This document shows positions 1 to 39,742 of a stretch of 39,742 nt of DNA, piece after piece; positions within the stretch are counted from its first letter, which is position 1; every line of letters starts with the position of its first letter. The stretch is taken from contig JADMKN010000036.1 in assembly GCA_015478825.1 (NCBI GenBank), forward strand, positions 1 through 39,742. Direction: 5' to 3'. The position numbers and the translations under genes are program-made. Origin of the DNA: Patulibacter sp. (GTDB lineage: Bacteria > Actinomycetota > Thermoleophilia > Solirubrobacterales > Solirubrobacteraceae). The notes under the pieces were generated by a model. It did not search any database. It saw only the letters and a list, made by a program, of their open reading frames with translations, and was not told the origin of the DNA.

Positions 1-828
1 GTCGACGTCACCCAGGTGATGCCGACCCTGTTCACGCAGCAGTTCCCGGTCACCGCGGTCGGCGAGCTGCCGTTCGAGACGTCCAACTCTCCGGCCCTGT
101 CGGAGACGATGCGCGAGGTCTCCAGCGCCGAAGGTCCGCTGCGTGAGGAGTGGACCGCGCAGGGACTGGTGCCGCTCGGCTGGGCGATCGGATCCTCCAG
201 CGCGCTCACGACGAAGGACCCGATCGCGACCGTCGCTGACCTCAAGGGCAAGCGGATCCGCGGCAACGACCGCCAGAGCCGCGTGCTCAAGGCCGCCGGC
301 GCGAACGTGATCAACATGGAGCTCGCCGAGGTCTACGGGTCGCTCCAGCGCGGGCTGATCAACGGCGTCTACGGGGTGCCGTTCGGGTTCATCGGGCCGC
401 TCAAGTACGCCGAGGTCGCGAAGAACTTCACCGACACCGGGATGGGCGCCGCGAGCGTCAACGCGCTGGCGGTCAGCGAGAAGCTCTGGGGCGAGCTTAG
501 CGACGAGCAGAAGAAGGTCATCGAGGAGGTCAATCTGGAGGTCCCCGCCAAGGTCGGCGAGATGGACGCCAAGTTCGACGCCGAGTCCTGCGAGGTCGTC
601 AAGCAGGAGGACGGCAAGCTCTTCGTCTTCTCCGACGCCGAGATCGCGAAGCTCAAGGCCGCCGGCTACCAGCAGGTGCTCGACGAGTGGAAGAAGAACA
701 TCGCCGACAAGGGCGTCGACGCGGACACGTTCCACACCGACTACCAGGCGAAGCTGCAGGCCGCCGAGGGCAAGTTCCCCGACTACCGCACCGGCGTCGC
801 CTCCTGCGCGGAGACGCTCGCCCGCTAG
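1..828 (+). CDS. TRAP transporter solute-binding protein, DctP family (5' end outside window)
   Basis: The reading frame is open from the first base, so the start lies upstream and 275 C-terminal residues are visible. The text resembles periplasmic DctP-type receptors of tripartite (TRAP) transporters, which capture carboxylates for a QM membrane pair: a block reading DLKGKRIRGNDRQSRVLKAAGANV, then EVYGSLQRGLINGVYG, and a helical C-terminal arm (LSDEQKKVIEEV). DctP family proteins are about 330 residues, so roughly 55 to 60 residues including the signal peptide are missing. The stop codon overlaps the stop of the convergent MFS gene by three bases. No QM subunits are visible, so they must lie upstream. 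The ligand cannot be read from the sequence; the neighbouring acyl-CoA degradation operon makes an organic or aromatic acid plausible (inference). Confidence 0.85.
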   Translation, partial: VDVTQVMPTLFTQQFPVTAVGELPFETSNSPALSETMREVSSAEGPLREEWTAQGLVPLGWAIGSSSALTTKDPIATVADLKGKRIRGNDRQSRVLKAAGANVINMELAEVYGSLQRGLINGVYGVPFGFIGPLKYAEVAKNFTDTGMGAASVNALAVSEKLWGELSDEQKKVIEEVNLEVPAKVGEMDAKFDAESCEVVKQEDGKLFVFSDAEIAKLKAAGYQQVLDEWKKNIADKGVDADTFHTDYQAKLQAAEGKFPDYRTGVASCAETLAR

Positions 829-2192
829 CTCCCGTCGATCCGGTCGACCGGGGCCCGGCCCGCCAACAGGGCGAGCAGGATCCCGGCGGCCGGCACCACG
901 GCCAGGGCGGTCACCGCGCCGCTCAGGCCGAGCGGGGTGGACAGCCCCGCGACCGCCGCCGAGCCCATCGCCCCGCCGATCAGCGCGGTCAACTGGAAGA
1001 TCCCCGTCGCGACGCTGCGGACCTCGGGGGCCACGGCCATCGGCACGTGCGACAGCAGGCCGCCCTGGCTGGCGATGAACCCGGTCAGCACGAACGACAG
1101 GCCGACCGTCGTCATCACCGGCGCGCCGTCCGCGGCCCCGGTGATCAGCATCCCGATCATGCTGGTCGCGGCCAGCCCCGACGCCACGCGGAACGGGTTG
1201 AACCGCAGGACCAGCCGCCCGACGATCCGCGCGCTGATCGCGCCGACCAACGCGGCCGGGAAGAGCACCAGGCCGACCGTGGTCGCGCTCCAGTCGTGGG
1301 CCTGGAGCAGCAACAGCGGCGCCGCGAACAACAGCGCCACGTACACGCTGTAGGTGGTCATCGCGGCGAGCGCGCCGAGCACGTAGCGCCGCGACCCGAC
1401 CACCGCCCGCGGCAGGAACCCGCTCGGCGCCATCCGCACGCGCCGCGCCTGCAGCACGGTCGTGATCCCGACCACCAGCACCAGGCCGGCGATCAGCGCC
1501 GGCGGCAGCGCGATGCTGGGCGTCTCCAGCAGCAACACGAACGCCCCGGCCCAGACCGCCATCAGGCCCGCGCCGTAGACGTCGACCCCCTGGCCACCGG
1601 CCGCGGCCGGTGGAGCGAGCCGGAAGATCCAGCGTGCCGACAGCACCGAGAGCACCGGCAGCGCCACCGCGACCCGCCAACTGACCAGGTCGGTGACCGC
1701 GCCGCCGATCAGCGCGCCGGCGCCCGAGACGATGCCGATCATCGCGGTCACCGTGGCCAGCACCGCGACCCGCGCCGGACCGCTGAACCGCAGGCCGGTG
1801 ATCGCGAAGACCGCGACCGGCGTGCCGCCGGCGCCGAAGCCCTGGACCAGTCGGCCCGCGGTCAGCGTGACCAGCGACGTCGCGGCGGCGGTCATCACCG
1901 TCCCGACCACCAGCAGCACCAGCCCGATCCGCAGCACGGTGGCCACGCCGTGCGTGTCGCCGAGCCGGCCGAGCGCCGCCAGCGAGATCGCGTGGGCGAG
2001 CACGTAGCCCGCCAGCGCCCAGACCGCCTCGGCCTCGGTCAGCCCGAGCCCGGCGGACATCTCCGCCATCGAGATCGAGACCGCCGTGATCCCGAGCGAC
2101 GCGGGAACCAGGAACGCCCCGAGCAGCAGCCCGGCGAGCGCCGGGTGGTCGTGGGGAGCGTCGAAGAACGTGCGCCGCCGGGCGGCGCTCAT
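825..2192 (-). CDS. MFS transporter, DHA2-like drug/solute:proton antiporter
   Basis: A 455-residue polytopic membrane protein of the major facilitator superfamily. It shows the cytoplasmic motif-A-like GRLGDTHG after the second helix, the R-VQGFGAGG stretch of the fourth helix, and about 12 to 14 hydrophobic segments, closest to the 14-helix DHA2 drug/proton antiporters. The ATG start overlaps the stop of the upstream 116-aa gene as ATGA, so the two are translationally coupled. It is the last gene of the minus-strand operon beginning at 6441, which suggests import or export of the operon's substrate or product rather than general drug efflux; that is inference. Confidence 0.85.
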   Translation of the reverse strand: MSAARRRTFFDAPHDHPALAGLLLGAFLVPASLGITAVSISMAEMSAGLGLTEAEAVWALAGYVLAHAISLAALGRLGDTHGVATVLRIGLVLLVVGTVMTAAATSLVTLTAGRLVQGFGAGGTPVAVFAITGLRFSGPARVAVLATVTAMIGIVSGAGALIGGAVTDLVSWRVAVALPVLSVLSARWIFRLAPPAAAGGQGVDVYGAGLMAVWAGAFVLLLETPSIALPPALIAGLVLVVGITTVLQARRVRMAPSGFLPRAVVGSRRYVLGALAAMTTYSVYVALLFAAPLLLLQAHDWSATTVGLVLFPAALVGAISARIVGRLVLRFNPFRVASGLAATSMIGMLITGAADGAPVMTTVGLSFVLTGFIASQGGLLSHVPMAVAPEVRSVATGIFQLTALIGGAMGSAAVAGLSTPLGLSGAVTALAVVPAAGILLALLAGRAPVDRIDGS

Positions 2193-2539
2193 CGGTCGGG
2201 CGCTCCGCCCGCGGCTCCGTCCGGGTCGGGCAGGGGATCGACGGCGTCCGGATTCTGGGCGCCGTCGACGATCGAGGCGACCGCGAAGCGCAGCCCGAGC
2301 TCGTCGGCGGCGTGCTCGACCGGCGACAGCGCTCGCGCCTCGTGGTGCTCCGGCGCGTCGGTCGGCACGTCGACCCGGTAGACGGTCGGCGCGCCGAACG
2401 CGCCGACGCGAACCGTCGAGACCCGCTCGTCGGCGATCAGGCGCGTCGCGATCTCGTGCGGGGTCGCGCCGTCCGCGTCCGCGGCGTCGAAGACCACCGT
2501 GACGGTGGCGACGGCGACCGGCTCGTCCCCGGGGTACAT
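2189..2539 (-). CDS. Unknown 116-aa protein inside the acyl-CoA operon
   Basis: A small soluble protein that I do not recognise. The N-terminal half alternates hydrophobic residues in a beta-alpha-beta style (VAVATVTVVFDAA, then a helix HEIATRLIADERVSTVRVG, then TVYRVDVP). This could be a small ferredoxin-like or ACT-like fold. The C-terminus is a Pro/Asp/Gly-rich tail. It has no signal peptide or membrane segment. It starts 19 nt after the SDR stop and overlaps the MFS start by 4 bp, so it is co-transcribed with both. The codon use matches its neighbours and supports a real gene. Function unknown. Confidence 0.7.
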   Translation of the reverse strand: MYPGDEPVAVATVTVVFDAADADGATPHEIATRLIADERVSTVRVGAFGAPTVYRVDVPTDAPEHHEARALSPVEHAADELGLRFAVASIVDGAQNPDAVDPLPDPDGAAGGAPDR

Positions 2540-2558
2540 CGCTTCGGCCGCTCTCGTC

Positions 2559-3311
2559 CTAGAGCTTCGACGACTCGCCGCCGTCGGCGACCAGCACCGA
2601 CCCGGTGACGAAGTCCGACGCGGTCGACGACAGCAGGCAGACCAGCGGCCCGATCTCGTCCGGGTCGCCCATCCGGCCCGCCGGGATCTTGCGCAGCCGG
2701 CGCTTGAGGATCTCGGCGTCCTCGACGACCGCCGACTGGGCGTCGGTCTCGTAGGCGCCGGGGGCGATCGCGTTGACCTGGATCCCCTTGCCGGCCCACT
2801 CGCCGGCCAGCGCCTTGGTCATCTGCAGCACCGCGCCCTTCGACGACGAGTACGCGACCAGCGTCGGCTTGCCGAGGATCCCCGAGGTCGAGGCGATGTT
2901 GATCACCTTGCCGGAGCCCTGGGCCAGGAAGTGCTCGCCGGCCGCGCGGGCCAGCGTGACCGGAGCGAAGACGTTGACCGCGAAGACCTCGTCCCAGACG
3001 TCGTCTCCGAGATCCGTGAACCGGCCCGCCGGGGCGATCCCCGCGTTGTTGACGACGACGTCGATCCGGCCGAACGCCTCGATCGCCTTCGCGGGCAGGG
3101 CCGCGACCTGCTCGCGGTCCTTCATGTCGCAGGTGACGGCGACGACCGAGCCCTCGGGGCTCTCGGCGACCAGGCTCTCCAGCGCCTCGGTGGTGCGGGC
3201 GACGGCCAGCACCTTGGCGCCCTCGGCGACGAGCGCCGTGACAGACGAGCGGCCCAGCCCGCGGCTGGCGCCGGTGACGATCGCGACGCGACCTTCGAGT
3301 TGCAGATCCAT
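2559..3311 (-). CDS. SDR family NAD(P)-dependent oxidoreductase (3-oxoacyl/3-hydroxyacyl type)
   Basis: A 250-residue classical short-chain dehydrogenase. The cofactor motif TGASRGLG is at residues 12-19, NNAG near residue 90, and the catalytic Ser plus YxxxK are in IASTSGILGKPTLVAYSSSK. The C-terminal TGSVLVADGG is typical of FabG-like enzymes. The open frame continues upstream, but the start chosen is the ATG at 3311 (MDLQLEGRVAIVTG). It gives the normal family length and an ATGA overlap with the acyl-CoA dehydrogenase stop. In this operon it would oxidise a hydroxyacyl or alcohol intermediate between the dehydrogenase and thiolase steps. Substrate not determinable. Confidence 0.9.
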   Translation of the reverse strand: MDLQLEGRVAIVTGASRGLGRSSVTALVAEGAKVLAVARTTEALESLVAESPEGSVVAVTCDMKDREQVAALPAKAIEAFGRIDVVVNNAGIAPAGRFTDLGDDVWDEVFAVNVFAPVTLARAAGEHFLAQGSGKVINIASTSGILGKPTLVAYSSSKGAVLQMTKALAGEWAGKGIQVNAIAPGAYETDAQSAVVEDAEILKRRLRKIPAGRMGDPDEIGPLVCLLSSTASDFVTGSVLVADGGESSKL

Positions 3312-4462
3312 CACTTGGCCTCCGTGGTCTTCAGGGTGTCGGCGACGAGCTCGCGCGAGATGCCCAGCCGGAGCACCTGCGAGCCGCCCTCGTAGATCCG
3401 CATCGGCCGCGCCTGGCGGGTCAGCAGCTCGATCTTCGAGTCCTTGATCAAGCCCCAGCGGCCCATGATCTGGACCGCGCGGTCGACGATCTTGCCGGCG
3501 CTCTCGCTGGCGAACAGCTTGGCCGCGGACGAGTGGTGCAACGCGGCGGCGGGATCCTGGCGGGCGCGGGACGCGGCGGCGTAGGTCAGCAGCCGCGCGG
3601 CTTCCAGCTCGGTCCACGAGTCGGCGAGCATCTCGGCGATCGCGCCCTGGCGGGCCAGCGGCTTGCCGAACTGGATCCGGGTGCCGGCGTGGCGGGCGGC
3701 TTCGCGCAGCGCGGCCTCGGCCAGCCCCAGCGACGCCCCGGCGACCGACACGCGGAAGATCGCCAGCGTGGCGAGCGCCAGGTCGAAGCCCTTGCCGCGG
3801 ACCCCGACGATGTCGTCGGCCGAGATCCGGACGTTCTCGAACTTCAGGTCGGCGAGCACGTGCGGCGCCGCGATCTCGGGCGTCGGCAGGAAGCTCAGGC
3901 CCTCGGCGTCGCCGCGGACGAAGACCATCGTGTGGCCGTCGCCGTCGCGGGCGAGGCAGTTGTAGAACGCGGCCGCGCCGCCGTTGGAGATGAACGCCTT
4001 CTCGCCGTTGAGGACGAAGCCGTCACCATCGGGGACGATCTCGGTGGTGATGTTCTTCAGGTCCGACCCGGCGATCGGCTCGGTCAGCCCGATCGCGGCG
4101 AGCGCCTCGCCGGTGGCGACCTTCGGCAGCCACTCCTGCTGGTACTCGGGCTTGCCGCCGCGGGTCAGCGAGTAGCTGCCGATCCCCTGCAGCGCGAACA
4201 GCGAGTCGGCGTGCGAGGAGGTCGCCATCAGGATCTCGCGGACCAGCGCGATCGCCAGCGGGTCGAGCTGCTCGTCGCGGCCGCCGTACTGCTTCGGCAC
4301 CAGCAGCTCGAACAGCTTCGAGTCGCGCATGATCCTCAGCACGTCCTCGTGGACGACGCTCATCGCGTCGGCCTCGAGCGCGAACGGCTCGACCTGGGCC
4401 GCGACGGCGCGGGCCTCGGCCTGCAGCTCGCGGTAGTGGGGGGAGAGTTCGAAGTCCGTCAT
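3311..4462 (-). CDS. Acyl-CoA dehydrogenase
   Basis: A 383-residue FAD-dependent acyl-CoA dehydrogenase, the usual family length. It introduces the alpha,beta double bond into an acyl-CoA. Visible landmarks are the middle-domain signature GLTEPIAGSDLKNITT, the FAD/substrate block FISNGGAAAFYN, the C-terminal helical domain with RIQFGKPLARQGAIAEMLAD, and the catalytic-loop region MRIYEGGSQVLRLGISREL, whose Glu in YEG is the usual base. The start lies 3 nt after the thiolase stop and the stop overlaps the SDR start. A short-branched or aromatic side-chain acyl substrate is possible but not proven. Confidence 0.93.
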   Translation of the reverse strand: MTDFELSPHYRELQAEARAVAAQVEPFALEADAMSVVHEDVLRIMRDSKLFELLVPKQYGGRDEQLDPLAIALVREILMATSSHADSLFALQGIGSYSLTRGGKPEYQQEWLPKVATGEALAAIGLTEPIAGSDLKNITTEIVPDGDGFVLNGEKAFISNGGAAAFYNCLARDGDGHTMVFVRGDAEGLSFLPTPEIAAPHVLADLKFENVRISADDIVGVRGKGFDLALATLAIFRVSVAGASLGLAEAALREAARHAGTRIQFGKPLARQGAIAEMLADSWTELEAARLLTYAAASRARQDPAAALHHSSAAKLFASESAGKIVDRAVQIMGRWGLIKDSKIELLTRQARPMRIYEGGSQVLRLGISRELVADTLKTTEAK

Positions 4463-4465
4463 CGC

Positions 4466-5637
<1,172 letters not shown>

Positions 5638-5641
<4 letters not shown>

Positions 5642-6441
5642 GCGTTCTCCTTGGGGTCGAGACCGAGCAGGCGGGCGAAGTTGCCGCCGAGGATCGCGTC
5701 GGTATCGGTGTCGGACAGGCCGAGCGCGCGGATCGCCGCGATCTCGGCCTCGGGGTCGGCCATCGGCCAGTCGGTGGCGAAGACGACGCGCTCGGCGCCG
5801 TGGCGCTCGATCGCGGCGCGGACCTGCTTCGGGTCGAGCGTCGCGACGCTCGGCACCCACGAGGTGTCGATGTAGACGTCGAGGCCGTGGACCTCGGCCA
5901 TCGCCTCGTCCCAGGCGTTGAAGCCGCCGAAGTGCGCGGCGATGATGTCGAGCTTCGGGAACGCCGTGTTGATCTCGCGGATCATCTTCGGCGTGGCGAG
6001 CGCGCCCTTCGGGTCGCCGGGAAACTCCGGACCGACGTGGAACAGCGCGGGGAACTCGCCCTCGAGCGCGGCGAGCACGTCCCACAGCTTGGGGTCGTCC
6101 AGCGCGTAGCCCTGGAACAGCGGATGGAGCTTGACGCCCTTCAACCCGTTCTCGCGCAGGCTGTCGACGTTCTCCTCGGGCGTGCGCCCGGGGTGGACGC
6201 TGCCGAAGCCGATGAACCACTCGGGGTCGAGCCCGCCGACGAAGCGGTTGGCGGACTCCAGGCGCTCGGGCACGTCGGCGACGGCCAGGCAGACGCCCTT
6301 GTCGATGCCGGCGCGGCGGAACGTCTCGATCGCGGACGCGGTGGTGCCGTCGCCGAACCGCTTGAGACCCTCGCTCGGGGACCCCAGGGCGATCTTGGCG
6401 ATCTTGTCCGGCCAGACGTGCACGTGCCCGTCGATGATCAT
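5638..6441 (-). CDS. Amidohydrolase-family metal-dependent hydrolase/decarboxylase (COG2159-like)
   Basis: A 267-residue TIM-barrel amidohydrolase. The N-terminal metal ligands HxH are at residues 6 and 8 (MIIDGHVHVWPDK). A strand-5 His is in LFHVGPEFPGDPKG, another in IIAAHFGGFNAW, and the strand-8 Asp in VVFATDWPMADPE. This pattern fits the ACMSD/2-pyrone-4,6-dicarboxylate lactonase-like branch, which hydrolyses or decarboxylates aromatic-derived acids. The ATG at 6441 is preferred over an upstream in-frame ATG because it starts directly at the conserved strand. It is the first gene of the operon, about 66 nt downstream of the inferred transcription start. Substrate unknown. Confidence 0.85.
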
Positions 6442-6506
6442 CGTGGTTGTTCTCCCCGCTCGCTTGCGCTTCGTGGCGGGCGTCGAGCCCACCGCCGTCG
6501 GTCGAG

Positions 6507-6519
6507 TATAAGGATTATA
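6507..6519. promoter_or_regulatory. Divergent promoter and A/T palindrome between operon and FadR-type regulator
   Basis: The sequence TATAA-GGA-TTATA is a perfect 5-bp inverted repeat in otherwise very GC-rich DNA. Read on the minus strand it contains a consensus -10 box TATAAT (6519-6514), which puts the start of the amidohydrolase operon near 6507. Read on the plus strand TATAAG can serve as a -10 for the regulator at 6591. A symmetric element over both promoters is a natural operator for the GntR-type regulator encoded next door. The -35 elements are weak. Confidence 0.55.
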
Positions 6520-6590
6520 TCGGGAAGATTCCAGGGGCTCAGGCTCTTCCGGTTCCCGTAACGGCCGCTACGGATGCGAGACTTCGCCGG

Positions 6591-7367
6591 ATGTCGGGGA
6601 GCACACAGAATCGCCCGCGGTCCCGAGGACGGGACGGACTACGCCCACAGAAGACGGCGGCGCTGCTCGCCCAGCGGATCGTCGGGGAGATCACCGACGG
6701 CGGACTGCAGCAGGGCGCGCCGCTGCCGCCCGAGAAGACGATGCTCGAGGAGTACGGGGTTGCGCGGGGCACGTTGCGTGAGGCGCTGCGGTTCCTGGAG
6801 ATCCAGGGCGTGATCACGATCAAGACCGGTCCCGGCGGCGGGCCGGTCGTCAACCGCCCGGGCTCGCGCCACCTGGCGAGCATCATCGCGATGATGCTCC
6901 AGCTCGACCAGGCCTCGTTCCGGACGGTGCTCGAGGCGCGCGTGGTGCTGGAGCCCGAGCTGGCCCGCCGGGCCGCGGCGCGGGTCACCGACGAGCAGGC
7001 CGAGCTGCTGCACCAGTCGGTCGTGCGGATGCGCGAGACGCTCGACGACGAGCACGCGTTCGTCGAGGAGAACGCGGTCTTCCACGAGACGATCGCCGAG
7101 ATCGCCGGCAACCCGGTCTTCACGATGGTGCTCGCGTCGCTGACCTGGATCTGCGACGGCACGCCGCTCGGGGTCCAGTACCCGATGGCCTCGCGCGAGG
7201 CGGTCGTCGCCGAGCACCACCGGATCCACCGCGCGATCGCCAGCGGCGACGTCGAGCGGGCGGGGGCGGCGATGGCGGTCCACATGGGTGACTTCGCGGC
7301 GTACCTCGAGGCGCGGTTCCCGCAGGTGCTCGACGCCCCGCTGCGCTGGGACCAGGTCGACCCCTAG
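6591..7367 (+). CDS. FadR/GntR-family transcriptional regulator with FCD domain
   Basis: A 258-residue regulator. The N-terminal winged helix (residues about 20-90) contains ALLAQRIVGEITDGGLQQG, the recognition region EYGVARGTLREALRFLEIQG and the wing ITIKTGPGGGPVV. The C-terminal helical FCD ligand-binding domain begins with VLEARVVLEPELARRAAARV and carries the acidic/His residues of the family (ENAVFHETIAEIAGNPV, EHHRIHRAIASGD). FCD regulators usually sense organic acids or acyl-CoAs and repress an adjacent catabolic operon. The ATG at 6591 begins a normal-length protein; an upstream in-frame ATG would prepend a non-homologous stretch over the promoter. Divergence from the acyl-CoA operon strongly suggests that it controls it. 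Confidence 0.9.
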   Translation: MSGSTQNRPRSRGRDGLRPQKTAALLAQRIVGEITDGGLQQGAPLPPEKTMLEEYGVARGTLREALRFLEIQGVITIKTGPGGGPVVNRPGSRHLASIIAMMLQLDQASFRTVLEARVVLEPELARRAAARVTDEQAELLHQSVVRMRETLDDEHAFVEENAVFHETIAEIAGNPVFTMVLASLTWICDGTPLGVQYPMASREAVVAEHHRIHRAIASGDVERAGAAMAVHMGDFAAYLEARFPQVLDAPLRWDQVDP

Positions 7368-7530
7368 AACCACGTAACGGGTCTCGGACCGCACGGCTTA
7401 CCGGGGCATGTTGCGTATCAGCGGGCGTCTGAGCGTCTCGCAGCAATGTGTTCAGCCCGATCGGCATGGAACACTGGCGAAGACGCTGTGGCGGTTTCCG
7501 TCCGGCAGGGTCTTATGCGTGGGAGATGTT

Positions 7531-8721
7531 TTGCCGTTCGACACCAGCCTCATCACCGGCCGCGAGGATGATCGCGTCGATCACAAGGTCGACGCGTCTT
7601 CGACCCTGAAGATCGTTCACGACATCGGCGCGTTCGCCAACACCCACGGAGGATGGGTGATCGTCGGAGTCGAGGACGACGGAACTGTCGTCGGGATCAA
7701 GGACTTCCAGACCGCGGAAGCCGCTATCACCCAGGCATCGATGGCACGTACCGATCCGCCGATGACCCCGCGGATCTTCTCGAAGATGTACGAAGGCAAG
7801 AGGTGTTGATCGTTGAGGTGTCGCCGTGGGAGGGCGTAGAGCCTCTCGAGATCAAGCCGGCCAAAGGTAAGGATGAATGGGTGGTCTATGAGCGGCTGGG
7901 GTCCGTCTCGTGCCCCGTCAAGGACGCAGCACGGGTCGAGCGTATGCGGCAGGAGCGGCGGGCAACAGCACGCTCGACCAGTTGACCGCGGACGTCGGCC
8001 TGGACGCGTTGGAGATGGACTTGGCCAAGGTCAAGTTCGAGTCGGCTGGACTTGACCTCGACGATGCGCTCCTTCAAAGCGCGGGGATCGTCCGGCTCCA
8101 GAACGGGACGTTGCGACCCACCAACACCGGGGTTCTGCTCTTCGGGAAGGACCCCCAGGCATTGTTCCCGGATGCCTACATGCGCTGTGGTCGGTATCGC
8201 ACGAACAGCAAGGACACCCGGATCGCGTCAAGAGATCTTGAGAAGGGGCCTCTGATTCGGATCCTCGATGATACGTCGAACAGACCGGTAGCGCTTGGGA
8301 TAAAGCTCTCGCCGTTCAGGCCGAGTTCGGATACCCACTGCCGAGCTGGAAGGAGCTCGGCAGTCAGGTTCGCGTCACCATTCCCATACACCCGGCTGCT
8401 CTGGGCGAGGCTGCGAACACCACCTTCCGAGGAGCGAGCGACGATGCGGCGCCGGTCGAGAGCGTCGAGTCGACCGACGAGAACCACGTCATGGTGGTCC
8501 CGACGCGGACCCGCGCTCGCGAGTCGTCCCAGGCACGTCTCCAGCAGATCCTCAACTTCGTCGGCGACGACGAGCGTAGCCCTGCCCAGATTCGGGACGC
8601 GTTGTTGCTCTCGCCCCGCACCGTGCGGCGGTACATCGGGCAACTTGAACGGGAGGGGCTACTCGTACCGAACGACGAGGCTCCACAAAGCCCTGCCCGG
8701 CGCTACCGCCGCGCGCAGTAG
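7531..8721 (+). pseudogene. Broken AlbA_2 (Schlafen-type) domain transcriptional regulator
   Basis: Remains of a COG2865-like protein split over three frames. Frame 1 (7531 to about 7806) has the AlbA_2 domain: REDDRVDHKV, AFANTHGGWVIVGVEDDG, VVGIKDF. Frame 3 (about 7800-7960) continues it: VLIVEVSPWEGVEPLEIK, YERLGS. Frame 2 (about 7960-8270) carries LDDALLQSAGIVRLQNG, PTNTGVLLFGKDPQALFPDA. Frame 1 resumes near 8290 with EFGYPLPSWKELGSQVRVTI and ends in a winged-helix tail (PAQIRDALLLSPRTVRRYIGQLEREGLL). The GHKL ATPase-like region normally found between 'GPLIRIL' and 'GYPLPSW' is missing. So there are at least two frameshifts plus an internal deletion with a frame change. TTG at 7531 is preceded by GGGAG; GTG at 7519 is an alternative. 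Base composition is less GC-rich than the neighbours, suggesting acquired DNA. Confidence 0.8.
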
Positions 8722-8740
8722 CGGCGCGCAGTATTCACTA

Positions 8741-8798
8741 CTAGGCCGTTGCTAGGCCATAGCGTCTGTGGCCTAGCTTATGGCCTAGTAGCTAGGCC
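8741..8798. repeat. Cluster of five CTAGGCC/GGCCTAG units with nested palindromes
   Basis: Units lie at 8741-8747, 8752-8758, 8770-8776 (inverted), 8782-8788 (inverted) and 8792-8798. ATGGCCTAG (8780-8788) and CTAGGCCAT (8792-8800) form a perfect 9-bp inverted repeat around a 3-nt centre. CTAGGCCATA (8752-8761) and TATGGCCTAG (8779-8788) form a second, 10-bp pair. CTAG is normally rare in bacterial DNA. The cluster follows the broken regulator directly and may be its operator array, or the end of a mobile segment. Confidence 0.75.
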
Positions 8799-8921
8799 AT
8801 TTGTCCGCTATGGCCGTGTTGCCCAAGCCGCAAGCTCGCGGTGGAGTGGCGCTACTAGGTCACAGGGTCGCTCGCGAAGCGAAGTCACCGAGGAGATTCT
8901 GATGACGTGACCGCCACGCCG

Positions 8922-9695
8922 CTACCGGTGCGTCCAGGTCGGGTCGCGCTTGTCGACGAAGGCCGACAGGCCTTCGCGGGCGTCGTCCGAGGCGAAGGCC
9001 ATCGCGAACGCCCGGCGCTCGCCGTCGATCCCGGCCCGCAGCGGGGTCTCGAACGCGGCGTTGATCGTCTCCTTGGCCAGCCGCTGCGCGACGGCGGGAC
9101 GGCCGGCGATCTTCTGCGCCAGCTCCAGCGCGGTTGCACGCCACTCGTCCGCGCCGACCACGCGCGAGACGAGGCCCATCGCGGCGGCTTCCTGCGCGTC
9201 GAGCAGCCGCCCGGTGAGGACCATGTCCATCGCCACCGCCTTGCCGATCGCGCGCGGCAGCATTTGGGTGCCACCGGCGCCGGGGATCAGGCCGAGCTGC
9301 GTCTCGGGCAGGCCGAACCGCGCCGTCTCGGAGGCCACGATCACGTCGGAGATCATCGCCAGCTCCGCGCCGCCGCCGAGGCAGAAGCCCGAGACCGCGG
9401 CGACCGTGGGGGTGCGGATCCGGCGGACCGCCTCCCACAGCAGCGCGCGGTCGCCGTCGTAGATCTCGGTCGCGGTCCGCTCCCGCAGCGCCCGGACGTC
9501 GGCGCCGGAGGCGAAGACCTTGTCGGCGCCGGCCACCACGATCGCCCGGATCGCCTGGTCGCGATCGGCCGTTTCGAGCTGCTGGACGAGCTCGGAGAGC
9601 ACCGGGTCGCTGAGCGCGTTGCGCTGGCTGAGGTTGTCGATCGTCAGGACGACGACGGCGTCGTGCTGCTCACGGCGGACGGCGGTGGTGGTCAC
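8922..9695 (-). CDS. Enoyl-CoA hydratase/isomerase family protein (first copy)
   Basis: A 257-residue crotonase-fold protein. The substrate/oxyanion block is GADKVFASGADVRALRERT. The second conserved block FCLGGGAELAMISDVIVASETARFGLPETQLGLIPGAGGTQMLPR contains the second Gly of the oxyanion hole and the Glu region of true hydratases. The GTG start at 9695 is chosen because an AGGAG (9705-9701) precedes it by 5 nt and it gives the family length. An ATG further upstream would read through the promoter. It stands alone on the minus strand. It could supply the hydratase step that the 825-6441 operon lacks (inference). Confidence 0.92.
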   Translation of the reverse strand: MTTTAVRREQHDAVVVLTIDNLSQRNALSDPVLSELVQQLETADRDQAIRAIVVAGADKVFASGADVRALRERTATEIYDGDRALLWEAVRRIRTPTVAAVSGFCLGGGAELAMISDVIVASETARFGLPETQLGLIPGAGGTQMLPRAIGKAVAMDMVLTGRLLDAQEAAAMGLVSRVVGADEWRATALELAQKIAGRPAVAQRLAKETINAAFETPLRAGIDGERRAFAMAFASDDAREGLSAFVDKRDPTWTHR

Positions 9696-9726
9696 GGGCT
9701 CTCCTGGACAGACGGCGGAGTTCAGG

Positions 9727-9732
9727 ATAATA
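9727..9732 (-). promoter_or_regulatory. -10 box TATTAT of the enoyl-CoA hydratase gene
   Basis: On the minus strand TATTAT stands in a short A/T-rich patch about 31 nt before the GTG start. The expected transcript has a leader of about 25 nt that includes AGGAG. No clear -35 was found. Confidence 0.45.
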
Positions 9733-9774
9733 GTAGTCACCAGACGTGAGTTCCCCCGCGGATCGTCTGCGTCG

Positions 9775-9780
9775 TAGAGT
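9775..9780 (+). promoter_or_regulatory. -10 box TAGAGT, leaderless start of the solute-binding protein
   Basis: TAGAGT ends exactly 7 nt before the ATG at 9788. Transcription would start at or next to the initiation codon, and no Shine-Dalgarno is visible. This supports the ATG at 9788 over the upstream GTG at 9746. Confidence 0.45.
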
Positions 9781-9787
9781 CCCGGCG

Positions 9788-10636
9788 ATGCCGCGACCAC
9801 CCCACGCCCGGCGACGCAGCGCGATCGTCGTCGCCGTCGTCCTGATCGCCGCCGCCCTCGCGGGTTGCGGCGACGACGAGGCGCCGGCGTCCGCCGGGAC
9901 GTTCTCTCCGACGACGCCCGCCACGCTGTCGGTCGCGGTCGACGAGGTCCCGCGACCCGGCTTCTGGCTCGGCACGCCTACGGCGCCGACCGGCGGCTTC
10001 GAGCACGGTCTGGCCCGCGCGCTGGCGACCCGACTCGGACTCGACCGGCTGCGGATCGTGATCGTGCCGTTCGAGCGGATCGTCCGCGGGGACCTCGGCG
10101 GCGCCGACGTCGCGATCTCGGACGTCTCGGCGACGGACGGACGCCGGCGCCACGTCGACTTCTCGGCGCCGTACCTGCCGGCGGTGCCGGCGGTCCTGAC
10201 CACCGCCGGTCGCGAGGTCCGCGACGTCCACGGCGCCCGCGAGCTGCGCTGGGCGGTCCAGGGCGGCACCACGCTCGCGTCCGCGCTCGACCGGCGAATT
10301 CGGCCCGAGCATGACGTCGCGGTCCGGGCCACCGAGGACGCGGTGATCGCGGAGCTGACGAGCGGCGCGGTCGAAGCCGTCATGCTCGACCTGCCGGTGG
10401 CCCTCGCCTACGCCCGCGCGTCGAACGGCCGACTGGAGGTCGCCGCGCAGCTTCCGGGCGACGAGCATCTCGCGGTCGTCCTGCCGAAGGGTTCCGGCAA
10501 CCGGATCGCCGTCGACTCGGCCCTGCGCGCACTGGACGCCAACGGCACCATGCGCGAGCTCGCCGAGCGCTGGCTCGGCACCGATTTCCAGAACGGCCAG
10601 GTCGACGACGTCGTGGCCCTCAGAACCACGGGATGA
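9788..10636 (+). CDS. ABC-type amino-acid-like solute-binding lipoprotein (SBP family 3)
   Basis: A 282-residue secreted lipoprotein. The signal has a basic n-region (RPPHARRR), a hydrophobic core and the lipobox LAGC near residue 27, so it is anchored outside the membrane. The body is a bilobed family-3 binding protein: GFEHGLARALATRLG, VPFERIVRGDLGGADVAISDVSATDGRRRHVDFSAPYLP, EDAVIAELTSGAVEAVMLDLPVALAYA, and the closing LRALDANGTMRELAERWLG. The start chosen lies 7 nt after a -10-like box; GTG 9746 would add 14 residues. The partner is unusual: no ABC permease or ATPase follows, but a cation/proton antiporter whose ATG overlaps this stop. It may act as a sensor or orphan receptor. Confidence 0.85.
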   Translation: MPRPPHARRRSAIVVAVVLIAAALAGCGDDEAPASAGTFSPTTPATLSVAVDEVPRPGFWLGTPTAPTGGFEHGLARALATRLGLDRLRIVIVPFERIVRGDLGGADVAISDVSATDGRRRHVDFSAPYLPAVPAVLTTAGREVRDVHGARELRWAVQGGTTLASALDRRIRPEHDVAVRATEDAVIAELTSGAVEAVMLDLPVALAYARASNGRLEVAAQLPGDEHLAVVLPKGSGNRIAVDSALRALDANGTMRELAERWLGTDFQNGQVDDVVALRTTG

Positions 10637-12321
10637 CGATGAGCACACCGGTACTGGCAGGGATCCTCAGCCTGGAAGCTCCGCACGGACCTCCGTGGGA
10701 GTTCTTCGTCGTCTTCGCGGTGCTGCTGCTCGGCCCGGTGCTGATGCAGCGGGCGGCGCTGCCCGGACTGGTCGGCCTGCTGCTCGGCGGCTACGCGATC
10801 GGGCCGCACGGGTTCGGCTGGATCGGCGCAGGCAACACGACGATCCCCGAGCTGGGCCAGCTCGGCCTGCTCTACCTGATGTTCGTGGCCGGGGTCGAGC
10901 TCGATCTCAACCTGCTCAGGCGGTTCCGCAACCGGGCGATCGGCTTCGGACTGCTGACCTTCACGTTCCCGATGCTCTTCGGCGCCGCGGTCGGCTTCGC
11001 GCTGGGTTGGGGTCTGGCGGCGGCGCTGCTGCTCGGCTCGATGCTCGCCTCGCACACGCTGCTGGTGTACCCGATCGTCCGCAACGCCCGACTCGCGGGC
11101 AATCCCGCCGCGGCCAGTGTCGTCGGCGCGACGGTGCTCGCCGACACGCTGTCGCTGGTGGTGCTGGCCGCGGTCGCCGGGTCGGTCCAGGGCGGCGGCT
11201 CGCTGGGTGAGCTGATCGCCCAGATCGGGATCGGCCTGGTCGGCCTGCTCGCGTTCTGCTTCCTCGTGTTGCCGCGGGTCGCTCGGCTGGCGTTCGACCG
11301 GCTCGGGACCGAGCGGACCGTCCGCTACGTGGTTGCGCTGACCGCGCTGCTGTCGGCGGCCACCGTCGCCGAGGTGCTCCAGATCGAGGGGATCGTCGGA
11401 GCGTTCTTCGCCGGGCTCGCGCTCAACCGCCTGGTTCCCAACGAGGGGCCGCTGATGGAGCGGATCGACTTCTTCGGCGGGGCGATCTTCATCCCGGTCT
11501 TCCTGGTCTCGGTCGGCCTGATCCTCGATCCGGCGGTGATGATCCAGCCGGAGACCCTCGGAATCGCCGCGCTGCTCACGGTCGCCTGCCTGGGCGGCAA
11601 GGGGCTCGCGGCGCTGCTCGCCCGCCCGCTGCTGGGGTTCACCCGCGGCGAGGTCGCGCTGGCCTTCGCGCTGAGCACGCCGCAGGCCGCGGCGACCCTG
11701 GCGACGGTGATGGTCGGCTTGCAGATCGGACTGTTCAGCACCACGGTGGTCAACGCCACGCTCGTGCTGATCCTGGTCAGCGTGATCGTCTCGACGGTGG
11801 TCGCGACGCGGGCGGTCCAGGTCGTCCCGCCGACGGTCGGCCGGCGGCCGCTCGGCGCCCGCGTGGCGGCGGCCTTCCACCACGCCGAGGACGCACGGGA
11901 CGCGCTGCGGCGCGCGGCGGCCCTGGCGGAGCGGGACGGCGGCGTGGTCCAGCCGGTGCTGGTCCGGTTGGAGTCCGACGAGCCGGTCGACGGGATCGAG
12001 GACCGGGTGCGGGCGATCGCTCTGCAGGTCGGGGTCGATGGCGAGCTGGCGACCGTCGTCGAGCGCTCGCTGCTCCACGGCGCGATCCACGCCGGGCTGG
12101 CGGCCGACGCCTCGCTGGTGCTGATCGCGGGGGCGGCGGGGGACGCGACCGACGGCGACCCGGCGACCGTCGCGGCGATCGACGACGGACGCGTGGCGTT
12201 CGTCGACGCTCGCGAGCGGGACGACGTCGAAGCGGCGCCGGACGAGCAGGACCGGATGGTCGTGGTGCTGCTGCGGGCGGCGGGTCCGGCGGTGCGCGAC
12301 GAGGTGGCGATGCCGGCCTAG
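10633..12321 (+). CDS. Cation:proton antiporter (CPA2/KefB-like) with C-terminal USP-like domain
   Basis: A 562-residue protein. Residues about 15-395 form 12 to 13 hydrophobic helices of the Na+/H+ exchanger fold, with GLVGLLLGGYAIGPHGFGW in the first repeat, FVAGVELDLNLLRRF, and GAFFAGLALNRLVPNEGPL with FFGGAIFIPVFLVSVGLILDP in the second repeat. The remaining residues, about 400-562, are soluble and resemble a universal-stress-protein-type regulatory domain (HHAEDARDALRRAAALA, VVQPVLVRLE, ADASLVLIAG). It would exchange K+ or Na+ for protons in the cytoplasmic membrane. The ATG overlaps the lipoprotein stop, so the two are translationally coupled. Confidence 0.87.
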   Translation: MTMSTPVLAGILSLEAPHGPPWEFFVVFAVLLLGPVLMQRAALPGLVGLLLGGYAIGPHGFGWIGAGNTTIPELGQLGLLYLMFVAGVELDLNLLRRFRNRAIGFGLLTFTFPMLFGAAVGFALGWGLAAALLLGSMLASHTLLVYPIVRNARLAGNPAAASVVGATVLADTLSLVVLAAVAGSVQGGGSLGELIAQIGIGLVGLLAFCFLVLPRVARLAFDRLGTERTVRYVVALTALLSAATVAEVLQIEGIVGAFFAGLALNRLVPNEGPLMERIDFFGGAIFIPVFLVSVGLILDPAVMIQPETLGIAALLTVACLGGKGLAALLARPLLGFTRGEVALAFALSTPQAAATLATVMVGLQIGLFSTTVVNATLVLILVSVIVSTVVATRAVQVVPPTVGRRPLGARVAAAFHHAEDARDALRRAAALAERDGGVVQPVLVRLESDEPVDGIEDRVRAIALQVGVDGELATVVERSLLHGAIHAGLAADASLVLIAGAAGDATDGDPATVAAIDDGRVAFVDARERDDVEAAPDEQDRMVVVLLRAAGPAVRDEVAMPA

Positions 12322-12337
12322 TCGGTCGCGGCCGGGC

Positions 12338-12355
12338 CGACGCCGCGCGGCGTCG
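12338..12355. terminator. Perfect 18-bp palindrome after the antiporter gene
   Basis: CGACGCCGCGCGGCGTCG is fully self-complementary and starts 17 nt after the antiporter stop. There is no U-tract behind it, which is common in GC-rich actinobacteria. It is a probable intrinsic terminator. Confidence 0.5.
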
Positions 12356-12423
12356 CGGCATGGCGGAAACCCTGTATCTACGGCGTCTTCCGCAAGATGG
12401 CGGGAACCAACCATCTGCAGTGA

Positions 12424-13821
<1,398 letters not shown>

Positions 13822-13831
13822 TCGTTCCCCC

Positions 13832-13851
13832 GCCCGCCCCGCCGGGCGGGC
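13832..13851 (+). terminator. Intrinsic-type terminator hairpin after gdhA
   Basis: GCCCGCCC and GGGCGGGC pair perfectly around a CGCC loop, 10 nt after the gdhA stop. There is no U-tract. A second GC-rich run follows. Confidence 0.6.
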
Positions 13852-13911
13852 CAGGGCGCCGCTGGCGGGCGGGCGAGCGGTCGCCCGGCGAGTAGGAGAG
13901 ACTGCGCGACG

Positions 13912-15381
13912 ATGAACTTCGCACGCGACGTCGTGGCCGCGCGGGACCCGGGCGATCCCGCCCTGATCGAGTTGCGCCGCGACGGCGGACGGCGGACGTG
14001 GAGCTTCGCCGAGGTCGACGCGGCGAGCGCGGCCCTGGCGGGCCGGCTCGTCGCCCGCGGCGTGCGGCGCGGCGACGTCGTGATGACGCTGGTCGGAAAC
14101 CGCCCCGAGTGGGTGCTGACGATGGTGGCCTGCTTCCGGATCGGTGCGGTGGCGCTGCCGTGCAACGAGCAGCTTCGGGCCAAGGACCTGCGGCTGCGGC
14201 TCGACGTGGCGGACCCGAAGCTGGTCGTCGTCGACGAGCGCAACCGGCCCGAGCTGGACGCCGCGGTCGGCGCACCCACCGCCACCACCAGCGACCGGCC
14301 GGAGATCCTGGTCGTCCCCGACGACGCGCTGCTGGTCGGCGACGCCCCGCCGTTCGCCGAGCTCGACGCCGAGGACCCGTGCCTGCTGACGTTCACGTCC
14401 GGCACCGAGGGCGACCCGAAGGCCGTCGTCCACGTCCAGCGCTACCTCGACGGGCAGCGGCTGCAGGCCGAGCACTGGCTCGACGCCCGGCCGGGCGACC
14501 TGGTCTGGTGCACCGCCGCGAGCGGCTGGAGCAAGTCGGCTCGCAACGTCTTCGTCGCACCGTGGCTGCGCGGGGCCTGCGCGCTGCTCCACGACCAGCG
14601 GTTCGACCCGGCGGAGCGGCTGCGGATCCTGGCCGACGAGCGGGTCAACGTGCTCTGCATGGCGCCGACCGAGTACCGGGTCATTGCGAAACGGACGTCG
14701 ATCGGGTCGTACCCGGACCTGCGCGGGCTGGTCGCCGCGGGCGAGGCGCTGAACCCCGAGGTGCTCGACGTCTGGCGGGCGGCTACGGGCATCGAGATCC
14801 GCGACGGCTTCGGCCAGACCGAGACCGGCCAGCTCACCGGCGCGCCGCTCGGCGAGCCGGTGCGACCGGGCTCGATGGGGCGGTCGCTGCCCGGCGTGCG
14901 GCTGTGGATCGACGACGGCGAGCTGGTCGTCGACCCCGCGAGCGTGCCGACGTTCTTCCGGGGATACCTCGGCCACGACCCGGCGGTGCGCGACCAACCG
15001 TGGCGGACCGGCGACCGCGTGCGCGAGCAGGACGGCTGGCTGTACTTCGAGGGGCGGACCGACGACGTGATCTCGTCGGCCGGGTACCGGATCGGCCCGT
15101 TCGAGGTCGAGTCCGCGCTGGTCGCCCACCCAGCGGTCGCCGAGGCCGCGGTGGTCGCGGCGCCCGACGAGGAGCGCGGTCAGATCGTGCGGGCGGTGAT
15201 CGTGCTGCGCGACGGGATCGCCGCCGACGACGCGCTGATCGTCGCGCTGCAGGAGCACGTCAAGGCGACCACCGCGCCCTACAAGTATCCGCGCCGGATC
15301 GATGTGGTGGACGAGCTGCCGAAGACGACCAGCGGCAAGATCCAGCGTGCGGCGCTGCGTCGCGGGGTACGTGCCCGGTGA
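13912..15381 (+). CDS. AMP-dependent acyl-CoA synthetase (medium-chain/ACSM-like)
   Basis: A 489-residue adenylate-forming enzyme that activates a carboxylic acid to its acyl-CoA through an acyl-AMP. It shows the P-loop LTFTSGTEGDPKAVVH, the A5 motif DGFGQTETG, the A7/A8 hinge WRTGDRVREQDGWLYFEGRTDDVISSAGYRIGPFEVE, and the A10 catalytic Lys region PKTTSGKIQRAAL. The A8 text is closest to ACSM/benzoate-CoA-ligase-like enzymes. The ATG at 13912 has GGAGAGA (13895-13901) 10 nt upstream. It is slightly shorter than typical ACSM enzymes (about 540), mainly at the N-terminus. The stop overlaps the next gene's ATG (TGATG). Confidence 0.9.
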   Translation: MNFARDVVAARDPGDPALIELRRDGGRRTWSFAEVDAASAALAGRLVARGVRRGDVVMTLVGNRPEWVLTMVACFRIGAVALPCNEQLRAKDLRLRLDVADPKLVVVDERNRPELDAAVGAPTATTSDRPEILVVPDDALLVGDAPPFAELDAEDPCLLTFTSGTEGDPKAVVHVQRYLDGQRLQAEHWLDARPGDLVWCTAASGWSKSARNVFVAPWLRGACALLHDQRFDPAERLRILADERVNVLCMAPTEYRVIAKRTSIGSYPDLRGLVAAGEALNPEVLDVWRAATGIEIRDGFGQTETGQLTGAPLGEPVRPGSMGRSLPGVRLWIDDGELVVDPASVPTFFRGYLGHDPAVRDQPWRTGDRVREQDGWLYFEGRTDDVISSAGYRIGPFEVESALVAHPAVAEAAVVAAPDEERGQIVRAVIVLRDGIAADDALIVALQEHVKATTAPYKYPRRIDVVDELPKTTSGKIQRAALRRGVRAR

Positions 15382-16406
15382 TGCTCACCGTCCGCCGTCC
15401 CGATCGCTCCCGAGGCCCAGCGTCACGCTTCCCGCTGCGGCCCCTCCTGCTCCCCGCTCTGCTTGCCCTGGTGGCCGCGCTCGGCCTGGCCGGCGCGCCG
15501 GCCGCGTCGGCCAACCTGGTCGGGATCATCGACGATCCCCCGGGCGACAGCAGCGACCCCGCACCGGCCCGCGACCTCCTCGACGCCGCGCTCGCCTACG
15601 ACCGTCGGCGGGGTGGCCTGACCGGGACGGTGCGGTTCCGGGGCGCGCCGACCTCCGACACCGCGGGCCTGGTCACGCTGTTCGCGGGCAGGCGGACCGC
15701 CGAGGGCTGCAACGGCTATCCGGCGCTCGGATTCTCGACCTACACCGATGGCAACTACCCGCGTTGGCACGTCTTCGACGCGCCGGGCGCTACGGGCGTC
15801 TACGGCGAGACCCGCAAGAGCGGCGCGCGGACCGCGGTCCAGCAGTTCGAGGCGGTAGACCGGCGGATGGCCGGGAAGCGCCCCGACTGCATGATCGCCA
15901 CGCTGACCGCGCCCGGCGACGCGAGCATCGTCTACGACTCGACCGGCCCGATCCCGCTCGTCGCCCAGCCGGTGACGCAGATACGCCTGCGGAACGTGCC
16001 GAAGCGGATGCCCGCCAACCGCACCAGGCGGATCCGCGTGACGGTCAGCAACGCGGGCGACGCGCCGACCGGCCCCGTGCGGCTGCGCGTCGCGGCGGCC
16101 CGCGGACTGCGGGCTGCCCCGAAGACGTCGCGCCTGCGGACGATCGCCCCCGGCAAAAGCCGGACCGTGACCCTGCGCGTCTCGCTGAGCTCCCGAGCCC
16201 GTGCCCAGACGCCGCTGAAGCTGACCGCGACCGCGGGCAAGCAGAAGGTCGAGGCCAGCGCCCGCATCGCATTGCAGCGCCCGGCTCGCAAGAACGGATC
16301 GGGTGGTGGCGGGTCGGGGTCCGACCGCCCGCCGACGCTCTGCAACCGCTGGATCCCCGACATCTCCGGCGAGACCGGTGGGTCGCTCGGCCTGGTGCCC
16401 TGCTGA
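15381..16406 (+). CDS. Secreted protein with a CARDB-like beta domain, function unknown
   Basis: A 341-residue exported protein. A long Arg-rich n-region precedes the hydrophobic core LLLPALLALVAALGLAG and a likely AXA cleavage (ASA-N). Residues about 45-190 are an unrecognised domain. Residues about 195-295 look like a CARDB-type immunoglobulin-like domain (RIRVTVSNAGDAPTGPVRLRV, LRTIAPGKSRTVTLRVS). A GSGGGGSGSD linker leads to a short tail with two cysteines that ends at VPC, perhaps a disulfide. The start overlaps the acyl-CoA synthetase stop by 1 nt, and GTG 15378 is an alternative. The coupling to a synthetase is probably positional only. Confidence 0.75.
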   Translation: MLTVRRPDRSRGPASRFPLRPLLLPALLALVAALGLAGAPAASANLVGIIDDPPGDSSDPAPARDLLDAALAYDRRRGGLTGTVRFRGAPTSDTAGLVTLFAGRRTAEGCNGYPALGFSTYTDGNYPRWHVFDAPGATGVYGETRKSGARTAVQQFEAVDRRMAGKRPDCMIATLTAPGDASIVYDSTGPIPLVAQPVTQIRLRNVPKRMPANRTRRIRVTVSNAGDAPTGPVRLRVAAARGLRAAPKTSRLRTIAPGKSRTVTLRVSLSSRARAQTPLKLTATAGKQKVEASARIALQRPARKNGSGGGGSGSDRPPTLCNRWIPDISGETGGSLGLVPC

Positions 16407-16456
16407 GTCCGCCGCGGCGCGCTCCGGGACGGGCCCCGCCGCTCGTCGCCGGCTAT

Positions 16457-16494
16457 GCGTTGCCTTGTGCCGGGCCAGTCGGCAGAGGCAACGC
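16457..16494 (+). terminator. Two-tier stem-loop after the secreted protein gene
   Basis: GCGTTGCC (16457-16464) pairs with GGCAACGC (16487-16494), and inside it TGCC pairs with GGCA (16468-16471 with 16481-16484). It lies 50 nt after the stop codon and ahead of the candidate small RNA. It is either the terminator of the upstream gene or an independent structured RNA element. Confidence 0.5.
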
Positions 16495-16525
16495 GGTCCG
16501 GGGCGCGGCTCCCGCCCCGGCGGCT

Positions 16526-16637
16526 GTGCGCTCCCTCACTCACGGGCTTCGCACCGCGTCCTAATCTCGTTGGTGCATCTCCTCTCTCCCTGATGCTTGA
16601 CAGCGCCCCGGCCTCTGGCCGGGGCGTTCGTCGTTTC
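16526..16637 (+). ncRNA. Candidate small RNA unit, copy A (promoter, CU-loop hairpin, terminator)
   Basis: A noncoding unit homologous to 21758-21870. Conserved upstream blocks GTGCGC, CTCAC and ACGGG lead at fixed distance to a -10-like TAATCT (16562-16567), so the RNA would begin near 16573. It then shows GCATC/GATGC pairing (16575-16579 with 16592-16596) around a 12-nt all-pyrimidine loop UCCUCUCUCCCU. A 10-bp terminator stem follows (16604-16613 with 16617-16626, loop TCT) with the tail TTCGTCGTTTC. The loop is complementary to Shine-Dalgarno-type sequence. The expected RNA is about 65 nt. It does not have the C6 loops of the actinobacterial 6C RNA. Confidence 0.55.
16604..16637 (+). terminator. 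Rho-independent terminator of copy A
   Basis: CGCCCCGGCC and GGCCGGGGCG pair perfectly around TCT and are followed by TTCGTCGTTTC. The 20-nt text GGGGCGTTCGTCGTTTCGGG recurs exactly downstream of tRNA-Ala on the other strand. Confidence 0.8.
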
Positions 16638-16665
16638 GGGGGAGGCGTCGAACCCGCTTGGGCCC

Positions 16666-18552
16666 TTACAGCCGCAGCGACACGTTCACGCCACCCAGCC
16701 GTCCGCGCGCGACCCCGTCGCGGATCGTCAGGGTGCCGCGGGCGGTCGAGCGGGCGCCGCTGACCCGCAGCGTTCCGGCCCAGCGCTCGCCGAGCACGAT
16801 CCGGCCGGTCAGGCGCAGGCCCGGAACGTAGCCGTAGTTCCGCAGCTCGAGCACCGCCTGCCCGTCGGCCTCCTTGATCGACGCCGTGCCGGCGCGCAGA
16901 CCCGGCGCGCGCGGTGACTCCTCGTACAACGAGACCGCAAGACCGGCGTCGCGGATGCTCAACCGGACCGCCCGGGTCGAGCGCCGGGCCTTCGCGCGGG
17001 CCGAATCGCCCCGCGGACCGACCGCCGTCAACGAGCGCGGCGGGACCGGCACCAGCGACGGCGCGTCGGGGGTGCGCTTGCCGCGGCAGGCGTTGGTGCT
17101 GACCGTCCGGTCCGCCAGGAACCGCTCGAGCGCGTCGCGCGCGCACTCCTGCGCGAACACCGAGTGCCCTTGGTTGGGGATACGCACCACGGTCGAGCGC
17201 GGGATCTGCGCCGCGACGGCAACCGCGTCCTCGACCGGGGTGCGGACGTCGTCGAGCCCGTTGAGCACGAGCGTCGGCACGTTCGGCAGCGGCCCGCTCG
17301 GCGCGCCGGTGAACGGCGCCCCCGGCCAGACGAGGCAGCCCGCCAGCGCCGGCTGGGTCCGGACGGTCGTTCGCGGCCAGAGGCCGAGCTCGTCCGGGCG
17401 GAGCGCGGCGACCGCGCTGTCGAGCGCCGTCCGCCGCTGCTCCGGGGTCGCGGTTGCGGGCCACGGCAACGACGTCTCGGCGCAGGTCGTCGCCGCGTAC
17501 AGCGCGGCGCTGATCTCGCTCGGATCGTCGTCGTCCTCGTCCTCACCGCCGGCCGCGATCAGCCGCATCAGCAGCGCGGAGTCGCCGTCGAGCGCGGAGC
17601 GGACGGCGGCGGGGAACGCGGCGCGCGAGTAGGGGTCGAGATCGCCGCCGTAGAGCAGGCCGGAGACGAGGCCGGGCTGCTTCGGGCCGCCGACCGAGAT
17701 CGTCTTGACCCGACCCCGGTCGTCGACCGCGCGGCCGCGCAGCGGCTCGGCGTCGAGCTGCGCGGCGAGCTTGCGCGCGTCGCCGACCGGACTGGTGGTG
17801 ATCCCGCGGCAGGCGCCGTCGGCGCAGAGCTGGCGGACCACCCGCACGGCTCCGGCGTACTCGCTGCGAGCGATCCCGTTGACGCCCTGCGGGCCGACCA
17901 CCGAGTCGAGCACCAGGCGTTCCACGTGCTGCGGGTAGAGCCGTGCGTAGACCTGGCTCACCCAGGTCCCGTAGGAGGTGCCGCCGAGCGTGATCCGCTT
18001 GGCGCCGAGCGCCGCCCGCAGGGCGTCGATATCGGCGGCGCTGTCGGATGAGCGGTAGAACCAGCGTGCGTCGCCGAGCTCGCTCGCGCAGCGACCGAAC
18101 TGCTGGGTGATCGCTTCGGCCGGGGCCGCGTCGACCGCGTCGCCAGCGATGTCCGCCACCGACAGCGCCGGACAGCGCAGCGCGGTGCGGCCCGTTCCGC
18201 GCTGGTCGTAGGAGACGATGTCGTAGCCCGGGGCGAGCGACGCGAACAGCTTGGCGGTGTCGCCGTCCTGGATCCCCGCCTGACCAGGGCCGCCGGCGAG
18301 CAGCAGCAGCGGTCCACGGTGGGGCGCCGAGCCGCGCGCCGGGAGCACCCGGACCGGAAGCTCGACGGTTCCCGGCACGACGCCGGTGCGGTCCAGGGGG
18401 ACCGTCAGCGTCGAGCACATCGTGCGCGGGGCGGCGTCGCGCTCGCACGATGTCGGCGTCAGGGCTGGTTGCTGGGCGTGCGCGGGAAGGGCGGCGGCCA
18501 GGGCGGCCACCGTGGACACGGCCACGACGAGCGGGATCGCTCTCATCCTCAT
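16666..18552 (-). CDS. Secreted alpha/beta hydrolase, tripeptidyl-aminopeptidase-like
   Basis: A 628-residue exported enzyme. The signal peptide is residues 1-26 (cleaves near AHA-Q). The alpha/beta hydrolase core has the oxyanion strand LLLLAGGPGQAG at 82-93, SYDQRGTGRT, nucleophile Ser193 in GGTSYGTW, an acid in GLDDVRTPVEDA and the His in NQGHSVFAQ. This arrangement is that of prolyl/tripeptidyl aminopeptidases with a TAP-like C-terminal lobe. About 140 residues follow the CRGKR end of the usual fold. They are beta-rich and repetitive in style (TGRIVLGERWAGTLRVSG, GTLTIRDGVARGRLGGVNVSLRL), possibly a cell-wall or lid-type appendage. ATG 18552 was chosen; ATG 18546 is nearly equivalent. Confidence 0.85.
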   Translation of the reverse strand: MRMRAIPLVVAVSTVAALAAALPAHAQQPALTPTSCERDAAPRTMCSTLTVPLDRTGVVPGTVELPVRVLPARGSAPHRGPLLLLAGGPGQAGIQDGDTAKLFASLAPGYDIVSYDQRGTGRTALRCPALSVADIAGDAVDAAPAEAITQQFGRCASELGDARWFYRSSDSAADIDALRAALGAKRITLGGTSYGTWVSQVYARLYPQHVERLVLDSVVGPQGVNGIARSEYAGAVRVVRQLCADGACRGITTSPVGDARKLAAQLDAEPLRGRAVDDRGRVKTISVGGPKQPGLVSGLLYGGDLDPYSRAAFPAAVRSALDGDSALLMRLIAAGGEDEDDDDPSEISAALYAATTCAETSLPWPATATPEQRRTALDSAVAALRPDELGLWPRTTVRTQPALAGCLVWPGAPFTGAPSGPLPNVPTLVLNGLDDVRTPVEDAVAVAAQIPRSTVVRIPNQGHSVFAQECARDALERFLADRTVSTNACRGKRTPDAPSLVPVPPRSLTAVGPRGDSARAKARRSTRAVRLSIRDAGLAVSLYEESPRAPGLRAGTASIKEADGQAVLELRNYGYVPGLRLTGRIVLGERWAGTLRVSGARSTARGTLTIRDGVARGRLGGVNVSLRL

Positions 18553-18944
18553 GCTGCTCTCTTCGGTTCGAGATGGTCGGCGAACGACGCGGTACGGGCG
18601 AGGGCCACGGCGCGTCCGCCGGGCCGAGCCTATCGACGGAGGACCGGTGGATCGCACCACCGCATTCATGCGCGGCCACCCGGGACCGTGGTGACGTTCG
18701 TCAGCAGCGGGCCGGCCCGGGTCGGCACGACGCCGGCCCCCGGGCCCCCGCTACGCTTCGTGACCGGCGGTTCGGCACCGAGTCGTCACGATCGCCCGTC
18801 CCCGTCGGAGGTCTCACCGTTGCGGAGTCCCTGGTCCCCGTCCCCCTGCCGTGCACCGCTCGCCGGTCGCGTGACGAGGTCCGTGGCGTGACGCCCTTCG
18901 GGGTGCCGGCCACCGCGGGAGCCTTCGGGCACCCGCCGGTCGCG
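18553..18944. other. 392-bp divergent intergenic region, nothing definite
   Basis: The region separates the hydrolase (minus) from the DedA gene (plus). It contains GC-rich self-complementary runs around 18705-18750 and a TACGCT near 18751. I see no convincing gene, RNA or operator. Confidence 0.5.
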
Positions 18945-19550
18945 ATGTCGTTCACCGAGATCCTCACCGACCTCGGGTACTTCGGCGTCGCGATGCTGAT
19001 GTTCATCGAGACGATCTTCCCGCCGATCCCGTCGGAGGCGGTGCTGCCGCTCGCCGGGTACTTCGCGGAGCGGGGCGAGTTCTCGTTCACGGTCGTGGTG
19101 ATCGTCGCGACGATCGGATCGGTCACCGGGGCGATGGTGCTCTACGAGCTCGCGCGCCGCGGCGGACGGCCGTTCGCCGACGCCTTCCTGCGGCGGGGCC
19201 GGGTCGATCCCGCCCGGCTCGAGCAGGCCGAGCAGTGGTTCATCAAGCGCGGCCCACTCGTGGTGCTCGTCGCTCGGTGCATTCCCGGCGTGCGCAGCGT
19301 GATCTCGCTGCCGGCCGGCGTGTTGCGGATGCCGCGTGGGCAGTACCTGTTCTTCACGACGATCGGCTCGCTGCTCTGGAACGTCCTGCTCGTCTGGGCC
19401 GGCTTCCTGCTCGGGGCGCGCTGGGAGGAGGTCGGCGAGCTGCTCGGCCCGATCTCCAAGCCGGCGCTGGCGATCGCCGTGCTCGGGGTGGCCGCGTTCG
19501 CCGCCTGGCGCTGGCGGGTCGGTCGACGCCGTTCGCGCGAAGCTGCCTGA
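18945..19550 (+). CDS. DedA family (SNARE-associated/VTT) membrane protein
   Basis: A 201-residue membrane protein of normal DedA length. The hallmark FIETIFPPIPSEAVLPLAGYFA is at residues about 20-45. The second hallmark VLVARCIPGVRSVISLPAGVLRMPRGQYLFFTTIGSLLWNVLLVWAGFLLG carries the conserved Arg and Gly residues. Some DedA family members are lipid flippases or membrane-homeostasis factors in the cytoplasmic membrane. The frame is open upstream, but ATG 18945 puts the first conserved block at the usual distance. Two PH-domain membrane proteins follow 3 nt later, suggesting a shared envelope role. Confidence 0.92.
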   Translation: MSFTEILTDLGYFGVAMLMFIETIFPPIPSEAVLPLAGYFAERGEFSFTVVVIVATIGSVTGAMVLYELARRGGRPFADAFLRRGRVDPARLEQAEQWFIKRGPLVVLVARCIPGVRSVISLPAGVLRMPRGQYLFFTTIGSLLWNVLLVWAGFLLGARWEEVGELLGPISKPALAIAVLGVAAFAAWRWRVGRRRSREAA

Positions 19551-19553
19551 GTC

Positions 19554-20066
19554 GTGAGCGCCGAACCGCCCGACGGGACCGCGACCCGCCTGCGCCCGCC
19601 GCAGCACCGGGTCGAGCGTCGGGCGATCGGCTGGTGGATGCTGCAGGCCCTCGTCGTGCCCGGCCTGCCGCTGGTCGGCGCGATCGTGGCCTACGCCCTG
19701 TGGGAGTCGGCCCGGCCGTGGCTGATTGTCCCGCTGGTGCTCGCCGCGGTCGCCACCGTCGTCGCGATCGTGGTCGAGCCGCTGTGGCGGTACCGCGTGC
19801 ACCGCTGGGAGACGACCGACGAGGCGGTCTACGCGCTGACCGGCTGGCTGGTGCGCGAGTGGCGGGTCGCGCCGCTGTCGCGGGTCCAGACCGTCGACGC
19901 GATCCAGGGGCCGGTCGAGCAGCTCCTGAAGCTCTCGACGCTGCGGGTCACCACGGCGTCGTCGAGCGGCGCGATCGAGATCGGCGGCCTGGACAAGCAG
20001 ACGGCGGACCGCGTGGCGGCGGAGCTCACCCGGGTCGCGCAGCGGACGCCGGGCGACGCGACGTGA
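19554..20066 (+). CDS. PH domain-containing membrane protein (YdbS-like)
   Basis: A 170-residue protein. It has two hydrophobic helices near residues 30-75, then a bacterial PH (bPH2) domain: RYRVHRWETTDEAVYALTGWLVREWRVAPLSRVQTVDAIQGPVEQLLKLSTLRVTTAS, with the family-typical RVQ..D...GP.....GL..L.V.TAS pattern. The GTG start is 3 nt after the DedA stop. The TGA overlaps the GTG of the next, larger PH protein, the usual ydbS-ydbT order. Function in the family is not settled; a role at the cell envelope is likely. Confidence 0.9.
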   Translation: MSAEPPDGTATRLRPPQHRVERRAIGWWMLQALVVPGLPLVGAIVAYALWESARPWLIVPLVLAAVATVVAIVVEPLWRYRVHRWETTDEAVYALTGWLVREWRVAPLSRVQTVDAIQGPVEQLLKLSTLRVTTASSSGAIEIGGLDKQTADRVAAELTRVAQRTPGDAT

Positions 20067-21748
20067 GCGAGGGGGACCGGACGACGCATCCCGCGGGAGA
20101 GCGGTTCTTCCGGCCCGCGCCGGCGCCGCCGCTCCCCGAGGAGCCGGCGGACCGCTGGAAGCGGCTGAGCTCCCGGGTCGTCTGGGTCGATCTGGTCCAG
20201 GTCGTCGTCGCCCTGCTGCCCGCGGGGATCGCGTTCGCGATCGGGATCGATCCCGAGGGTGGCGGGCTGTGGCCCCTGCTCGGCATCGCGGTCTTCGGCG
20301 TCCTCGGCGCCGTCATCGACGCGACCCGCTGGCTGTTCACCCGCTACCGCGTGACCGAGACCCACGTCGAGCTGCGCACCGGCGTGCTGTTCCGCGTTCA
20401 CCGCTCGATCCAGCGCGACCGGATTCGTAGCGTCGACGCCGAGGCCAAGCTGCGGCACCGGCTGGCGGCGCTGCGGGTCCTGGAGATCGGTGCCGGTCAG
20501 CAGTCGGCCGCCCGCGAGTCGGCGCTCAAGCTCGACGCGCTCGGTCGCGCCGACGCCTACGCGCTGCGGCACGAGCTACTCGACCCGGACGCGCGGGCCG
20601 CGGCGGAGGACGCGATCGGTGAGGACGCGGACGATGTCGAGGGGCGGGTCGCCGCTCCCGATACGGCCGGCAGCCGGGAACCGCTCGCCGACGCAGAGCC
20701 GGACGCGGACGAACAGCCGATCGCGGTCTTCTGGCGGTTCGACCCTCGCTGGGTCGTCTTCCACGTGCTCAGCGTCTGGTCCTACGTCGTCGTGCTCGGC
20801 ATCGGCTGGGGCGCGAACTTCTTCCTCGGGACCTTCGGGATCGACCTCGTCGAGGTCGTCTCCGGGCTGCTCGACTGGGACGCGATCGGCACGGCGGGGA
20901 CGGTGGCGATCGGCTTCGTCGCGGCGACGATCGGCGGGATGCTCGCGCTGGCGGTCGCCTTCTTCACCGAGTACTGGGGCTACGAGCTGGCGCGGGTCCG
21001 CGGTAGGACGACCACCGATCCCGAAGCAGGTTCCAAGGAGGGCACCCTGCTGCGCACCCGCCGCGGCCTGTTCACCACCCGCGAGGTCAACCGGGCCGAG
21101 CACCGGATCCGCGGCGTCCGGCTGTCCGAACCGCTGCTCTGGCGCTGGATCGGCGCGACCGACACCACGGTGATCACGACGGGACTCAGCCTGTGGGCGA
21201 TCGACCAGCCGACGGCGATCCTGCCACGGGGGCCGATCGCGGTCCACCGGAGGATCGCCGCCGAGGTGCTCGACCCCGACCACGCGCCGCTCGCGGCGGA
21301 CCTGGCGACGCACCCCCGTGCGGCGCTGCGTCGACGGTTGTGGTGGGCGACGCTGCTGACCCTCACGGTCGCGGCGATCCTGGTCTGGTTGCTCGTGACC
21401 GACGTGGTCCCGGCGGTCGCGCTGGCCGGACTCGCGATCCTCTGGCCGCTGGCGCTCGTCGGCGGGCTGGTCGCCTACCGCGCGCTCGGCCACGCGATCG
21501 TCGGCCCGTACCTGGTAGCCCGCTCGGGGCTGACGAGCCGGGCGACGACGGTGCTGCGGCGGGACGCGGTCAGCACGATCGTGGTGCGCGAGTCGCTGTT
21601 CCAGCGGCGGCTCGGCCTGCGGACCGTGGCGACGATGACCGCGGCGGGGGCCGGCAGGTACCAGGTGCCCGACCTGACCCGCGACGACGCGCTGCGTTTC
21701 GCCGCGGATGCCGCGCCGGGCCTGCTCGACCCGTTCCTGGAGATGTGA
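20063..21748 (+). CDS. PH domain-containing membrane protein (YdbT-like, multiple bPH2 domains)
   Basis: A 561-residue protein starting at a GTG that overlaps the YdbS-like stop. Three bPH2 units can be traced: about residues 85-165 (YRVTETHVELRTGVLFRVHRSIQRDRIRSVDAEAKLRHRLAALRVLEIGAG), about 310-400 (EGTLLRTRRGLFTTREVNRAEHRIRGVRLSEPLLWRWIG), and about 475-550 (YLVARSGLTSRATTVLRRDAVSTIVVRESLFQRRLGLRTVATMTAAG). Pairs of transmembrane helices separate them. The repeated 'helix pair plus PH' architecture matches YdbT. An acidic linker (DADEQPIAVF) sits near residues 180-220. Its partner is the preceding gene. The candidate small RNA copy B begins 10 nt after the stop. Confidence 0.9.
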   Translation: MSEGDRTTHPAGERFFRPAPAPPLPEEPADRWKRLSSRVVWVDLVQVVVALLPAGIAFAIGIDPEGGGLWPLLGIAVFGVLGAVIDATRWLFTRYRVTETHVELRTGVLFRVHRSIQRDRIRSVDAEAKLRHRLAALRVLEIGAGQQSAARESALKLDALGRADAYALRHELLDPDARAAAEDAIGEDADDVEGRVAAPDTAGSREPLADAEPDADEQPIAVFWRFDPRWVVFHVLSVWSYVVVLGIGWGANFFLGTFGIDLVEVVSGLLDWDAIGTAGTVAIGFVAATIGGMLALAVAFFTEYWGYELARVRGRTTTDPEAGSKEGTLLRTRRGLFTTREVNRAEHRIRGVRLSEPLLWRWIGATDTTVITTGLSLWAIDQPTAILPRGPIAVHRRIAAEVLDPDHAPLAADLATHPRAALRRRLWWATLLTLTVAAILVWLLVTDVVPAVALAGLAILWPLALVGGLVAYRALGHAIVGPYLVARSGLTSRATTVLRRDAVSTIVVRESLFQRRLGLRTVATMTAAGAGRYQVPDLTRDDALRFAADAAPGLLDPFLEM

Positions 21749-21757
21749 ACGTCGGGA

Positions 21758-21870
21758 GTGCGCAGGCTCACAAACGGGTCCGCGACGCCGCCCTAATCTC
21801 GTTGGTGCATCTCTTCTCTCTCCCTGATGCTCGACGCGCCCCGGCCTCTGGTCGGGGCGCTCGTCGTTTC
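21758..21870 (+). ncRNA. Candidate small RNA unit, copy B
   Basis: The second copy of the unit described at 16526-16637. It has GTGCGC, CTCAC and ACGGG, then TAATCT (21794-21799) at the same spacing. GCATC/GATGC pair (21807-21811 with 21826-21830) around a 14-nt pyrimidine loop UCUUCUCUCUCCCU. The terminator stem GCGCCCCGGCC/GGTCGGGGCGC has the same TCT loop and a TCGTCGTTTC tail. The loop is 2 nt longer than copy A and the linker is 2 nt shorter, so both hairpins are kept despite length changes. It ends 78 nt before the collagen-like gene. Confidence 0.55.
21836..21870 (+). terminator. Rho-independent terminator of copy B
   Basis: An 11-bp stem with one imperfect pair (21836-21846 with 21850-21860) and loop TCT is followed by TCGTCGTTTC. 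It matches the copy A terminator closely. Confidence 0.78.
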
Positions 21871-21933
21871 GGAGGTCGGTGGGCACCGTGGGCCGAGGGA
21901 CGCAGATCCATGGCCCAGACAAGCTTCGTGCTC

Positions 21934-21939
21934 TAGCCT
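21934..21939 (+). promoter_or_regulatory. -10 box TAGCCT of the collagen-like gene
   Basis: TAGCCT ends 9 nt before ATG 21949 and no Shine-Dalgarno separates them, which suggests a leaderless or near-leaderless transcript starting after the copy B terminator. Confidence 0.4.
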
Positions 21940-21948
21940 TATGCGGCT

Positions 21949-23613
21949 ATGAGTACTCGCCTCCTGTCTCCTCCGCGGGCGGTGCCGCTGCTCGCGGTCG
22001 CCGTTCTGCTGGCCGCGCTCGCGCTGATCACGCCTCCTCCCGCCGCCGCGGCGGAGCGTCCATCCCGGCTCTACGCCTGCGTGACGCAGGCCTACAAGAC
22101 GCTCAACCTCAGCACGAAGCGGGCCCGCTGCCCGCGCGGCGAGCGCAAGATCTCGTGGAGCGCGGGCGGGGAGCGTGGCAAACGGGGCCCGCGCGGCGCC
22201 CGCGGACTCCAGGGCGTGACCGGATCCGCCGGGGCGCCGGGTGCCGTCGGTGTCACGGGCGCCACCGGGGCCGTCGGTGCGACCGGCGCCCAGGGCGCCC
22301 CGGGCGAACGGGGCTCCGCCGGCCCGTCCGGTCCCGCCGGCGCGCAGGGCCCCGTCGGTCCGGCCGGTTCGCCCGACACCCCCGACGACGTCCTCGCCAA
22401 GCTGCTCCAGGTCGACGGTCCCGGTTCGGGCCTCGACAGCGAGTACTTCGGTGGCCTGGCCGTCGACGTCTTCCAGAAGCGGGTCACCGGGACCTGCGCG
22501 GCGGGCAGCGCAATCCGCGAGGTCGCCGAGGACGGCACCGTCGAATGCCAGTCGACCGCGGTCGAGGTGCCGCTGGCGTTGACCGTCCCGGCGGACGAGC
22601 CGCAGCACAACGCCCTGAACATCGAGCTCCCCAACACCTCGGGAAGCCGGGGCGTCAACGTCCAGCACAACGGCGTCGGCCCGGGGGTCTTCGCCAACAC
22701 GATCGGGGGGAACTCGATCTGGGGCATCACCGGGTCGATCTCGTCGGCCGCCGTGATCGGCGACTCGAGCAGCGGCGAGGCCGTCGTCGCCCGCCAGAAC
22801 GGCGCGATCTGCGAGCAGAACATCGGCAAGTGCAACGGGATCGGTGCGCTCGTCGGGCGGCACGACGGCCAGGGCGGCTACGGCGTGCGCGGCTTCGTGA
22901 CGGACCCGAACGGGGCGATCGGCGTGCTCGGCCAGGCCGGCATCAGCGGCGGTACGGGCACGGGCGTCCGCGGCGAGAACGTCAACGCCGCGAACGCCGG
23001 CAACGCCGTCGAGGGCGTTACCAACGGGCAGGGGGCCGGGATCTTCGGGCAGGGACCGAACCTGGCGGGCCTGTTCAACGGCGACGTCCAGATCAACGGC
23101 GACCTGACCGTCACCGGCACCACCAACGGCTTCACGGTCGACGATCCCCGGTCGCCGACGACCCAGTCACTGACCCACACGCCGGTCCAGACCGACGAGC
23201 TGACGGTCGAGTACTCCGGCAACGTGACCACCGACGCCGAGGGGCGCGCAACGGTGCACCTGCCGGACTACGCGACGACGCTCGGCACGGACTGGCGCTA
23301 CCAGCTCACGCCGATCGGCCGGTTCGGTCAAGTGATCGTCGAGCGCGAGGTCGACGCGGCCGGCAGCTTCGTCGTGCGCAGCGAGACGGGCGACACCAAG
23401 GTCTCGTGGGCGGTGACCGGCGTGCGGCACGACCCCGAGGCGACGAGCAGCGCGCTGCAGGTCGAGACGCAGAAGACCGGGGCCGACCGCGGACGCTACG
23501 CCGATCCGTCGCACTACGGCGCCCCGGCCACGCGCTCGCTCGCGCGCCGCGTGGCGCCGACCACCGAGCAGCCGGGCGCGGCTTCGCGTCCGAAGCTGGC
23601 GTCGGAGCGGTAG
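21949..23613 (+). CDS. Secreted collagen-like protein with C-terminal beta-repeat region
   Basis: A 554-residue exported protein. The signal peptide is residues 1-35 (cleaves near AAA-E). A short head carries two cysteines and the phrase ERKISW (residues 38-70). Twenty-three uninterrupted Gly-X-Y triplets run from residue 74 to 142; charged at the start (GERGKRGPRGARG), then rich in GAT/GAP/GPA. After a linker, a Cys-flanked block (CAAGSAIREVAEDGTVEC, about 184-201) and a long Gly/Asn-rich beta-repeat region (about 225-385) resemble tail-fibre or beta-helix sequence. The C-terminus (about 400-510) is beta-rich. Collagen-like proteins of this head type are frequent in Thermoleophilia. The likely role is in surface structure or adhesion. 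Confidence 0.88.
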   Translation: MSTRLLSPPRAVPLLAVAVLLAALALITPPPAAAAERPSRLYACVTQAYKTLNLSTKRARCPRGERKISWSAGGERGKRGPRGARGLQGVTGSAGAPGAVGVTGATGAVGATGAQGAPGERGSAGPSGPAGAQGPVGPAGSPDTPDDVLAKLLQVDGPGSGLDSEYFGGLAVDVFQKRVTGTCAAGSAIREVAEDGTVECQSTAVEVPLALTVPADEPQHNALNIELPNTSGSRGVNVQHNGVGPGVFANTIGGNSIWGITGSISSAAVIGDSSSGEAVVARQNGAICEQNIGKCNGIGALVGRHDGQGGYGVRGFVTDPNGAIGVLGQAGISGGTGTGVRGENVNAANAGNAVEGVTNGQGAGIFGQGPNLAGLFNGDVQINGDLTVTGTTNGFTVDDPRSPTTQSLTHTPVQTDELTVEYSGNVTTDAEGRATVHLPDYATTLGTDWRYQLTPIGRFGQVIVEREVDAAGSFVVRSETGDTKVSWAVTGVRHDPEATSSALQVETQKTGADRGRYADPSHYGAPATRSLARRVAPTTEQPGAASRPKLASER

Positions 23614-23629
23614 ACCGGGCCGACCGAGC

Positions 23630-23674
23630 CACGCGCTGCACGGTCGCCCGGTCGGGCTGGCGGTGCAGCGCGTG
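23630..23674 (+). terminator. 12-bp stem hairpin after the collagen-like gene
   Basis: CACGCGCTGCAC (23630-23641) pairs perfectly with GTGCAGCGCGTG (23663-23674) over a 21-nt loop, 17 nt after the stop. There is no U-tract. It is the probable transcription end. Confidence 0.6.
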
Positions 23675-23757
23675 ACGCGGTAGCCGCGCTCGACGCCGCA
23701 CGGCCGACCCACGACCTTCCCCGCGCAGCGCCTGACCCGATATCCACGCGGCACGGC
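23638..23757. repeat. Two imperfect 60-bp tandem repeats in a 357-bp gap (23614-23970)
   Basis: Units start at 23638 and 23698. On the minus strand each reads as a 20-residue segment with the pattern RGYRVxRC...GRPC, so the repeat keeps codon phase. No credible start or stop defines a gene there: the frame runs on far beneath the collagen-like gene. It may be a remnant of a cysteine-repeat protein. The rest of the gap (23758-23970) shows nothing convincing. Confidence 0.5.
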
Positions 23758-23970
23758 CGGAACCGCCGCTGCAAACCGTGCGTGACGCGGGGGACATCCC
23801 GAGGGTGCTTCGGGGTGATCCCCCATGGTCCGGGCCGCCCCGGCGACCGACACTGGGACCATGCTGCCGATCCCCGGGTACTTCCGCCGACCGATCTCGC
23901 CGGCCGAGCGTCGCCGCGCGATCCTCGTCCTGCTGGGAGGTGACCTGATCGATCAGCGGCCGTCGCGCGA

Positions 23971-24666
23971 TCAGCCCTCCGACGACTCCGCGTCGAGGGT
24001 GTCGGGTCGGCCGCTGAGACCGGCCACCGCGGTGACGATCTCGTCCGGACCGCCGACGACCTCGAAGGTCCGGCCGACCGTCGACGGGTCGTCGAGCACC
24101 GCCAGCAGCGTCGCGGCGACGTCCTCGCGGGGGATCGCGCCGCGCTCGACGTGCCGGGCGGCGTGGATCCGCCCGTGTCCCGGCTCGTCGGTGAGCATCC
24201 CCGGACGCACGATCGTGTAGTGCAGGCCGCTGGCCCGGACGTCCGCATCGGCCTGGGCCTTGGCCTGCAGGTACACGCTCATCGGGTCCGCGTCGTCGGT
24301 CGGCGGATCGTCGGTGCCGATCGACGAGACGACGACGAGCCGGTCGACGCCGGCGTGCCGGCAGGCGTCGATCGCCTTGACCACGCCGCCGTGGTCGACC
24401 GACCACTTGCGCTCGGCGGGCTGTCCGGGCCCGGAGCCGGCGGCGAAGACGACCGCGCTCGCGTCGCGCAGGGCGCCCGCCAACGACTGGCCGGTCGTCT
24501 CGGGGTCCTCGATGTCGGCCAGGACCGGCTCGATGCCGTCGGCGCGCAGCTCGTCCGCCTGGTCCGGGTTGCGGATCACCCCGCGGGCGACATCGCCGCG
24601 GGCCGCGAGCAGCGCTCCCAGCTTGCGGGCGATCTGCCCGTGTCCTCCGACGATCACGATCTCCAT
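23971..24666 (-). CDS. Atypical SDR, NAD(P)H-binding (NmrA/SDR_a5-like)
   Basis: A 231-residue Rossmann protein. The nucleotide loop is GGHGQIARKLGALL (residues 7-20), followed by RGVIRNPDQADELRADGIEPVLADIED, VVFAAGSGPG and the region DHGGVVKAIDACRHAGVDRLVVVSSIG. YLQAKAQADADVRASGLHYTIVRPG provides the YxxxK-like motif and the RPG signature of atypical SDRs. These commonly act as NAD(P)-dependent epimerase/reductase-like or redox-sensing proteins. It is a single gene, with a -10-like TAGCGT 7 nt before its ATG and the minus-strand AlkD-like gene upstream. Confidence 0.87.
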   Translation of the reverse strand: MEIVIVGGHGQIARKLGALLAARGDVARGVIRNPDQADELRADGIEPVLADIEDPETTGQSLAGALRDASAVVFAAGSGPGQPAERKWSVDHGGVVKAIDACRHAGVDRLVVVSSIGTDDPPTDDADPMSVYLQAKAQADADVRASGLHYTIVRPGMLTDEPGHGRIHAARHVERGAIPREDVAATLLAVLDDPSTVGRTFEVVGGPDEIVTAVAGLSGRPDTLDAESSEG

Positions 24667-24673
24667 GCGTTCG

Positions 24674-24679
24674 ACGCTA
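24674..24679 (-). promoter_or_regulatory. -10 box TAGCGT, leaderless start of the SDR gene
   Basis: On the minus strand TAGCGT is followed by 7 nt and then ATG 24666. No Shine-Dalgarno fits between them. Confidence 0.45.
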
Positions 24680-24747
24680 ACGAACCGGTCTTCCCGGCCA
24701 GTGAGGCGCCGTCCTCAGCTCACGCAGGACCGGAAGGTCGCGCGCCG

Positions 24748-24765
24748 AGCCCGCGTACGCGGGCT
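24748..24765. terminator. 18-bp palindrome downstream of the AlkD-like gene
   Basis: AGCCCGCGTACGCGGGCT is fully self-complementary and lies 6 nt after the minus-strand stop at 24772. It is a plausible terminator without U-tract. Confidence 0.5.
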
Positions 24766-24771
24766 GAGCAC

Positions 24772-25497
24772 TCATGCGCGCCGCGCGCGTAGCGCCGCCC
24801 GCTCCTGCTCGGGCAGCTTCGCGCTGGCGTAGCGCAGCGTCACCGCCGGCATCGTCGCGGCGTGCTCACGGAGGAACGCGGTCAGGCGGTCCTCGTCGAC
24901 CAGGCCGATCTCGCGCAGCGCCACGCCGACCGAGGTGTTGACGAGCTTCTCGGGATCGTGGAGCAATCGCTCGGCCAGCGCGAGCGCGTCCTCGACGTCG
25001 CCCTGGCGGATCATCCAGAACGCCGCGGTGATCGCGGTCCGGCGCTCCCAGGCGTTCGACGACGCCGCCAGCGCGAACAGCGGGTCCCGGGGCTTGTCGA
25101 GCAGGTACCAGCCGACGACCCGAGGCGCCGCGCGGTCGACGAAGTCCCAGGCGTCGATCCGGTCGTGACGACCCAGGTACAGGTCGTACAGCTCGCGCCG
25201 CTCGTCGTCGGTGATCGTTCGGCGGCGGGCCCGGAAGTCGAGGATGCTGACCGCCCCCATCCGGGCCTCGTAGTACGGGCTGTCGAGCAGGCGCTCGACC
25301 TCGTCCAGGGGCATCGCCGTGAACGCCTTGGCGGTGTCGAAGAGCTGCCGCATCCGCACCCCCAGCACCTTCGATCCCGTGTCGGTCGAGAACCGCCGCT
25401 CGATCTTGCGGCGCTCGTCGTCGGACCGCAGCGGCTCGAGGGCGGCGAGGTACGCGTCGGCGGTGAGCTGGTCGTCGGAGGACTTCGCGGCGGCCAT
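24772..25497 (-). CDS. DNA alkylation repair protein (AlkD-like HEAT-repeat glycosylase)
   Basis: A 241-residue all-helical protein. The core matches the AlkD family: MPLDEVERLLDSPYYEARMGAVSIL, then DLYLGRHDRIDAWDFVDRAAPRVVGWYLLDKPRDPLFALAASSNAWERRTAITAAFWMIRQGD, then HDPEKLVNTSVGVALREIG. WDFVD with the NAWERR and VNTSVG.ALRE blocks is the family signature of the concave DNA-binding surface. Some members excise bulky or positively charged alkyl bases; others only bind DNA. The ATG at 25497 follows TACCGT by 6 nt. Whether it is catalytically active cannot be judged from sequence alone. Confidence 0.88.
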   Translation of the reverse strand: MAAAKSSDDQLTADAYLAALEPLRSDDERRKIERRFSTDTGSKVLGVRMRQLFDTAKAFTAMPLDEVERLLDSPYYEARMGAVSILDFRARRRTITDDERRELYDLYLGRHDRIDAWDFVDRAAPRVVGWYLLDKPRDPLFALAASSNAWERRTAITAAFWMIRQGDVEDALALAERLLHDPEKLVNTSVGVALREIGLVDEDRLTAFLREHAATMPAVTLRYASAKLPEQERAALRARRA

Positions 25498-25503
25498 GGG
25501 CAG

Positions 25504-25509
25504 ACGGTA
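25504..25509 (-). promoter_or_regulatory. -10 box TACCGT, leaderless start of the AlkD-like gene
   Basis: The minus-strand hexamer TACCGT ends 6 nt before ATG 25497. There is no Shine-Dalgarno in the spacer. Confidence 0.35.
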
Positions 25510-25583
25510 CCGCGTGCCCGCTCGGGGGTCCGCCGGTGCTTCTCGGGACGGATCCTCGTCACGCAAGGCCCGCCTCGGCTCCG

Positions 25584-26348
25584 CTACCCGTCGCCGAGCG
25601 CCTTGCGTCGCATCGACCACATCTGGGCCGAGCGCTCCATCTCGAGCGCGGCGGCCCAGGGCATCGCGGGCGGGCCGAGCTCGGTGCGCAGCGACTTCGC
25701 GGTGCGGCGGGCGAGCGCGGGGTCGGCGGCGGGCACCGCGGCCAGGGCCATCGCGCGGTCGTCGACCTCGGCCGCGTCGACCGCCGCGTAGGCCAGCCCG
25801 GCCTCGACGGCCTGCTTGCCGGTCAGCCGCTCGCCGAACAGCATCAGCGCCGCGGCGGTCTCGCGCGATCCGGTGCGGCCGAGCAGCGCGGCGTGGCCAC
25901 CGCCCGCGTGCAGGCCGATCGGCAGGAACCCCGACAGCAGCTTGGCGTCCCGGGCGACGACGCGCAGGTCGGTCGCGAACATCAGGTTGAGACCCGCGCC
26001 GACCGCGCCGCCCCGGACGGCGGCGATCGTCGGCGCCTCGAGCCGGCCGACCCGGTGGAACGCCTCGTAGATCGTCCCCAGCGCCTCGAACTGGTCGGGG
26101 TGCGCGGGGTCGGCGCCGGCGGCGGCCAGCGTCGATCGCTCGCCGCCGGCGCAGAAGTAGTCGCCCTCTCCCCGGACGACGACCGCGCCGACCGTCGGAT
26201 CCGCGTCGATCTCGTCGCAGGCGGCGACGATCCGCTCGGCCATCGCGACGGTCAGGGCGTTGCGGCGGGCCGGAGCGTCGAGCGTCAGGACGGCGATCGC
26301 GTCGTCGCGGTCGAGGCGGACGTCCGAGGAGGGCGTGGGGTCGGGCAT
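25584..26348 (-). CDS. Enoyl-CoA hydratase/isomerase family protein (second copy)
   Basis: A 254-residue crotonase-fold protein. The oxyanion-hole block reads GEGDYFCAGGERSTLAAAG, and the second reads VRGGAVGAGLNLMFATDLRVVARDAKLLSGFLPIGLHAGGGHAALLGR. The canonical catalytic Glu positions (near 'GLPE/PEV' in hydratases) are replaced here by a SGFLPIGLHAGGG stretch. The reaction may therefore not be the classical hydration, and an isomerase or other crotonase activity is possible. It is not obviously derived from the copy at 8922-9695. ATG 26348 was chosen over an upstream ATG that lies in the divergent promoter region. Confidence 0.9.
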   Translation of the reverse strand: MPDPTPSSDVRLDRDDAIAVLTLDAPARRNALTVAMAERIVAACDEIDADPTVGAVVVRGEGDYFCAGGERSTLAAAGADPAHPDQFEALGTIYEAFHRVGRLEAPTIAAVRGGAVGAGLNLMFATDLRVVARDAKLLSGFLPIGLHAGGGHAALLGRTGSRETAAALMLFGERLTGKQAVEAGLAYAAVDAAEVDDRAMALAAVPAADPALARRTAKSLRTELGPPAMPWAAALEMERSAQMWSMRRKALGDG

Positions 26349-26408
26349 CGTCGTCTGGCTTTCGGTGGGGTGGGACGGACACCGCGCAGCATGACGGAGC
26401 GGCCGTCG

Positions 26409-26414
26409 TAGGAT
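26409..26414 (+). promoter_or_regulatory. -10 box TAGGAT, leaderless start of the acetyltransferase gene
   Basis: TAGGAT ends 7 nt before ATG 26422. No Shine-Dalgarno is present. The same arrangement occurs before the DUF1330 gene at 29580. Confidence 0.5.
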
Positions 26415-26421
26415 CGACCCC

Positions 26422-27012
26422 ATGGCCACGGACCACTTCCCCGGCGATCCGCGCTCGAACTGGGAGCGGATGCTCGCCGGTGACCTCTACTGCGCGGACG
26501 ACCCGGAGTTCGCGCCGCGGCTGGCGCAGGCGTCGCGACTGGCCGACCGGTATCACCGCCAGACGATGGCGGGGGACGTCGACGATGCGCACGAGACCCT
26601 CGTCGCGCTCCTCGGCGCGGTCGGCGACGACGTGACGATCCGGTCGCCGCTGTTCGTCGACCTCGGCGAGCGGATCAGCGTCGGTCCGCGGACCTTCGTG
26701 AACTGCGGCCTGACGGCGCTCGACATCGCCCCGATCACGATCGGCGCCGACTGCCAGATCGGACCCGGCGTCCAGCTCCTCACGCCGACCCACCCGATCG
26801 ATCCCCAGCAGCGACGCGACAAGCTCGAGTCCGCCGAGCCGATCGCGATCGGCGACAACGTCTGGCTCGGCGGCGGCGTGATCGTCTGTCCCGGCGTGAC
26901 GATCGGCAGCAACAGCGTGATCGGCGCCGGCTCGGTCGTCACCCGTGACATCCCCGCCGACGTCGTCGCGGTCGGCAATCCCGCACGGGTGGTGCGCCCG
27001 GTGGACGCCTAG
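26422..27012 (+). CDS. Sugar O-acetyltransferase, maltose acetyltransferase/NodL type (hexapeptide repeat)
   Basis: A 196-residue acetyl-CoA-dependent acyltransferase. The N-terminal Mac domain (residues 10-60) reads WERMLAGDLYCADDPEFAPRLAQASRLADRYH. The left-handed beta-helix follows, with hexapeptide turns (SPLFVDLGERISVGPRTFVNCGLTALDIAPITIGADCQIGPGVQLLTPTHPIDP) and the catalytic His in TPTHP. The coil GDNVWLGGGVIVCPGVTIGSNSVIGAGSVVTRDIPADVVAVGNPARVVR is the standard end. Length and domain order are those of Maa/NodL. It acetylates a sugar or oligosaccharide hydroxyl; the acceptor is unknown. Confidence 0.93.
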   Translation: MATDHFPGDPRSNWERMLAGDLYCADDPEFAPRLAQASRLADRYHRQTMAGDVDDAHETLVALLGAVGDDVTIRSPLFVDLGERISVGPRTFVNCGLTALDIAPITIGADCQIGPGVQLLTPTHPIDPQQRRDKLESAEPIAIGDNVWLGGGVIVCPGVTIGSNSVIGAGSVVTRDIPADVVAVGNPARVVRPVDA

Positions 27013-27031
27013 CGCCACGATCGGGTCGAGT

Positions 27032-27913
27032 CTAGGCCTCTACGGCCAACCCCCGCCGGTCGCACGCTCGCAGGAGGTCGTCGACATAGCCGTGGGCATC
27101 GGCGGCGGCGGCGTCCAAGTCTTCGGCCCGCAGGGTGTCGAACTCGGCGGCTCGCAGGGGTCCGACGTGGCTGGGGTCGGGGAAGTCGTTGGCCAGGCAC
27201 TGAAGGGCCTTGCGAACGGTCGTGTCCTCGCGGTTCGCGTGGCTGACGAGGCGGGCAGCGATGTCCGCTGTTCCTTGCGGCCAGCGACGGAGGACGTAGA
27301 CGAGGTCGTAGGCATCCTTGGGTTCCACGCGATCCGCGAAAGCCAGCGCCTTGAGCGCGACGAAGGCGCCGGGGCCGCACACCGGGACCTCCCGCGTGAT
27401 TCGCTCGCCTCCCAGCGTGTGGCCGCTCAGCTCGACCGGCACGCGCTCGTGCGCCGCCAGATCGAGGCCCGCAACGATCAACGCCGCGAAGTCGGATTCG
27501 AGCGGCTGTACTCGTCCCGCTGGCTGCCCTTCTTCGATCGGTGGCAGCAGGAAGTCGATCGTGACGTTCCGCCCTTTGAGCTTCCACCGCTGGGGTGTCG
27601 GGTTGCCTCGCTCATTGGTGTCCGGACCGAAGCCCTCTTGGCGGAGCCTCGTACTGACCTCCTCGTAACCGTGGTCGTCGAGCAACGCGACCGTCATCGC
27701 GACGTCGAGGTCGTTCGTCCCCGCGTGGCCTGCATCGGTTTCGGGATCGGGTCCGAGCCGCTCGTCGATGAGCAGGGTGGGGGTCAGTCCACCGACGACG
27801 CACATCTGACCCAGGTGCCCGCCCAACGTCGCCGCGACGGTCAGGCAGGTCGATCGGACCTGGAGAAGGTCCTCCGGGGTATAGCCGTCGCGGTTCCGGG
27901 GCTTGCCGTTCAC
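27032..27913 (-). CDS. AbiEii-like nucleotidyltransferase toxin (type IV TA)
   Basis: A 293-residue protein with a minimal nucleotidyltransferase signature: GG at residues 41-42 (VVGGLTPTLLID), then NDLD with Asp68 and Asp70 (GTNDLDVAMTVALLDD), and a later IDFLLP. The C-terminal half is helical, including a DAYDLVYVLRRWP block typical of AbiEii/DUF1814-like proteins. Some toxins of this family modify tRNA or bind GTP. GTG 27913 overlaps the upstream stop as GTGA and is preferred; GTG 27922 is an alternative. It is encoded behind the AbiEi-like antitoxin. Its GC content is visibly lower than the surrounding core genes, supporting acquisition. Confidence 0.78.
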   Translation of the reverse strand: MNGKPRNRDGYTPEDLLQVRSTCLTVAATLGGHLGQMCVVGGLTPTLLIDERLGPDPETDAGHAGTNDLDVAMTVALLDDHGYEEVSTRLRQEGFGPDTNERGNPTPQRWKLKGRNVTIDFLLPPIEEGQPAGRVQPLESDFAALIVAGLDLAAHERVPVELSGHTLGGERITREVPVCGPGAFVALKALAFADRVEPKDAYDLVYVLRRWPQGTADIAARLVSHANREDTTVRKALQCLANDFPDPSHVGPLRAAEFDTLRAEDLDAAAADAHGYVDDLLRACDRRGLAVEA

Positions 27914-28983
27914 GTCGGCCACAGCTTCCGCTCGCCGCGGAGATGCTCGGCCGCTTCGCGAGCGCGTTCGGGGAGCGCCAGCAGGTCGAGATAGACCTGG
28001 GCCGGGGAGACCACGGGCATCCCGTCGATCTTCCGGCCGTGCATGACGACGCCGGCGTCGTCGGGGCCTACGAGTTGCACGTTCGCACCGCGCTGGTTCT
28101 GCCGCAGCTCCAGACGCTCGGCAACGTCGCGTGGGTCACCTTCGACGTAGATCGTCGTCAGCCGGAACGAAGCGAACCGATCGAGCAACCAGGCCGCCGG
28201 GAGTCCGGTCAGGGAGTGCCCGATGTGGAGCGCGTCGAGCCGAGCGCTGAGTTCGTGGGAGAGCTCGATGCCGTTGCCCGATGCGTGGCCGAGGACGATG
28301 TCATGCCGGTCGAATCGATAGGTGTCGGCCCATGCGTCGAGCAACAGCTCAGGATCGGCCGGTCGAAGCTCCGGGCCTCGACGCTCGAGCAGCCTCTCGT
28401 CGTCGAGGCGGCGGACGATTCTCGAGATTCGGCCGTCATCGAGCGCGGTTGACGCAGCGAGATCCTTCTGGCGCCACCACGCCCGAGGATCGGCAAGCAT
28501 CTGACGTGCGACGCGGGCGCTGACCGGTGCGAACGCAGACGCCGGGCGGCCTCGCGCCGGGAAGGCGTTCGGGCGTCCCTCGCGAGAGATGTAGAGCTGG
28601 TCCGCTCGAATATGGGCGTTGCCGGACAGGTCGATCCAGTTGATTCCCCGTTCGACGGCCGCCCGGGCCCCCCCGGGGGTCATATAGGGGACCGCAAGCA
28701 CCGGGATCGCATCAGCTAGGTCGTCACCGGCGAGCGCGGCGAGCAACTGGTCCGCCGCGCGAGCGACGACTCCGGCGGCGCCGGAGGCCTTGAACTCGAT
28801 GGCCCACTCACGTTGCTGGTGATCGGTCAGGAGGGCGTCGAGACCACGGTCGGATCCGGGGTCCTGACGCAGTTGAGGCTCCGGGCCATCGAGAAGCTCG
28901 GCAATCAGCGAGGGCAGGCGACGGAGAGCTTCGCGTTCGAAGCTTCGTCCATCCTGTGAAAAAGGCGAATCCTGTGCATGCAT
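27910..28983 (-). CDS. AbiEi-like antitoxin/autorepressor with nuclease-like N-terminal segment
   Basis: A 357-residue protein. Residues about 45-95 resemble a PD-(D/E)XK-like core (DALLTDHQQREWAIEFKASG, with Asp49, Glu63 and Lys65), then helices and GGARAAVERGINWIDLSGNAHIRADQLYISREG. Residues about 160-215 form a winged helix (VARQMLADPRAWWRQKDLAASTALDDGRISRIVRRLDDERLLERRG). The remainder (LLDAWADTYRF...) matches AbiEi-type antitoxins. In known AbiE systems the antitoxin represses its own promoter through inverted repeats; exactly such repeats flank the -10 box here. The ATG at 28983 lies only 11 nt after TATAAT. Whether the nuclease-like part is active is unknown. Confidence 0.78.
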   Translation of the reverse strand: MHAQDSPFSQDGRSFEREALRRLPSLIAELLDGPEPQLRQDPGSDRGLDALLTDHQQREWAIEFKASGAAGVVARAADQLLAALAGDDLADAIPVLAVPYMTPGGARAAVERGINWIDLSGNAHIRADQLYISREGRPNAFPARGRPASAFAPVSARVARQMLADPRAWWRQKDLAASTALDDGRISRIVRRLDDERLLERRGPELRPADPELLLDAWADTYRFDRHDIVLGHASGNGIELSHELSARLDALHIGHSLTGLPAAWLLDRFASFRLTTIYVEGDPRDVAERLELRQNQRGANVQLVGPDDAGVVMHGRKIDGMPVVSPAQVYLDLLALPERAREAAEHLRGERKLWPT

Positions 28984-28989
28984 GCAGGA
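28970..28989. promoter_or_regulatory. Operator 1 of the AbiE pair, TCCTG-N10-CAGGA
   Basis: An inverted repeat spanning the inferred transcription start and start codon of the antitoxin gene. It has the same half-site and the same 10-nt spacer as operator 2. Confidence 0.6.
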
Positions 28990-28994
28990 CTCGC

Positions 28995-29000
28995 ATTATA
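28995..29000 (-). promoter_or_regulatory. Consensus -10 TATAAT of the AbiE operon
   Basis: The minus strand reads TATAAT, 11 nt before ATG 28983, so the leader is about 5 nt. It is placed between the two inverted-repeat operators. Confidence 0.65.
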
Positions 29001-29034
29001 GACAGGAACCGGCCAGACCTGCGAAAAACCTTCA

Positions 29035-29054
29035 TCCTGCACGTCAAGGCAGGT
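29035..29054. promoter_or_regulatory. Operator 2 of the AbiE pair, TCCTG-N10-CAGGT
   Basis: The second inverted repeat with identical architecture, about 47-66 nt upstream of the inferred AbiE start. It directly abuts the plus-strand TATATT (29058-29063), so it could also affect the divergent DCC gene. Two more half-sites (CAGGA 29003, ACCTG 29017) lie between the operators. Confidence 0.55.
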
Positions 29055-29133
29055 CAGTATATTTATGCAGGGGATGATCTCATTCGCACGCCGCTACGCT
29101 CTGCGGGGTGTTCATAACGGTGCGACCGAGCCG

Positions 29134-29547
29134 GTGACCTCTGTGGCTGGCACGCGGTCCCGTGATCACGACGACCGCCTACTCGTGTTGTTCGACGCCG
29201 ACTGCGGCTTCTGCCTCTACGGGCGCGATCTGCTGCTGCGGTGGGATCGCGGCGGCCGGCTGCGGGCGGACCTGATCCAGCGGCACGCGACGACCACGCT
29301 CGCCGACCTTCCGCCCGACGAGCAACTCGCGAGCTGGCACGCGCTCCACCCGGACGGACGCCGCGAGTCGGGGGCCGCGGCCCTGGCGGCGGTCCTGGAG
29401 CGGATGCCGTTGGCCGGGTGCGCTGCCCGCCTGGTTCGGGCGTTCCCGGGTCCGGCGGACCGCGCCTACCGGTGGGTGGCGGCGCACCGCACCGGGATCT
29501 CGCGGCTGCTGCGGACCCAGGGGCATCCGGAGCGGGGCGTCTACTAG
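29134..29547 (+). CDS. DCC-family thiol-disulfide oxidoreductase-like protein (DUF393)
   Basis: A protein of about 137 residues named for its DxxCxxC motif: LLVLFDADCGFCLYGRDLLLRWDRGGRLRADLIQ, then SWHALHPDGRRESGAAALAAVLERMPL, and a C-terminal YRWVAAHRTGISRLLR. All are usual positions for DUF393. The redox motif sits near the N-terminus in this family, so a late start is likely. GTG 29134 is used, while ATG 29065 or 29074 would add 20 to 23 residues and begin close to a TATATT -10 box. It is probably cytosolic. Substrate unknown. Confidence 0.8.
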   Translation: MTSVAGTRSRDHDDRLLVLFDADCGFCLYGRDLLLRWDRGGRLRADLIQRHATTTLADLPPDEQLASWHALHPDGRRESGAAALAAVLERMPLAGCAARLVRAFPGPADRAYRWVAAHRTGISRLLRTQGHPERGVY

Positions 29548-29567
29548 GAGCGGCGGCCGAACGCGTC

Positions 29568-29573
29568 TAGGAT
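29568..29573 (+). promoter_or_regulatory. -10 box TAGGAT, leaderless start of the DUF1330 gene
   Basis: TAGGAT ends 6 nt before ATG 29580. No Shine-Dalgarno is present. Confidence 0.5.
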
Positions 29574-29579
29574 CGGACG

Positions 29580-29954
29580 ATGCCCGTGGATCCAACCGGC
29601 CGAGACCTCAAGCGCTACCTCGAGGAGGACCCCGGGGGTCCGGTGGTGATGCTCAACATGCTGCGCTTCCGGGCCGGCGGCGCGACGTCGTACGACGAGT
29701 ACGCGACGCGGATCCAGCCGTTCCTCGACCGCGTCGGCGCCGAGATCGTCTACGTCGGCGATACCCACACCAGTCTCGTCGCGCCGGACGCGTGGGATTG
29801 GGACGCGGTGTTGCTCGTGCGGTACCCGTCGCGCGAGGCGTTCAGTCGGATGGTCGCCGACCCGGAGTACCAGCAGATCACCGCCCTGCGGACCGACGCG
29901 CTGGAAGAGGCGGTTCTGCAGGCGACGACGCCCTGGGGTGCTCGAGGGCAGTAG
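29580..29954 (+). CDS. DUF1330 domain-containing protein
   Basis: A 124-residue small protein of the dimeric alpha/beta-barrel (ferredoxin-like) type. The family text VVMLNMLRFRAGGATSYDEYATRIQPFLDRVGAEIVYVGDTHTSLVAPDAWDWDAVLLVRYPSREAFSRMVADPEYQQITALRTDALEEAVL has the usual W-D-A-V-L-L-V-R-Y-P-S strand and the Y-Q turn. Members resemble EthD/monooxygenase-like folds; the biochemical role is not defined. It stands alone, with a terminator hairpin overlapping the space just behind its stop. Confidence 0.87.
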   Translation: MPVDPTGRDLKRYLEEDPGGPVVMLNMLRFRAGGATSYDEYATRIQPFLDRVGAEIVYVGDTHTSLVAPDAWDWDAVLLVRYPSREAFSRMVADPEYQQITALRTDALEEAVLQATTPWGARGQ

Positions 29955-29959
29955 AACGC

Positions 29960-29991
29960 AAGCAGCGACCCCGTTGCCAGGGTCGCTGCTT
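29960..29991 (-). terminator. 12-bp terminator hairpin, probably the old ssrA terminator
   Basis: AAGCAGCGACCC and GGGTCGCTGCTT pair perfectly around an 8-nt loop. Read on the minus strand it follows the ssrA-like 3' end by 15 nt and ends in GCGTTCT. Read on the plus strand it can also end the DUF1330 transcript. Confidence 0.75.
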
Positions 29992-30006
29992 CGAACGTCG
30001 CTTCGA

Positions 30007-30041
30007 TGGTGGAGGCGGCGGGAGTTGAAGCCGCGTCCGCG
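30007..30041 (-). other. ssrA (tmRNA) 3'-end relic, candidate attachment site
   Basis: The minus strand ends in TTCAACTCCCGCCGCCTCCACCA, preceded by CGCGGACGCGGC. This is the T-arm and acceptor of tmRNA including CCA, as known for bacterial ssrA. One T-stem position is changed (GCGGC instead of the GCGGG that pairs with CCCGC). The body of ssrA is absent: the PadR gene starts 33 nt away. The 3' end of ssrA is a classic integration site, so this is best read as the distal half of an attachment site, with the ssrA terminator still behind it. Confidence 0.6.
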
Positions 30042-30058
30042 ACCTTCCCCTACGTATG

Positions 30059-30064
30059 TAGACT
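30059..30064 (+). promoter_or_regulatory. -10 box TAGACT of the PadR gene
   Basis: TAGACT ends 9 nt before ATG 30074. The surrounding TACGTATGTAGACT is an A/T-rich patch and may also hold the PadR operator. Confidence 0.4.
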
Positions 30065-30073
30065 TGTGCGCGA

Positions 30074-30409
30074 ATGTCGTCGCCTTCGCCCCGCATGTCG
30101 CGCGCCAAGGTCAGCGTGCTCGAGACCCTGCTCCGAGACCCGGACGCCCCGCACTATGGGTATGCCTTGATGCGTCAGACAGGCGTTAAGAGCGGATCCC
30201 TCTACCCGATCCTCGATCAGCTCGAGAAGTGCCGCTGGCTCGTCGCGCGGTGGGAGTCGCCCGCCGACGTCACCGAGGGCCTGCCCCCACGGCGGTGGTA
30301 TCGGCTCACCGACACCGGCAAGCGTCTGGCCCGCCCGGCGATCGAGTCCTACCTCGCCCGGCAGTACGGGACCAGCCCGGCCAAGCCGATCCCGGGAGTC
30401 GCCCAGTGA
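30074..30409 (+). CDS. PadR-family transcriptional regulator
   Basis: A 111-residue winged-helix protein. It shows SVLETLLRDPDAPHYGYALMRQTGVKSGSLYPILDQLEKCRWLVARWE and PPRRWYRLTDTGKRLARPAIESYLAR, the PadR pattern (YGY.L....G...G.LYP.L..LE...., then YRLT..G). It is short and lacks the C-terminal coiled-coil dimerisation arm of larger PadRs. Its stop overlaps the GTG of the next gene (GTGA), so the two form a two-gene operon immediately beside the ssrA relic. A PadR-partner pair of this kind recurs in actinobacterial accessory DNA, as far as I recall. Confidence 0.87.
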   Translation: MSSPSPRMSRAKVSVLETLLRDPDAPHYGYALMRQTGVKSGSLYPILDQLEKCRWLVARWESPADVTEGLPPRRWYRLTDTGKRLARPAIESYLARQYGTSPAKPIPGVAQ

Positions 30410-31296
30410 CAGCGCTCGTGGTCACCGCCGCAGCCGTCGTACTCGTCGCGATCGCATTCGTGGCGCACGAGGCCACGAAGCAGGTCATCGCGAAGGAGTA
30501 CGACTCTTGGGCTCCTGCCCTGGCTCGGGCGCTTACCCGCCTCGCAGGCGCGATCCACTCACCCCGGGCAAAGGAGTGGATTGCCGATCTCGTGCACGTC
30601 CAAGCCGAGCCGGGCCAAAGCGGCCTCTGGGAGGCTTGCCAACACATCCTCGCGGCCCCCAAGCTCACCGGAATCGCAACTGCGCGACGGATCACGGGGT
30701 CTCCGGGCATCGTCGCCGATGTCGATATGGCTCCGGCTTCGCCGGAGCAGTTCGCTAGGTGGATCGCGGGGTGGATCCGAGAGCGGGACGACAACGCCGG
30801 CGTACCCGATCACCTAGCTCAGACCGTCTACGAGTTCGGCTCAATGCTGGCGCACGCCCCTCAGATCGTCAGTTTCATCGCGGAGAGCGACGGGGATCTG
30901 CGGGGCGTTCACGTCCAAGGCCTCGAGGACGAAGGGGTTGCGGTCAGCGCGAGATTCCACGCTCTGAACCCCGGCCTGCTCGATGGGTTCCAGGGCGATG
31001 TACTGATCGCTGACCCGGAACTCCTGGACGCCCTATGGGGCCTGGCCTCCACGACCGCGAACTTCCACTGCGAGGATCTCAGGGACGATGAGTCGATCTT
31101 CCGGGTCGCCTACTGCGGATTCGGCGTCGAACCGACGTTCGGGTCATTCGGTGCAACGACCGACTCATGGGGCTTCACACGAGTCGAGCGAGGCGACGGA
31201 CTCGTCGAGAGACGACTGATCCTCGAGCATGGCGGGGATGGCACCGTACGGCGAGGTCGGGGTCCGGCATTCTCTCGCTCGATCCTCGAGCACTGA
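30406..31296 (+). CDS. Membrane-anchored protein of unknown function, partner of PadR
   Basis: A 296-residue protein starting with GTG inside the PadR stop. Residues 3-21 are a single hydrophobic anchor (LVVTAAAVVLVAIAFVAHEA). Next comes an amphipathic helix region with AKEWIADLVHVQAEPGQSGLWEACQHILAAPKLTG, which resembles the EEW.ADL...PG..SKL..A motif of short proteins that follow PadR regulators in other actinobacteria (from memory). Residues about 110-296 are an alpha/beta domain I do not recognise, including PEQFARWIAGWIRERDD and two WGFTRVERGDGL-like strands. The 3' end holds a GATCCTCGAGCA direct repeat (31220, 31281). Less GC-rich than core genes. Confidence 0.65.
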   Translation: MTALVVTAAAVVLVAIAFVAHEATKQVIAKEYDSWAPALARALTRLAGAIHSPRAKEWIADLVHVQAEPGQSGLWEACQHILAAPKLTGIATARRITGSPGIVADVDMAPASPEQFARWIAGWIRERDDNAGVPDHLAQTVYEFGSMLAHAPQIVSFIAESDGDLRGVHVQGLEDEGVAVSARFHALNPGLLDGFQGDVLIADPELLDALWGLASTTANFHCEDLRDDESIFRVAYCGFGVEPTFGSFGATTDSWGFTRVERGDGLVERRLILEHGGDGTVRRGRGPAFSRSILEH

Positions 31297-31315
31297 GAGC
31301 GGGTGCCCGAAACGA

Positions 31316-31343
31316 CGAACGCCCCGCGATCGCGGGGCGTTCG
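31316..31343 (-). terminator. 28-bp perfect palindrome, terminator of tRNA-Ala
   Basis: The 28-bp sequence centred between 31329 and 31330 is entirely self-complementary. On the minus strand it is followed by TCGTTTCGGG. Its 3' half plus tail is identical over 20 nt to the terminator of small RNA copy A. It can also terminate the PadR-partner transcript from the other side. Confidence 0.85.
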
Positions 31344-31351
31344 GCTGGAGG

Positions 31352-31424
31352 TGGAGGCTAGGGGATTCGAACCCCTGACCCCCTGCTTGCAAAGCAGGTG
31401 CTCTACCAACTGAGCTAAGCCCCC
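31352..31424 (-). tRNA. tRNA-Ala, anticodon UGC
   Basis: A 73-nt cloverleaf. The acceptor GGGGGCT pairs with AGCCTCC (one G-U). The D-arm is AGCTCAGTTGGTAGAGC, the anticodon arm CCTGCTTTGCAAAGCAGG reads TGC, and the T-arm is AGGGGTTCGAATCCCCT with discriminator A. CCA is not encoded. A strong palindromic terminator follows 8 nt downstream. Confidence 0.97.
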
Positions 31425-31481
31425 GGGACGGGCAAGGATAGCGCCGTCGGTCGCGGGCCGCACCGGCGCTCGCGCGTCCAG

Positions 31482-31687
31482 TCAGTCCCCAGGCCAGGCC
31501 ACCGTGACGTCGTAGTCGCCGAAGGCGCCGTCTCGCGTGACGATGGGAACCCCTAGGTCGCGGGCCTGGGCGATCAGCAGCCGGTCGAACGGGTCGCGGT
31601 GGTGCAGAGGGAGCTTGCGGACGTCCCAGGTCTGACGTCGGGCGATGCGCAACACAGCGGATGGGTGTCCAGGAGCTGCGCGGTCAC
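31482..31687 (-). pseudogene. VapC (PIN-domain) toxin remnant
   Basis: The frame opens with GTG (31687) inside the antitoxin stop and reads TAQLLDTHPL, the first PIN strand with its catalytic Asp. Then it loses phase. In another frame the C-terminus resumes with LPLHHRDPFDRLLIAQARDLGVPIVTRDGAFGDYDVTVAWPGD and stops at 31482. The span is 206 bp, not a multiple of three, against about 390 bp for an intact VapC. So the middle of the PIN domain, including one or two acidic residues, is deleted. The toxin cannot be functional. Confidence 0.8.
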
Positions 31688-31890
31688 CGGTACTCGTCCC
31701 ACTCCGGACACAACTCGTCGAAGTCGTCGGCGATCACGATCTGGCCCGCCAAGGCGCCCACGACCGTTCGTCGTGGCTTGTCGGGCGCGTCGATCGGCAC
31801 CAGCCGGACCACGGGTCGCGCGCCGCGGCGGATCGTGACGTCCTCCCCGCTCTCGGCGGCCGCGAGCGATCCGGATCGAGGCTCGATCAC
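31684..31890 (-). pseudogene. Phd/YefM-type antitoxin, N-terminally degraded
   Basis: A 68-codon frame from GTG 31890. The second half is a clear Phd/YefM antitoxin (AAESGEDVTIRRGARPVVRLVPIDAPDKPRRTVVGALAGQIVIADDFDELCPEWDEY). The DNA-binding N-terminus of the family (EAK..LS.LL) is missing. In the next frame an ATG (31902) opens MRIEARD, which may be the original start cut off by a frameshift. The GTGA overlap with the PIN remnant preserves the original operon layout. It may still be expressed as a fragment. Confidence 0.6.
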
Positions 31891-31919
31891 GCGCCTCGAT
31901 CCGCATCGGTCGAGGGCGG

Positions 31920-32900
31920 CTACCCGATCCGGCTCCGCCAACGCAACCCGAGACCCAGCGCGATCGCGAGGACCACGAAGCCGCCGGCGGCGAACGCGGC
32001 GGTGACCTCGCGCTGCTGCGACTCGGTCGCGACGCGAGCGCCGACGCGCTCGTAGATCTTCTTCAGCTCGTCGCCGTCGTCGACGCTGAACGCCTCGCCG
32101 TCGGAGCGCTCGGCGATCGCCCGCATCGTCTCGGGATCGGGCGGCACCGACAGGGTCTGCCCGCCGATGTCGACCTGGCCGTCCGGCGTGCCGAGCGAGA
32201 CCGTGTAGATCGGGATCCCGGCCTGCTTCGCCTGGTCGGCGATCGTCAGCGGATCCTCGCCGGCGCTGGTGGCGCCGTCGGAGAGCAGCAGGATCGCGCC
32301 GGGCGGACGGTCGTCGCCGCTGTCGGTCGACGGGTCGCCCTCGGCCTTCAGCGCGTCGAGCGCGGTCGAGAGCGCGTCGCCGGTCGCCGTCCCGCCGTCC
32401 GGGTCGAGGCTGTTGAGCGCCTCGCGGGCGACGTCGCGATCGGTCGTGGGCGCCTGGACCACGCTCGGCGACGACGAGAATCCCACCACGCCGACGCGCG
32501 TCTGCTTCGGCACGCCGTCGAGGAAGTCGAGCGCCGCGTTGCGGGCCGCGTCCATCCGGGTCGGCGGCACGTCGGCGGCGCGCATCGAGCCGGAGGCGTC
32601 GGTCACGAGCATCATCGACGCGCGCTCGACCGGCACCGAGACCGTCCGCTCGGGACGCGTCATGCCGATCGCCAGCAGCACGACGGCCAGGCCGACGAGC
32701 GCCGCCGGCAGCCAGCGCCGGTAGCTCGGCTGGGCGGCGGCGACCGCGGCCAGCGTCGGGGTCGCGGGCATCCGCACCGCGTGCCGCTTGCGGCGGCTCG
32801 CGGCGGCGCGGATCGCCAGGAAGCCCGCCGGCACGAGCAGCAGCAGGACCAGGAACCACGGCGCGGTCAGCGAGAGCGCGAGCGGGAACGACGCGGTCAT
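31920..32900 (-). CDS. VWA domain protein, BatA-like (first copy)
   Basis: A 326-residue membrane protein. There are helices at about 12-32 and 63-82, then a von Willebrand A domain with an intact MIDAS: Asp101-Ser103-Ser105 in VTDASGSMR, the TGDALSTAL threonine, and LLLSDGATSAGEDP. A C-terminal helix (FAAGGFVVLAIALGLGL) closes it. The two N-terminal helices, VWA and C-terminal helix are the BatA architecture of MoxR-linked operons. ATG 32900 overlaps the DUF58 stop (ATGA). A paralogue lies at 37198-38154. It may be a metal-dependent scaffold or chaperone in envelope stress. Confidence 0.92.
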   Translation of the reverse strand: MTASFPLALSLTAPWFLVLLLLVPAGFLAIRAAASRRKRHAVRMPATPTLAAVAAAQPSYRRWLPAALVGLAVVLLAIGMTRPERTVSVPVERASMMLVTDASGSMRAADVPPTRMDAARNAALDFLDGVPKQTRVGVVGFSSSPSVVQAPTTDRDVAREALNSLDPDGGTATGDALSTALDALKAEGDPSTDSGDDRPPGAILLLSDGATSAGEDPLTIADQAKQAGIPIYTVSLGTPDGQVDIGGQTLSVPPDPETMRAIAERSDGEAFSVDDGDELKKIYERVGARVATESQQREVTAAFAAGGFVVLAIALGLGLRWRSRIG

Positions 32901-33808
32901 CGGAGCCCCCGTCCCAGGTCGCGCAGCCACTCGCTGTCGGTCGAGAGGTCGATGTGCCGGGCCTGGACACGGCGCAGCGCGGCGTGCACCTGGTCGCGAC
33001 GCTCGGTCTCGGCGGCCGCGAACGCGTCGCGGACGCGCGGCGACGAGGTGTCGACCTCGACGGTCTGGCCGCTGTTCGGGTCGATCATCATCACCAGGCC
33101 GGCGTCGGGCAGCTCGTGCTCGCGCGGGTCGGAGACGTCGATCGCGACGATCCGGTGGCGGCGCGAGAGCACCGACAGCGGGCGCGCCCACGCCGAGGGA
33201 TCGCGGAAGTCCGAGACGACGGCGACCAGGCCGGGGCGTCGGGCGATCCGGTGCAGCCGGCCGAGCGCCGTCTCCAGGTCCTCGCGATCGGGGGCCCCGT
33301 CGGCGGCGACGCCCTCGGACAGCGCGCGGTCGATCGCGCCCAGCGCGGGACGACCACCGGCGGGCGGGAGCAGTGTCGTCGACGTCGGATGGGCGCCGCA
33401 GCGCAGCAGCGAGACCCGCCCGCCGCGCCGCACGCTGAGCCGCGAGACCACGCGGACCGCGCCCTCGGCGACGTCGGACTTGAGCCGGTCGGCGGTGCCG
33501 AACGCCATCGACGGCGAGATGTCCAGCACGACCCACGTGGTCAGCGACCGCTCGGGGACGTGCAGTCGGACGTGCGCCTCGCCCGTGCGCGCGGTGGCGG
33601 CCGCGTCGAGGTGCCGGACGTCGTCGCCCTCGACGTACGGCCGGAGCTGGCTCAGCTCGGTGCCGCTGCCCAGGCCGGCGGCCTGGTACTCGCCGGGCAG
33701 CACGCCGCCGCTGCGGCGGGTGAGGGCCAGCTCGATCGCGCCTACGACCGGGCCACCCACCGTTCCCGGGCCCTGGCGGCCCGGGGGATCGATCAGGGTC
33801 GTCTCCAT
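32897..33808 (-). CDS. DUF58 domain-containing protein
   Basis: A 303-residue soluble protein. The DUF58 signature reads LRPYVEGDDVRHLDAAATARTGEAHVRLHVPERSLTTWVVLDISPSMAFG, where the P-Y-x-x-G-D-D-x-R-x-I/L-x-W-like core is recognisable (the usual Trp is replaced by Ala). A divergent VWA-like fold follows, with DISPSM and VVSDFRDP. It starts 13 nt after the MoxR stop and couples to the VWA gene by ATGA. In MoxR operons DUF58 proteins are thought to act with the AAA+ ATPase on metal or protein assembly. Confidence 0.92.
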   Translation of the reverse strand: METTLIDPPGRQGPGTVGGPVVGAIELALTRRSGGVLPGEYQAAGLGSGTELSQLRPYVEGDDVRHLDAAATARTGEAHVRLHVPERSLTTWVVLDISPSMAFGTADRLKSDVAEGAVRVVSRLSVRRGGRVSLLRCGAHPTSTTLLPPAGGRPALGAIDRALSEGVAADGAPDREDLETALGRLHRIARRPGLVAVVSDFRDPSAWARPLSVLSRRHRIVAIDVSDPREHELPDAGLVMMIDPNSGQTVEVDTSSPRVRDAFAAAETERRDQVHAALRRVQARHIDLSTDSEWLRDLGRGLR

Positions 33809-33821
33809 CGTGGTCAGGTGC

Positions 33822-34946
33822 TCAGGCGACGCCCGCGGCGGTCTGCGCGTCCGCCAGCGGTTCCTCGTGCGCCGGGTCGACGGCGGCGATGATCTCGCGC
33901 AGGATGTCGTCCGCGGTCACGCCGTCGGCGTGGGCCTCGTACGACAGCACCAGGCGGTGGCGCAGCACGTCCATCGCGAGCGCGCGGACGTCGCGCGTGG
34001 TCACGTAGCTGCGGCCGCGCAGGACGGCCAGCGCCTGGGCGGTCTGGATCAGGCCGATCGGGCCTCGCGGGCTGGCGCCGACGTCGATCGACGAGGCCAG
34101 GTGGCCGAGCCCGTAGCGCTCCGGGTGCCGGGTCGCGTCGGCGAGCTGGACCGCAAATCGCACGACCTGGGGGTCGGCGTGCGTCGTGCGGACCGTCTCG
34201 CGGTGCTGGAGCAGCGCGTCGGGGGTGATGATCTGGCGCGCGTCGGTCGGCGTGCCGATCGCCTGCTGGACGACGGTCGCCTCGTCCGCCAGCGACGGGT
34301 AGTCGACGACGACCTTGAGCAGGAAGCGGTCGACCTGGGCCTCGGGCAGCGGGTAGGTGCCCTCGGACTCGATCGGGTTCTGCGTGGCGAGCACGAGGAA
34401 CGGCGAGGGCATCGGGAAGGTCTCGCCGCCGAGCGTGACCTGGCGCTCCTGCATCACCTCGAGCAGCGCGGACTGGACCTTGGCGGGGGCGCGGTTGATC
34501 TCGTCGGCGAGCAGCAGGTTGCCGAAGACCGGGCCGAGCTGGACCTCGAACGTGCCGGTGTCGGGGCGCCAGATCCGCGTGCCGACCAGGTCCGCCGGGA
34601 CCAGATCGGGGGTGAACTGGACGCGGCGGAACTCGCCGCCGAGCACCGTCGACAGGGTCTTGACCGTCAGCGTCTTGGCCAGTCCGGGGACGCCCTCCAG
34701 CAGCACGTGGCCGCCGGCGAGCAGCGCGACGAGCACTCGCTCGAGCATCGCGTCCTGCCCGACGACGACGCGCTTGACCTCGTGCAGCACGGCTTCCAGG
34801 TCACGCGAGGCGGCCTCGATCGCCGTGATCTCCTGGTCCTGCGCCGGCGTCCGCGGCTCGTCGGCCGGGGTCACGTAGGTGGGCTCGCCGTCGAACTGCG
34901 TCGGCGTCTCGGGGGTGGGGTCGGGCGTCGGGTACGGGGTGCTCAT
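33822..34946 (-). CDS. MoxR-family AAA+ ATPase
   Basis: A 374-residue ATPase. A low-complexity Pro/Thr N-terminus (1-40) is unusual for the family. The AAA_3 core has VVGQDAMLERVLVALLAGGHVLLEGVPGLAKT with Walker A at residues 85-92, the sensor/Walker B text LLLADEINRAPAKVQSALLEVMQERQVTLGG, and LATQNPIESEGTYPLPEAQVDRFLLKV. The lid domain ends with GASPRGPIGLIQTAQALAVLRGRSYVTTRDVRALAMDVLRHRLVLSYEA. MoxR ATPases act as chaperones with VWA partners, which follow directly. It is first of the three-gene operon moxR-DUF58-VWA. Confidence 0.95.
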   Translation of the reverse strand: MSTPYPTPDPTPETPTQFDGEPTYVTPADEPRTPAQDQEITAIEAASRDLEAVLHEVKRVVVGQDAMLERVLVALLAGGHVLLEGVPGLAKTLTVKTLSTVLGGEFRRVQFTPDLVPADLVGTRIWRPDTGTFEVQLGPVFGNLLLADEINRAPAKVQSALLEVMQERQVTLGGETFPMPSPFLVLATQNPIESEGTYPLPEAQVDRFLLKVVVDYPSLADEATVVQQAIGTPTDARQIITPDALLQHRETVRTTHADPQVVRFAVQLADATRHPERYGLGHLASSIDVGASPRGPIGLIQTAQALAVLRGRSYVTTRDVRALAMDVLRHRLVLSYEAHADGVTADDILREIIAAVDPAHEEPLADAQTAAGVA

Positions 34947-35021
34947 GGCTGGGTCTCCGCAGAACGGTCGGACGGTGAGAACCAGGCTAGGCGAGGCACC
35001 GTCACGCGAACATAAGGACCC

Positions 35022-36113
35022 TCAGCCGACCAGCGGCAGCCGGACCTCGACGACCAGCCCGCCGGTCTCGGGCGCGGCGATCGACAGCATGCCGCCGTGG
35101 GCCTGGACGACCGCCTGCACGATCGACAGGCCCAGACCGGACCCGCCGCCGCCGTGCCGGCCCAGCCGCTCGAACGGCTCGGTCAGCCGCCCGACGTCGC
35201 CGGGCGCGATCACCGGGCCGCTGTTGGCGACGCGCAGGGTGGCGCAGCGCTTTGGGGCCGAGCTGGTCTCGACGGTCACGCGGACCCACCCGTCCGCGTG
35301 GTTGTAGCGGAGCCCGTTGTCGACCAGGTTGGCGATCACCCGCTGCAGCAGCGCGGGGTCGCCCCAGACCTCGACCGGACGGGCAAGCGGATCGATCGTC
35401 ACGTGGCGGTCGTCCGGGACCGGCTGCTCGTCGACCACGCGGCGGACCGTCGCCCCCAGCTCGACCGCGGACCGCCGGTCGACTCCGCGCTGGCTGCGGG
35501 CCAGCACCAGCAGCCCGTCGAGCAGGTCGTTCAGCTCGTCGGTCCCGGTCAGCACCCGCTCGCCCATCCGGCGCAGCTCGCCGACGTCCGCGTCGGGATC
35601 GTCGAGCGTCACGTCGACCTCGGTGCTGATCGCGGTCAGCGGCGTGCGCAGCTCGTGCCCGGCGTTGGCCACGAACCGCTGCTGCGCGGTCAGGCTGGCT
35701 TCGAGCCGCTCGAGCATCGCGTCGAAGGTGTCGGCGAGCTCGCGGACCTCGTCCCGCGGGCCGCTCAGGGCGAGGCGCTCGTCGAGCCGCTCGTCCGAGA
35801 CCCGGCGCGCGGCGGCGGTGACCGCGTGGATCGGGCGGAGCGCCCGCCGCGCCGCGACCCAGCCGATCGCCGCCGCCAGCAGGGTGGTGCCGACGAGCAC
35901 GAAGACGAGCTGGAGCGCGATCTCGTCGAGGATCGGGTCGGCGAGCCGCGCGGGCAGCGTGCGCGACACGTGCCCGTCCATCAGGCCGTAGGCGATCACC
36001 AGCACCACCGCTGACGACGCGGTGAAGAGCGCGGTGTAGAGCGCGGTCAGCCGGGCGCGGAGCGGCCAGCGCCGCCACGGAGCGGGCAACCCGCCGGGGC
36101 CGGAGCGCATCAC
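35022..36113 (-). CDS. Sensor histidine kinase, HAMP-HisKA-HATPase
   Basis: A 363-residue membrane kinase. Helix 1 is at about 23-43, with a very short extracytoplasmic loop (DGHVSRTLPARLADPILDEI) and helix 2 at about 67-87. HAMP follows (RRALRPIHAVTAAARRVSDERLDERL). The phospho-acceptor is His153 in FVANAGHELRTPLTA. The N box is NLVDNGLRYN, then the G boxes GRHGGGGSGLGLSIVQAVVQAHGG. The small sensor loop suggests that it senses a membrane or intramembrane signal. It starts with GTG ATG overlapping the response regulator stop (GTGA), so both are one unit. Confidence 0.95.
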   Translation of the reverse strand: MMRSGPGGLPAPWRRWPLRARLTALYTALFTASSAVVLVIAYGLMDGHVSRTLPARLADPILDEIALQLVFVLVGTTLLAAAIGWVAARRALRPIHAVTAAARRVSDERLDERLALSGPRDEVRELADTFDAMLERLEASLTAQQRFVANAGHELRTPLTAISTEVDVTLDDPDADVGELRRMGERVLTGTDELNDLLDGLLVLARSQRGVDRRSAVELGATVRRVVDEQPVPDDRHVTIDPLARPVEVWGDPALLQRVIANLVDNGLRYNHADGWVRVTVETSSAPKRCATLRVANSGPVIAPGDVGRLTEPFERLGRHGGGGSGLGLSIVQAVVQAHGGMLSIAAPETGGLVVEVRLPLVG

Positions 36114-36763
36114 ATCCGGTAGCCGGCGCCGCGGACCGTCTCGATCACAGCCGGATCGCCGAGCTTGCGTCGCAGGGTGACGAGGACCATCCGCACCGTG
36201 TTCGTGAACGGGTCGACGTTCTCGTCCCAGACCCGCTCCAGGAGCTGCTCCGCGGTGACGACCTGCCCGTCGGCGGCCATCAGCTCCTGGAGCACGCCGA
36301 ACTCCTTCGGCGACAGGTCGAGCGGCTCGCCGCGGCGCGTGGCCTCGTGCCGCGCCGGATCGAGCGTGATGTCGCCGTGCTCGAGCACCGTGGGGCGGAC
36401 ACGACCGCTGCGACGCCCGAGCGCCGCGACCCGCGCGGCCAGCTCGGCGAACCGGAACGGCTTGGTCAGGTAGTCGTCGGCCCCGAGCGCCAGTCCGTCG
36501 ACCATCTCGTCGAGCGACGACGCCGCGGTCAGCATCAGGATCTTGGTCTCGGGCTGCTCGGCGTTGAGCGTGCGGCAGACCTCGTCGCCGTGGAGCTTCG
36601 GCAGGTCGCGGTCGAGCACCACGACGTCGTACGGGTGGACCCGGGCCTTGTAGAGCGCGGCCTCTCCGTCCTCGGCGATGTCGACGGCGATCCCGTCGCG
36701 GCGCAGCCCACGGGCGATCGCCTCGGCGACCCGGCCGTGATCCTCGGCCACCAGGACGCGCAC
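36110..36763 (-). CDS. OmpR/PhoB-family response regulator
   Basis: A 217-residue regulator. The receiver domain has the acidic pair in VAEDHG, phospho-acceptor Asp51 in VVVLDRDLPKLHGDE, the Thr/Ala switch LMLTAASS and the Lys in DDYLTKPFRFAEL. The C-terminal winged helix reads LSPKEFGVLQELMAADGQVVTAEQLLERVWDENVDPFTNTVRMVLVTLRRKLGDPAVIETVRGAGYRM. It is complete. Coupled to the kinase downstream. The neighbouring HtrA protease is a plausible target because kinase-regulator pairs often control adjacent envelope proteases (inference). Confidence 0.96.
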   Translation of the reverse strand: MRVLVAEDHGRVAEAIARGLRRDGIAVDIAEDGEAALYKARVHPYDVVVLDRDLPKLHGDEVCRTLNAEQPETKILMLTAASSLDEMVDGLALGADDYLTKPFRFAELAARVAALGRRSGRVRPTVLEHGDITLDPARHEATRRGEPLDLSPKEFGVLQELMAADGQVVTAEQLLERVWDENVDPFTNTVRMVLVTLRRKLGDPAVIETVRGAGYRM

Positions 36764-36833
36764 GTCAGGCGGCGATCGGTCGTGGGCAGGGCACGGCGCC
36801 CATCAGACGACCGGCTCCGGTGATCGCGGTCAC

Positions 36834-37049
36834 TCAGACCTCGGGCGGGGCGGGCCGCGCCGGCTTCTGATCCGGGTCGCAGTTGACCCGCTGCATCAGC
36901 GGCTCCGCCTGCCGGCGCTCCCGCTCCACGGTCTCCTGCGCGGTCCGCAGCTGGGGCTCGGCGCTCGAGAGTCCGGTCAGGCCGAAGCCGAGCAGGCCGA
37001 CGCCCAACGTGCCCGTGAGAAGAAGGGGGAGTGTGCGACGAAGGATCAT
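36834..37049 (-). CDS. Small exported protein of unknown function (71 aa)
   Basis: A hydrophobic signal or anchor (residues 6-27, LPLLLTGTLGVGLLGFGLTG), a possible signal cleavage near SSA-E, a short charged helix (AQETVERERRQAEPLMQRV), one Cys and a Pro-rich tail. It is oriented like, and 70 nt upstream of, the two-component system. ATG 37049 is preceded by TTTACT and TACGAT, weak -35/-10 candidates. It could be a small periplasmic partner or ligand of the kinase, by position only. Not recognised. Confidence 0.6.
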   Translation of the reverse strand: MILRRTLPLLLTGTLGVGLLGFGLTGLSSAEPQLRTAQETVERERRQAEPLMQRVNCDPDQKPARPAPPEV

Positions 37050-37131
37050 CGGTACGTGTAGCCAATCGTACGACTCTCAGTCCAGAGTAAACGGCGGCTG
37101 GGAAAAACCCTAGGATCCGCCGGTCTGCTGC

Positions 37132-37162
37132 GCGGTTTGCCGCCCATCGAGCGGCAAACCGC
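37132..37162 (-). terminator. 11-bp stem hairpin after the HtrA-VWA operon
   Basis: GCGGTTTGCCG pairs perfectly with CGGCAAACCGC around a 9-nt loop, 35 nt downstream of the VWA stop at 37198. There is no U-tract. Confidence 0.6.
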
Positions 37163-37197
37163 ACACCAACGCGGGGGGCGGCGCCCTGGGGCGCCCG

Positions 37198-38154
37198 TCA
37201 GATCACGCGGCCGGTGGCCGCGAGCGATCCGCCGACGCCGCCGATCAGCAGCAGCAGCGCCGCGCCGACCGCGAAGACCGTGGTCTGCTCCTTGCCGGGC
37301 TCCGTGGAGACCTCGCTGCCGAGGTCGCGGTAGACGGCCTCCAGCGCCGCCGCGTCGGGCGCGTCGGAGTAGGTGCCGCCGGACAGCTCGGCGATCTTGC
37401 GCAGCGTGTCGCGGTCCGGGGGGACCGGCTCCGTCTTGGTCCGGCCCTGGGCGTCGGTCGAGGTCAGCGTGCCGTCGTCGGTGCCGAGCGCGATCGTGAA
37501 GATCCGCACGCCCAGCCGGCCGGCCTCCTCGGCCACCGGGATCGGGTCGCTGCCGCGGACCGACTCGCCGTCGGACAGCAGCACGATCGCGGCCGGGGTC
37601 TGGCTGCCGCGCTCGCCCTGGGGACGCAGCGTGCGCAGGGCGGCGGACAGCGCGTCACCGGCGGCGGTGCTGCCCAGGCCCTCCAGGCCGTCGATCGCCC
37701 GGCGCACCGGCTCGCGATCGGTGGTCGGCGGGGCCAGCAGCTTGATCTTGTGGCTGAATCCCATCGCGCCGATCCGGATCTGCGGCGGCACCTGGTCGAC
37801 GAAGTCGATCGCCGCCCGCTTGGCCGCTTCCATCCGCGACGGCGCGACGTCGGTCGAGCGCATCGATCCCGACGTGTCGGTCAGCATCATCACCGTCGCC
37901 TTCTCGACCGGGATCGCGACCGTCCGCTCGGGACGGGCCACGGCGATCACCAGCGCGGCGAGCGCGAGCACGATCCCGATCGGCGCGACGTGGCGGCGCC
38001 ACCCGGCCCGCCGCGGCAGCACCGCGGGCATCAGGGCGGGCGAGGCGAAGGCGCTGCGGCTGGACGCCCGGCGCCGCTCGATCACCACGTAGGCGACCAC
38101 GGCGACGGGGATCAGCAGCAGGCCGAGCAGGAACAGCGGGGCGGCGAAGCTCAC
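37198..38154 (-). CDS. VWA domain protein, BatA-like (second copy)
   Basis: A 318-residue protein with the same plan as the protein at 31920-32900. Helices lie at about 5-24 and 56-74, the VWA MIDAS is Asp93-Ser95-Ser97 in LTDTSGSMRS, then AAGDALSAAL and VLLSDGESVRGSDP, with a C-terminal helix (VFAVGAALLLLIGGVGG). The closing region SGGTYSDAPDAAALEAVYRDLGSEV is the standard BatA C-terminal helix pair. It starts 26 nt after the HtrA stop, so the two are probably co-transcribed, an uncommon pairing. It lacks its own MoxR and may share the ATPase at 33822-34946. Confidence 0.92.
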   Translation of the reverse strand: MSFAAPLFLLGLLLIPVAVVAYVVIERRRASSRSAFASPALMPAVLPRRAGWRRHVAPIGIVLALAALVIAVARPERTVAIPVEKATVMMLTDTSGSMRSTDVAPSRMEAAKRAAIDFVDQVPPQIRIGAMGFSHKIKLLAPPTTDREPVRRAIDGLEGLGSTAAGDALSAALRTLRPQGERGSQTPAAIVLLSDGESVRGSDPIPVAEEAGRLGVRIFTIALGTDDGTLTSTDAQGRTKTEPVPPDRDTLRKIAELSGGTYSDAPDAAALEAVYRDLGSEVSTEPGKEQTTVFAVGAALLLLIGGVGGSLAATGRVI

Positions 38155-38180
38155 GGAATCGAGACGTCAGGCGGTGGGGG

Positions 38181-39581
38181 TCAGGGCTGGCTGGGCGAGC
38201 GCGGGGTCAGCGGATTGCTGGGGTCGCTGGGGTTCGTGGGGTCGCTGGGGTTCGTGGGATCGCTCGGGCTCCCGGGAATGCCGGGGCTGCGGGGCGTGCG
38301 CGGGTTCGGGCTGCCCGGGGTCTGGGTGGTGCTGGACGACGAGCTCGTCGGACGGTTGCCGAGCGTGACCTTCAGCGTCTCGCGCTGGCCGTTGCGCATC
38401 ACCTCGATCTCGACCGTGTCCCCGGGCTTGTGGCCGTTGACGATCCGCGACACCTCGTCGGGGTCGTTGACCTTCTTGCCGTCGATCGCCACGATCACGT
38501 CGCCGTTCGGGGTCTGGCCCGCCGTCGGGGTCCCGGTGACCGAGCGCATTCCGGCGCGGGCCGCCGGTCCGCCCGGCGTGACGACGCCGATCGCGACGCC
38601 TTCGACGCCGCTCAGCTTGCCCATTTGGACGCCCAGCCACGCGTGCCGGATCGTCCCACCGGTGGCGATCGTCGGGACGACCTTCTTGACCGTGTTCGAG
38701 GGCACCGCGAAGCCGATCCCGACGCTGCCGCCGCCCATCCCGGTCGTGGCGATCTGCGAGTTGACCCCGACGACGCGGCCCTTCATGTCGAGCAGCGGAC
38801 CGCCGGAGTTGCCGGGGTTGATCGGGGCGTCCGTCTGGATCACCTTGTCGATCGAGAAGTTGTTCTGGGCCTGGATCTGGCGGCCGACGCCCGAGATGAT
38901 CCCGGCGGTCGTCGTCTGGTCGAGGCCGAGCGGGTAGCCGATCGCGATCACGGGATCGGCGGTCTGGACCTTGTCCGAGTCCGCGAGCTCGAGCGGGACC
39001 AGCTTGTCGACATCCTTCGGATCGATCTTCAGGACCGCCAGGTCGGACGAGACGTCGGTCCCCATCAGCCGGGCCGAGACGTCCTGGCCGCGGTCACCGA
39101 AGCGGACCTTGATGTCCCGCCCGCCCGAGACGACGTGGTTGTTGGTGACGATCAGCCCGGTGTCGTCGTAGACCCAGCCGGTGCCGTTGCCGGTGCTCGT
39201 GGTGACCCGGACGACGCCCTGGTTGGTCGCCTCCCAGACCGCCTTGACGGCGTTGCTGTTCGCGGAGCCCCCGGTCACGACGGCGCGCTCGACGGTGTTC
39301 GTGCCGATCATCCGCTGGCCGATCGCCACGCCCGAGACGAGCAGCGCGATCGCGGCCAGCGCGACCACGGCGAAGCGGAGCCTGCGGAGCCGGGCACGGG
39401 CCCGTGGCGAGCGACCGCTCGGCCGGGAGTCGTCGTCGGACGCCGCTCGGTGCGAGCGGGTCGGAGCCTCGGCGACAGGCGTCGCGGCCGGGGCTTCGGT
39501 CGTCGGCTCGTCGTCCAACCACCCGTGGTGGTCGTTCTCGGAGGGGCCGTCGGACCAGAGGGAGCGATGTTCGGGAGCCAT
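38181..39581 (-). CDS. HtrA/DegP-like serine protease with PDZ domain and repetitive C-tail
   Basis: A 466-residue type II membrane protease. An acidic cytoplasmic N-terminus (1-68) precedes a helix at 69-88. The trypsin-like domain has His149 (TNNHVV), Asp180 (SSDLAVL) and Ser259 (NPGNSGGPL). A PDZ domain spans about 308-408 (WLGVQMGKLSGVEGVAIGVVTPGGPAARAGM). The tail (about 410-466) is Ser/Pro/Asn-rich, with repeats of the type SDPTNP. This is the PepD/HtrA form of actinobacteria. The tail repeats come from near-identical 18-bp DNA units (38222-38265). It is the first gene of the HtrA-VWA operon; the two-component system is 1.4 kb downstream on the same strand. Confidence 0.94.
   Translation of the reverse strand: MAPEHRSLWSDGPSENDHHGWLDDEPTTEAPAATPVAEAPTRSHRAASDDDSRPSGRSPRARARLRRLRFAVVALAAIALLVSGVAIGQRMIGTNTVERAVVTGGSANSNAVKAVWEATNQGVVRVTTSTGNGTGWVYDDTGLIVTNNHVVSGGRDIKVRFGDRGQDVSARLMGTDVSSDLAVLKIDPKDVDKLVPLELADSDKVQTADPVIAIGYPLGLDQTTTAGIISGVGRQIQAQNNFSIDKVIQTDAPINPGNSGGPLLDMKGRVVGVNSQIATTGMGGGSVGIGFAVPSNTVKKVVPTIATGGTIRHAWLGVQMGKLSGVEGVAIGVVTPGGPAARAGMRSVTGTPTAGQTPNGDVIVAIDGKKVNDPDEVSRIVNGHKPGDTVEIEVMRNGQRETLKVTLGNRPTSSSSSTTQTPGSPNPRTPRSPGIPGSPSDPTNPSDPTNPSDPSNPLTPRSPSQP
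38222..38265 (-). repeat. 18-bp tandem repeats encoding the HtrA tail
   Basis: The plus strand shows TCGCTGGGGTTCGTGGGG-type units in about 2.5 copies, in frame on the minus strand as (SDPTNP). Copy number could vary between strains. Confidence 0.7.
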
Positions 39582-39645
39582 GGAGTGCGCGAAGTCGAGT
39601 CGGGGTCCGCGGGATAGCGGGTGACCAACACCATGGCGGTCGGCC

Positions 39646-39651
39646 TGTCAA
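39646..39651 (-). promoter_or_regulatory. TTGACA -35 element upstream of htrA
   Basis: The minus strand has a consensus TTGACA 65 nt before ATG 39581. No good -10 lies 16-18 nt further on, so this may be an alternative promoter type or chance. Confidence 0.35.
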
Positions 39652-39680
39652 AGGTGCGTAAGGACGGTGACCGAGTCGGG

Positions 39681-39703
39681 TTCTGCCGACCATCGCGGCA
39701 GAA
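39681..39703. terminator. Stem-loop at the window end
   Basis: TTCTGCCG (39681-39688) and CGGCAGAA (39696-39703) pair perfectly around a 7-nt loop. The neighbour beyond 39742 is unseen, so it could be its terminator or an upstream regulatory element of htrA. Confidence 0.45.
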
Positions 39704-39742
39704 GCCGACGAGCGCCCTGCCCCGCCCCGGTCCGTGGCGGGA

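Follow-up and report, generated by a model that had tools for sequence, protein, structure and literature searches.

The window considered here, the whole stretch of 39,742 nucleotides of Patulibacter sp. contig JADMKN010000036.1 (72% GC), carries two intergenic segments, copy A at 16526-16639 and copy B at 21758-21872, that represent one shared element. The copies are in the same orientation and separated by 5.2 kb, and a BLAST search of copy A against the whole genome recovered copy B at 84% identity (E 5.1e-29), in agreement with an earlier reading of the letters by themselves (the sequence-only reading) that had aligned two noncoding segments over about 112 bp. Within the 3.37 Mb assembly an element of this kind is present at these two places only, and TAATCTCGTTGGTGCATC was found twice in the window and never in shuffles. 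Copy A is flanked by a gene for an NPCBM_assoc secreted protein and by a convergent alpha/beta-hydrolase gene on the opposite strand (16666-18669), and copy B by a bPH_2 gene and a collagen-like gene. The latter (21949-23613), which lies directly 3' of copy B on the same strand and encodes a secreted protein with collagen triple-helix repeats, has no obvious Shine-Dalgarno site. As the neighbouring genes are unrelated, a larger duplication does not explain the two copies. The features of the locus are as follows.

13894-13901, plus strand: Shine-Dalgarno site AGGAGAGA of the acyl-CoA synthetase gene (ATG at 13912), a possible mid-ranking target by duplex and cofold prediction
16526-16567, plus strand: promoter-like region of copy A, with GTGCGC (16526-16531), CTCAC (16535-16539), ACGGG (16542-16546) and the -10-like TAATCT (16562-16567)
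16573-16636, plus strand: predicted small RNA of copy A, about 64 nt, ends inferred from the position of TAATCT; fold z -6.8
16575-16596, plus strand: hairpin 1 of copy A, GCATC, a 12-nt pyrimidine loop (16580-16591) and GATGC
16603-16639, plus strand: GC-rich terminator hairpin of copy A, stem 16603-16627, tail TCGTCGTTTCGG
21758-21799, plus strand: promoter-like region of copy B by alignment with copy A, with GTGCGC, CTCAC, ACGGG and TAATCT (21794-21799)
21805-21869, plus strand: predicted small RNA of copy B, about 65 nt, ends likewise putative; fold z -6.2
21807-21830, plus strand: hairpin 1 of copy B, GCATC, a 14-nt pyrimidine loop (21812-21825) and GATGC
21836-21872, plus strand: terminator hairpin of copy B, stem 21836-21860, and tail; two substitutions relative to copy A

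The spacing of GTGCGC, CTCAC, ACGGG and TAATCT is identical in the two copies, as had been proposed from the letters. A recognisable sigma-70 -35 element was not found among the upstream blocks of either copy, and no place in the genome beyond copies A and B matched the upstream blocks plus TAATCT within 2 mismatches. A regulon sharing this promoter was rejected on the grounds that only the two copies match. Given blocks that lack a sigma-70 -35 and have no other match in the genome, copies A and B are probably under one common control, by an activator or an alternative sigma factor.

Folding was carried out on the 64-65 nt RNAs that begin where TAATCT would set the start, that is, with transcription starting near 16573 in copy A and near 21805 in copy B. 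The two RNAs have the same predicted fold, a hairpin 1 of 5 bp followed by the GC-rich terminator, and the GCATC/GATGC hairpin and terminator of the sequence-only reading are thus present in both. The fold z of the full RNA derives mostly from the terminator; taken alone, hairpin 1 exceeds shuffled sequences in stability by only a small margin (z -1.0 and -2.1). Its loop consists entirely of pyrimidines in both copies, as had been stated, and the loop core CUCUCUCCCU (16582-16591 in copy A) has no predicted base pairs in either copy; the predicted loops are UCCUCUCUCCCU and UCUUCUCUCUCCCU, and UCU in the terminator. The terminator tail is T-poor and fails a simple terminator scan. A terminator of the form GCCCCGG..CCGGGGC-TTCGTCGTT recurs in relatives behind unrelated genes, and the terminator of the copies is a generic one of the lineage. 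Elsewhere in the window, a 21-bp match on the minus strand (31306-31326) comprises terminator sequence only and adjoins a tRNA gene (31352-31424), downstream of which the terminator tail CGTTCGTCGTTTCGGG recurs; this type of terminator is common in the lineage.

The unpaired pyrimidine loop supports the earlier suggestion that it is able to pair with Shine-Dalgarno sites, and candidate targets were ranked from searches together with 60 sampled contig stretches. AGGGAGAGAG, the complement of the loop 10-mer shared by the copies, occurs just three times in the 3.37 Mb genome outside the copies themselves: one ends 4 nt before the GTG of a luciferase-like monooxygenase gene (Bac_luciferase family) on contig C46, one ends 1 nt before the ATG of a Liv-type lipoprotein gene (Peripla_BP_6) on contig C243, and the third lies within a coding frame. 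Loop pairing at the first two sites is predicted to cover the Shine-Dalgarno site in each case; comparable purine 10-mers in the relatives' loci were at starts in 9 of 234 instances. Other strong sites lie in the same gene group on C243: CAGGGAGAGACATGACGAGGAGAGACAGATG of a SnoaL-like gene gives -23.7 kcal/mol for loop A and -25.8 for loop B, and a second binding-protein gene has a site at -17.9 kcal/mol, pairing being predicted for two of the three tandem Peripla_BP_6 genes. On C46 a second luciferase-like gene reaches -16.6 and an AMP-binding gene -14.6 kcal/mol. The SnoaL-like gene and the three tandem Peripla_BP_6 genes stand in one row (C243:3000-11956 of the same genome, locus L170), and the 5' UTR of the former, with which the loop is predicted to pair most strongly, contains CAGGGAGAGA and AGGAGAGA, two purine blocks separated by 8 nt. 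The two best sites on C46 and C243, leaving aside the two that the search itself had selected, were better than 99.6% of permuted loops, in a comparison that was made after the matches had been seen and in which the sites of the tandem, paralogous binding-protein genes are not fully independent. The GGAGAGA pointed out at 13895-13901 does lie ahead of the ATG at 13912, and the acyl-CoA synthetase gene is a plausible target as had been proposed, but a mid-ranking one: its duplex energies are -16.0/-17.3 and its net cofold gains -6.7/-9.0 kcal/mol (copies A/B), compared with a net cofold gain of about -20 kcal/mol for the Liv-type binding-protein mRNA.

These predicted pairings suggest, rather than prove, a specific regulon composed of genes for uptake and catabolism. 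The notion that the loop serves as a general anti-Shine-Dalgarno device was rejected, as the real loop was no better than permuted loops either at the start sites of the window alone or across 382 start regions sampled elsewhere in the genome, on 60 contig stretches, where seven of the 382 reached -17 kcal/mol or below. This lack of a genome-wide preference for start regions, together with the fact that any pyrimidine loop fits purine-rich Shine-Dalgarno sites to some degree, lends weight to an alternative in which the small RNA is real and acts otherwise, its CU-rich loop binding a protein as a decoy or sponge, or pairing elsewhere, with the Shine-Dalgarno matches incidental. Such a role is possible, with something over one chance in three given to it, but of the three perfect complements outside the copies two fall exactly at starts, and more strong sites lie in the C243 cluster.

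Two covariance models, R1 (promoter plus hairpin) and R2 (RNA plus terminator), were used to look for the element in a further 145 genomes from its taxonomic family, seven of them in the same genus; in its own genome the models recovered copies A and B and nothing more. R1 scored 106 and 101 bits on the two copies, and its best foreign match among the 145 genomes was at 25.6 bits, in alignments from which the -10, loop or stem is missing; foreign matches to R2 in the same genomes were at most 35.9 bits and had mainly the terminator in common. An 18-nt core, searched with up to 3 mismatches, gave two exact matches in its own genome and, elsewhere, scattered matches with 3 mismatches (one with 2) at about the rate of a reversed control. 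Genus-mates share the GDH gene (about 76%) but no neighbourhood around it. A mobile origin was also considered and rejected, viral contigs giving no match and plasmids and phages matching the terminator part only. A ‘new family’, in the usual sense of the term, is therefore not what the two covariance models recover from the family; because no convincing homologue was found in relatives, with only the terminator shared, the element is confined to this one among the genomes searched, and is either young, evolving rapidly or lost from the others.

When identity between the copies is counted block by block, the stretch GTGCGC..CTCAC..ACGGG retains 16 of 21 positions at fixed spacing, the -10 region CCTAATCTCGTTGGT 15 of 15, hairpin 1 all 22 (plus a 2-nt indel), the linker between hairpin 1 and the terminator four of five (plus a 1-nt indel) and the terminator 35 of 37, while the 13-nt spacer between ACGGG and TAATCT has drifted to chance level (4/13) and the ungapped flanks fall to 3-12 matches per 20 nt. 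A drifted spacer and flanks alongside kept promoter blocks, hairpin and terminator are best explained by selection on a transcription unit. The sequence-only reading had argued for a selected RNA on different grounds, namely that the loop and linker changed by 2 nt while both stems stayed intact. The loop does differ by 2 nt, through a slip in a CT repeat, and pairing is indeed kept; the linker differs by 1 nt only, stem 1 never varies, and a repeat slip is weaker evidence. Covariation, which had been put forward as a check on the stems, was not found between copies A and B. The invariant stem of hairpin 1 can provide none, the sole stem changes are the two terminator substitutions (one-sided G-C/G-U swaps that keep pairing), and where there is no homologue there is no covariation to be drawn from relatives.

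The same counts bear on the alternative that the copies are intergenic DNA that has no function or was duplicated recently, similar through recency or gene conversion. Two copies only, in close proximity and in one orientation, and absent from relatives, are what such an event would leave behind. It is nevertheless improbable, as either recency or conversion would have preserved the spacer too, whereas identity is limited to functional-looking blocks, and both terminator substitutions keep pairing. Least probable is a cis-acting leader or attenuator, or a leaderless micro-ORF: a same-strand gene (21949) does follow copy B and copy A can be read as GTG-CAT-CTC-CTC-TCT-CCC-TGA, but the convergent, opposite-strand neighbour of copy A makes a leader role unlikely for that copy, and a conserved peptide is ruled out because copy B is thrown out of frame by the indels of 2 nt and 1 nt.

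The reading that we favour is that copies A and B are a real small RNA gene, to which we assign a probability of about 0.8; the claim that the element is a small-RNA gene in its own right, present twice, is upheld, with an unpaired pyrimidine loop and no Rfam family at the cut-off. In this scenario two paralogous genes would each give rise to an independently transcribed, trans-acting small RNA of about 65 nt, confined to this genome among those searched. The loop with CUCUCUCCCU would pair with purine-rich Shine-Dalgarno sites of the AGGGAGAGAG type in a small set of mRNAs, chiefly those of the Liv-type ABC substrate-binding-protein cluster (C243) and the luciferase-like monooxygenase genes (C46), and pairing would block ribosome binding and lower the expression of uptake and catabolic genes. 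That the RNA is real and that it lowers target expression by loop pairing with Shine-Dalgarno sites are separate propositions, and the second we hold tentatively, at slightly worse than even odds. What emerges is a credible pair of small RNA genes, new in sequence and of a known functional kind, whose target set is its most testable part; as the idea predicts a small number of specific targets, it can be tested directly.

A literature search did not find small RNA work on this lineage. If true, the proposal would add a sequence-unrelated pair of sibling small RNAs in this lineage, and would support the repeated origin of pyrimidine-loop, Shine-Dalgarno-masking small RNAs that converge on the binding proteins of ABC transporters. 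In its fullest form it holds that this is a new, lineage-restricted sibling pair with a shared non-canonical promoter, of independent origin in a high-GC lineage, its loop having co-evolved with ribosome-binding sites in a regulon of Liv-type transporter and luciferase-like monooxygenase genes, and that it is a convergent counterpart of AbcR1/2; taken as a whole, this seems unlikely.

With regard to known small RNAs, no Rfam family was matched at gathering thresholds. SorX (RF02784, Rhodobacter) resembles the element in being a short RNA with CUCCCUG just 5' of a GC-rich terminator, but with a score of 9.1 bits, where the cut-off is 46.6, homology is unsupported. The closer comparison is with 6C/B11 (RF01066) of the Actinobacteria, likewise short, with two adjacent hairpins of which the second is the terminator. 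At a relaxed threshold copy B aligns to 6C end to end (17.9 bits, cut-off 47, E 1-2), while copy A is not listed up to E 10; the alignment is taken as shared layout rather than homology. Membership was rejected both by score, which is below the gathering cut-off, and by the loops, which have no run of six C: loop 1 is of alternating CU and is the only such loop, the terminator loop being UCU. The contrast with 6C that had been drawn on C-runs was right, and the statement that no described family has this layout is correct as regards Rfam at its cut-offs, but the overall plan, a pyrimidine-loop hairpin and then a terminator, is 6C-like. A search of 146 family genomes returned no 6C above the cut-off, in a test so insensitive that C. 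glutamicum itself was recovered only below it. Two sub-threshold matches were seen in the family. One (L124, G096:C57:767-837; 29.8 bits) is a long perfect inverted repeat GCCCGCGAACTTTGGCGATTTGGTTCG with a CCCCCCC-containing loop and a T-run about 20 nt downstream. The other (L126, G015:C1:4346685-4346757, minus strand; 30.2 bits) has two adjacent hairpins with the pyrimidine-rich loops CGACCTCTTCCG and CTTCCCACCTCC, and may be a separate RNA that shares this layout.

In function, the C-rich loops of B11/6C pair beside ribosome-binding sites, whereby translation is impeded and mRNA decay promoted (PMC12395582, PMC10470900), and the copies share with them pyrimidine loops able to pair near such sites, the complementary sites here being predicted. 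AbcR1 and AbcR2 (alpha-r15) of the alphaproteobacteria are likewise two similar small RNAs with their own promoters and terminators (PMC3712013) and an anti-Shine-Dalgarno stretch in the loop of the 5' hairpin; the loop of AbcR1 silences livK by pairing with its ribosome-binding site (PMC3712013), and a Liv-type ABC binding protein is a predicted target here. Conversely, AbcR1/2 have three hairpins and an Hfq-type A/U region where the copies have two hairpins and no such region, they carry UCCUCCC in place of CUCUCUCCCU, they form a pair within one intergenic region rather than 5.2 kb apart, and they belong to a different phylum. Homology to AbcR1/2 was rejected, as two hairpins are predicted, UCCUCCC is in no loop, and no Rfam family matches at the gathering cut-off. 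By analogy, the RNA would repress a few mRNAs as AbcR1 does livK and as B11/6C does its targets: it works like 6C/B11 or AbcR1 and is a member of neither.
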